Assembly: GCA_016124515.1 (NCBI GenBank)
Contig: WGNN01000013.1
Span: 1-48,668, forward strand
Origin: a bacterium
GTDB lineage: Bacteria > Bacteroidota > Bacteroidia > CAILMK01 > JACPUW01
Reading direction: 5' to 3'
Length of the DNA: 48,668 nucleotides
Notes under the pieces: generated by a model
Told to the model about the DNA's origin: nothing
The model's input: only the letters and a program-made list of their open reading frames with translations
Databases searched by the model: none
Position numbers and translations under genes: made by a program
In this document: positions 1-48,668 of the stretch, piece after piece
Position numbering within the stretch: position 1 is the first letter of the stretch
Layout of the letters: every line of letters begins with the position of its first letter

Positions 1-321
1 CGGAATTTCAATTGCTTCTCCACTAAAAAGAAAAAGAGCCGTCCTAATTGCATTAAAATCAAGCCCCCTTATTGACGAAATCAGGGGGATTTTGAGCATC
101 TCTCAATACGCGAGCTATCGAATTTAGCCTTTTTGTTTATCAAAGTTTGGTGAGACATATTATAGTTTACCCCGAAACTTCAGTTAATGAATCAATTACA
201 GGTGCTTCATCATTTTGGGATGCGGGTGAATCTTTAGGCCAATAAAATAGTCCAAAGATCACGGATTTTTTTGAATTAATGTTTTTAGGTCAAATTATTT
301 TATATATTCGTGTTCTAAAAA

Positions 322-1734
322 ATGTTAAATATGAAAAGAAAAGTAATCATTCCATTTGCTATTGCTGTAATTGCTTCATTAATCATTTATTCATGTGTGG
401 ATAACGATAATACAGTGATAGGGGAAAAATCAAAAGATGAAAATATTTTTCAAGGGCCAATCCAAGGCGTTGGTACTCCTGCAAGGTGGATTGATGTAGA
501 TAAGCAGATCGAGTGGATAGCCAAAGGGTTTGTGCCATTGGCAGATCAAGTTGCAGGTTTTAGAAAATTGGTTCATGAAGCTTGTGAAACAGCGGCGGAT
601 GATGAAATGAGTATATCAGATGCCCACAATCAGGCTGACCTAAATTTGGGATATGATTTGCAAACCGGACATGAAGGGTATGTTGACAGTTACTTCCCTT
701 CTAACAATTACGATTACCTTTACTTTCCGGGTTTTGATGACTATGAAAATTTTATTTGGATACCCGATATAGATAGTGTGGATTCAACTCATTTACATGT
801 GCTAGTACCCACTAGAACTTGGGAGCTCTTAAGAGATACGACCAAGGGCTTTTATTTGGATAGCAACGGTAATGTTGACAGCTTAGATATTTATTGGAAT
901 AAAAACCCTACACATGATTACTATATTTGGGTTATTACTTATGAAGCCCCGGGTCCTGATGCTACTCCAATATCGCCTCCACGCGAGGTAAATCATTGTG
1001 GTGATGGTTATTGTGACCATTCCAATGAAGATGCAAGTTGGTGTCCAGACTGCGATCCAGATCCTATCGTCAACCCCAACGGGGTAAAAGATGTATACCA
1101 GGTCAAATTAACAGAGATTGACGTTTATGGAGATGAAAAGCAATATTTTGAATCATGGCTTTCTAATAAATATAATTTCTGGTTTGCAGGCTGCGTTTAT
1201 AATGGCTCTGATGAGATTCTTTACGAAGTTGGAATTACTACTGTTAGTCCGGATTGGACTAGTAATTCTGTGATTTTGCAAACCAATATAAACCGAAAAG
1301 ATGTATGTAGAACAAACGGTTCAAGAGAATATAATTGTCCAAGTACTGCTCATATATATGATGCTTTGGTGGTGGATGATTTCAGAGAAGGAGATAACCT
1401 GCTACTTATTGGATACGAGTACAATGATAACATTAAGAGCTCGAATGAATTTAATATCTCAATGCCAAATTTGCATACTTCCAGTGGTAGTGCGGTGTTT
1501 TATGATATAAATTGTGGAAGGAACGACAAAGCTGTAAACCCTTTTCATAGTAAGGATGAAGCATCCGTGCAAAACTTATATAATTTGCAACATGCGCAAA
1601 CACATAACGGCGAGGTTGCTTATTTTCCGTCATCTGAAATTATTACCGTTAATTCCTTCAGCGGTGCAGGAAGTTCCATAGTCATTGACAATGGAGAATG
1701 GAAATACACGCTTGAATTAGTTCTTAAACAGTAA
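322..1734 (+). CDS. Hypothetical secreted lipoprotein with a Cys-rich CGDGYCDHSNEDASWCPDCDPDP segment
   Basis: 470-aa ORF; hydrophobic N-terminus ending in a lipobox-like IIYSC; stop overlaps the next gene start (ATGA-type). Confidence 0.75.
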   Translation: MLNMKRKVIIPFAIAVIASLIIYSCVDNDNTVIGEKSKDENIFQGPIQGVGTPARWIDVDKQIEWIAKGFVPLADQVAGFRKLVHEACETAADDEMSISDAHNQADLNLGYDLQTGHEGYVDSYFPSNNYDYLYFPGFDDYENFIWIPDIDSVDSTHLHVLVPTRTWELLRDTTKGFYLDSNGNVDSLDIYWNKNPTHDYYIWVITYEAPGPDATPISPPREVNHCGDGYCDHSNEDASWCPDCDPDPIVNPNGVKDVYQVKLTEIDVYGDEKQYFESWLSNKYNFWFAGCVYNGSDEILYEVGITTVSPDWTSNSVILQTNINRKDVCRTNGSREYNCPSTAHIYDALVVDDFREGDNLLLIGYEYNDNIKSSNEFNISMPNLHTSSGSAVFYDINCGRNDKAVNPFHSKDEASVQNLYNLQHAQTHNGEVAYFPSSEIITVNSFSGAGSSIVIDNGEWKYTLELVLKQ

Positions 1735-2633
1735 TGAGAACGATACTCTGTATTACATGTCTTATACTTCTATGCTCTTGTCAGAAAGATAATTTCAACT
1801 TTGACAAAGCGCCACCAAAATATTATGTGGAAGGAAGTATGGCAAATGGCTCACCTTTTTACCTTCGGATGTATAAAATGAATGCATTCCGCTATGATAC
1901 TACCTATCCATACGCTCCTAATTCCTATATAGTTCGGGGGCAAAGGTTTGATGAACCGGTTTATGTAAAACTGGAAAGCAACCACGGACAACACATGGAT
2001 TCGTTGATCAGGGATTTTCCCGAATACTGGAATACATGGAATACAGGAAACAAATTTGTTGGCAAATGCAATACACATTACCGATTCACTACGATTATTG
2101 GTACAGATACGCTGCAAGCCCTTTTTTATATTCCCGACACTATGGCGGTTGACACCTACTATATGGACACTATGCCGGGTCAATATTCCCTTACCTTTCA
2201 TGTAAAAATACCACAGTCGTATTTGAAACATAATATTCAAATTGGCCCACCTATGTATTTTTCGGTTAACGGAATGGATGATTACGAATATTGTCCAAAC
2301 GAATATACCCATAGCGCATCTGATGTCGCCCAAACGGGTCTTTTGGATTGGTACAGCATACAGGGATGTGCCACAAAAAGGTATTTTAATACTGGAGACG
2401 ACTCAGATAAACTCCGGCATTTTGCTCAATTATTTCCTCCATATTATGGGATAAATCTTTGGGCTTATACAGAAAGTGACTACAAATACTCGAGGGAGCT
2501 AATGGCTAATGCCATCTCGAATATGAAAGGTATGAATTATCCTTCTACCCATCCACCTTCAAAATTCAATTCTGATGTATTTTATGGAGGAATTGTCGGT
2601 TATTCATACCAAAGGGTAGTTTTTAAAAAATGA
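1734..2633 (+). CDS. DUF4249-like lipoprotein, TonB-receptor partner
   Basis: Lipobox LILLCSC; YYVEGSMANGSPFYLRM near N-terminus and FYGGIVGYSYQRVVF at C-terminus resemble DUF4249; directly upstream of a TonB receptor. Confidence 0.6.
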   Translation: MRTILCITCLILLCSCQKDNFNFDKAPPKYYVEGSMANGSPFYLRMYKMNAFRYDTTYPYAPNSYIVRGQRFDEPVYVKLESNHGQHMDSLIRDFPEYWNTWNTGNKFVGKCNTHYRFTTIIGTDTLQALFYIPDTMAVDTYYMDTMPGQYSLTFHVKIPQSYLKHNIQIGPPMYFSVNGMDDYEYCPNEYTHSASDVAQTGLLDWYSIQGCATKRYFNTGDDSDKLRHFAQLFPPYYGINLWAYTESDYKYSRELMANAISNMKGMNYPSTHPPSKFNSDVFYGGIVGYSYQRVVFKK

Positions 2634-2637
2634 ATAA

Positions 2638-4860
2638 ATGCGCTTGAAATCAATATGCTGTTTATTCATCCTATTACAGCCTCTATCAAAAATATATGCT
2701 CAGCTTAGGGTACTTGACAAAAGCACCGGCACGCCCGTAGCACATACAGAACTAATCATAAATGGATTTTCAACCGGTGTATTTACCAATACTGATGGCG
2801 AAATAGTTGTGAAACTAGCCAAGGGTGACAAAACTTTTGGCTTTTTTGCCCTTGGTTACACCTCAGTAATTTTTGATGCGGAAGCGGTTGATACGCTCAC
2901 AAAAGTTTACATGGAGCCGCTTGGTTTCAACCTGCGAGATGTGGTTATTATAGATTCATTTCGCCCGGCAATTCAGGTAAATCCCGGTGTGCTCACCGTT
3001 GATGCATCCAAAATGTCGAAGCTGCCCACCATTTTTGCCGAGCCCGATCTGCTCAAAACCCTGCAATTACTACCCGGGGTAAGTAGTGTACTCGAAAACA
3101 ATGTAGGCTTGTATGTGCGGGGTGGCAAGGCTGATCAATCGCTGATAAGCATAGATGGCGCTACGATATACAATCCCGCCCACTCTGTTGGCTTTTTTTC
3201 GGTAGTTCATCCATCCGCAGTTAGTTCAGCTACTTTGTATAAGGATGGCATTCCGGCAACTGAAGGAAGCAGGGCATCAGCCTTTCTCGATATTAAGTTG
3301 AAAGAAGGTAATTATAATAAATTTCGCGGAACCTTGAGCATTGGTGCTATAAGTTCATACCTCGATTTGCAAGGTCCAATAAGTAAGGGCAAGCATCCAA
3401 CGAGCTTCCAGTTTGTAGGTAGAACCACTTATATTGATCGTTTGGCCAAAGCCTTAAGTTATATTCCGCCCTCATTTAATACCGGATTTGACGACTATAG
3501 TTTTAAAATTGCTTCAAAACTGAGTGAACGCCGTAAAGTAACTACCGCCTACTATCACAGCGATGATTATTTTAAATTGGCGGAATCAAGTTATATCAAT
3601 ATTTTCAATCTGGGTAATAATTCAAACTGGCACAATGATATACTCAGTATGAATTACATCAATTCAAAAAGTGAAAAATGGCTGAAAACTACTTCAATGT
3701 CTTTTTCAAAATACCGACTTTCCAGTTCATTTATGGGTTATTCTCAGTTATCGTCCATTAAGGATTTCGGAACGAAATATGGCTACAAAGCTATTGACTA
3801 CACAAAGTTGATACAGGAAATTGGTGTTCAAGCTACGTATCACTCCATTTCGCCTGGTCATCGCATTATTAATAGTGATTCTTTATTGCCATTTATTCAA
3901 CCATTTACTATGGCAAACCAGCAATTTCTTGAAGTGGCTCCCTACCTGAGTTTATACAAATTGCTTGCACCGGGTTGGGAAGTTGACGCCCACCTTCGAA
4001 TCAGCAATTATCTGGCAACTGATATGCAATCTATTCAACCTGAGCCCCGCATTTCTTTGCGCAAGCGTTATGCTAATGCAAGTTTTTCAATTAGTTATGA
4101 CCGGCTTTCACAATTTATGCAATTGTATTCGGCCAACATTACCCCTATGCCCAATGATGTTTGGTATATGAGCGGCGGAAGCATAAAGCCCGTGACATCC
4201 AATTCTGTTTCCTTGAGCTATAACAAAACAGGTTACCAAAAATCTTATCAATTTACTTCATCCCTGTACTATCGCTACTTCAACCATGTTTCTGACATTG
4301 CAGCCGGTGGCAGTACTTTAATAACTCCTGACTACCAAAAAATGCTTCGCACCGGCCATAATCAATCCTATGGATTTGAATTTCTTTTGCAAAAACAAAA
4401 AGGAAGTTTTACGGGTTGGATTTCTTACACCTATAGCCGTTCAATAAATTTTATAGATGGCATTCTTGACAAAGGAAATCGCTACAGAGCAAGCTATGAT
4501 AAGCCTCATTTATTGAATGTTACCGCAAATAAAAAACTGGGCAAGTGGGAACTGAACGGGGTTTTTGTACTGCAAAGCGGCAGGCCGGTTACTATTCCGC
4601 TCTATACAATAGGTGTCATCAGTATTTATTCGCAGCGCAATGAGCGCCGATTGCCATTATATCACCGCCTTGATTTGTCGTTGATACATTATCAAAAGAA
4701 ACACAAACATTTTCAAGCTTCATGGATGATAAGTATTTATAATGTTTATTATCACAAAAATGTGTATAATATTCAATATAATCCATTCACACGTACTGTT
4801 GATTACCTTACACTATTTCCCGTGTTGCCAATGGCGAGTTACAAAGCTGAGATATTCTAA
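2638..4860 (+). CDS. TonB-dependent receptor with N-terminal carboxypeptidase-regulatory-like domain and plug
   Basis: 740 aa; plug-like LLPGVSSVLENNVGLYVRGGKADQSLISIDGATIYNPAHSVGFFSVVHPSAV; 4 bp after the upstream lipoprotein gene. Confidence 0.88.
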   Translation: MRLKSICCLFILLQPLSKIYAQLRVLDKSTGTPVAHTELIINGFSTGVFTNTDGEIVVKLAKGDKTFGFFALGYTSVIFDAEAVDTLTKVYMEPLGFNLRDVVIIDSFRPAIQVNPGVLTVDASKMSKLPTIFAEPDLLKTLQLLPGVSSVLENNVGLYVRGGKADQSLISIDGATIYNPAHSVGFFSVVHPSAVSSATLYKDGIPATEGSRASAFLDIKLKEGNYNKFRGTLSIGAISSYLDLQGPISKGKHPTSFQFVGRTTYIDRLAKALSYIPPSFNTGFDDYSFKIASKLSERRKVTTAYYHSDDYFKLAESSYINIFNLGNNSNWHNDILSMNYINSKSEKWLKTTSMSFSKYRLSSSFMGYSQLSSIKDFGTKYGYKAIDYTKLIQEIGVQATYHSISPGHRIINSDSLLPFIQPFTMANQQFLEVAPYLSLYKLLAPGWEVDAHLRISNYLATDMQSIQPEPRISLRKRYANASFSISYDRLSQFMQLYSANITPMPNDVWYMSGGSIKPVTSNSVSLSYNKTGYQKSYQFTSSLYYRYFNHVSDIAAGGSTLITPDYQKMLRTGHNQSYGFEFLLQKQKGSFTGWISYTYSRSINFIDGILDKGNRYRASYDKPHLLNVTANKKLGKWELNGVFVLQSGRPVTIPLYTIGVISIYSQRNERRLPLYHRLDLSLIHYQKKHKHFQASWMISIYNVYYHKNVYNIQYNPFTRTVDYLTLFPVLPMASYKAEIF

Positions 4861-4959
4861 ATTTTACTCTGGAAACAACTTTACAAGAATAGTCGCTTCA
4901 AAATGTTGACATCACCGCAAGATCAGAAAGCTCCTAACAAGAAATTAACCTTCAGTGGC

Positions 4960-4967
4960 TAGCTTTG
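4960..4967 (+). promoter_or_regulatory. TAnnTTTG -7 element
   Basis: TAGCTTTG(C), 7 bp before the 4975 ATG. Confidence 0.4.
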
Positions 4968-4974
4968 CGGCGAA

Positions 4975-6438
4975 ATGAAGTCATTGTATCAAATTTCAGC
5001 GCTTTTGCTGCTGCTTTCTACCGCCGGCTGCCACAGTGGAATGGTGGGCGATGAACATGAAAACCTGCCTCCCGAAACTTATTCGGTGGTAAAGGAAATC
5101 AACAGAACCGGCGAAGAACGTTTCGTATCGCAAATAGAAATACAGTGGTGGGGCGATGACCCCGATGGCGTGGTGAAAGGCTACGAGTTTTCTATAGACA
5201 ACCAAACTTGGCATTTTACCAAAAAACAAGACAGCTTGTTTCTGGTAAATCTGCCCGAAGGCGCCGATACATTTGATTTTGCCTTCTACGTTCGCGCGGT
5301 TGATTTTTATGATTTGGCCGATCCAACTCCGGCAAAAGTGGTGTATCCGGTAAAAAATTCGCCTCCGCAAATAAGTTTCGACAAACCCATAGGCACTTCA
5401 TCAAGCCCTGGCAGGTGGCCCAAAAAGACCTTTCCTGTCTTGCAATTCAAATGGCTGCTGAGCGATCCTGATGGTTTTGACAACATTGACCACATTGATT
5501 TTTTTATAAACGATACGAGCGCTACTCCTATACCAATTGATAAGGCCTACACATCGCTCACCCTGAAAGCCGACCAACCCGAATCGCCGCTGAGTGATTG
5601 CAGTATTTTGCTTGGAAGTACCTTGAAACCTCTTGGCCAATTGGTAAGCGGACTAAAAACCAACGCACACAATGTATTTTACCTGCGGGCGGTTGACAAA
5701 GTGGGAGCAAGCAGCGCATTTGTAGCTACCGATTCCATATATGTAAAGCGCAAAGTATCAGATGTTTTGCTGGTAAATGCCTACAACTCGGCCATTGAAC
5801 AAAGGGAAAATTTCTTTACCGAAAACCTGTTGGCGGCCGGGGTTCAAAATTTTGATACCATGCGGGTAAACGAGGTGGACGGCGAATACTACACGCAGCT
5901 TGCAGTTGACAACACCACCCAATCCATGATTTTTGGCATGTTTAAAGCCATGATTTGGTTTGGCGAAGATGCGCCCTACACACTCACTTTGGCACAGCGC
6001 AGTTGCGGCGAATTCTTGAATAATGGCGGAAAATTATTTGTTTCGGTATTTTTCAGTTCAAGTATAGATCCGCTCTCAACTTACCTCGATTTTACTCCAA
6101 TCGATTCGTTGGTTGATCCGCAAGGTGCTGTATTTTTTATGGATAAAAAAGCGGAAGCCACTCCACAGATTGCCGGTTGGCCGGTAATATCAGCGCCAAA
6201 AATCATTACGAGTACGCGGCCATTTTATCCATCGTTTGGCGTGGAGCCCCTGTACAAAGCCAAGCTCAAAACGGCTGCTGGCGACTGGAACGGCGAATCG
6301 GTAATAATGGCCAAAAAAGATAATAACGGTCAGGTACAATTTATTATATCGAGCATAGAACTCTACCGACTTGATGGCGAAAACAATATGCCTGAGCTGT
6401 TTACCAAGATTTTTAAAGAAGAAATGGGATTGAATTGA
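4975..6438 (+). CDS. Hypothetical lipoprotein with Fn3/Ig-like N-terminal region
   Basis: 487 aa; signal and lipobox LLLLSTAGC; DPDGVVKGYEFSIDNQTW-type beta-sandwich pattern. Confidence 0.65.
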   Translation: MKSLYQISALLLLLSTAGCHSGMVGDEHENLPPETYSVVKEINRTGEERFVSQIEIQWWGDDPDGVVKGYEFSIDNQTWHFTKKQDSLFLVNLPEGADTFDFAFYVRAVDFYDLADPTPAKVVYPVKNSPPQISFDKPIGTSSSPGRWPKKTFPVLQFKWLLSDPDGFDNIDHIDFFINDTSATPIPIDKAYTSLTLKADQPESPLSDCSILLGSTLKPLGQLVSGLKTNAHNVFYLRAVDKVGASSAFVATDSIYVKRKVSDVLLVNAYNSAIEQRENFFTENLLAAGVQNFDTMRVNEVDGEYYTQLAVDNTTQSMIFGMFKAMIWFGEDAPYTLTLAQRSCGEFLNNGGKLFVSVFFSSSIDPLSTYLDFTPIDSLVDPQGAVFFMDKKAEATPQIAGWPVISAPKIITSTRPFYPSFGVEPLYKAKLKTAAGDWNGESVIMAKKDNNGQVQFIISSIELYRLDGENNMPELFTKIFKEEMGLN

Positions 6439-7010
6439 AAAAGAAACAACTTGCCTTATTTGCCTCAGGAACCGGTAGCAACGCGGTTAATTTCATCCAT
6501 TATTTTGCGCAATCAGAACTTGCCGAAATAGCATTGGTTCTGAGCAACAAAGCAGATGCACCTGTACTTGAAAAAGCAGCAGCACTTGGGGTGCCTACTG
6601 TTATTATTTCAAATGCACAAGCTGCCAATGGGGTATATATGGTAGAATTGATGCAGAAATACGGTATTGATTTTATTGTATTGGCAGGTTACCTGCGTTT
6701 CATTCCGTCTGAACTTATTGCGGCATTTAAAGGTAAAATGGTAAATATACACCCTTCATTATTGCCCAAATATGGTGGACCGGGTATGTATGGCAGCAAA
6801 GTGCACCAAGCGGTTGTTGCCAATAAAGAAAAAGAGAGCGGCATTACCATACACTACGTAAATGAGGAATACGACAAAGGAACCATAATATATCAAAAGA
6901 AAACAACGGTAGGTGCAGGCGAATCTGCCGCCACTCTTGCAGAAAAAATCCACCACCTTGAGCATGAACATTATCCCAAGGTGGTGGAAGGCCTTCTAAC
7001 TAATATTTAA
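6435..7010 (+). CDS. purN: Phosphoribosylglycinamide formyltransferase
   Basis: GTGSNAVNFI, VLAGYLRFIPSELIAAFKGKMVNIHPSLLPKYGG and HYVNEEYDKGTIIYQ motifs; TTG start overlapping upstream stop (TTGA). Confidence 0.93.
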   Translation: MKKKQLALFASGTGSNAVNFIHYFAQSELAEIALVLSNKADAPVLEKAAALGVPTVIISNAQAANGVYMVELMQKYGIDFIVLAGYLRFIPSELIAAFKGKMVNIHPSLLPKYGGPGMYGSKVHQAVVANKEKESGITIHYVNEEYDKGTIIYQKKTTVGAGESAATLAEKIHHLEHEHYPKVVEGLLTNI

Positions 7011-8586
7011 CTACTTTCTTAAAATAAATTCCTTGTTGGGTTTGGAGCCTTACAAAATAGGCACCCGATTGCAGGGATTGTAGCGAAACTTGATGGTTGG
7101 TGCCGGTCAGGTTGCTTTGTTCCAGCACAATTTCGCCGCTGCTGCTGTAAATCGCAATTTTGCTGAGGGTATTATTCGGGCACGAAATATTCACTACATC
7201 ATGTGTGAGTGCGGGGTAAATAACCATTTTAGCATCGGCATCATCTACGCTTTCTCTAATGCCCATATAATACACTTTGGTTTGGTCGCAACCTTTATTG
7301 TCGCTCATCACATATACACGGTAGGCTTTGTTTGGCAATGTTTTTTCAATTGATGCCAAATCACTGTAAAACGAATCTACTTTTTGGTAACCTGAGTCTT
7401 TGCCGCTGCCGGTTTTTTCATAAATACTAATATACAAACCACTGTAATACATGCTTTCAGGGTTTTCTATCTTAAAGCCCGAAGCGGTTTGTTTAAATTT
7501 TTCAGATCGTGTAAATCCATCACAAAAGGTATAAGTTCTTGTGTTTTTTTGCCATTGACCCAAACTGTCGCGGCTCCAAACAGTCATGTTTTTTTCGCCT
7601 GATAAAAACGGCAATTCAATGGCTTTGTGTTGGTACATGCCAAAAGGTTTTTTGTCTATTCTACGGTATTTATGGCTTTGTTCCCAGTTGTTGTCGGTTT
7701 CAAAATCTATGGTGCCATCGCTGTCAAAGTCCACCGCTATTTTTTCGGGTATGGCGGGCAGTTGATATCCACGTAGATTGTTGCTGCGCCAAAAGCGGGT
7801 GTGGTTTAGTGTCGGCATATAAAAATAAGATCCGGTGTCAATACAGGTTGTATTGTGGTAGTCGCCGCTCGCATCACATTCCATAGCGCCATAGCGTTGC
7901 CAATAATAGGTGGAGTCCAGGAGTTGCATTTTCGCTTTGTCAACCCTGAAGTTGGTAAAATGCCCGATAATTAATTCAAGCCTGTATAAATCCACGCATT
8001 TTCCGTTTTGGTAATGCAAATTGCTAATAAGGTATTTGCCCGGGCTCAGGTTGTATTGGTAGTCTTTTTTTAATATGCCACCGTTTTTTGTGGTATTGAA
8101 CGACAGGCCATAGCGCGATTTTGCTCCATTTTGGTCAAAGAGTTGAATCATCTGCGTGTGTATAGAGTCGGGGGTATATCCAAGTTTTTCGCTTGATATG
8201 GAAAGGGTGGTGGCTGCCGTTTGAAGCGCACTGTCAATTAGTTGTAAGCTCGCGGTAAAACTATATTTTTTTGAACAAGCATTGATGATGGTTATTGTCT
8301 GCTGCAAGGTCATTTCATTTTTCAAATCGCGCACACTCACCACAAAGTTGTTTCCAAAACAATGCAGGTTACCCATAATAATGGTGTCAGTGACCTTGCC
8401 ACGTCTTAATCCATTGACTGAAAAATCAGTGTAATTGTTTTCTTCGCCCGATGGAATAGCCAACCAAAAATATACTTGATTGGTTACCTGACACTGGGTT
8501 ACTTCACGGGTTTTTAAAAAACTGATTTGGCCAAAGGATGGAATGGCCAATACCAGACTTAGAATTGTTGTATAAAGTGTTTTCAT
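7000..8586 (-). CDS. Secreted protein with T9SS type A sorting domain and PKD-like DFDSDGTIDFE motif
   Basis: Signal peptide MKTLYTTILSLVLAIPSFGQ (start moved from 8676); C-terminal sorting domain ending GAYFVRLQTQQGIYFKKVVKY. Confidence 0.8.
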   Translation of the reverse strand: MKTLYTTILSLVLAIPSFGQISFLKTREVTQCQVTNQVYFWLAIPSGEENNYTDFSVNGLRRGKVTDTIIMGNLHCFGNNFVVSVRDLKNEMTLQQTITIINACSKKYSFTASLQLIDSALQTAATTLSISSEKLGYTPDSIHTQMIQLFDQNGAKSRYGLSFNTTKNGGILKKDYQYNLSPGKYLISNLHYQNGKCVDLYRLELIIGHFTNFRVDKAKMQLLDSTYYWQRYGAMECDASGDYHNTTCIDTGSYFYMPTLNHTRFWRSNNLRGYQLPAIPEKIAVDFDSDGTIDFETDNNWEQSHKYRRIDKKPFGMYQHKAIELPFLSGEKNMTVWSRDSLGQWQKNTRTYTFCDGFTRSEKFKQTASGFKIENPESMYYSGLYISIYEKTGSGKDSGYQKVDSFYSDLASIEKTLPNKAYRVYVMSDNKGCDQTKVYYMGIRESVDDADAKMVIYPALTHDVVNISCPNNTLSKIAIYSSSGEIVLEQSNLTGTNHQVSLQSLQSGAYFVRLQTQQGIYFKKVVKY

Positions 8587-8662
8587 TGTGGGATTATTTT
8601 GTACCAAAACTAAGCACATTTTAGCCAAAAATCCAACTTCTTGTACCTGAGCAGACTCTTCA

Positions 8663-11600
8663 TTAATTTTTGACAAAACGCAGCACAGAGCTGCCTTCGG
8701 GTGTCATTAGTTTTATGAGGTAGGTTCCTTTAGCCAGGGTTTCAATTTCTATACTGTTATTTTGGCTGTTTACAAGTCCTTTTTGCAGTGTGTTGCCGGG
8801 CAGACCTATTATTTCATACCGCACGGTTTTCGCGCTTGTCACCACAGTCAACCAATTGTTTGCAGGGTTTGGATATATTTCGAAGTGGCTGTCATTATGA
8901 TTGGCAACAGCCAAATCGTCGGTCCAAAGGTTGGTACAAAAGGTGTCGGTACAGGCCCTGTTGTATTCGCTTAGGCAAAGTCGGTGGTCGCCATGGCCAT
9001 TAAATTTTATAGCAAACATTGAATCGCGTACGATGAGTGTCTGCCAAGCGCCATTATCAACTTGGTATTTGAAGGTATAAAATGCGTTTTGTGAGCTATG
9101 TAATCTGAATTCAATTGAGTCATTATCAAATCGTTGGCTTATTTCAGCCGTTACTTTTGGGTGCAGCGCGCCATAAGTTTGCAATTTGCTCATCAAGGTA
9201 TCATTGTACTCGTTGGTACAAGTTCTGGACAATCCGGTTTCCGGGTCAATAAGCCGTTGGCTCACCTTGAGCGATTGGTTGTAAAGACCTTTTTGAGTGA
9301 CGGTAAACTGCAAATTATTACTATTGTCAGTAGTCAACGTGTTGGATGACAGTTGCCAAACCCGCCATTCGTAAAGCCCAGTGTCGCTTTGGTTGATACA
9401 ATTAATTGCGTCACCGAGACAAATCGTGTCGTTGCTGGTTTTTGTAAAGTAGGCTTTAGGCCCCATAAATTCTATCAAATTACTGTCAACGGTGCTTATA
9501 CAGCCCGTTTTGGAAATGGATTCAATTTTGGTTTTTGTAAGGTTATTATTCCTGATAAATAAAACCACCGAACCCGAATCATCTCGCGGAAGGTATTTGT
9601 TGTTAAACTTCAAATCGCTTAAATCATCATAAGTGGTTTCAACTTTATAGGCCAATTCAACATACTCGGGCGGGCACACATATTTTGAATGGTTTACGAG
9701 TGAGAGTGAAACATTTATATCAGGAATTTTTACTTCAATTATGCTTTTTTGCCATACACCTAAACTGTCCATGGTCCACATGGCGCAGGTTTTCAGGCCA
9801 CCTTCGGGGTACACGTGCTGCGGATTGTGAACATCATATAAATCAATTACTCCGTCATTTTCAAAATCCCATGCAATTTGCTCATTTAAAGGCGGTAACT
9901 GGTAGTTTGGATGATTGTTTTTGTGTCTTAGCCTTACTACATTGGGTTGGTAAAAAAAGGCACTTGTATCTATACAAGTTGTATTGTAAAACTCGTTTAA
10001 AAGTTCGCAATAAATAGTTGGGAGCCAGTAATAAACCGAATCGAAAAAAGTAGTTTTACTGCCGGCACAGGCAACTTTTGCTCTTGCAGTAGCCAAATGT
10101 CCGTTAATGATTTCGCGATTCGCACTATTTGTACAACTACTTATTGTACTATTTCTAACGGTAACAAAATATTTTCCGGGATTGAAATTGTAATGGAAAC
10201 TATCCGTCAAATCAGTCAAATTATTTGGCAACAGACCAAAAGTATCCACTTTTATAGAAGTGTCATATACATACCTTCCAGCAGTATTTGCGCTTTTGAC
10301 AATGCGAATTGTTACATCGTTTATGCTGTCTAAGGTTCTTGAAGCGGTATCTTTAAGCGACAATGTATATGACGTTATTTGGTCTATACTGTCAAGTGGG
10401 TGGTAATTTTCGAAATTAAAACTTAATGCGCTGTTGGGTATGTAGATATAATTTTTGTAGAAAAATGTGTCGGTGCTATATGTGTTTTTTACTACCACAC
10501 CAATAGTTTTCCAACCCGGTGCACCGTAAGCCCATTGTCCAGATAATATGGCATCAATAATTTCGCTTTTCGTCCAATTGCAATTCCTGTAAGTGGAGTC
10601 CACAATTTGGCCGAGTCCGTTTTTGATATAAACTTTTTTCTTGCAGTCACTTTCTGCATCAAACAAGAGTTCTACATTGTCGCTGGTGCATGTTTGTTTC
10701 AGGCCTGAATAGTTGATGTAGAGATAGTTTTGGTTATTCGCGTTTAGCATGCAAGGGGTGCCTTCAAGCCTTATTCCCATACCTTCAAGCGGCTTGCCGT
10801 CGGCCAGGGCATTATTTTGTGTATAGTAGTCTATTGATGTGTATAGGTCATGGTCATAGCCGGCATAAGGTTTATTGAAACTAATGATTTGAGTAGTTAT
10901 ATTACTACAGCCGGTAAAGTTGTCGCTTGCTTCCAAAATTACCTCATAACAGTCGTTTTGTGAAAAAGTGTGTGTGGGTGTTTTTTCGGTTGAGTATCGG
11001 CAATGACTATTAGGTGATGTGATGGTTGAAACGCAGGCTGCGGCATAATCGTCGTTAAAATCCCAAAAATAATTCAGGCTGTCGCTCGCCAAAGGGTAAG
11101 ATGGATTTAACCTTTCTTGGTAACCATATGCCGTGGGAAAATCATCATAGTTTACGTGAAGAAGGGTGTTGTTCATTCCCCAAAAAGCCTTGGCCCTGAA
11201 TTTTTGTGAGAAATTAGGAAAAGTAATTTGCAAACTGTCCATATCGCCATTGGCAAAAATGAGTGTATCGTGCAGTTTGTATTTATCTACTCCCAATGAT
11301 GGCAAGCCTGATTCATACATAGGTTGATGTGGAATTTTGTTTCCGCGGTTCCAAACTTGTTTTTCAAGGCGGTAATTTATGGTGTCGGTAGAATAATATG
11401 TCTTACTTCGGTCTAGTAAAGGAAAGCGCAAAACATTGCCATTCAGAGTTGTATCGCCGTTTTTAAAAGTTAAATACTCAGGAAGATATGATGTTGTTTG
11501 GTACACGATTGAAGTGTCGAAAACCCTGATGTAGTAGTTTATCTGTGTAATGTTTGGATCAAAATCGGGGTCATTGTTTAAATGGTTTAAGTATAGTTTG

Positions 11601-12820
11601 TCTATTGTTTTATTATTTGCACCAAGGGTATTTGGATTTATTACAGCTTTTGGGCCTTTTACCGAAACGCAACAATACGTTTGCTTTTGCTGTCCGCAAT
11701 AATCAGAATTGATTTCTAAACTCAATGGATATACGCCCGGGCCGCCTTTGTAAACATGCCAAGGGTTTTCCTCATGTGAAATATTAGAATATTTATCAAC
11801 ATAATCATTAAAATTGAAACTGAAAGAAGTAATGCTCGCCGGTTTGTTCCATTTGAAGTAGAAGGTGTCGTTGTTGCACTCATAATTGCTATTAACTTTA
11901 CTCACATTTAAATTGGGTTTAAATACTACCACATCTTCGGGGCGGGCAAAGGAATCTGAACAACCATTGCTTAACCTTATTGACAATGAAGGGCTGTATT
12001 TTCCATCGTTTGAATAATTGTGGATCACAGTTTGCCAAAGTGAATCATAGTCGCCCTTTTGATAGGTATTTGATGAGCCATCACCCCAATTCCAGGTCCA
12101 TGAAAGTAGTTTTGTGGTATCGAAAGCATTGGTATTATTATAAAAAACCACATTTGCATCATTACCACAACTGTGGTTATTGGCCGTGCCGAAATTGGCA
12201 TTCGCACTGCTCATTGCGGTTATGGCCTGCTGTTTTTCAAAGCTTGAGCTACAGCCAAACTTATCGGTTACAATTAATTGAATATCAAAAGTTCCGGACT
12301 GCTCGTAGGTGTAACAAAAATCGGGTACATTTTTTTGGTTACCATCGCCTGTGTCGTAAAAGTATGAAACTATATCCTGGCCGCTGGCCGCTGCTTCAGA
12401 TGTGCTTTTTATGCAAAATTCATTATTGTTGACGCATTGTATTGAATCTGATGTTATTACAAAGCTGGCCTTTGGATTGTCCAGTATTTCAAGGGCTCTC
12501 GCAGGCGCAATTGAATCTAGGGTAGTGCCTCGGTAAATTTTAAGATAGAAGTCATAAATACCTTTTGATAAAGCTATATTATTGGAGTAGCTGTGCCCGC
12601 TATGTATCCAGTCGTTTGTATTGGAAAGTCGATTTCCATTGGAAAACAATACAGCTGAATCGGGCGAAGTATATGCACCATATCTGTACGTAATTGTAAT
12701 TACTGATCCAACACAACCCTTGTAAGGTAGTTTTTTACCTGAATTGACCATTATGATATCCTGCGAAAAAGCGAAGAGAACGTGTAGTAGTAATAAGATA
12801 GAAACAGCAGCCTTTTTCAT
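8663..12820 (-). CDS. PKD-domain secreted protein with T9SS type A sorting domain
   Basis: 1385 aa; signal MKKAAVSILLLLHVLFAFSQ; several PKD-like patterns (SWTWNWGDGSS, YFWDFNDD, WDFENDGVID); C-terminal FEIYPNPANNWLTV...GTYLIKLMTPEGSSVLRFVKN. Confidence 0.88.
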   Translation of the reverse strand: MKKAAVSILLLLHVLFAFSQDIIMVNSGKKLPYKGCVGSVITITYRYGAYTSPDSAVLFSNGNRLSNTNDWIHSGHSYSNNIALSKGIYDFYLKIYRGTTLDSIAPARALEILDNPKASFVITSDSIQCVNNNEFCIKSTSEAAASGQDIVSYFYDTGDGNQKNVPDFCYTYEQSGTFDIQLIVTDKFGCSSSFEKQQAITAMSSANANFGTANNHSCGNDANVVFYNNTNAFDTTKLLSWTWNWGDGSSNTYQKGDYDSLWQTVIHNYSNDGKYSPSLSIRLSNGCSDSFARPEDVVVFKPNLNVSKVNSNYECNNDTFYFKWNKPASITSFSFNFNDYVDKYSNISHEENPWHVYKGGPGVYPLSLEINSDYCGQQKQTYCCVSVKGPKAVINPNTLGANNKTIDKLYLNHLNNDPDFDPNITQINYYIRVFDTSIVYQTTSYLPEYLTFKNGDTTLNGNVLRFPLLDRSKTYYSTDTINYRLEKQVWNRGNKIPHQPMYESGLPSLGVDKYKLHDTLIFANGDMDSLQITFPNFSQKFRAKAFWGMNNTLLHVNYDDFPTAYGYQERLNPSYPLASDSLNYFWDFNDDYAAACVSTITSPNSHCRYSTEKTPTHTFSQNDCYEVILEASDNFTGCSNITTQIISFNKPYAGYDHDLYTSIDYYTQNNALADGKPLEGMGIRLEGTPCMLNANNQNYLYINYSGLKQTCTSDNVELLFDAESDCKKKVYIKNGLGQIVDSTYRNCNWTKSEIIDAILSGQWAYGAPGWKTIGVVVKNTYSTDTFFYKNYIYIPNSALSFNFENYHPLDSIDQITSYTLSLKDTASRTLDSINDVTIRIVKSANTAGRYVYDTSIKVDTFGLLPNNLTDLTDSFHYNFNPGKYFVTVRNSTISSCTNSANREIINGHLATARAKVACAGSKTTFFDSVYYWLPTIYCELLNEFYNTTCIDTSAFFYQPNVVRLRHKNNHPNYQLPPLNEQIAWDFENDGVIDLYDVHNPQHVYPEGGLKTCAMWTMDSLGVWQKSIIEVKIPDINVSLSLVNHSKYVCPPEYVELAYKVETTYDDLSDLKFNNKYLPRDDSGSVVLFIRNNNLTKTKIESISKTGCISTVDSNLIEFMGPKAYFTKTSNDTICLGDAINCINQSDTGLYEWRVWQLSSNTLTTDNSNNLQFTVTQKGLYNQSLKVSQRLIDPETGLSRTCTNEYNDTLMSKLQTYGALHPKVTAEISQRFDNDSIEFRLHSSQNAFYTFKYQVDNGAWQTLIVRDSMFAIKFNGHGDHRLCLSEYNRACTDTFCTNLWTDDLAVANHNDSHFEIYPNPANNWLTVVTSAKTVRYEIIGLPGNTLQKGLVNSQNNSIEIETLAKGTYLIKLMTPEGSSVLRFVKN

Positions 12821-12885
12821 GACGTTTAATTTTATGGAATGATATTGCTCTTACGCCCGGGCTAAAGTAAAAGTTGTATCGGGGT

Positions 12886-14430
12886 TCAATATAAATCCCA
12901 ATTGCCTTTGTTGTAGTAGCGGTAGAGTACGGGGTTTTGCAAGGTATTTACTTCAATATCAGTGGTATCGGCCAGCGGTTTGCCAAATGAAAAAATATGG
13001 TCGATGGCTGTTGGGCTAAACCATTTGGTGGGTATATCAAAAGCCTTACTGTTTGTTTTTATTCTTTGCACCAAAGCATCGCCGGCCAGTTGTTTGCTGC
13101 CCATTATCCAGCCCCATTGCCCCATGGTAAGTACTTGGTTGTGAAGCGCTGTGGTTTTGAGACCAGCACGCTGCATGGTTTTTTCTATACAATAAAATGC
13201 CTTGGTGGCATAATAGGGGCTTCCCGCTTGTGTTATCATTACGCCATTGCTGCTCAGGTGTTTGCGCGCTATGGTATAGAACTCGCGGCTGTAGAGCATA
13301 CCCAGTTCTATAGTTTTTGGGTCGGGCAGGTCTATTATTATCGCATCATAAAATTCACTTGATTGCTCAAGAAATTTCTTGCCGTCATCATTTATCAAAT
13401 GAACTTTTTCGTTCCAAAAAGCACTGTCATTCAGTTGGGTAAAAATAGGGTTTTCCATTGCCAGTCGCGTCATTTCAGGGTCCAGGTCAACCAGTGTTAT
13501 CTTTTCTATTTCATTGAACTTGAGCAATTCGCGCACGGCACATCCATCGCCGCCACCTATTACCAATACGTTTTGTGCATGGCTTAGCAACATAATGGGT
13601 ATTACCAAAGGTTCGTGGTACAGGTATTCGTCTAGTGTGCTCAATTGTTGGTTGTGGTTTATATACAGCCAATAATTATTTTCCCACTGCGTGAGGGTTA
13701 TTTTCTGGTATTTGGTTTGTTTGTCATATACTATTTTGTCTTTGTAGCGCACTTGATCGCCCCATAATGTTATTTTTGGGGTTCCTGCAAAAGCAATTAT
13801 GAGCAAGAGCGCAGCCAACATTATAGATGGGAGCACAAACAGCTTTTTTATCTTCGCATCCACCAAATTGCGCAGCTTGAAAAACATGAGTGTGGCCACC
13901 GACAAATTGAGCAAGGCAAGGGCCAGCGGTGTGTAGGTAAACCCCAAATATGGCAGGCCAATGAATGCGAAAAAAACGCCTCCAAGCAGCGAACCATAAT
14001 AATCTTTTTCAAGAATGGAAGATATATTGGTTTTGAGATTTTGGTAGCTGTTGTTGATGCGGGTTACCAAAGGAATTTCGAGCCCTATGAGCAATCCAAT
14101 TGCAATGGAAAGGACATAAATAAGCAAACCCTCATAATAGGAGAGGGCGGCCAAGGAATACACAGCGATGGCCGATAAACCCACCAGTAGACTCAATACA
14201 ACTTCGGTAATGATAAAAGTGGCTATCAGGTGTTTTTCAAACCTGCGGCTGAGGCGGCTGCCCACACCCATTGAAAACAGCATGACAGATATAATCAATG
14301 TCCACTGAATGAGTTGGTTGCCAAGGAAATACGTGGCCATGGTAGCCAGCACATACTCAGCTACAATGCCCGAAATGCCGGTTACAAAAATGGATAATTT
14401 AAGTACGCCGCTATTGCTCAGTTTTAGCAT
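12886..14430 (-). CDS. Membrane-anchored spermidine synthase-like (polyamine aminopropyltransferase-like) protein
   Basis: Multi-TM N-terminus; GGGDGCAVRELLKF, LVDLDPEMTRLA, DDGKKFLEQ, YDAIIIDLPDP, LYSREFY motifs. Confidence 0.88.
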   Translation of the reverse strand: MLKLSNSGVLKLSIFVTGISGIVAEYVLATMATYFLGNQLIQWTLIISVMLFSMGVGSRLSRRFEKHLIATFIITEVVLSLLVGLSAIAVYSLAALSYYEGLLIYVLSIAIGLLIGLEIPLVTRINNSYQNLKTNISSILEKDYYGSLLGGVFFAFIGLPYLGFTYTPLALALLNLSVATLMFFKLRNLVDAKIKKLFVLPSIMLAALLLIIAFAGTPKITLWGDQVRYKDKIVYDKQTKYQKITLTQWENNYWLYINHNQQLSTLDEYLYHEPLVIPIMLLSHAQNVLVIGGGDGCAVRELLKFNEIEKITLVDLDPEMTRLAMENPIFTQLNDSAFWNEKVHLINDDGKKFLEQSSEFYDAIIIDLPDPKTIELGMLYSREFYTIARKHLSSNGVMITQAGSPYYATKAFYCIEKTMQRAGLKTTALHNQVLTMGQWGWIMGSKQLAGDALVQRIKTNSKAFDIPTKWFSPTAIDHIFSFGKPLADTTDIEVNTLQNPVLYRYYNKGNWDLY

Positions 14431-14442
14431 AAAAATAAATGC

Positions 14443-15288
14443 CTAAAGGGTCCAGCTGATAAGCACCGCGCCGCCAATGTAGGCAAATGCTTCAATAAGT
14501 GCAGCACCCACATTGGGCTGTTCCTGATTCACAATCTCGTCGGTGAGGTTTCTTCCGGGCAGCAATATTTTATCGGTGAGAAAACGTGCTATGGGAAGAA
14601 AAATAAATCCAATCGTGCAGTCAATCAATACATTTAGTGCTTGTGTTTGCCAACCACCTTCGTCATTGGCAAGGCCGGTTTCTACCAAAATGGCCACCGC
14701 TACCAGTGCACCTGCAAAGCCCACACCCACAGCTACATTATCTTTTTCTATTTGGTCGTGAATATTGTAGGGGGTAATAAAATTGTAAACCCAGGCGGCT
14801 ATCATAAAAAGTAGTTGGCCGGCCAGCCAGTAAAACACTGCTGAAAGTATGCCGCCATATTCGCCAATAATGGCACCATAAACAATAATGCCGGTAGCCA
14901 AATAGTTGGCTGCTTCAATAACTCCCGCCCCTATATTTCGGTCGGTTATTATTTCTTTTTTCATGGCAAATCGGTTGAAAATAAGTTTGTCGTTGATGAT
15001 AGCCGACAAATTGAGCAAGATAATTGCCAACAAGCCGTAAATGCCAATGTCAATGATATCGTTGAGCATGCCGTGCGAGGGGCCTATTATGCTACCGCTA
15101 ATGGCTGTAATAATACCTGCATAATAACCCACCATTGAAATGGCAAATGCCGTATTATCGTCTTCAACCAGTGTGTGGCCTATTTTTATTTGCGGATTAA
15201 TGAGTTTGTAAGCCGCTTTGCCTGCCAAAAACAAAAGAAAGGCTTCTGCCAGGTAGGTTGCGGTATTTAATGCGTCTATTAAATTCAT
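14443..15288 (-). CDS. DUF350 family membrane protein with two repeats
   Basis: 281 aa, highly hydrophobic; duplicated EDDNTAFAISMVGYYAGI / EKDNVAVGVGFAGALVAV and NIGAGVIEAANYLATG / NVGAALIEAFAYIGGA. Confidence 0.82.
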   Translation of the reverse strand: MNLIDALNTATYLAEAFLLFLAGKAAYKLINPQIKIGHTLVEDDNTAFAISMVGYYAGIITAISGSIIGPSHGMLNDIIDIGIYGLLAIILLNLSAIINDKLIFNRFAMKKEIITDRNIGAGVIEAANYLATGIIVYGAIIGEYGGILSAVFYWLAGQLLFMIAAWVYNFITPYNIHDQIEKDNVAVGVGFAGALVAVAILVETGLANDEGGWQTQALNVLIDCTIGFIFLPIARFLTDKILLPGRNLTDEIVNQEQPNVGAALIEAFAYIGGAVLISWTL

Positions 15289-15296
15289 TGCTTATT

Positions 15297-16586
15297 TTAT
15301 TTACCAAATCCACCACCTCTCGATCTATAACTACCGCCTCTGTAGCGCGAACTTGAACGTGATCTGCGTTGGGTTGAAAAATTATTTTTTTGTTGCCTTC
15401 TTGTATAAAAATCGGGGCGGCGTTGCTTGGTGTAGCTGCTGTTGGTTCCGTAGTAGTAGCCACCGCCCATTGATGGGCCGTAGTAAGACCTTCGGCCATA
15501 ATAGTCGTTGTAATAGCTGCCGTAATAGCTGCGGTAAACAGGCCGCGTGGCCAAATCGAAAATGCTCGAAAAAAACATGTATTTGCCATAAAACGACCAG
15601 AAGGATTCGCCGCGCTCGTTGGTTTTCCACTCGCCGTATTGCTCATTGCCCACATAAGCACCCCAGCCCGGCGGCGACACGGTTTTGTTTATTTTTCCAT
15701 CTTTCTTCGATACCAATTCCATTCCCAGGTTATTTTCATTTTCCTTGAAATAGTCTTCGCTCACTTCCAGCCAATCGGTGTAGGTAGAGGTGGGTTCCGC
15801 ATCCGCCGTGGCAGATGATACCACAAGGTATTTGTGCAGGTATTCGTAAGACCAACCGCTTTCATTCACATCCATATCATATAGTATGATGGAGAAACTC
15901 TCGTTGGGCATCAATTGCTGCGTGAGTTCGTCAACCGGTTTTTTGTGGTAAGCGCTTTGGCTGTTTCCGCAGCGGGCCAGGCCAAAAAACACAAATACCA
16001 AACCTATGAGCAACAGCCACATAAAGTTGCGGCTTTTCTTTTTCCTTTCGTCGTAGTCGCGCGGGGCGCGTTTGGGTTGTCCATCGCGGGGCAATATGTT
16101 TGATATTTCAAACTCGCGCAGCACCTTGCCGGTTGCGGCTTCAAATTCTTCTTCGTCCCAGCGCTCTATGCTCAGCAATTTTTGACCACTGTGGTCTTTG
16201 TAGTCCCAGTTTATGAATTTTTGCCAGTTTGAGCTGCGCGTATTGCGCCAATAGCCCAGGGCTTCTTCTTGCCTTGCATAAGTTACGCCACCCAACGAAA
16301 CTTCGCGCGGTGGCTCATCGTGTTGCATGATAAAGCTTGGCAAATTGCGGTCTATTCCAAGCACATTCACTTTGCGCCAAATCGAAATTTCCACCTCATC
16401 GTCCACTTCCACGCTCAGAAAGGCGGTTTCGTTTCCGCTGTCTATCTTGTATTCCTTGGTGTAAAAACTATTGCCCCAGTCGTATTCGTATTCTTCGGTT
16501 ACCTCCCAGGTTTGCAAATCATAGTCAAACAAAAAACCCAAAGCAAGGTCAGTAACACGTATTCTCGTACTGTCGTATTGACTCAT
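15297..16586 (-). CDS. DUF4178-like protein with one TM segment and Tyr/Gly/Ser/Arg-rich tail
   Basis: FDYDLQTWEVTEEYEYDWGNSFYTKEYKI... and LLSIERWDEEEFEAATGKVLREFEISNILP; TM FMWLLLIGLVFVFFGLA; tail RSRSSSRYRGGSYRSRGGGFGK. Confidence 0.75.
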   Translation of the reverse strand: MSQYDSTRIRVTDLALGFLFDYDLQTWEVTEEYEYDWGNSFYTKEYKIDSGNETAFLSVEVDDEVEISIWRKVNVLGIDRNLPSFIMQHDEPPREVSLGGVTYARQEEALGYWRNTRSSNWQKFINWDYKDHSGQKLLSIERWDEEEFEAATGKVLREFEISNILPRDGQPKRAPRDYDERKKKSRNFMWLLLIGLVFVFFGLARCGNSQSAYHKKPVDELTQQLMPNESFSIILYDMDVNESGWSYEYLHKYLVVSSATADAEPTSTYTDWLEVSEDYFKENENNLGMELVSKKDGKINKTVSPPGWGAYVGNEQYGEWKTNERGESFWSFYGKYMFFSSIFDLATRPVYRSYYGSYYNDYYGRRSYYGPSMGGGYYYGTNSSYTKQRRPDFYTRRQQKNNFSTQRRSRSSSRYRGGSYRSRGGGFGK

Positions 16587-16606
16587 GGTAATTTTAAATT
16601 GTGGCC

Positions 16607-16614
16607 CAAATGTA
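16607..16614 (-). promoter_or_regulatory. TAnnTTTG -7 element upstream of the DUF4178/DUF350/SpeE-like cluster
   Basis: Minus strand TACATTTG, about 20 bp before the 16586 start; ATTG about 21 bp further upstream. Confidence 0.4.
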
Positions 16615-16775
16615 AAAGAATAGGTGTGGGCAGCCCAATAAATCGTAAGAACGGTTAATGTGTGTGTTAACCTGTTTTTTTGGCTTGTTTTTTGTCAAGT
16701 GCCCGGCCTTTGTTCATAAAATTATTGCAAAACCTATTGATAAAACAAAATATAAATGGCATCTTACTCTTTCAA

Positions 16776-18284
16776 ATGGCAAGAGATTTAAAGTATAAGA
16801 GGTCAATTTTTGGTACAAAAACCGCCACTGTTCTTCTATATTCAGCCTTTTTGCTGTTGGTATCCTGTGGCCGATCTTCTACCCATCAGGCAAGTCAACT
16901 CGAAACGCCGGTAAACCCGGTTCACCGCGATTTAGATGAAATAACCAAAGATGGAAAGCTTACCGTGCTTATGGGAAACAGTTCATCGAGCTACTTTATT
17001 TACCGTGGCAGGCCTATGGGTTTTGAGTTTGAGCTGCTCGAATTGTTTGCCCGCGAAAACAACCTTGAATTGGAAGTGGTAATTCCCGACGATTTGAATG
17101 ACGTGTTTGATTTGCTCAACGAAGGCAAGGGCGATATAGTGGCGGCAGGCCTTACAGTTACCAAAGAGCGCGCAAAGGAGGTGGCTTTTACCGACTATTT
17201 AATGACCACAAGGCAGGTATTGGTTCAACGAAAACCGGCAGGTTGGGAAACCATGACATGGGACGCCATCAGACGTCAACTGCTTAGAAGTCAGCTAAGT
17301 TTGATTGGAAAGGAAGTTTACGTTCGCAAAAATTCCTCATACTACAGCCGCCTGCAAAACCTGAGCGACGAAATAGGCGGCGATATACATATTGTAACTG
17401 TAAGCGGCGATGTGGAAACCGAAGAATTGATAAGGCGTGTGGCGGTGGGCGACATTGACTATACCGTGGCCGACGAACATATTGCCCAATTGAATGCCAC
17501 TTACTACGCCAATCTCGATGTGGGCACGCCCATTAGTTTTCCACAACAACTGGCCTGGGCGGTGCGCCAAAATTCACCTGAACTAAAAACCATGCTCAAT
17601 GACTGGATTGTAGCCGCAAGAAAAAAACGCGACTACAACCATTTGGTAATGAAATACTACAAAAATCAAAAAGCCTATCTGCTTCGTTCGGCCAGCGGGT
17701 TTCATTCGCAATACGGAGGTAGAATTTCTATCTATGACGAAGCGTTTAAAAAACATGCCACCGAGGCGGGTTGGGATTGGCGCCTCATTGCCTCAGTTGC
17801 CTATCAAGAATCAAAATTCAACAACGAGTTGGAATCGTGGGCGGGTGCGCGCGGGCTAATGCAACTCCTGCCCGAAACCGCTAGACGATTTGGTGGAGAT
17901 TCTATAATGACCGCCGAACAAAGTATTGTGGTGGGTATAAACTACCTCAACTACCTCAATAAATTCTGGCTGCGCGAAATACCCGACTCTGCCACTCGAT
18001 TGCCCTTTGTGCTCGCCTCTTACAATGCCGGTATTGGGCACGTGGTTGATGCACAGCGCCTTGCGGCAAAGTATTATAATGATAAATTCAATTGGAAAAT
18101 AGTATCGTATTTTTTGCTCAATAAAAACCAACGGCGCTTTTACAGCGACAATGTGGTAAAACATGGTTATTGTCGTGGGGCGGAACCTGTAAAATATGTG
18201 AGCGAGATAATTAACCGCTTTGAACAATACAAAAAACTAATACCCGTGGGCATAGAACCCAACGATTTGGTGGCTAGTAGATAA
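16776..18284 (+). CDS. mltF: Membrane-bound lytic transglycosylase MltF-like (SBP_bac_3 plus SLT domains)
   Basis: Lipobox LLLVSCG; solute-binding region (GDIVAAGLTVTKERAKEVAFTDYLMTTRQVLVQRK); SLT motif SVAYQESKFNNELESWAGARGLMQLLPETARRFG; ATG 16776 preferred to 16680. Confidence 0.85.
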   Translation: MARDLKYKRSIFGTKTATVLLYSAFLLLVSCGRSSTHQASQLETPVNPVHRDLDEITKDGKLTVLMGNSSSSYFIYRGRPMGFEFELLELFARENNLELEVVIPDDLNDVFDLLNEGKGDIVAAGLTVTKERAKEVAFTDYLMTTRQVLVQRKPAGWETMTWDAIRRQLLRSQLSLIGKEVYVRKNSSYYSRLQNLSDEIGGDIHIVTVSGDVETEELIRRVAVGDIDYTVADEHIAQLNATYYANLDVGTPISFPQQLAWAVRQNSPELKTMLNDWIVAARKKRDYNHLVMKYYKNQKAYLLRSASGFHSQYGGRISIYDEAFKKHATEAGWDWRLIASVAYQESKFNNELESWAGARGLMQLLPETARRFGGDSIMTAEQSIVVGINYLNYLNKFWLREIPDSATRLPFVLASYNAGIGHVVDAQRLAAKYYNDKFNWKIVSYFLLNKNQRRFYSDNVVKHGYCRGAEPVKYVSEIINRFEQYKKLIPVGIEPNDLVASR

Positions 18285-19608
18285 CGAATTTCCGGACTTT
18301 CGAAGCGCTTCCATCACTGCTTTCGGCTTTTACCAAATAGGTTCCGGCAGGCAGTTCTGTAGCAAAATACCCGCTGAAGTGGGTGTTTATAATTTGTTTG
18401 CCCGAAATGGTATAGATGGCCAATTCAATTGTTTGGGATTCGGTGCAGCTAATAGCCACTGCATGATAGCTTTGACTGATTTTAATAGGCAACTCAGCAG
18501 TCGGTACAATACCGCCCGGGGTGTATGACAAAAATTTGAACAAACCACTGTTGTCGGTGCCAAGCCATATATGGCCCGCGCCATCTTTGGCAATGGCAGA
18601 TAGCTCGTCGGGCAGCGGTGAGTTGGTAGAGTTTACCTGATGCCAAACCATTTCACCGTTTTCATTGCTCAGGTAGCGCAAGCCGCCATTCAGCTCAAAA
18701 ATCATCCAAGGATAGCCGCTATTGTCAAACACCACATCTTTTACTTCATTTAATATGGGTTTTATTTTGTCGTTTGGCAAAACTATAATGGTGTCGCCGT
18801 GAATTTTGGCTATTCCCTTGCCGGTAATGGCCCAAATAGTGTCGTTGGGACCTGTGCGCAGTCTTTTTATGCTTGTATTTTTCAATTTGGCCGGAGCTTC
18901 ACCCAGGTCAAAATGTTGCCAATTGTTGCCAATTTTCCTGTAAATATTATTTCCGCTCGATAAATAAATACCTCCGGTTGAAGTGCTTGTAACATGTTCT
19001 ATCTTCCATTCGGTAATGTTGGTGATGTTGCCTTTGTTGCGTCGGCGCCATTTGCCATAGCCGTCAAACATTACCAAACCACTGTCGGTAGCGAGCAGCA
19101 CAAGCGAGTCGCCTTGGGTGTGAATACCATTAACGCGGGGCAAAAAAGGATAACTGCTATCGGGGCCCATCACTGCTACCGGTTCAAGTTTAGGTACCTT
19201 CATTACATAGCGGCTGTTGAGGCGGTACAGGCCACCATAGCTTTTGGTAAAACTATTATAGTCAGTAAAAAAAGAAACCGGTGCTTCCAACTCGGCAAAG
19301 TGGTAAACTTCATTGCCTTCAAGCTCGTTGATTTGCCACCAAAAGCTTGTGCCATCTTCTTGCCACCATTTGAGCAAACCATCTTTGTAAGTGCCTATCC
19401 ACAAGGTATCGCCCTTGCCAAAATACATGGTTTTTATGGTCGCATTTTCATTGCCATACAAGCTGGGCGGAAATGCCTTGTCTGAAGCTTTTCCACTGAA
19501 TTGTTCAAAATCAAAATATTGGGCCTGCGCGCTTTGCCATTGACCAATTGATAATAAAATTAAAAACAGGGGGAGCCATTGCTTTACGCTTCTCATTTGC
19601 TCTGACAT
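18274..19608 (-). CDS. Two-component-regulator-propeller-like secreted protein with T9SS type A sorting domain
   Basis: DTLWIGTYKDGLLKWW and HIWLGTDNSGLFKF repeats; C-terminal ELAIYTISGKQIINTHFSG...AGTYLVKAESSDGSASKVRKFVIY; start moved to the signal peptide. Confidence 0.78.
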   Translation of the reverse strand: MSEQMRSVKQWLPLFLILLSIGQWQSAQAQYFDFEQFSGKASDKAFPPSLYGNENATIKTMYFGKGDTLWIGTYKDGLLKWWQEDGTSFWWQINELEGNEVYHFAELEAPVSFFTDYNSFTKSYGGLYRLNSRYVMKVPKLEPVAVMGPDSSYPFLPRVNGIHTQGDSLVLLATDSGLVMFDGYGKWRRRNKGNITNITEWKIEHVTSTSTGGIYLSSGNNIYRKIGNNWQHFDLGEAPAKLKNTSIKRLRTGPNDTIWAITGKGIAKIHGDTIIVLPNDKIKPILNEVKDVVFDNSGYPWMIFELNGGLRYLSNENGEMVWHQVNSTNSPLPDELSAIAKDGAGHIWLGTDNSGLFKFLSYTPGGIVPTAELPIKISQSYHAVAISCTESQTIELAIYTISGKQIINTHFSGYFATELPAGTYLVKAESSDGSASKVRKFVIY

Positions 19609-19676
19609 ATCGATGCTTTTGCTTTGTTTTATACTAAATTTGGCCTTTTTCAACTGAAAATTAAAAGTGTAAAGGT

Positions 19677-20387
19677 ATGTCAAATAAGCTTAAAATAGGC
19701 GTGTTGCTTTCGGGTTGTGGTGTGTATGATGGTTCAGAAATTCATGAGGCAGTTTTAACTCTTTTGGCCATTGAACAACAAGGTGCGCAGGCTGTATGCA
19801 TAGCACTCGATGTAAAGCAACACCACGTGGTTAACCACCTGAACGGTAAGGAAATGAATGAAGAGCGCAACGTGCTGATAGAATCGGCCAGAATAGCTCG
19901 CGGCGAGATCCAATCGCTTGATAATTTTGATAGCAACAGCATTGATGCCCTTGCTATTCCCGGCGGATTTGGTGCGGCCAAAAATCTTTCGAAGTGGGCT
20001 TTTGCCGGCCACAAAGGCGAAATCAATCCGCAGGTAAAAGATTTAATCGTGAAATGTTTTGACGCCAAAAAACCCATTGCGGCTATGTGCATGGGGCCTA
20101 CTGTTGTAGCCAAAGCATTGGCCGAAAAAGGCGCAAGTGAAAAATTGACCGTAGGAAGCGTAAATTCCAGTTCGCCATACGACATTTCTGATATAAGCAA
20201 TGGAATGAATGCACTTGGAGCCGATGCACAAATGGCCGAAGCTTACGAAGCGGTGGTTGACACCAAAAACCTGATAGTGAGCAGCCCTTGCTACATGATG
20301 GACGCCACTATTTTAATGGTGAATGAAGGTATTCAGCAGGCCATTAAAAAGCTCGTAGGTTTGGTAGAGTTGGCCAAAACCACTTGA
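19677..20387 (+). CDS. elbB: Isoprenoid biosynthesis glyoxalase ElbB (DJ-1/PfpI superfamily)
   Basis: KIGVLLSGCGVYDGSEIHEAV, IPGGFGAAKNLSKWA, PIAAMCMGPTVVAKAL motifs. Confidence 0.92.
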   Translation: MSNKLKIGVLLSGCGVYDGSEIHEAVLTLLAIEQQGAQAVCIALDVKQHHVVNHLNGKEMNEERNVLIESARIARGEIQSLDNFDSNSIDALAIPGGFGAAKNLSKWAFAGHKGEINPQVKDLIVKCFDAKKPIAAMCMGPTVVAKALAEKGASEKLTVGSVNSSSPYDISDISNGMNALGADAQMAEAYEAVVDTKNLIVSSPCYMMDATILMVNEGIQQAIKKLVGLVELAKTT

Positions 20388-20423
20388 TTTTTTTTGAGTT
20401 GCCCTGAAACTTGACCTTTTAAC

Positions 20424-21059
20424 TCAACTTTCTATTTCTTCGGTTTCGCCGTAATAGAAGCGAAGACTCTTAACCACTTGATCCAATTGCTCGCGGTATT
20501 TTGGCTCCACGGCGGTTTGGTCTTTAATGTCAATGCTTATCATTACGTCTTTGGCAATTTGAGAATAAGTAGCTTCATTGCCGCTTTTGCACAAACTGCC
20601 ATTGCTGCCATTGGCAAAGGTATAATCGAGGCTTTCGTCGCAAAGGTCTTTGTAAATAGAGAGCAGGTCGCTGCTTATTTCTTCGCCATAAACGCTTACT
20701 TCGGCTTTGCTGTCGGGAATTTCTATAATAAACCCATCGCCATTGCCGCTTTTGTCTATGCCTTTCCAGCTTTGGGGAATATCAATGGCAAATTTGAATC
20801 TAAGACTGTGGAGTGTTTTTAAGCCACGTGCTTTGTCGGTTGAGTGGGCGGGTACCACTTCGGCTTCATCAGTTATCAGCTCTTTGTCGGCTTTGTTTTC
20901 GGTGCTGTTTTTGGTGGAATTTGGGCTGGCTTCAGCTTCTTCTGCAAGGCTGTTTTGCAGGGTATCGGGCGTTTCAGTTGATTTTTTGGTAGAAGAATTT
21001 CCGCAGGCGGCAGAAATAAATAATAGGCAGGAATAAATAAGTAAGTTGCGCATAAACAC
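20424..21059 (-). CDS. Hypothetical lipoprotein
   Basis: Lipobox FISAACG; Ser/Thr/Glu-rich linker then a small folded region. Confidence 0.6.
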   Translation of the reverse strand: MFMRNLLIYSCLLFISAACGNSSTKKSTETPDTLQNSLAEEAEASPNSTKNSTENKADKELITDEAEVVPAHSTDKARGLKTLHSLRFKFAIDIPQSWKGIDKSGNGDGFIIEIPDSKAEVSVYGEEISSDLLSIYKDLCDESLDYTFANGSNGSLCKSGNEATYSQIAKDVMISIDIKDQTAVEPKYREQLDQVVKSLRFYYGETEEIES

Positions 21060-21070
21060 CTTTTTGGTGC

Positions 21071-21565
21071 TTACAAACTTACATATTGTTCCAGGTTGTA
21101 GAGTTCTTTTTTAATTCCTTGTTTGTTGCCCGATATGGCCAATGTGCTGCGCAGAAGCAATTTTTCTACCCGCGTAAATTCTTTGATGGACAACACACTG
21201 TTTTCGTCATTACCAAAAAGCGTGTACACACGTTTCTTTTCAATATTGAGTTCGGGGTCGGTAATTTTTAAGACGAGCTTTTCACCGTCAACCTTCTCAA
21301 TAATTTCCATTACGGTTTGGGTACCCACTTTGGAGTACTCAATCCATTTGGTACCGTCGGGGTCAATCATTTCTACCCGATGTACTTCATCTTTCATTTG
21401 CGGGAATAAATCCACATTCGTGATGCGTTCCCACAATTCTGTTTTGGAGCAATTAAACTCTTTAGACAATTCTGAACTTTGTTCGACAGGGGCACAGAAA
21501 CCCACCAATACGAATGAAAAACCTAGAGCCAGCAGAATGCCTACGAAAAAAAATAAAGATCTCAC
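21071..21565 (-). CDS. SRPBCC (polyketide cyclase/START)-like membrane-anchored protein
   Basis: ELWERITNVDLFPQMKDEVHRVEMI... pattern; likely GTG start at 21565 before RSLFFFVGILLALGFSFVLVGF. Confidence 0.6.
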   Translation of the reverse strand: MRSLFFFVGILLALGFSFVLVGFCAPVEQSSELSKEFNCSKTELWERITNVDLFPQMKDEVHRVEMIDPDGTKWIEYSKVGTQTVMEIIEKVDGEKLVLKITDPELNIEKKRVYTLFGNDENSVLSIKEFTRVEKLLLRSTLAISGNKQGIKKELYNLEQYVSL

Positions 21566-21901
21566 TTTAACGCCGTTGTATTTGAAGGCAAATATATCCC
21601 AATGTTTGAAACAACCAAATAAAATCGCATTTAAGTTGCTGAAAAACAGAAGGTAGTTGAATGCGACATGCTTGCATGAAAGAAGCAATATGGGCCGAAA
21701 CAATGCAGTGGAGCGGTTTTTCGTCGAATTAAAATAGCCTTTTTTAGCCAATAAACGCAGTTTTTTAGTTGGAGTGAGAAATGCTCTTCACTTGTGGATA
21801 AAAAAATTAATTCGCCGAAAGTGCGGTTGGTTAACGGAAAAATAATCTATATTTATCTTTTACAATTAAGGATTCAGCCTCTGATGAGGCATCTTCAGCT
21901 A

Positions 21902-24142
21902 ATGTTTATCCAAAATCACATACCCACTCCCTGGGGAAAGGGAAGTTCGGCGAATATCCGCTACGATTTGTCGGCGGGTTTGAGCGTAGCCTTGGTGGCT
22001 TTGCCACTTTGTTTGGGCAAGGCCCTGGCCTCCGGTGTGCCACTGTCATCGGGCATAGTAGCCGTGGTGGTTAGTGGTTTGTTGTTCTCCTTGTTTTCGG
22101 GTTCGCAGGTGGCTGTTAAAGGGCCTGCCGCCGGTCTCATTGTAGTTACCCTGGGGGCAATGGAATATTTTGATACAGGAAATATTATTGAAACTTTTAA
22201 ACTGGTTTTACCTATTTATATATGCGCCGGTGCGGTTCTGTTATTGTTAGGTATTTTCAAAATGGGCAAACTGGCGGATTTTTTTCCTACTTCTGTGGTG
22301 CGTGGAATGCTGGCGGCCATTGGTGTTATCATTTTTGCCAAGCAGCTCGATATTGGTTTTTTGGGTGAAAAGTCACCCTTTAAACACACCTTGGAAATTA
22401 TTTCAAACCTCGGCTATTATATCAGCCACATCAATCCGGTGGTTACCATTATCACAGTCAATTCGCTGGTTATTATGCTTTTGCTGCCGCGCTTAAAACT
22501 CAGAATTCTCAAAATACTTCCGCCTCCCGTTTGGGTTATGTTGTTGTCGGTACCTATGGTTTTTATGTTTAACCTAACCCAAAATCGCGAGTTGCACATG
22601 CTGGGCCGCAGTATACATCTTGGCCCCGATTTATTGATAAACCTGCCTGAAAATATCATTGCAGATGTCATTTTCCCTGATTTCTCGCAGATTGGCAATC
22701 CAATGTTTTGGTTTTTTGTGCTTTTGGTTGGTTTGGTTTCTGTAATAGAACACCTGGCCTCGGCCAAGGCGGTAGAAAGTCTTGACCCCTACAAAAGAAA
22801 GGCCGGTATGAACAGGGAATTAATTTGTTCGGGGCTCGCTACTATGGTTTCAGGTTTGGTTGGTGGCTTGCCGGTTATTGCGGTTATTGCGCCCAGCACG
22901 GTGAATATTAACCAAGGGGCACGCACGGTTTGGGCTTCGTTTTACCAAGGGCTTTTTGTTTTTGCTTTCGTTTTTTTCTTTGGCCGCTATATAGAGTTTG
23001 TACCACTTGCTGCCTTGTCTGCCATACTTATTCACACAAGTTTCAAATTGGTTTCGCCAAAAGTATTTAAAGATTCGTACCTGCGTGGTGGCGAGCAGTT
23101 TATTATATTATTAGGAACCATGTTTGCCATACTCAGCTATGGCTTGGTTAGCGGTATTGCCTTGGGTATTGGCCTCACATTGCTTATTCACAGCCTTAAG
23201 TCAGGTATGTCTGTCAAGTTGTTTTTTCGCTATTTGCTAAGGCCTGGAATCAGGGTGATACATGAAAATGAAGACATTATTATAAAACTAAAAGGAATTG
23301 CCAACTTCTTTAACATACTCAAAATAAAAAAACTGATAGAAGCCGTACCCGGTGGTAAACACATTTTATTAGAATTTTCGTCAGCCAGGTTGGTTGACCA
23401 TACCGTTTTGGAGTATGCCCACAAGCACAGCAAAGAATACAACAGGTTGGGCGGCAATATGGAATTGGTGGGGCTCGATGTGCATACCACCTCAAGCACA
23501 CATCCTTTTTCGCTGCATGTAAATTTGCCCAAGAAAAGGCGTTTGTCGCGAAGGCAACAACATTTGCAACTTTACGCACAAGAAAACAATTGGCAGTTTC
23601 AGCCCGAACTCAACTGGCATACCACACAGTTTGACCGCTATAATTTTTTTGCAGCCCGTCCGGTTGAGTTTGAAAAAAACATTATTACCGGAACCTACCA
23701 AAACCTTGGGCTCACCTGGCGAATTAGCGATATTACTTTTGACGAAGGCGCCTTGGTTGCCAAAGAGGTGTTTCACACCACGGTGCATTTAATTGAACTC
23801 CCTTTCGAACTCCCCACTTTTTCGCTTGAAAAAGAACATTTTACTGATAAGGTGCTGGCCCTTGCCGGTTTCAATGATATTGACTTTGACAGAAACGACC
23901 TTTTTTCAAAATCATTTTTGCTACATGGCGACAACAAGCCGGCTATAGAAAGCTGGTTTACCGAAGAGCTGCGCGATTTTTTTCTCAACCACGAAATCTA
24001 CCACCTGGAGAGTGCCGGCAAGTCACTCATGCTGTTTCAGTACTTCAGGCTGGCGAGTGTAGAAAACATCAAAAAGATGGTTGACTTTGGTGACGAACTC
24101 ATGGGCGTGTTGCACAAAATACACCTTGCACAAGCCAATTGA
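21902..24142 (+). CDS. SulP family inorganic anion transporter with STAS-like domain and extra C-terminal domain
   Basis: YDLSAGLSVALVALPLCLGKALASGVPLSSGIVAVVVSGLLFSLFSGSQVAVKGPAAGL; STAS-like IIIKLKGIANFFNILKIKKLIEAVPGGKHILLEFSSARLVDHTVLE; about 230 further residues. Confidence 0.88.
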   Translation: MFIQNHIPTPWGKGSSANIRYDLSAGLSVALVALPLCLGKALASGVPLSSGIVAVVVSGLLFSLFSGSQVAVKGPAAGLIVVTLGAMEYFDTGNIIETFKLVLPIYICAGAVLLLLGIFKMGKLADFFPTSVVRGMLAAIGVIIFAKQLDIGFLGEKSPFKHTLEIISNLGYYISHINPVVTIITVNSLVIMLLLPRLKLRILKILPPPVWVMLLSVPMVFMFNLTQNRELHMLGRSIHLGPDLLINLPENIIADVIFPDFSQIGNPMFWFFVLLVGLVSVIEHLASAKAVESLDPYKRKAGMNRELICSGLATMVSGLVGGLPVIAVIAPSTVNINQGARTVWASFYQGLFVFAFVFFFGRYIEFVPLAALSAILIHTSFKLVSPKVFKDSYLRGGEQFIILLGTMFAILSYGLVSGIALGIGLTLLIHSLKSGMSVKLFFRYLLRPGIRVIHENEDIIIKLKGIANFFNILKIKKLIEAVPGGKHILLEFSSARLVDHTVLEYAHKHSKEYNRLGGNMELVGLDVHTTSSTHPFSLHVNLPKKRRLSRRQQHLQLYAQENNWQFQPELNWHTTQFDRYNFFAARPVEFEKNIITGTYQNLGLTWRISDITFDEGALVAKEVFHTTVHLIELPFELPTFSLEKEHFTDKVLALAGFNDIDFDRNDLFSKSFLLHGDNKPAIESWFTEELRDFFLNHEIYHLESAGKSLMLFQYFRLASVENIKKMVDFGDELMGVLHKIHLAQAN

Positions 24143-24143
24143 A

Positions 24144-24686
24144 TCAGTTGCCCAGGTACTGCGCCGGAATTTTCATTCCCTGCACTTCGTTTTCCCAGGT
24201 GCAGTTGAGTATCCACCAGCGTTTGCCATCAAAAAATAGCTGAAACAAATTGACACCGCGTACTTGATAGCCTTTTTGGTCGGGCGAACTTTTGATGACA
24301 TAGGTGCTTAAAACCTGCGCTATATGTCCCACCATATCTGTTTTTGTAAAAGTTTCCACTTCGTAGAACGAGCTTATTTTGCCGTGGTTTGACGAGAGTT
24401 TGATAAATTCATCACAATCCATTGATATTTCTTCGGCAGTTGAGTCGTTTGATGGCGTTACCATTACCAGTTTGGCTTCCGGATGCCACAGGCTTTTGAA
24501 ACGAGTCCAATCGCGTTCTTCGTTGGCTTCGCCCGATATTACTTCGTACAAGGCATTTATTATGGCTTCAATGCTTTCTACATCTTTGGGGTTGGCAGGT
24601 TTTATTTCATACGCACCGTGCTGTGCAAAGGCATTGGCTGTGCTCAGCGCCAACACAAGGGCAAGTATAGATAATTTCAATTTCAT
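24144..24686 (-). CDS. NTF2/SnoaL-like secreted protein
   Basis: DVESIEAIINALYEVISGEANEERDWTRFKSLWHPEAKLVMV pattern; signal peptide. Confidence 0.7.
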   Translation of the reverse strand: MKLKLSILALVLALSTANAFAQHGAYEIKPANPKDVESIEAIINALYEVISGEANEERDWTRFKSLWHPEAKLVMVTPSNDSTAEEISMDCDEFIKLSSNHGKISSFYEVETFTKTDMVGHIAQVLSTYVIKSSPDQKGYQVRGVNLFQLFFDGKRWWILNCTWENEVQGMKIPAQYLGN

Positions 24687-24690
24687 GTTG

Positions 24691-24698
24691 CAAAGCTA
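24691..24698 (-). promoter_or_regulatory. TAnnTTTG -7 element upstream of the NTF2-like gene
   Basis: Minus strand reads TAATAGCTTTGCAACATG: stop of the giant gene, element, next start. Confidence 0.4.
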
Positions 24699-27600
24699 TT
24701 ACCGCAGCACCATTACACTTCCGGTTTTTGTATAGGTTTCGCCATTGGTGGTGGTAAGTTCTATATAATATAAGTACACACCCAGTGGAACAAACTCCTG
24801 ATTTACTGTGCGTCCATCCCAAGGCACTCCGCGGTTGGTTTCATAAAGTACCTGCCCCCAGCGGTTGTATATACGCATGGTATAAATGTTGGGAATAAAG
24901 GCACCTTTTGGTCCGAACGCATCGTTGAGTCCTTTGCTCATATCGGGTGTAAATGCAGTTGGAATGTAAATTAGCGGTTCTTGGGTAATACAAATGGTGG
25001 TTGACCAGGCCACTGCATTTTCTCCGCCTTTTTGCTCCATGGCCTTTACGCGGTAGCAATAAGTCATAAATGAATCATTGAGTCCTGTATCTACAAATGC
25101 GGTAAATCGAGAATCGATATTGGCCACAAACTCAAAGCCTGAAGAGTCGGTAGATCGGTAAATTTCATAGTGATCTACACTGTCTTGCCAATTTACATAT
25201 TCGTTCCATTTTATTGAATTGGCTCCTTTCAGGTTTCCGCCGTACAACGATAGGATGCATGCTTCGTTACTTGCGGGTCCAATGTTGTCACAATTGTCTT
25301 CAACCGCTATTTGGTAACAGTAGTTGGAGAAATTGTCGAGATTGGTAGAGTCCACATCGCTGGTATTGGCTACCTCAGATTTTTTCACAAGACTGTAATC
25401 TGTTTCGTTGAATTTCTTGCGCATGATGTTGTAGGTTCTGGCGTCGTAGTTGAGGCTCTTGTTCCATTTTAAGCGCACACCCAGGTTGTGGCTAAGTACC
25501 GACGCCGAGCTCAGATAAACCGGATCGGGCCGGCCGCGGTCTATGCCCATTGCCGTATCGGAATTTGAAGTGCTTGAGTAACTCAAATCTTTGCTTATGG
25601 CATTTATATAGTACTCATATATGGTGGTGTCGCAGCCAATATTTGTGTCTTGAAAGTTGAAAATACTGTCGCTACGTGTCTTGCCCACCTTCAGGGTTTT
25701 TATCAGGTTGTTGTCGCGGTAAATTTCAAAATCCTTCACGTTCCAGCCTCGGTAGTTCATCCAGGTCAGGTCTATTTGCGAGCCATTGCGCAGGGCATCA
25801 AGTGCCACGGGGCGGTGCACAGGAGAGGGTTTGGGCTGCGCGTTTCCGCATGAGTCGGTTACCGTTATTCTAAATTCCCAGGTATTGCGCACAGGTGCGC
25901 CAAGGGTATTGTCGGTGTAGCTCAGTCCGGTCACGTTTTCTACCAAGGTATCCCACACATTGTCGTTGTAGGCTTTGTAGCTTATGGTGTAGTATTTGGC
26001 GTCTTTCGAAGCACTTGCATTCCAGTTGAGTTCAATTTGGTTTTTGTTCTTAAAAGTAACATATTGAATGGTGGTAGCTTTCGGCAAGGTGGTGTCAAAA
26101 CCTATTACGTTTTCAATATCTGATTGGCTGCTGATGCCAAATGGCGAGACCGCTTCCACATAAAAATCTATGGATTCGCCGCAGCCCACCGTAGAATCTT
26201 TAAAGTGGAACTGTGTGCCCGGAACGGTGCCGATTTTGGTGAAGCCCGCGCCTGCTACATTGCTGTAAATGTTGTAGTTGGAAACGTTGAATCCATAATA
26301 TTGCGACCACGACAAATCAGATTGCAGGTTCAAATTTTCAACTTGTAGTTGTATCGGCGCATGCAACATACTGGTATCGCCATCGCTGCCGCAGGTATTG
26401 GTCACCGTAAGTCGGTAATAGCCATATTTGTTTGTAGTATTGGTGGTGTAGGCAAATGTGGTATCGTTTCTATTGCTTTGTTGTGCTATGAGGGTGTAGG
26501 CTTTGTTCAGCGTATCGCGCCAGTAGAGGTTGTAGCCGGTAAAATATTTCTCTTCTGTGCGGTCCACCTTGTTCCATGTCAGCATCACTTCACCATTGGT
26601 TTCACCGGTTTTTGTTACGGTGGCATTTACCATCATCGGAGCTCCGGGCAGTGGCCTTATGTGTTGCCTAAAGGCTTGCGTATCGGTTTCTGAACGTTGT
26701 TTTATGTTGCTGTTGTAGGCTGTAATGCGGTAGGCGTAGTGCTCATTGCTCTGCACGTTGCTGTCAGCATAGGTTACAAAAGGCGACATTACGGTGTCAA
26801 TTACTTTCCAGGGTTTGCCGTCTATACTTCTATTGATAAAATACATGTCAACAGCGTTTTGCAATCCTTTGGGTTCTGTCCAGTTGAGATAGGTGGTCGG
26901 ATCGCAGGTGTCGCGCTTGTAGTTGAAAATAAAATTGCTTGCATCACCGCTAAAAGGCGAAATATGGCTGGCATTGCACGAGTCAATAGCCTCAATAGCA
27001 TAAGTGTAAATGCTGTCGCGGGCATTGCCTACAGCGGTTCGGTAAGTCGATTGGCGGATGACCGTGTCAAGAAATGTTCTGTTGCCGCTGCCGTCCACTT
27101 CATATACACGGTAGTATTTCACATCGCTGTTTTTGTCGTAGTTCCACCGCAGTTCCAGTGTTTTGCTGTTTACCACCGATGCAGCGTAAAAGTCGGGTGC
27201 AGGTGGTGTAATGGTGTCAAACGGAGTAAGGCTCACCCAGTTCGATGTAGTTGAGCGAATTCCTGATTTTTCGGTTGCTGTAATGCGGTAATTCACTTGT
27301 TGGTTGCAGCCTACATTTTGGTGGGTAAATGTGGTATCGCCGCCGGCCACAGCGCCAGCTCGCATCCAATTGCCATTGTTGTTGTATTCTACCTGATAGC
27401 TGTCAATGGCATAGCCAACAAAGGGGCGCCACACCAGGTGGTTTTCAAAATTGCCGGGTGTTCCGGTCAGGTGCACGGGTTTGAAATTATCCGACGGATT
27501 GGCATTAAGGCAGGAGTCGAGTGCTACTACTTTGTAAGAGAAGTAGTTGGTAGCCAAATTTACGGTGTCTAAATAAGTAGAGTTTTGTTTTTTGTAGGCA

Positions 27601-30600
27601 AACAATACGATGCCGTCGGTTAGGTAAGCCAGTCCGTTTTTCGATTTCTGAATGGCAAAACCGTAAGTGTCCATAGAGTCAACACCCGTAAAATCGAGCT
27701 TGATGTATTGGTTGTCTATTACAGTAATGTTTCTAATGGTTGGTTTGTCGGTGGCTTGCAGGTCAATGGCCACACCTGAAGTGGTATCTGAATAGGCTTG
27801 ATGAGCGAGGTTGTCTTCGGCTGCAATGCGATAGGTAATAACCGTATTGCAAGGGGCAGGAAAGCGTGTGAACGTGTTTTTTGCCGCGCTGATGGTATCT
27901 ACATCGGTAAACACACCGCCTATGAGCTGTTGCAAAATATAGCGCTGCACGCCAAAACCTTCGTAGTTTGTCCAGCTCAGGTTGTGCTGCAATTGGCCAT
28001 AACCAAAGCTCATATCCATGGTTTTGTGTATAGAAAGCGTATCAGAAGTGGTTCCGCACGAGTCTATGTTTACCAGAAAATAATGGTGGGTAAGTGATTT
28101 GGTATTGAGCCCGGTTTGGGTAAAAGTTGAATCAGTCAGTGATATTTTGTCTTTCAACAAGCTGTAGTTGGCTTGGTTGTCGGCGCGGTAATACAGTTGG
28201 CTATAGGCTACAAAGCGTTCACCTTGCTGTTTTTGCCAATAGAGCGATACTTCGCCATTACTTACGTCTGTTTCAGTTATCGAAGCTGTATAAATGCGGG
28301 GTGGATGTGTTTGGTAAATGCTTGGCGCAAAAACCGGTGAATAAGCCACATCGCCACCGTTGTTTTCTACAGCTTTTACGCGGTAAGTATAGTTATGGTA
28401 TTGGCTTACATTGTCGGTAAAACTCAAAGTGGTGTTGCTCAGGTTGCCCAAGAGCTTCTCGGGTTTGCCATCTACACTTCGGTACAATTCATAGCGGTTC
28501 AGTCCTTTTTCAAATGCATTATAGGCATTCCAGCTCAGCAGCAATTTTCCGTTGCAACCCACGGTTTGGCTTTGCATGATAATAAGTGGTGCCGGATTCG
28601 ATTTGTAATAACTTTCGTTTTCGGTACATGAATCAATGGCTATGAGTGCATATTCATACACCGAATCTGTTGTTACATTGTCGGTATAAATCAATTTGTT
28701 GAGCAGGGTGTCAAGCGCTTTGAATTTGGTTTTGGGCCCGCGACGGAATATGATGTATTTGTGGGCATCGTCGGAGGCGCTTTTGTTCCAGGCTATTTCT
28801 ACTTTGTTGGTTCCGGTTGTAGATACATACCTCACTACCGGCGGAATAGGGCTGATGGTATCAAAAGGTTTCAGTTTGATGGTATCGGAGTAGGCAATAA
28901 ACCTGCTGTTAGCATCCACTGCTTTTATGCGGTATATTATGGTATCAAAGCAATACAGATTTTGGTGGATGTAGCTTGTGGTTGCCGGTGTTACCGTAGT
29001 TAGCTGCACAAAGTCGGCCTGCACTTTGTCAAAGGTTTCCACTTGGTATTCTTTCACCTTGAAACCTTCGTAAGCCGACCACCACAAATGGTTTTCCTGA
29101 TTGGCTCCTTCGCCTTTCAATTGCACGGTCCGCTGCAAAATGTTGTTTACCGAGCGGTTGTTTACCGAGCAAGAGTCAATGGCTATGATGCGGTAGGAGA
29201 AGGTATCGTTTTTGGCGGTAATGGGGTGGTGCACAAAGGTTTCTTTTGCCGCTGTGCCTTTGTTTATCGTTTTCAGCAGGCTCAGGCTTCCATTGTTCAG
29301 GGCATAGTAAATATCGTATTTCACCACATCGCCCGAGCTCGATTGCTGCCACTCCAATTGTATGGCAGTATCGCTTTGCACGGTGGTAAAGTTCACTTTT
29401 GGCGCCTTGGGTTTAATGGTGTCAAAAGGTGTCACTGTTACGGCATTTGAATACACGCTTAGTTTTGAGCCTTTTTCTTTGGTTCTTATGCGGTATTCAT
29501 ACGGTTGGTTGCAGGGCAGGCTGTTGTAGCCAATCGTTTTGGTGGAGCGGTTCAGTTGGTTCAGTTTGCTCCACACACCATTTTTCTTCACTTCTACATA
29601 ATAGCTGTCCACAGCAAAACCTTCATAGAATGTCCAGTTCAAGCGGTCTGCCAAGTTTAGGGCGGTTCCTTGCAGAAAAACGGGGCAATGCAATTCAGCA
29701 TTGGGCGAGAAGTTTTGTCCGCAACTATCCACGGCAATTACCCCAATACAATAACTTCTTGTGGCGGTATTTTTGGTGGTAATGGGTAGGGTTATGGTGT
29801 CTTTTTTCGGATCACTCAGGGTGGTTATGTTGGTGTTTTGCAGCGATGAACCGTTGTATTCAAGGGCTATTATCAGGTAGTCTTTCACATCGCCTGCCGG
29901 TGATTTTATAAAGGATATTTCAGTGGTGGTATCGCCTATGTTCGACGTGTACAAAATGTCGATTGCCGGTGCAGCAATGGTGTCTTTGGCCCTTACTACC
30001 GACGAATCGGAATAGCTGTAATGGATGTTTCCGGTGGTTTTTTCCTTGGTTTTCAGTCGGTAGGAGTAGCTCAGGCCGCAAAGCACGTCGCTATTGTCAA
30101 GGTAGCTCGAGTCGCCGTTGCCCAGCGAGGCTATGGTTACCCATTTGTTGTTTATGGTATCGTATCGCTGCACAAACTGGCTGTCAATACTGTAGCCACG
30201 GTATTGGTTCCACCGCAGCTTGCCCGCTCGTTGTCCGGCATAGGTTTTCAGATTTACCGGACAATGCACCGATGAAAAGTCGCCGGCATTGCCGCAGGAA
30301 TCTTGCGCCAATACTTTGTAGCAATAGTGCTTGTTGTTGTTGGTAAGGCTTTTTTTATCGTGGTAAATATTTTGCGTGGCGGTGGTTTTTATGGTTCCCA
30401 CACTGCTGAAGGAACCACCGTTAACCGCGCGGTAAATTCCATATTGGGTTACTTCGGTATTGCTGCTTTTCTTAAACTCAACTTTGGTGCTGTTCCAGTT
30501 GGTAATGCTTACATTGAGCAATTCTGGTGCACCAGTGGGTGGTGTGTTGTCCACCGTGGTTGACGTTACGGTATTTGAAGTGTAATCGCAATACAAAGGA

Positions 30601-32390
30601 TTGCTGCTTGTGTCAACTGCTATGATCCTGAAGTCGGTATTGAGCACACAGGAACGGTAGGTAAGGCTGAGATTTGCAGTACCCGCTACGGTGGTAAATG
30701 TGCCGTTTTCCTTTTTCTGCAACAAGTATTTTATAGGGCCTTGTTTGTAGGCATTCCACGAAAATTTCAGGGTTTTGTCGTTCACTTCCTGATAATCTAA
30801 TACCACGGTGCTCAAACTATCAGAAGCATAGCCTTCAAGCCCGCATGAGTTTTCTATTTTCAGGTAGTAGCGGTATTGTTTGCTCAGCGCATTGCTCATG
30901 GTAGAGTCGCTCATGCCCAGCTTGGTAGAGTCTTTAAAGCTTCTTATTTTTTGCCGCGTGCCGTCAGGATTTACCCTGTACACATGGAATCCATTGGCAT
31001 AAGCCACATTTTTCAAGGTGTCCCAATTAATTTTTATCACGCTGTTGCTCAGGGGTTTTATACAGCTAATGTTGGGCGGGGTGTATAAGTCGCGGCCTTT
31101 CACATAAATAGAATAGGTACGCTGCACTTGGTTGCAACCTTCATCTGCCAGGTTGATAGTGAAAATATGTGGTGTGGTGTAGGTAATGTGGTCGCAAGTA
31201 GGCACCCATACAAATTGTTGACTCACACTTTTGTAGCCTTTAGTTGCCGGAAACGATGCATAAGGTGCTTTTATACTACCGGTGCCAAAAATGCTTCCGG
31301 TGGCTTTCATATAAATAGTATCGGTGTTATCAGCTGCGGCTATATCAAATTTCAGCGTGTCGTAAGGTTTTACAATCATGGTAGAGCTGCCGGCTTTGGT
31401 AAAGTAGGGTGGGTTGTTGCTTATGTTGGGGCATGTACCCGCAATAAACTGCAAATCGCGCCTGATGGAGCCCAGATAGGTGGTTTTTTTGGTCACCGGA
31501 TCCACGCGGTATTCTTCAATTTTTACCGCAATCACATAGGCGCCCGATGAAGATGGGTTGGCTTTCATCTCGCCCGTGGTGGAGTTGATGCTTATAGCCG
31601 AACTAGAACTACCAAAAGGTTTGCTTGCCGAGTAGCCCGATTGATAGGTAACATTTTGGTAAACATCAGAATAGGATGGAGCCGCTTGTGTGGAGCTGGG
31701 AAAAGAGGCTGCCGGCAAACAATTGTCGGGCGACAGCGGTGTGACTATCTTAAAAACCAGCGAATCGCCATCGGGGTCATATACCACGTGGTTGAAACTA
31801 TTGGTTATGCCTTTGCAGAAATAAGGAACCGGTACAGTGAGAAATTGCGGTGATGAGTTTTTGAATTTTGCTGGTGGAATTTCAGCGGTCCACACCATAC
31901 CATAAGGGTTTCTTGTGTTGCAACTGCCTGTGGTACAAGAGCTGTTGTTGGTACTCGATACACAGCGTTTCAAGTTGGCAATATCGTGGTTGCGCTCCAG
32001 ACGGTACCAGGTTACTATGTATCCATCAGGCGCCGAGCCCAGTACCACGGTGTCAATGTATTTCCCACTTTCAATACATATTCCGCTGGGTGTTACACAA
32101 TTGGGTGCTTCGGGTTCTACCTTGTTTTTTTGGTTGTGCCAAAGGTTTACCCGGCGGTTATTCAAAAAAATGTTCTTGTTCTTTTTGTAATACACCCAAT
32201 ACACAATGTATGGGTCAATATCGGCCTGCCCTGAATTGCAATCTCTGTAAACCAAAAAAGTGAGTTCATAGGTACTGTCGTGCAAATGGCGGTAGGTAAG
32301 GTCGCCACCCATTAAGTGCGTTGCCTGCACCTTTTGCATGCCCGCGCTGCCAAGTATTGCAATCAGTACAAAAAGTAATAATTTATTCAT
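24699..32390 (-). CDS. Giant (2563 aa) secreted multi-Fn3 protein with T9SS type B (gliding-motility-associated) C-terminal domain
   Basis: Signal peptide then ATHLMGGDLTYRHLHDSTYELTFLVYRDC; about 22 Fn3-like modules; C-term IPTAFTPDMSKGLNDAFGPKGAFIPNIYTMRIYNRWGQVLYETNRGVPWDGR. Confidence 0.9.
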   Translation of the reverse strand: MNKLLLFVLIAILGSAGMQKVQATHLMGGDLTYRHLHDSTYELTFLVYRDCNSGQADIDPYIVYWVYYKKNKNIFLNNRRVNLWHNQKNKVEPEAPNCVTPSGICIESGKYIDTVVLGSAPDGYIVTWYRLERNHDIANLKRCVSSTNNSSCTTGSCNTRNPYGMVWTAEIPPAKFKNSSPQFLTVPVPYFCKGITNSFNHVVYDPDGDSLVFKIVTPLSPDNCLPAASFPSSTQAAPSYSDVYQNVTYQSGYSASKPFGSSSSAISINSTTGEMKANPSSSGAYVIAVKIEEYRVDPVTKKTTYLGSIRRDLQFIAGTCPNISNNPPYFTKAGSSTMIVKPYDTLKFDIAAADNTDTIYMKATGSIFGTGSIKAPYASFPATKGYKSVSQQFVWVPTCDHITYTTPHIFTINLADEGCNQVQRTYSIYVKGRDLYTPPNISCIKPLSNSVIKINWDTLKNVAYANGFHVYRVNPDGTRQKIRSFKDSTKLGMSDSTMSNALSKQYRYYLKIENSCGLEGYASDSLSTVVLDYQEVNDKTLKFSWNAYKQGPIKYLLQKKENGTFTTVAGTANLSLTYRSCVLNTDFRIIAVDTSSNPLYCDYTSNTVTSTTVDNTPPTGAPELLNVSITNWNSTKVEFKKSSNTEVTQYGIYRAVNGGSFSSVGTIKTTATQNIYHDKKSLTNNNKHYCYKVLAQDSCGNAGDFSSVHCPVNLKTYAGQRAGKLRWNQYRGYSIDSQFVQRYDTINNKWVTIASLGNGDSSYLDNSDVLCGLSYSYRLKTKEKTTGNIHYSYSDSSVVRAKDTIAAPAIDILYTSNIGDTTTEISFIKSPAGDVKDYLIIALEYNGSSLQNTNITTLSDPKKDTITLPITTKNTATRSYCIGVIAVDSCGQNFSPNAELHCPVFLQGTALNLADRLNWTFYEGFAVDSYYVEVKKNGVWSKLNQLNRSTKTIGYNSLPCNQPYEYRIRTKEKGSKLSVYSNAVTVTPFDTIKPKAPKVNFTTVQSDTAIQLEWQQSSSGDVVKYDIYYALNNGSLSLLKTINKGTAAKETFVHHPITAKNDTFSYRIIAIDSCSVNNRSVNNILQRTVQLKGEGANQENHLWWSAYEGFKVKEYQVETFDKVQADFVQLTTVTPATTSYIHQNLYCFDTIIYRIKAVDANSRFIAYSDTIKLKPFDTISPIPPVVRYVSTTGTNKVEIAWNKSASDDAHKYIIFRRGPKTKFKALDTLLNKLIYTDNVTTDSVYEYALIAIDSCTENESYYKSNPAPLIIMQSQTVGCNGKLLLSWNAYNAFEKGLNRYELYRSVDGKPEKLLGNLSNTTLSFTDNVSQYHNYTYRVKAVENNGGDVAYSPVFAPSIYQTHPPRIYTASITETDVSNGEVSLYWQKQQGERFVAYSQLYYRADNQANYSLLKDKISLTDSTFTQTGLNTKSLTHHYFLVNIDSCGTTSDTLSIHKTMDMSFGYGQLQHNLSWTNYEGFGVQRYILQQLIGGVFTDVDTISAAKNTFTRFPAPCNTVITYRIAAEDNLAHQAYSDTTSGVAIDLQATDKPTIRNITVIDNQYIKLDFTGVDSMDTYGFAIQKSKNGLAYLTDGIVLFAYKKQNSTYLDTVNLATNYFSYKVVALDSCLNANPSDNFKPVHLTGTPGNFENHLVWRPFVGYAIDSYQVEYNNNGNWMRAGAVAGGDTTFTHQNVGCNQQVNYRITATEKSGIRSTTSNWVSLTPFDTITPPAPDFYAASVVNSKTLELRWNYDKNSDVKYYRVYEVDGSGNRTFLDTVIRQSTYRTAVGNARDSIYTYAIEAIDSCNASHISPFSGDASNFIFNYKRDTCDPTTYLNWTEPKGLQNAVDMYFINRSIDGKPWKVIDTVMSPFVTYADSNVQSNEHYAYRITAYNSNIKQRSETDTQAFRQHIRPLPGAPMMVNATVTKTGETNGEVMLTWNKVDRTEEKYFTGYNLYWRDTLNKAYTLIAQQSNRNDTTFAYTTNTTNKYGYYRLTVTNTCGSDGDTSMLHAPIQLQVENLNLQSDLSWSQYYGFNVSNYNIYSNVAGAGFTKIGTVPGTQFHFKDSTVGCGESIDFYVEAVSPFGISSQSDIENVIGFDTTLPKATTIQYVTFKNKNQIELNWNASASKDAKYYTISYKAYNDNVWDTLVENVTGLSYTDNTLGAPVRNTWEFRITVTDSCGNAQPKPSPVHRPVALDALRNGSQIDLTWMNYRGWNVKDFEIYRDNNLIKTLKVGKTRSDSIFNFQDTNIGCDTTIYEYYINAISKDLSYSSTSNSDTAMGIDRGRPDPVYLSSASVLSHNLGVRLKWNKSLNYDARTYNIMRKKFNETDYSLVKKSEVANTSDVDSTNLDNFSNYCYQIAVEDNCDNIGPASNEACILSLYGGNLKGANSIKWNEYVNWQDSVDHYEIYRSTDSSGFEFVANIDSRFTAFVDTGLNDSFMTYCYRVKAMEQKGGENAVAWSTTICITQEPLIYIPTAFTPDMSKGLNDAFGPKGAFIPNIYTMRIYNRWGQVLYETNRGVPWDGRTVNQEFVPLGVYLYYIELTTTNGETYTKTGSVMVLR
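24990..31090 (-). repeat. About 11 tandem copies of a two-module (B+A) Fn3-like super-repeat at protein level
   Basis: DSC/NSC/NTC/DNC anchors lie near 30843, 30293, 29721, 29167, 28626, 28056, 27511, 26976, 26389, 25847 and 25287, i.e. spacing of about 540-590 bp. Confidence 0.75.
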
Positions 32391-32495
32391 AGTGAGAGGA
32401 CTTCATGATGTGGGTCAAAAAACGTGGTCAAATTTAAGTACGATAACAAATCCCTATTGGTTTATGTGGTTGATTAATCGAATTTTAAAGCAATC

Positions 32496-33458
32496 TTATA
32501 CAAGCAGATGTTGATGGTTTCTGGCAGCCAACCAGCTTCCGCAATTCACCACAAGGGCCAACTGCGGCTTGTGGCTTGCTATATGTGTGCGCACTGCAGC
32601 AAAGTGTTTGGCGGTATAGGTCAGGTCAATTGGCATTTTAAGCTCTTGAATTATGTCTTTCCACACGCCAACCATGGTGCTGTTTACACTTCCGAATGAT
32701 TTGGCACTGGGTGGAAAAACCAAACTGTAATTCATAGACTCCATGCTGATTGTCATATTGAATTGCCGGTTGAAGCGGTTGATAATTTTTTCAAAAAGTG
32801 CGTTGAATTCCCGCTCGTTGCCCGCAATCAAAGTGATAACCACTTTAGTTTCAATACGCAACAACTGCAAGCCCATGAGCAAAGCCATGGCGGTTATTCC
32901 GGTTCCGGCATCAATATATAGGTATTCAGGTAGTTGTGGCATCATTTCCATTTGTTGGGCCAGTTCAGCTGCAAGACTCAGCAATCCGGGAACCGACTCT
33001 ATTTGTGCTGCGCCTTCCTTTACTACAAAAAGCTTGGTGCAGGCCAGTTTTTCTTCATAATATTTGGCGGGCATTCCCTTGGTTTGGGCTATTTCTACCC
33101 ATAGGTTGGCGGCTAGCATTTGTTGGGTATAAAGGGCATTGCCCATCAAAGGGCCGTGCTGCGCAGGGGTGGCTACCACAAAAGGTATATCAAAACTCTG
33201 CAATTGCGAAACCAGCCCCAATACGTTGTTTGAATTGAATCCACCTTCAATCACCACCATTTCGTAGCCGGTTTTTTTAATATGCGCTATAAGAGAGGCG
33301 TATTTGCGCGTTTTTGCCCCGCCAATACCAAAACCCAATTCATCGTCGCGTTTCATCCAAACCTCTGTTCCGGCAGGGAAAAATCCGCTCACTTTGTGCA
33401 GACGCGAAGTGTGCAACAAACTGCTTTCGCAGTAGGTATTTACAAGGGTATCCAACAT
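32496..33458 (-). CDS. 1-aminocyclopropane-1-carboxylate deaminase/D-cysteine desulfhydrase-like PLP enzyme
   Basis: VWMKRDDELGFGIGGAKTRKYASLIA and VIEGGFNSNNVLGLVSQ motifs of fold-type II PLP enzymes. Confidence 0.8.
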   Translation of the reverse strand: MLDTLVNTYCESSLLHTSRLHKVSGFFPAGTEVWMKRDDELGFGIGGAKTRKYASLIAHIKKTGYEMVVIEGGFNSNNVLGLVSQLQSFDIPFVVATPAQHGPLMGNALYTQQMLAANLWVEIAQTKGMPAKYYEEKLACTKLFVVKEGAAQIESVPGLLSLAAELAQQMEMMPQLPEYLYIDAGTGITAMALLMGLQLLRIETKVVITLIAGNEREFNALFEKIINRFNRQFNMTISMESMNYSLVFPPSAKSFGSVNSTMVGVWKDIIQELKMPIDLTYTAKHFAAVRTHIASHKPQLALVVNCGSWLAARNHQHLLV

Positions 33459-33815
33459 AATTTCACCGCCGGCAAAGGTATTAAAAGCGAGTACCGCCAC
33501 GCATTACATTCGATGAGGTTCCACTTCATTCTGACAAAATTTGATACGGGCTGCGGTTCTTCTGAGCGGTTCACCTGGGGCAAAAAGAAAGCCCGACGGG
33601 GAATCGGGCTTAGTGCTTGGGTTTAGTTTAGGGACTTATGATAACAGAATTTGTGAACAAACTCTGCGGTCAAATATCGACTTATGAAATAATTACTACA
33701 AAATTTTTCTTAACAATTTATCCTACCTGCCAATTCGGTCAATTTATCGGCTATTATGTTTAAATCAAGGGAAAGCCATGCCTCAATTCCCGAAAATATT
33801 CATTCATTTCGCGGC

Positions 33816-34589
33816 ATGAAACTCAATTTTAAAAAGTACGGGGAAGGGGAAGAGACCTTACTTATTCTACATGGATTGTTTGGTATGCTCGACAACTGGA
33901 CTACCCTTGCCAGGCAGTTTGCCGCACATTATACCGTTTATACCATCGATTTGCGCAACCACGGAAAATCGGCGCACAGCAATGAAATGTCGTATGAATT
34001 GATGGCCAATGACCTGCTGGAATTTATGGATGAACATCAGCTATACACGGCAAACATTATTGGCCACTCAATGGGCGGAAAAACCGTTATGGCCTTCACT
34101 GATTTGTATCCTGAGCGTGTGGAAAGAATGGTGGTTGTAGATATTGCCCCAAAACGATACGCCCCCAAACACAGTGAAATTATCCATGCCCTGCAAGATT
34201 TGCCCATCGATGATATAAGCAGCCGAAGCGAAGCGGAAACATGGTTGCAAACCCGAATTGACGAAGAAGGGGTACGGCTTTTTCTACTGAAAAACCTGCA
34301 ACGAACCGGCAATGGTTTTGGCTGGAAAATGAACCTGCCCGCATTGGTGGCGCATTACGAAGAAATAATTGGTGATGTGAAGCTTAGCAACCACTTTGAG
34401 CGTCCGGTTTTGGTACTCAAAGGCGCACAATCAAATTATATCGACAGCCAGGATGAAGAAGATTTTGAAGCCATTTACGACAACCTGCGCATAGTTGCCA
34501 TTCCCGGGGCTGGCCACTGGGTGCATGCCGAACAACCGGCCCTTTTTTACGAGCAAACACTCTCTTTTTTGCAGGCACCGCTTTATTAA
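33816..34589 (+). CDS. Alpha/beta hydrolase (YbfF-like esterase)
   Basis: LLILHGLFGMLDNWTTLARQFAAHYTVYTIDLRNHGKS, nucleophile elbow GHSMGGK, C-terminal PGAGHWVHAEQP. Confidence 0.85.
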   Translation: MKLNFKKYGEGEETLLILHGLFGMLDNWTTLARQFAAHYTVYTIDLRNHGKSAHSNEMSYELMANDLLEFMDEHQLYTANIIGHSMGGKTVMAFTDLYPERVERMVVVDIAPKRYAPKHSEIIHALQDLPIDDISSRSEAETWLQTRIDEEGVRLFLLKNLQRTGNGFGWKMNLPALVAHYEEIIGDVKLSNHFERPVLVLKGAQSNYIDSQDEEDFEAIYDNLRIVAIPGAGHWVHAEQPALFYEQTLSFLQAPLY

Positions 34590-34639
34590 TTCCACAAACG
34601 AACCCGCATACTCAGGCCAATTTCATCTGAGCCACGTAC

Positions 34640-35251
34640 TTATTCTATGGGGGCTTCTTCCATATCGCCGGCTTTGTAAATGTCAAATTCAAAACCGCGT
34701 TTTTCCCAGGCAAATGCCACCCGCAGGCCTTCATCATCCAGTTTGGTGATGTTGAAACTCAACAACTCGGTAAAAGGCACTTCCATATTGGGCAATTCAA
34801 ACCTGGCCACGTCTTTACTCGCATCGTATTCAAAGGCGCCCCATTGGTTGGCCACTGAGTTTATTATGAGCGTCCACCCATTGGCTTTTGGAATGGAAAA
34901 CAAGCTGTAAGAGCCCGCTTTCAAGTGTTTTTCGCCTATATGCACATCGTGGCTGAATTCTATTACGTTGGCTTCGTTGGCACCGGTTCGCCACACTTCG
35001 TCAAGCATTACCAGGCTGTCCCAAATGGTTCGGTGTTTCACACTGGGAGCACTGTAGTGTATGGCCACTTCAAGGCCGTGCTGCCCGGTGGCATATACTG
35101 ATTTGGGCGGACTCACCCGCTCGTTCAATACTTCGGCTTTGTCCCAGGCCAGGTTGGTATGCCCCACCACATGCGGCGGTGTTTTTTCTTTACACGAAAA
35201 AAGAATGAGTGGGCACAATATCAAAGTGATAAGTTGTTTCATCATTTGCAA
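34640..35251 (-). CDS. DUF2911 domain-containing lipoprotein
   Basis: VAIHYSAPSVKHRTIWDSLVMLDEVWRTGANEANVIEFSHDVHIGEKHLKAGSYSLFSIPKANGWTLIIN; lipobox LILFSC. Confidence 0.83.
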   Translation of the reverse strand: MQMMKQLITLILCPLILFSCKEKTPPHVVGHTNLAWDKAEVLNERVSPPKSVYATGQHGLEVAIHYSAPSVKHRTIWDSLVMLDEVWRTGANEANVIEFSHDVHIGEKHLKAGSYSLFSIPKANGWTLIINSVANQWGAFEYDASKDVARFELPNMEVPFTELLSFNITKLDDEGLRVAFAWEKRGFEFDIYKAGDMEEAPIE

Positions 35252-35312
35252 ATATTACTACAAAATTAGGGTTTAGCCGAGCCAATAGCCATGTTAAAAA
35301 ATGGCTAACGGT

Positions 35313-35320
35313 TAATTTTG
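35313..35320 (+). promoter_or_regulatory. TAnnTTTG -7 element upstream of prfC
   Basis: TAATTTTG, 18 bp before the prfC ATG. Confidence 0.4.
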
Positions 35321-35338
35321 CGCCCCAATTTCTACCAG

Positions 35339-36907
35339 ATGCCATTACAAACAGAAATAGCACGCCGACGCACCTTTGCCATTATTGCACACCCCGACGC
35401 TGGAAAAACCACCCTCACTGAAAAACTGCTGCTTTTTGGTGGTGCCATTCAGGTGGCCGGTGCGGTAAAGTCGAATAAAATAAAGAAAACCGCCACCTCC
35501 GATTTCATGGAAATTGAAAAACAAAGGGGAATTTCAGTGGCTACTTCTGTAATGGGGTTTGACTACAACGGTTTGAAAATCAATATTCTGGACACACCCG
35601 GTCACCAGGATTTTGCTGAAGATACCTACCGCACGCTTACTGCGGTTGACAGTGTGATAGTGGTAATTGACGTGGCCAAAGGGGTGGAGCCGCAAACCGA
35701 AAAACTGGTGCAGGTGTGCCGCATGCGCGATACGCCGATTATTGTATTTATCAACAAATTGGACCGCGTGGGCAAAGATGCTTTTGACCTGCTCGATGAA
35801 GTAGAAGAAAAGCTCGGACTCAATGTGCGGCCGCTCAGTTGGCCTATTGGTATGGGCAAAGATTTTAAAGGGGTTTATAACCTATACGAAAACAACCTTG
35901 TGCTGTACGAACCCAACAGCAAAGAGTCAAACAAAGTAGAAATAACCGACCTGAGCGACCCAACCGTTGACAAACTGCTCTACAAACAAGCACAAGTATT
36001 GCGCGACGAAGTGGAACTGATAAACGGGGTTTACGAGCCATTTGATAAAGAAGAGTACCTGTCGGGTCAGTTGTCGCCGGTGTTTTTTGGCAGTGCCATC
36101 AACAATTTTGGGGTTAAAGAGCTGCTCAATTGCTTTATAGATATTGCACCCACACCGCGCCCAACCAAAACAGCAGAAAGGGTAGTGCAGCCTGATGAAG
36201 ATGTGTTTACAGGTTTTATATTTAAAATACACGCCAACATGGACCCCAAACACCGCGACCGTATTGCCTTTTTGCGCATCAACTCGGGCGTGTTTTTGCG
36301 GGGCAACAACTACCTGCATGTGCGTTCGGGCAAAAAACTAAAATTCTCGAGCCCCACCGCCTTTATGGCCGATAAGAAAGACGTGGTTGACGAAGCTTTT
36401 CCGGGCGATATTGTGGGCTTGCACGATACCGGAACTTTTGTAATTGGCGATACGCTTACCGAAGGCGAAATGCTGCATTTCAGGGGAATTCCGAGTTTCT
36501 CGCCCGAGATGTTTAAATATGTAGAAAACGGCGACCCCATGAAAGCCAAGCAATTGTGGAAAGGGGTGGACCAATTGATGGACGAAGGTGTGGCGCAGCT
36601 GTTTACAACCGCCACCGGGCGCAAGGTAATTGGCACCGTGGGTCAACTGCAATTTGAAGTAATTGAATACCGCCTGAAACATGAATACGGCGCCACTTGT
36701 ATTTGGGAACCGCTTTCTATGTACAAAGCCTGTTGGATTACCTCAGACAACAAAGCCAAGCACGATGAATTTAAAAAGGTAAACGGACAGTTTATGGCCA
36801 AAGACAAACACAACCGCGATGTTTACCTGGCCAATTCAGAATTCAGGTTGAACATGGAAAGGCAAAACTTCCCCGAAATTTCATTCCACTTTACAAGCGA
36901 GTTCTAG
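35339..36907 (+). CDS. prfC: Peptide chain release factor 3
   Basis: [58 protein letters not shown] GTPase motifs; RF3-like C-terminus. Confidence 0.95.
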
Positions 36908-37649
36908 CCGCGGGATTTTGGTTGTAAATCTTGGTGAGTAAGTAATACAGGTCGGGGTGCCGGGCTTCAAAAGCAACAGGTTGCTCAAAGAAATGCTCGG
37001 TTGACACGGCAAAAAACTCATTGAGGTTGGTGCCGCCATAAGCCCTTATAAAATGGTTTTCGTTGGCCACCATATTGGGTATTTCGCGCTCAGCCAATTC
37101 GTTCCACAGGGCAAGCAGCGCGGGGTCAATAAACAAATAGTGTTTGTTTTTGATAAAGTTTTCGAAGTACAAAGCATGGGCAAATTCGTGTATTGCCACA
37201 TTCACACCGTCGGTGCGGTCTATTATGCCTTCTTCAAAACTGTTCCATGCCAAAACAATAGCACCGCGCAAATCCACCTCGCCTTTGTGGTATTGTTGTG
37301 TAATGGCCGAATAATATTCGCTCGGATATATTCTGATGAGTTTAAAATGCGGCAGGATAAACTTGTTTAAGCCAAAAGTAATTTTGATGGCTTCGGCGCA
37401 AACAAGGGCTTTCATAGCGTCAAACAAATCCAATCCATCATGTGCCACAAATCGTTTGTGTGCCATAAAATAGGCCAGCCGTTTTCTGAAAATTTCCTTA
37501 TCGCCATCGCTCAATGACCCGTAATAGGGGAAATGCAACTCCAAGGTGGTTATTTGCGATTCAGTGAGTGTAAAGAGGTTGCTCTTGGCACCAAATTGCG
37601 CACTTTTTTCATCGTTGTGAAACACATACCTGTACAGCAGGTAGGCCAC
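36891..37649 (-). CDS. MtfA-like (M90) zinc-dependent peptidase
   Basis: [16 protein letters not shown] (HExxH), [31 protein letters not shown] start assumed. Confidence 0.82.
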
Positions 37650-37764
37650 GGTAAGTAATGTGATAGATATGATAAGCCTTTGCTAATTTTAGACGAAAAT
37701 TCTTTAACAAATGTAGGATGTCAAGTAATATTGAAGCTCAAATAAATACTAAACCCTGTTTGCA

Positions 37765-38175
37765 ATGAGTGCTATCAAAAAAGTGTACCTGATTGATGAT
37801 GACGAAATCAATAACTTCATTTGCACCAACATACTGAAGAAAATCAATTTCAGCGATGATGTGGTGGCTTTCGAAAGCGGTACCGAAGCACTCGAAGTTT
37901 TGAAAAAGGCTATTGCTATGGGCGATGCAGAGCAGATACCCGATGTGATTTTTCTCGACATCAACATGCCTATAATGAATGGCTGGGACTTTCTTGAAGA
38001 GTACAAGCAATTGAAAAGCGATATTGACAAAACCGTTTCGCTCTTCATGCTATCTTCATCTATTTACCAGGCCGACGTTGAAAAATCGAAGCAGTATGGC
38101 GAAGTGGTTGACTTTGTAACCAAACCCCTAAATGCCGAAATTTTAAATGAAATCAAGGACAAATATTTTGAATAA
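37765..38175 (+). CDS. Stand-alone response regulator receiver (REC) protein
   Basis: VYLIDDDEINNF, IFLDINMPIMNGWDFL, LSSS, FVTKPL motifs. Confidence 0.9.
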   Translation: MSAIKKVYLIDDDEINNFICTNILKKINFSDDVVAFESGTEALEVLKKAIAMGDAEQIPDVIFLDINMPIMNGWDFLEEYKQLKSDIDKTVSLFMLSSSIYQADVEKSKQYGEVVDFVTKPLNAEILNEIKDKYFE

Positions 38176-38635
38176 ACTCATCAAGCTTCTGGCCTTGCCC
38201 TTTGCGCTGGCACTTCCTGTTTTTATGTTGCAATCTTGCCACGGCACCTGTGTGGGCTGCGTGCACGGTACTTGTCAGCAAAGTACCTGTCAGTGTCAGG
38301 ATGGCTACGAAGGTTCTACTTGCAACAATACCTGGGCGGCCAAATTTATTGGCACCTATGAAGGCACTGATTGCCACGACTCAGGCAACTCAAAATACGT
38401 AATTGGCGCTGCAAACAGCCCTGATTCTATCAAATACAACAACAAATACCGCGCGGGCATAAAAGACGGCGAAACCTTGATTTTTCCCGATCAGAAAATA
38501 ACCGAAGATGGGGTGACTTTTGTTTTTTCGGGCAACGGCAAACTCACCTCTGCCGGGCTGCATCTTGAGCTGTATTCCGACTATCCGAATATCGGAGTTA
38601 TCAAATGCGTGCTCGACCTCGATCGCGTCAATTGA
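38168..38635 (+). CDS. Lipoprotein with EGF-like module
   Basis: Signal/lipobox PVFMLQSC; CVHGTCQQSTCQCQDGYEGSTC EGF-like pattern; likely TTG start overlapping the upstream stop. Confidence 0.7.
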   Translation: MNKLIKLLALPFALALPVFMLQSCHGTCVGCVHGTCQQSTCQCQDGYEGSTCNNTWAAKFIGTYEGTDCHDSGNSKYVIGAANSPDSIKYNNKYRAGIKDGETLIFPDQKITEDGVTFVFSGNGKLTSAGLHLELYSDYPNIGVIKCVLDLDRVN

Positions 38636-38661
38636 ATTTCATCCTTACACTTTAATTCAAC

Positions 38662-38669
38662 TACTTTTG
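38662..38669 (+). promoter_or_regulatory. TAnnTTTG -7 element upstream of gltX
   Basis: TACTTTTG, 22 bp before the gltX ATG. Confidence 0.4.
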
Positions 38670-38691
38670 CAGGCCTTATTTGTAAAATAAT

Positions 38692-40413
38692 ATGGCAAGC
38701 AACAACGTAAGAGTAAGATTTGCACCCAGCCCCACCGGGCCGCTTCATATAGGCGGGGTGCGCACTGCATTATACAATTATTTATTGGCTAAAAAACTTG
38801 GCGGAACCTTCATTTTGCGCATTGAAGATACCGACCAAAAACGCTTTGTGCCAGGTGCCGAAGAGTATATAAAAGAAAGTTTGCAATGGGCGGGAATTGA
38901 CTATGATGAAGGTCCGGGCAAGGAAGGAACCGTGGGACCCTACAAGCAATCGGAGCGCAAACACCTGTACCGACAATATGCCGATATGCTTATAGAAAAC
39001 GGCTGGGCCTACTATGCTTTTGATACTGCCGAAGACCTTGATGCCATGCGCGAGCGATTGAGAAAGGCGGGAAAAGCAGCTCCCAAATACGATATGTTTG
39101 TGCGCGAGTACATGAAAAACTCCATTGCCCTGCCGGCTGATGAAGTGCAGGCTAAAATTGCCGCCGGCGAACCCTATGTGATTAGATTGAAAGTGCCGCG
39201 CAATGAAGAGATACGCTTCGAAGACGAAATTCGGGGTTGGGTAAGTGTGAAATCAGAAGAGCTTGACGACAAGGTTTTGTTTAAGTCTGATGGCATGCCC
39301 ACCTACCATTTGGCCAATATTGTTGACGACCACCTGATGGAAATAAGCCACGTAATAAGGGGCGAAGAATGGCTGCCAAGTGCGCCCATGCACGTGTTGT
39401 TGTACCGCGCTTTTGGTTGGGAAGCACCGCGCTTTGCCCACCTGCCGCTTATACTAAAACCCGATCCGGCCACCTACATCAACAAAGGCACTAAAGCCAG
39501 ATTTGCCGAGCAGTTTGCCAAGGAATATGCCGAGAAAGAAGAAGCCGATTTGGCCGAAGTGCACAAAATAGTGGAGCAGGTTTTTGCCAATCCAAAAGAC
39601 CTGAACAACCAACTGCGGGTGAGCGACAAAGACCCGAATTTGAAAAAGTCGGTAAAGGAGTTTTTGAAAAAAGCCATGTACGGCAAGTTGAGCAAACGCG
39701 ATGGCGACCGACTTGGTTTTCCCGTATTTCCGCTTAGCTGGCCGCAAATGCACATTACCGGCTACCGCGAGTCGGGCTATATGCCACAGGCTTTTTTAAA
39801 TATACTGGCCATGCTGGGCTGGAACCCCGGCACCAACCAAGAAGTGTTTTCAAAAGAAGAACTCATAGAATCATTTTCGTTGGCTAGAGTGGGTAAGTCG
39901 GGGGCCAAATTTGATCCAGACAAGGCCCGCTGGTACAACCAACAGTTTTTGCGCAAAACCGACAGCAAAGAGCTTTTGAATGTACTGCAAAACAAACTCG
40001 ACGAATTGCACATACAGGCAGAAAGCAACTATGTAGCGCAGGTGATAGATTTGGTGAAGGAAAAGGCCACTTTTAGCTCAGAGCTATGGGATTTGGGCAG
40101 CTACTTTTTTATAGCCCCCACCGAATATGCGCCACATGTAATTGAGAAAAAATGGGATGATGATGCCAGAAAGCTGTTTGCAGCCCTTGCAGCAAAGTTT
40201 GCCGAGGTAAATTATTTTACTGCCGAAAATGCAGAAATGGCGTTTCAAGCCACAGGTGAAGAAAATGGTATAGAAGCCGGAAAATATATGCAATTGCTGA
40301 GGGTAATTGTTACCGGGCAAGCGGCTGGTCCCGCAATTTATGATACATTAGCCCTTCTAAACAGGCATGAAGTTGTATCAAGAATTAAAAAAGCCATTGA
40401 AAGGTTGGGATAG
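38692..40413 (+). CDS. gltX: Glutamyl-tRNA synthetase
   Basis: VRFAPSPTGPLHIGGVRTALYNYLLAKKLGGTFILRIEDTDQKR; KLSKRDG motif. Confidence 0.96.
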   Translation: MASNNVRVRFAPSPTGPLHIGGVRTALYNYLLAKKLGGTFILRIEDTDQKRFVPGAEEYIKESLQWAGIDYDEGPGKEGTVGPYKQSERKHLYRQYADMLIENGWAYYAFDTAEDLDAMRERLRKAGKAAPKYDMFVREYMKNSIALPADEVQAKIAAGEPYVIRLKVPRNEEIRFEDEIRGWVSVKSEELDDKVLFKSDGMPTYHLANIVDDHLMEISHVIRGEEWLPSAPMHVLLYRAFGWEAPRFAHLPLILKPDPATYINKGTKARFAEQFAKEYAEKEEADLAEVHKIVEQVFANPKDLNNQLRVSDKDPNLKKSVKEFLKKAMYGKLSKRDGDRLGFPVFPLSWPQMHITGYRESGYMPQAFLNILAMLGWNPGTNQEVFSKEELIESFSLARVGKSGAKFDPDKARWYNQQFLRKTDSKELLNVLQNKLDELHIQAESNYVAQVIDLVKEKATFSSELWDLGSYFFIAPTEYAPHVIEKKWDDDARKLFAALAAKFAEVNYFTAENAEMAFQATGEENGIEAGKYMQLLRVIVTGQAAGPAIYDTLALLNRHEVVSRIKKAIERLG

Positions 40414-40540
40414 ATTTTGCGAAATAGTCTATAATTGGCTCAATAATAGAAAAACACCTGTTGTATTGGCAGGTGTTTTTTTTGTGCTTGTTTGTATCAA
40501 TGCCTGGGTTAGTAAATTGACAAAAGGAAATTCGAATTGA
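40367..40540 (+). CDS. Candidate 57-aa small membrane protein overlapping the gltX 3' end in another frame
   Basis: Own translation MKLYQELKKPLKGWDRFCEIVYNWLNNRKTPVVLAGVFFVLVCINAWVSKLTKGNSN*; below the ORF-track length cutoff. Confidence 0.35.
   Translation: MKLYQELKKPLKGWDRFCEIVYNWLNNRKTPVVLAGVFFVLVCINAWVSKLTKGNSN
40450..40483 (+). terminator. Intrinsic terminator downstream of gltX
   Basis: Perfect 11-bp stem aaaaacacctg/caggtgttttt, 9-nt loop, run of 8 T. Confidence 0.75.
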
Positions 40541-40619
40541 GTTGAGATTTTACAACCAAATGAAATGCAGGCAGGCTATATGGCGTCTGGGCACCGGATA
40601 TCATAAAATAGATCCGGAC

Positions 40620-40649
40620 TTTGAGTAATTGAATTTTAAGGCATCTTTG
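40620..40649 (+). promoter_or_regulatory. Bacteroidota-type promoter: TTTG-N18-CATCTTTG
   Basis: TTTG at 40620-40623 and CATCTTTG at 40642-40649, upstream of the GT2 gene. Confidence 0.45.
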
Positions 40650-40668
40650 CAGCACCCAAAAGCAAAAC

Positions 40669-41613
40669 ATGAAGATTTCAGTAGTAGTGCCGGTAATGAA
40701 TGAAGAGGACAATGTAAAACCCCTCTTCGACAATATAAAGGCAGCACTTAATGACCTTGATTTTGAAGCCATTATGGTTGACGACGGCAGTACCGACAAC
40801 ACGGTGGAACTTATGAAATTGCAAGCCGATGAACGCTTTAAAATAGTGGTGCTCAAGAAAAACTACGGGCAAAGTACCGCAATGGCAGCCGGTATTGCCG
40901 AGGCAAGTGGCGACTACATTGCCACAATGGACGGCGACTTGCAAAACGATCCATCAGACATTCCCATGATGATGAAAATGATGCAGGAACAGGGTTGGGA
41001 CCTCGTGCACGGCAAACGCGCCAACCGACAAGACGGTATGTTTTTGCGAAAAATCCCTTCCAAAATCGCCAATTCTATTATCCGCAATTCTACCGACGTA
41101 CACATAAGTGACTATGGCTGTACCCTAAAAGTTTTCAAGGCCGATATTGCCAAAAACCTGGGACTCTATGGCGAACTGCACCGCTTTATACCTGTACTGG
41201 CTAAAATGCAAGGCGCGAGTATTACCGAAGTGGACGTGAAACACCACGCCCGCCAATTCGGAACATCAAAATATGGAATCAACCGGACGTTTAAAGTAAT
41301 GAGCGATTTGTTGCTCATGTTGTTTTTCCAGAAATACATCCAAAAACCCATGCACCTTTTTGGCACCTTGGGTATCATGTCGTTCATATTGGGCATAGTC
41401 ATTGGCTTGGGCCTTACCATATACAAGTTTGTGGCAAGTGCCGATATTGGCGATAGACCACTCCTCATATTTGCGGTTGGCCTGGTGCTTGGCGGTATTC
41501 AACTTATTAGTTTTGGATTTATTGCCGAGCTCATTATGCGCACCTATTATGAGAGTCAGGGCAAGCAGGTTTTCAGAGTAAAAGAAGTGGCTGTTGGCAA
41601 AAACAAAGCTTAA
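40669..41613 (+). CDS. Family 2 glycosyltransferase (DPM1/GtrB-like) with C-terminal TM helices
   Basis: ISVVVPVMNEEDNVKPLFDNI, MVDDGSTDNT, ATMDGDLQNDPSDIP; two TM segments at C-terminus. Confidence 0.9.
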   Translation: MKISVVVPVMNEEDNVKPLFDNIKAALNDLDFEAIMVDDGSTDNTVELMKLQADERFKIVVLKKNYGQSTAMAAGIAEASGDYIATMDGDLQNDPSDIPMMMKMMQEQGWDLVHGKRANRQDGMFLRKIPSKIANSIIRNSTDVHISDYGCTLKVFKADIAKNLGLYGELHRFIPVLAKMQGASITEVDVKHHARQFGTSKYGINRTFKVMSDLLLMLFFQKYIQKPMHLFGTLGIMSFILGIVIGLGLTIYKFVASADIGDRPLLIFAVGLVLGGIQLISFGFIAELIMRTYYESQGKQVFRVKEVAVGKNKA

Positions 41614-42478
41614 GAAAGCACTAAGCACTACCCTGAAAATTGCGGTAAGTCTGGCCGCAGTGGCTTATGTTTATTATAAACTCGATGCCGAAACAAGACA
41701 TGATATCGCAAAAGCACTTGAAACAGCCAATCCATTGTGGCTGTTGCTGGCTTTTTTGCTGTTTAATATTTCCAAAATAATTAGCTCCATAAGGCTCAAC
41801 CATTATTTTAAATGTATAGCAGTATCGCTCAGTCAAAAATTTAACCTTAAACTGTATTACCTGGGCATGTTCTACAATTTGTTTTTGCCCGGTGGTATTG
41901 GCGGCGATGGCTACAAGGTGTATTACTTGCAAAAAAACCACGGTGGCAATACCAAAAAACTGATAGCTGCCACTATTCTCGACCGCTTATCGGGCGTGGT
42001 GGTGCTGGGTTTTCTGGCGCTCTTGTTGGCAGTCGTCTCTTCGTTACAACAAATTGTTGCCGGTCAAAATATTATTTTAATTGCCTTAGCTGTTTTGGTG
42101 TTTCCTGTATTTTGGTTCATCCACAACAAATTTTTCCGCGACTTTAATCCCGAGTTTATCAGAGCGCTGCTCATGGGTTTTGGCGTGCAGCTCTCGCAGT
42201 TGGTATGTGCAGCCTTCATTTTGTGGGCCATACATGCACAGGGCTTGTTTTTTGACTACATGACACTTTTTCTCGTTTCGTCGGTTGTGGCTGTGCTGCC
42301 AATAACAGTAGGTGGCGTTGGCGCCCGCGAACTCGTGATGCTGGAAGGCGTGGCCTTGTTTGGCAGTCTTGCAGCTTATGACGCACAAGCTACAGCACTT
42401 ACTTTTTCAATTTTGTTTTTTGTAATAACAGCCATTTCTTCATTAATTGGGATTGTTTTTAGCATAAAATTGAAGTAA
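41594..42478 (+). CDS. Lysylphosphatidylglycerol synthase TM region/flippase-like membrane protein (UPF0104-type)
   Basis: Multi-TM; YLGMFYNLFLPGGIGGDGYKVYYL and LPITVGGVGARELVMLEG motifs; overlaps GT2 gene by 20 bp with TTG start. Confidence 0.83.
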   Translation: MAKTKLKKALSTTLKIAVSLAAVAYVYYKLDAETRHDIAKALETANPLWLLLAFLLFNISKIISSIRLNHYFKCIAVSLSQKFNLKLYYLGMFYNLFLPGGIGGDGYKVYYLQKNHGGNTKKLIAATILDRLSGVVVLGFLALLLAVVSSLQQIVAGQNIILIALAVLVFPVFWFIHNKFFRDFNPEFIRALLMGFGVQLSQLVCAAFILWAIHAQGLFFDYMTLFLVSSVVAVLPITVGGVGARELVMLEGVALFGSLAAYDAQATALTFSILFFVITAISSLIGIVFSIKLK

Positions 42479-42498
42479 ATCTATAATAAATATGTTAC

Positions 42499-43572
42499 AT
42501 GAAGAAACTTGATTTTGACTATATAATAATCGGCGGTGGATTGGCGGGCACCATACTCGCTGATTTTTTATCGAAAAAAGCTTCGGTTTTGGTATTCGAC
42601 AAAGAAGCCGGAAAATACGGTAGCAAAGTAGCAGCCGGTATATACAATCCTGTAACAGGCCGAAGAATGGTAAAATCGTGGAATGTGGACACATTTGCGC
42701 CATTTGCCAAAGCGTATTACCAAGCCATTGAAGAGCAAACTGGGCAACATTTACTTGATGAAATTGATATTCAGCGGCTGTTTCACAACGAACAGCAACG
42801 CGAGGAATGGCTCAAAAAGGTGGACTTTTTTCACCTGGAAGAAATAATAACCGGCGAAATATTGCCCGATGCTGAAAACCCTCAATGGCATAAAGAATTT
42901 GGCGGGGTAAGCACCACCTCGTCATGGCGACTTGATACGGCGGCTTTTCTGGATCTTATGCACCAAAGAATGTTACAAAACGGAAGTTTACATCAAACTC
43001 AGGTAGCTTATAATGATGTAGTTGTGTCACCCGATTTGGTACAGGTAAAAGACTACAAGGCCGCTCGATTGATTTTTTGCGAAGGCTGGAATATTGCCAA
43101 AAACCCGTGGTTTGGCTACCTGCCTATGCGGCCCAACAAAGGTGAGCTGTTGACTATAGAAGCTCCCGGACTTGTGGTGGATGACTTGGTGCAAAAAGGA
43201 ATTTTTGTATTGCCCGTGGCGGAAAACACTTTTAAAGTAGGAGCTACCTACAACCGCCAAAACCCCGATTACCAAGCTACTGATGAAGCAAAAACCTGGC
43301 TTACCCAGCGATTGGAAAAGATAATAAAAGTACCTTATCAAATAATAAACCATGAGGCGGGGGTGCGACCTGCGAGCTACGACCGACGACCCTTTGTAGG
43401 GCAACACCCGCAACTAGAAAGGCTTTTCATTTTTAATGGTTTCGGTTCAAAAGGCGTTCACCAAATGCCTTGGAGTGCACAGCATTTTGTAGAAGTGCTG
43501 GAAAGCGGGGAAACGCTCAATGAGGAGATGGATATAAAAAGGGCATTGGATTTTGTAGAAAAGAACAGTTGA
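42499..43572 (+). CDS. FAD-dependent oxidoreductase (DAO family)
   Basis: DYIIIGGGLAGTILADFLSKKASVLVFDKE dinucleotide fold; GVRPASYDRRPFVGQHP and NGFGSKGVHQMPW. Confidence 0.85.
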   Translation: MKKLDFDYIIIGGGLAGTILADFLSKKASVLVFDKEAGKYGSKVAAGIYNPVTGRRMVKSWNVDTFAPFAKAYYQAIEEQTGQHLLDEIDIQRLFHNEQQREEWLKKVDFFHLEEIITGEILPDAENPQWHKEFGGVSTTSSWRLDTAAFLDLMHQRMLQNGSLHQTQVAYNDVVVSPDLVQVKDYKAARLIFCEGWNIAKNPWFGYLPMRPNKGELLTIEAPGLVVDDLVQKGIFVLPVAENTFKVGATYNRQNPDYQATDEAKTWLTQRLEKIIKVPYQIINHEAGVRPASYDRRPFVGQHPQLERLFIFNGFGSKGVHQMPWSAQHFVEVLESGETLNEEMDIKRALDFVEKNS

Positions 43573-43585
43573 TATTTCTTTTCCG

Positions 43586-44323
43586 TCAATAAAATCCATA
43601 AATCCAACCATTTTCTTGCGCTTTTGACTTAAAATCGGAAGAAATGTGAAAACGTTCGGTCTCAGGTTTATTCATCTCAAAACTGCTGAACAGTGCACAG
43701 AGTAGGGCATCTTTTTCATGCATCGTATGGGCTGTTTTCAAAAAACTTTGTGCCCACTGCCAAAATGTTTGTTGAGCAATCCTTTCGGTTTTTCCGGGTT
43801 TCAGGTTTCCGGGATAGCATTCAAAAGCATTTATACCTACTGTGGTTTGCAAACCATCATAAGGCAGGGTATTGAGATGTGCTCCTCGTTCTTTTATTAT
43901 GCTAAAAACCCTGAGAACCAATAAGGTAAGGCTTGTAAGTTGATCAAAAGTTGATGAAAGCGGCCTTTTGCCCGTGGTATCAAATAAATAGGTTTCGCTG
44001 CTGCGATAGGCCAAGGGGTTGTCTATTTGCCGTGTAAATGAAAGGGGTTTTATGTGGTCAAGGTGTTTCATTTGCGCCACAAAAGCCGGCGGAAAACGCA
44101 ACGGGGCATCTATGGCCAACAAACAAATGCTGCCCGGTGCCGCTGCTGATAGTATTTCATCGGCTATTTGTTGGGCAAGTGCCTCGGCTGTTTTTGGTTT
44201 TTTGAAAGAGATAAGTGCTGCTATTTCCGGTTTTTCGGCACAATTATGCAACACCGCCAGGGCATTGTTGGCGCCGTGCATGCCTCCCACATCCCAACCC
44301 ATACATATTGTTTCATCCATCAC
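43586..44323 (-). CDS. DUF429-like protein (predicted RNase H-like fold)
   Basis: MGWDVGGMHGANNALAVL, AIDAPLRFPPAF, AFECYPGNLK, MHEKDALLCALFSSFE order resembles DUF429. Confidence 0.55.
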   Translation of the reverse strand: MMDETICMGWDVGGMHGANNALAVLHNCAEKPEIAALISFKKPKTAEALAQQIADEILSAAAPGSICLLAIDAPLRFPPAFVAQMKHLDHIKPLSFTRQIDNPLAYRSSETYLFDTTGKRPLSSTFDQLTSLTLLVLRVFSIIKERGAHLNTLPYDGLQTTVGINAFECYPGNLKPGKTERIAQQTFWQWAQSFLKTAHTMHEKDALLCALFSSFEMNKPETERFHISSDFKSKAQENGWIYGFY

Positions 44324-44340
44324 ACAAATTCAATTATCCA

Positions 44341-45495
44341 TTGACGAATAAACAAGTTTTACTGAAATTTGGCACTGAAAACATTGAACAGCATATTTTG
44401 AAAAACCCAATTCCACGCAGTATTTGGCTTCAGGAAGGTGATGAACCTTTTGTGCAGATTATTGACCAACGATTTTTGCCCCACGAAAACAGAACCAACG
44501 ACCTGAAAAGTACGCTTGATTGCGAAAGAGCAATTAAGGAAATGGAAGTGCGTGGTGCACCTTTGATTGGCATTACCGCTGCCTTTGGCATGTACTTCGC
44601 CGCCTTGGAATCGCTGCGACACGATGATGGTGAAACTTGTCTGCAAAAAAAGGCAGCGGCCCTTAGAGCTTCGCGACCTACCGCAGTAAACCTCATGTGG
44701 GCGGTTGACCAACAAATGGCTCTTGCCAAAGCACATGGTTTTAACCAACAACTGCCTGAAGCACTGTGGAATAATGCCAAAATGCTGATGGAAGAAGATG
44801 CCGAAGTGTGCCGAAAAATTGGCACTTACGGACTGGAATTGATCAAAGAAATTGCTGCTAAAAAGCCCGGTGAGCCGGTAAACATCCTCACACATTGCAA
44901 TGCCGGAAGTTTGGCTGTAATAGAGTGGGGCACTGCCACGGCACCTATTTACCAAGCGCATTTACAGGGTATAAAAGTGCATGTGTGGGTTGATGAAACG
45001 CGTCCGCGGAACCAAGGAGCCAATTTAACGGCTTACGAACTGGGTGTGGCAAAGGTGCCACATACCTTGGTGGTTGACAATGCCGGTGGGCACCTGATGC
45101 AACACGGCATGGTGGACCTGTGCTTTGTGGGTTGCGACCGGGTGACAAAAAACGGTGATGTAGCCAATAAAATAGGAACCTATCTCAAAGCATTGGCAGC
45201 CAACGACAACCAAGTGCCATTTTATGTCTGCCTGCCATCATCTACCATTGATTGGCAGATAAGCGATGGCTTGAGCGAAATAGAAATTGAAGAACGAAGC
45301 GATGAAGAAGTGCGCTACATACAAGGTTTGCATGATGGCGAAGTGAAACAAGTGCTCATTTGTCCTGAGACCACCGCCGGATACAATATCGGTTTTGATG
45401 TAACCCCTGCAAGGTTGGTAACAGGCCTTGTGACTGAACGTGGTATTTGCCAAGCTTCAGCAGCGGGTTTGGCTTCAATTTTCCCCGACAAATAG
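44341..45495 (+). CDS. mtnA: S-methyl-5-thioribose-1-phosphate isomerase
   Basis: GAPLIGITAAFG, SRPTAVNLMWAVD, THCNAGSLA, VDETRPRNQGANLTAYEL, DRVTKNGDVANKIGTY motifs; probable TTG start at 44341. Confidence 0.9.
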   Translation: MTNKQVLLKFGTENIEQHILKNPIPRSIWLQEGDEPFVQIIDQRFLPHENRTNDLKSTLDCERAIKEMEVRGAPLIGITAAFGMYFAALESLRHDDGETCLQKKAAALRASRPTAVNLMWAVDQQMALAKAHGFNQQLPEALWNNAKMLMEEDAEVCRKIGTYGLELIKEIAAKKPGEPVNILTHCNAGSLAVIEWGTATAPIYQAHLQGIKVHVWVDETRPRNQGANLTAYELGVAKVPHTLVVDNAGGHLMQHGMVDLCFVGCDRVTKNGDVANKIGTYLKALAANDNQVPFYVCLPSSTIDWQISDGLSEIEIEERSDEEVRYIQGLHDGEVKQVLICPETTAGYNIGFDVTPARLVTGLVTERGICQASAAGLASIFPDK

Positions 45496-45531
45496 TTGGC
45501 TGCACTTAAAATGTAGATGGCCGCTATTTTT

Positions 45532-45564
45532 TTTGGATTGCAAAGCTTTTAACCAATAGCTTTG
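45532..45564 (+). promoter_or_regulatory. Bacteroidota-type promoter: TTTG-N21-TAGCTTTG
   Basis: TTTG at 45532-45535 and TAGCTTTG at 45557-45564, 16 bp before the 45581 start. Confidence 0.5.
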
Positions 45565-45580
45565 CACAAAATATGTTGTT

Positions 45581-45955
45581 TTGGAGAGCATAGAAGCCAA
45601 GAAATTAATAAACAGAATTCAGAAAAGCATACTTTCTGAAGGTGCTGACAGTGATGCAGTTGTAGATGGATTGAAAGAACTGCGCCCGTATGCCATTGAA
45701 GAAAAAGACCCAACCGTAACAAGGGTAATTAGAACAACATACGAGCATATTGAAGAATTTGGTGGTTTCCACATAGCTGTGCCTGCTGACGAAGAAGACG
45801 AAGACGAAGGGCCGCTCGTGGATGGTCTCGACGAGCAAAGCAACAGTTTGTATTACCTCGTTTCGTTGCTCATCAACTCATCAAACCCGCGCAACCGCGA
45901 AGAAATTATTTACTACCGCGACGCACTGAAAGAATACTGGCTCGAGAACGCATAA
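45581..45955 (+). CDS. Hypothetical protein with acidic linker
   Basis: 124-aa ORF, TTG start; promoter-like TAGCTTTGC just upstream; ADEEDEDEGPL linker. Confidence 0.6.
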   Translation: MESIEAKKLINRIQKSILSEGADSDAVVDGLKELRPYAIEEKDPTVTRVIRTTYEHIEEFGGFHIAVPADEEDEDEGPLVDGLDEQSNSLYYLVSLLINSSNPRNREEIIYYRDALKEYWLENA

Positions 45956-45973
45956 GCGGCGGGCTATCGTGTT

Positions 45974-46525
45974 TCAGGTGTTTTTGTTGAGCCAAATCCT
46001 AATATTCCTTACCCATGCGTTTCCTTTGAAAATGTAGGAGTTGCCTGCATTTGTGGGTGCGTTATTTTCATACATTTTTTCGGTAAGGGCATCGCCTACC
46101 CACAGGCCGTTGGTGTTGTAAAACAAAGCCGTTTTATCAGAATTTGTTCGTTTCAGCACCGGCGAAAGTCTTCCGCACAGCACTTTTCCGCTCTCGGCCA
46201 ACCATTGTTCCACTGCGCTTTCATCATTCTTATAAAAACCGTCGCTATCGCATTGCAGAGCGGTTACGGCCTTGGCTTGTCCGTTTTTTAACAGCAGCAC
46301 CATTTGGCGGTCGCCGTATAATTTGCCGCCCGACCAACTTAATTTCACACCTTCCCAGGCCTCGTTGGTAAAAACGGATTGCATTGATTCAATTGCAGCA
46401 CTTCCTAGCACCAAGCGGTTGTCAAGTAGTTGCAGGGTGCGCAGCTCGTCGCCCACCTGAATTTTTTCAGAAGGTTTTCGGCTGCCGTCAGCCATTAGTA
46501 TTTTTTGAAAATACTTGACCGCCAT
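45974..46525 (-). CDS. Stand-alone degenerate Hint-like protein (tentative)
   Basis: KILMADGSRKPSEKIQVGDELRTLQ resembles the Hint N-terminal block; no catalytic N-terminal Cys seen. Confidence 0.5.
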   Translation of the reverse strand: MAVKYFQKILMADGSRKPSEKIQVGDELRTLQLLDNRLVLGSAAIESMQSVFTNEAWEGVKLSWSGGKLYGDRQMVLLLKNGQAKAVTALQCDSDGFYKNDESAVEQWLAESGKVLCGRLSPVLKRTNSDKTALFYNTNGLWVGDALTEKMYENNAPTNAGNSYIFKGNAWVRNIRIWLNKNT

Positions 46526-46530
46526 AGCTT

Positions 46531-48668
46531 TTAGCGGTCGTTGAGGCTTTCGTTGCGCTTCATGCGTTGCATGGGGTTTTCTCCTTCGTTGTGGTTCCGC
46601 TCTTTAAACAGCTCAAAGCGGCTCGGTACCATTCTCGGTGGGTAGTAGTTGTCGTCGCGGTCGGTGTCGGCTATTTCAAGAAACGGATCTATTACCACCG
46701 ATACCACTTCTTTTTTTCGTGCAAAAACCTTGGTCACTGTGTCTTCGCCCATTTTCCATATTTCGGCGGGAATCCTTATTATTTCTGTACTTCCGTCGCT
46801 GTATTCAAATTTTATAATAATGGGCATCACAAGTCCGCCTCTGTTGGCAATGGCTATTTCGTAGTAATTGTAATCTGCATTGATAATGGCTTTTTCCTGT
46901 TCGCCAAGGCTTTTATAATAATTTTCAAAGTCAAGAATATCAACGGTATAGATTTCAAATTCATCGTGGTTTACATAAAAATCGCAGAGTGTTTCATCGG
47001 CTTCCACACGGGTTTCGGTCAGGGCCGAGTCGTTCCTGATTTCTGAAATGCCTCGCTCGCGGTTTATATAGTTTTCTTTGGCTAGTGGTTTTTCTATTGC
47101 GGGGTCTTTGCTATCAATTTTATACCATTTAAAACTGGCAATGGCTTGGTTGCAATGGTCGGTGGTATAAAACCATCCACGCCAAAACCAGTCTAAATCT
47201 ACCCCTGATGCATCTTCCATAGTTCTGAAAAAATCTGCCGGACTTGGGTGTTTGTAGGCCCAGCGTTCGCAGTATTCTTTAAAGGCAAAATCAAAAAGAT
47301 CGCGACCCAAAATGGTTTCGCGCAAAATATTCAAAGCGGTGGCGGGTTTTCCATAGGCATTGTTGCCAAATTGAAAAATAGATTCTGAGTTGGTCATGAT
47401 GGGACTGATAAACCTTTTGTCGCCGGCCATGTAGTCCACAATATTGGCGGCTGGACCGCGACGCGATGGGTAGTTTCTGTCCCAGGCTTGTTCGGTAAGG
47501 TACTGCACAAAGGTGTTGAAACCTTCGTCCATCCAGGTCCATTGGCGTTCGTCAGAGTTTATTATCATGGGAAAAAAATTGTGCCCTACTTCGTGAATGA
47601 TCACGCTTATCATGCCGTTTTTTGTTGATTCTGAATAGGTTCCGTCGGGCTCAGGTCTGCCACCATTGAAACAAATCATGGGATACTCCATGCCTATGCT
47701 TTTGCTGTGTACCGATATGGCCACCGGATATTGGTAGTTGATGGTGTGTTTTGAATAGGTGCGTATGGTGTGGTCAACTACCTTGGTAGAGTAACGTCCC
47801 CACAGTGGATTTCCTTCTTTGGGGTAATACGACATTGACATTATGGTTTTGCCGTTGATTTGTGTTCCCATGGCATCCCAAATAAATTTTCGCGAGCTGG
47901 CAAAAGCAAAGTCGCGCACATTTTCGGCATGAAAAGTCCAGGTTTTGTGTTCTTTCGATTTGTTTTTTTCTGCGGCTTCCGCTTCTTCCTGCGTCACTAT
48001 CAACACAGGTTCGGTGGCCGTTTTGGCGGTTTCAAATCGTTTTCGCTGCTCCGTGGTAAGCACCGAGCGGCTATTTTGAAGACTGCCGGTGGCGGCTACA
48101 ATATGGTCGGCAGGTACGGTAATGTTTACATCAAAATCACCAAAAGTGAGGGTAAACTCTCCGCGGCCCAGAAACTGTTTGTTTTGCCAACCCACATTGT
48201 CGATATACACACACATGCGCGGATAAAACTGCGCAATGGTATATAAATAGTTGTCTTCGTCTTTAAAATATTCGTAGCCCGAGCGCCCGCCCACTTCCAT
48301 GCGGTTGTTTATGTTGTACCACCATTTTATGTTGAAACTGTAGCTGCTGCCGGGTTTCAGTTCCTGTGGCAGGTCTATGCGCATCATGGTTTCTACTATG
48401 GTGTAGCTGAGCTCTTTGCCCGAGGCATCGCTTACTTCGGTGAGCTTAAAACCCCCGTCAAAGTCGTTGTGCAGGTTTTTGAGCTCGCCAAAATTCATCT
48501 TCGATTTTATTTCCATTTGCGAAATACGGTCGCGCATTGAGTTTTGTGCCCGCACATTTTGGTCAAGTTGCAGCCAAAGGTATTTCAGCACATCAGGCGA
48601 ATTGTTGGTATAGGTTATGGTTTCAAAACCTTCAATGGTTTGCTTGTCGTCGTTTAAAACCACATCAA
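46531..48668 (-). CDS. M1 family metallopeptidase (5' end truncated by the window edge)
   Basis: VIIHEVGHNFFPMIINSDERQWTWMDEGFNTFVQYL (HExxHN-18-E); frame stays open to the window edge. Confidence 0.9.
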   Translation of the reverse strand, partial: DVVLNDDKQTIEGFETITYTNNSPDVLKYLWLQLDQNVRAQNSMRDRISQMEIKSKMNFGELKNLHNDFDGGFKLTEVSDASGKELSYTIVETMMRIDLPQELKPGSSYSFNIKWWYNINNRMEVGGRSGYEYFKDEDNYLYTIAQFYPRMCVYIDNVGWQNKQFLGRGEFTLTFGDFDVNITVPADHIVAATGSLQNSRSVLTTEQRKRFETAKTATEPVLIVTQEEAEAAEKNKSKEHKTWTFHAENVRDFAFASSRKFIWDAMGTQINGKTIMSMSYYPKEGNPLWGRYSTKVVDHTIRTYSKHTINYQYPVAISVHSKSIGMEYPMICFNGGRPEPDGTYSESTKNGMISVIIHEVGHNFFPMIINSDERQWTWMDEGFNTFVQYLTEQAWDRNYPSRRGPAANIVDYMAGDKRFISPIMTNSESIFQFGNNAYGKPATALNILRETILGRDLFDFAFKEYCERWAYKHPSPADFFRTMEDASGVDLDWFWRGWFYTTDHCNQAIASFKWYKIDSKDPAIEKPLAKENYINRERGISEIRNDSALTETRVEADETLCDFYVNHDEFEIYTVDILDFENYYKSLGEQEKAIINADYNYYEIAIANRGGLVMPIIIKFEYSDGSTEIIRIPAEIWKMGEDTVTKVFARKKEVVSVVIDPFLEIADTDRDDNYYPPRMVPSRFELFKERNHNEGENPMQRMKRNESLNDR

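Follow-up and report, generated by a model that had tools for sequence, protein, structure and literature searches.

A PspA/CesT operon with a 7TM-spermidine synthase fusion, a DUF350 protein of the YjfL family, a lipoprotein (Ctha_1186) and DUF4178 has been described by Ravi et al. (mSystems 2024; PMC11237479), where the proposed role, with citation of Li et al. 2019, was either monitoring of polyamine concentration or aminopropylation of other substrates. According to PMC12803844, which also cites Li et al. 2019, experiments showed that bacterial fusions of a membrane unit to an aminopropyltransferase (APT) take no part in spermidine or spermine biosynthesis. In Escherichia coli, YjfC and YgiC are named peptide--spermidine ligases in RefSeq, and for this yjf/ygi ligase Pederick et al. 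2023 is cited in PMC12270671. Thus the gene association that the initial annotation of the present locus had pointed out, and its reading that the enzyme does not serve polyamine synthesis, were both in print earlier.

The window (the whole stretch of 48,668 nucleotides that was analysed) belongs to an assembly of 3.8 Mb in 156 contigs that is 82% complete and that the organisms of its nearest loci place in the Bacteroidota. We tentatively read its three-gene cluster, at a probability of roughly 45%, as a reduced dcSAM-dependent, export-coupled aminopropylation system for an envelope amine, with the enzyme domain outside. The gene content, co-occurrence and residue conservation reported below were computed.

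The three-gene locus and its neighbourhoods

All three open reading frames were found on the minus strand, with intergenic gaps of 8 bp (15289-15296) and 12 bp (14431-14442), just as the initial annotation had described (Table 1; fusion-enzyme residues are numbered from the ATG at 14430). The family assignments it had made were borne out by Pfam and NCBIfam: i) DUF4178 (PF13785; E = 1.8e-22) matched residues 16-157 of the 429-aa protein; ii) DUF350 (PF03994; E = 4.2e-55) matched the 281-aa protein twice, at 14449-14853 and 14869-15276; iii) Spermine_synth (PF01564; E = 4e-33) matched the C-terminal half of the 514-aa protein, which also scored 542 bits (cut-off 472) as PRK03612/NF002956 “polyamine aminopropyltransferase” and 45.8 bits (cut-off 40) as NF037959 “fused MFS/spermidine synthase”. 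Neither DUF350 nor DUF4178 was found elsewhere in the genome assembly. Promoter and terminator scans of the locus gave nothing clearly exceeding the shuffled expectation, and no relative was found among the viral contigs searched. A match to the PADLOC MADS protein mad2 covered only residues 283-425, i.e., the Rossmann part and not the full length, and a defence role was rejected.

Table 1. Positions and supporting evidence of the genes and domains of the cluster
Feature	Coordinates	Strand	Evidence
Membrane spermidine-synthase-like fusion protein, 514 aa	12886..14430	-	PF01564 4e-33; NF002956 542 bits
Fusion-enzyme membrane unit, residues 1-216, seven TM segments	13783..14430	-	Hydropathy and conservation, 38 homologues
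APT-like domain, residues ~230-514, predicted extracytoplasmic	12889..13743	-	38 fusions vs 13 canonical SpdSyn
Duplicated DUF350 membrane protein, 281 aa	14443..15288	-	PF03994, two stretches
DUF4178-lipoprotein fusion protein, 429 aa	15297..16586	-	Homologue comparison: halves are separate genes elsewhere
DUF4178 domain, predicted cytosolic	16116..16541	-	E = 5.1e-23
Single TM (residues 188-204) followed by Cys206 (LARC)	15969..16025	-	Remnant of lipoprotein signal peptide and lipobox
Extracytoplasmic lipoprotein-like domain with R/S/G-rich tail	15300..15968	-	Profile; AlphaFold core
Conserved C-terminal tail ...SYRSRGGGFGK	15300..15341	-	Ends GK, R.R upstream, 18/18 homologues

The neighbourhood proved conserved, as had been expected: the same three-gene order was present in one same-genus and one same-family genome (L016 and L017) and variants of it in further loci, so the grouping is not due to chance. 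Four layouts were seen among the Bacteroidota loci: A, (CesT-PspA)-DUF4178-lipoprotein-DUF350x2-fusion (L034, L083 and L084), of which the window is a version without CesT-PspA; B, speD-K+ channel-DUF4178-lipoprotein-fusion (Olleya, Bizionia and G124), with the channel (Ion_trans 4.6e-36) in place of DUF350; C, speD-tandem DUF4178-short DUF350-fusion-FAD amine oxidase-unknown His-rich membrane protein; and D, with speD divergent from the fusion gene. Two plasmids carry related arrangements: that of a Novosphingobium plasmid is C-like, and that of an Alteromonas plasmid includes a TelA-type gene. The host does encode a CesT-PspA dyad (PF22550 8e-54; PF04012 2e-39), on contig C89 (L087), adjoined by a flotillin-type gene and a membrane-type gene. 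Leaders of the twin-Arg or Arg-Lys kind were seen on the amine-oxidase partners, 11 of 12 of which also have a Cys where the leader ends, and amine oxidases with such leaders were also found in Novosphingobium and Gemmatirosa.

The first gene had been annotated as a DUF4178-like protein with one TM segment; its DUF4178 assignment stood, while fusion to a lipoprotein had been overlooked. The counterpart of residues 190-429 is a gene of its own in Flammeovirga, Olleya, Bizionia and a Cytophagales genome, where it immediately follows a short DUF4178 gene, and these separate copies carry lipobox cysteines (e.g., LISC, LAGC and VTAC). In the window and in G001 and G002, where the protein is also fused, what was once the signal peptide is now an internal TM, the Cys being retained with an Arg just before it (LARC, ATRC and MMRC). 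An Arg preceding the Cys is atypical of a lipobox, which makes cleavage of the fused proteins doubtful. The fusion speaks for DUF4178 and the outer-face domain acting as a single unit that spans the membrane.

Arg, Ser and Gly are abundant in the lipoprotein tail, whose Arg-x-Arg...Gly-Lys end was present in all 18 copies, compared with five of 464 other complete proteins from the same loci. A distant lipoprotein from a cluster of the same kind on the Alteromonas plasmid, i.e., from a gammaproteobacterium, likewise ends in FRNRGPSSGK. The lipoprotein profile matched six of 297 Bacteroidota genomes, each of which carries the fusion enzyme. The AlphaFold model of this domain has a core with pLDDT ~90 and a disordered tail; a structure search of the PDB with it returned nothing below E = 0.1, and no Pfam relative of the domain was found. 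That this half is a second DUF4178 was considered and rejected, the second domain match having an independent E-value of 190. The lipoprotein is absent from the amine-oxidase operon type and thus is not a universal acceptor.

Membrane topology of the fusion enzyme

Hydropathy and insertion-energy (dG) estimates placed seven hydrophobic segments ahead of the enzyme domain. In 38/38 fusions, 6-15 Lys and Arg residues fall in loops on the side of the N-terminus and 0-1 in those on the opposite side. Because this positive-inside pattern is combined with an odd number of crossings, the N-terminus is predicted to be cytosolic and the synthase-like domain to lie outside the cytoplasm. In long relatives, of about 1025-1071 aa, the six-TM unit is present twice and is followed by one more TM ahead of the synthase domain (13 TM, with one helix falling just below the TM threshold in two of the six). 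Therefore the number of helices is odd in both the seven-TM and the 12+1 architecture, and the parity is the same. The exported partners, i.e., lipoproteins and Tat-type amine oxidases, agree with an outside synthase-like domain.

It is unlikely, though far from negligible, that the enzyme is instead a non-canonical aminopropyltransferase whose membrane-anchored APT-like domain is cytosolic and acts on an inner-leaflet lipid head group or on an unusual amine from the membrane unit. In its favour, both dcSAM and SpeD are cytosolic and the donor and catalytic residues are intact. Moreover the AlphaFold model, built on 14 sequences, draws residues 135-188 (the expected TM5 and TM6) as one helix at pLDDT of about 55-77; with TM5 and TM6 merged, the count of helices would be even, leaving the domain on the cytosolic side. 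Against this, the TM5-TM6 turns of the long relatives often hold charged residues, supporting two separate helices, and the charge distribution, the odd crossings of both architectures and the exported partners all favour the opposite side.

Four conserved acidic residues (E25, E76, E118 and D143) are located within membrane helices or at their margins and are compatible with cation passage, but also with structural MFS motifs. The MFS signal is weak, with a Pfam MFS match in only one of 22 members, and a search of the PDB with the membrane-unit profile gave no match. As a separate observation, the APT domain holds a mean of 2.0 Cys in Bacteroidota fusions compared with 2.6 in canonical enzymes, and 0-2 in plasmid-borne proteobacterial and gemmatimonad homologues; low Cys leans to an oxidising compartment, and is too weak to count. 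Among the papers searched, we found none that places the synthase domain outside and no extracytoplasmic use of dcSAM.

Active site, dcSAM supply and candidate mechanism

The C-terminal half of the AlphaFold model of the fusion enzyme (mean pLDDT 80) has the spermidine synthase fold and matches the spermidine synthase structures 1uir and 3anx at E about 1e-17. The donor-binding and catalytic positions Q242, D267, E268, Y271, H272, E273, D349, D367 and D370, including the catalytic pair D367/D370, are kept in 38/38 fusions, and D295 of the GGGDG motif in 36/38. On the other hand, the Tyr of the PTYP motif and the Glu two residues past the conserved Gln (QxE), each present in 13/13 canonical spermidine synthases, were found in 0/38 fusions. 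From spermidine synthase structures we take these two to be acceptor-side positions. In alignments, broad-acceptor enzymes likewise are without the QxE Glu.

The PspA/CesT neighbours of the layout-A loci, together with the published proposal of polyamine monitoring or aminopropylation (PMC11237479), would suit an APT-like domain that is mainly a sensor that binds dcSAM, a polyamine or methylthioadenosine and signals the state of the envelope or of polyamines to DUF4178, DUF350 and PspA/CesT with little catalysis; such a role appears improbable, given that the donor site and the two catalytic aspartates persist in 38/38 fusions and that an amine oxidase often follows, which suggests product turnover.

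The fusion enzyme exceeded the cut-off in 22 of 297 Bacteroidota genomes and speD was found in 61; speD was present in 22/22 fusion-bearing genomes and in 39/275 of those without the fusion (p = 2e-17, an optimistic value because close relatives are over-represented in the sample, in which the 22 fusion genomes span many genera). In 18 of the 22, the one speD sits at most 3.5 kb from the fusion gene, and no strong match to a soluble spermidine synthase was found; the remaining four, among them the host, carry their one speD elsewhere, joined to a soluble spermidine synthase in open frames of 366-451 aa. An AdoMet decarboxylase had been noted as absent from the window, and a genome search for one and for another speE returned a single SpeD-SpdSyn fusion on a separate contig (C131; PF02675 1.7e-43) with AdoMet_dc, tetramerisation and Spermine_synth domains, the only speD found in the 82%-complete assembly. 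Since this canonical SpeD-SpdSyn is encoded on another contig, the window enzyme is not the sole spermidine synthase of the genome. Relatives of the fusion reportedly fail to complement an E. coli speE deletion. An ordinary membrane-anchored spermidine synthase, as the NCBIfam name and intact donor site would have it and as one report that deletion of a fungal homologue lowers spermine (discussed in PMC12803844) might suggest, is very hard to credit beside that separate canonical enzyme, the loss of the acceptor-side Tyr and Glu in every fusion, and the statement in PMC12803844 that neither the bacterial fusions nor the fungal domain, when expressed, is a spermidine or spermine synthase.

The initial annotation had proposed an envelope-associated system other than routine spermidine synthesis. 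With family support, a conserved neighbourhood and a second spermidine synthase all found, this interpretation was sensible and is partly supported: the separate SpeD-SpdSyn, the altered acceptor pocket and the co-occurrence or adjacency of speD speak for a non-routine aminopropyl system, and partners that are lipoproteins, PspA/CesT or exported amine oxidases for the envelope, while the predicted outward-facing enzyme domain had been overlooked.

Under the export-coupled reading, for which we infer both the outward topology and dcSAM export from sequence, i) cytosolic SpeD would make dcSAM, in the host as part of its only SpeD found, the one fused to an ordinary spermidine synthase; ii) the MFS-like membrane unit, judging from its sequence, would pass cationic dcSAM across the inner membrane; iii) the APT-like domain at the outer face would transfer aminopropyl to an envelope amine and not to putrescine. 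The acceptor, at a guess, would most likely be the Arg/Lys-rich tail of the partner lipoprotein, or else a phospholipid head group. DUF350 might serve alongside as a channel or transporter in the membrane, and the DUF4178-lipoprotein fusion may conceivably tie a cytosolic module, elsewhere found beside PspA/CesT, to the outer-face domain. The narrower proposal that dcSAM is exported and the Gly-Lys-ending tail of the lipoprotein is then aminopropylated on the outer face of the inner membrane, as a silaffin-like cationic modification, is a long shot.

AdoMet decarboxylase and this membrane enzyme are carried together by many bacteria, and no polyamine role has been found for the enzyme. If the catalytic domain faces outward, its acceptor would be sought among the lipids and lipoproteins of the envelope instead of among cytosolic polyamines, and a dcSAM exporter would be predicted; we know of no such transport activity. 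The strict C-terminal Gly-Lys tail also provides a concrete peptide for mass spectrometry.

Comparison with described systems

The PspA/CesT operon has several protein types in common with the window (7TM-SpdSyn fusion, 8-TM duplicated DUF350 and DUF4178), and its full CesT-PspA-DUF4178-lipoprotein-DUF350-fusion order is seen in the Cytophagales locus L034 and in the G102 and G220 loci. The window differs in that CesT-PspA is on a separate contig and that DUF4178 and the lipoprotein are fused; because the dyad is outside the operon, the window was filed as a variant. Its lipoprotein domain is, judging from gene position, probably of the Ctha_1186 type. The AdoMetDC-MFS/SpdSyn cluster reported by Li et al. 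2019 shares the fusion of an MFS-type unit to spermidine synthase, the linkage to DUF350 and the co-occurrence with speD. In the window, however, no separate speD adjoins the cluster, so dcSAM must come from the host SpeD-SpdSyn fusion.

The E. coli yjfIJKLMC genes (and ygiBC) offer a parallel layout of a CesT-like protein, PspA, DUF350, a cationic-tail protein and a polyamine-attaching enzyme. Their cationic-tail protein (YjfM/YgiB) has a TM or lipobox and an Arg/Ser/Gly-rich tail. Unlike the aminopropyltransferase-like enzyme of the window, however, theirs is an ATP-grasp ligase, and DUF1190 and DUF2491 replace the lipoprotein and DUF4178. Canonical SpeE shares the fold and the donor and catalytic residues of the window enzyme, but is soluble and cytosolic, whereas the window enzyme has an N-terminal membrane unit, changed acceptor-side residues and a predicted location outside. 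The cluster is a reduced variant of an already described, functionally unsolved system and not a new one; what is added here, in testable form, is an enzyme predicted to face outward and a conserved Gly-Lys tail.

Window flanks and long relatives of the window enzyme

An MltF-like gene adjoins the study cluster divergently and is also kept in G001 and G002, two genomes that likewise have the DUF4178-lipoprotein fusion gene. Directly downstream of the gene for the membrane spermidine-synthase-like fusion enzyme lies a repeat protein gene without a relative at the other compared loci. The window enzyme has a full-length MFS-like relative in Bacteroidota proteins of 1025-1071 aa (L092-L097), in which a duplicated six-TM unit is joined to a spermidine-synthase-like domain.

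Variant gene sets

At layout B loci, DUF350 is replaced by a voltage-gated-type potassium channel gene, hinting at a possible ion-channel-like role for DUF350. In layout C operons, the amine oxidase gene is followed by that of a His-rich six-TM protein (motifs DVAHVYxTL, HFxRQQYGFMRLY, ISHGxPYMALI and THYxLDGFIWK), for which Pfam and NCBIfam gave no match.

On Alteromonas mediterranea plasmid pAMCP48-600 (L089:6947-13605), the synthase-like fusion gene and speD are clustered with DUF4178, DUF350, a gene of the TelA type (toxic anion resistance) and one for a lipoprotein whose C-terminus reads SSGK.

Coordinates of flanking, variant and dyad genes
Feature	Locus	Position	Strand	Remarks
MltF-like	window	16680-18284	+	SBP_bac_3, SLT transglycosylase domains
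Repeat protein	window	8663-12820	-	1385 aa, secreted-looking; C-terminal sorting-type tail
His-rich six-TM	L068	5347-6372	-	~340 aa, unannotated
His-rich six-TM	L065	11145-12203	+	~340 aa, unannotated
His-rich six-TM	L018	9364-10467	+	~340 aa, unannotated
Potassium channel	L028	5938-6738		layout B
Potassium channel	L026	412-1209		layout B
Potassium channel	L085			layout B
CesT-PspA dyad region	L087	1291-5330	-	own genome

The CesT-PspA dyad

Two further genes stand beside the genome's own dyad, which lies on another contig: one encodes a band-7/flotillin-looking protein of 714 aa, the other a membrane protein of 224 aa. This gene set is similar to the first PspA/CesT operon group of Ravi et al. 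2024 (PMC11237479).
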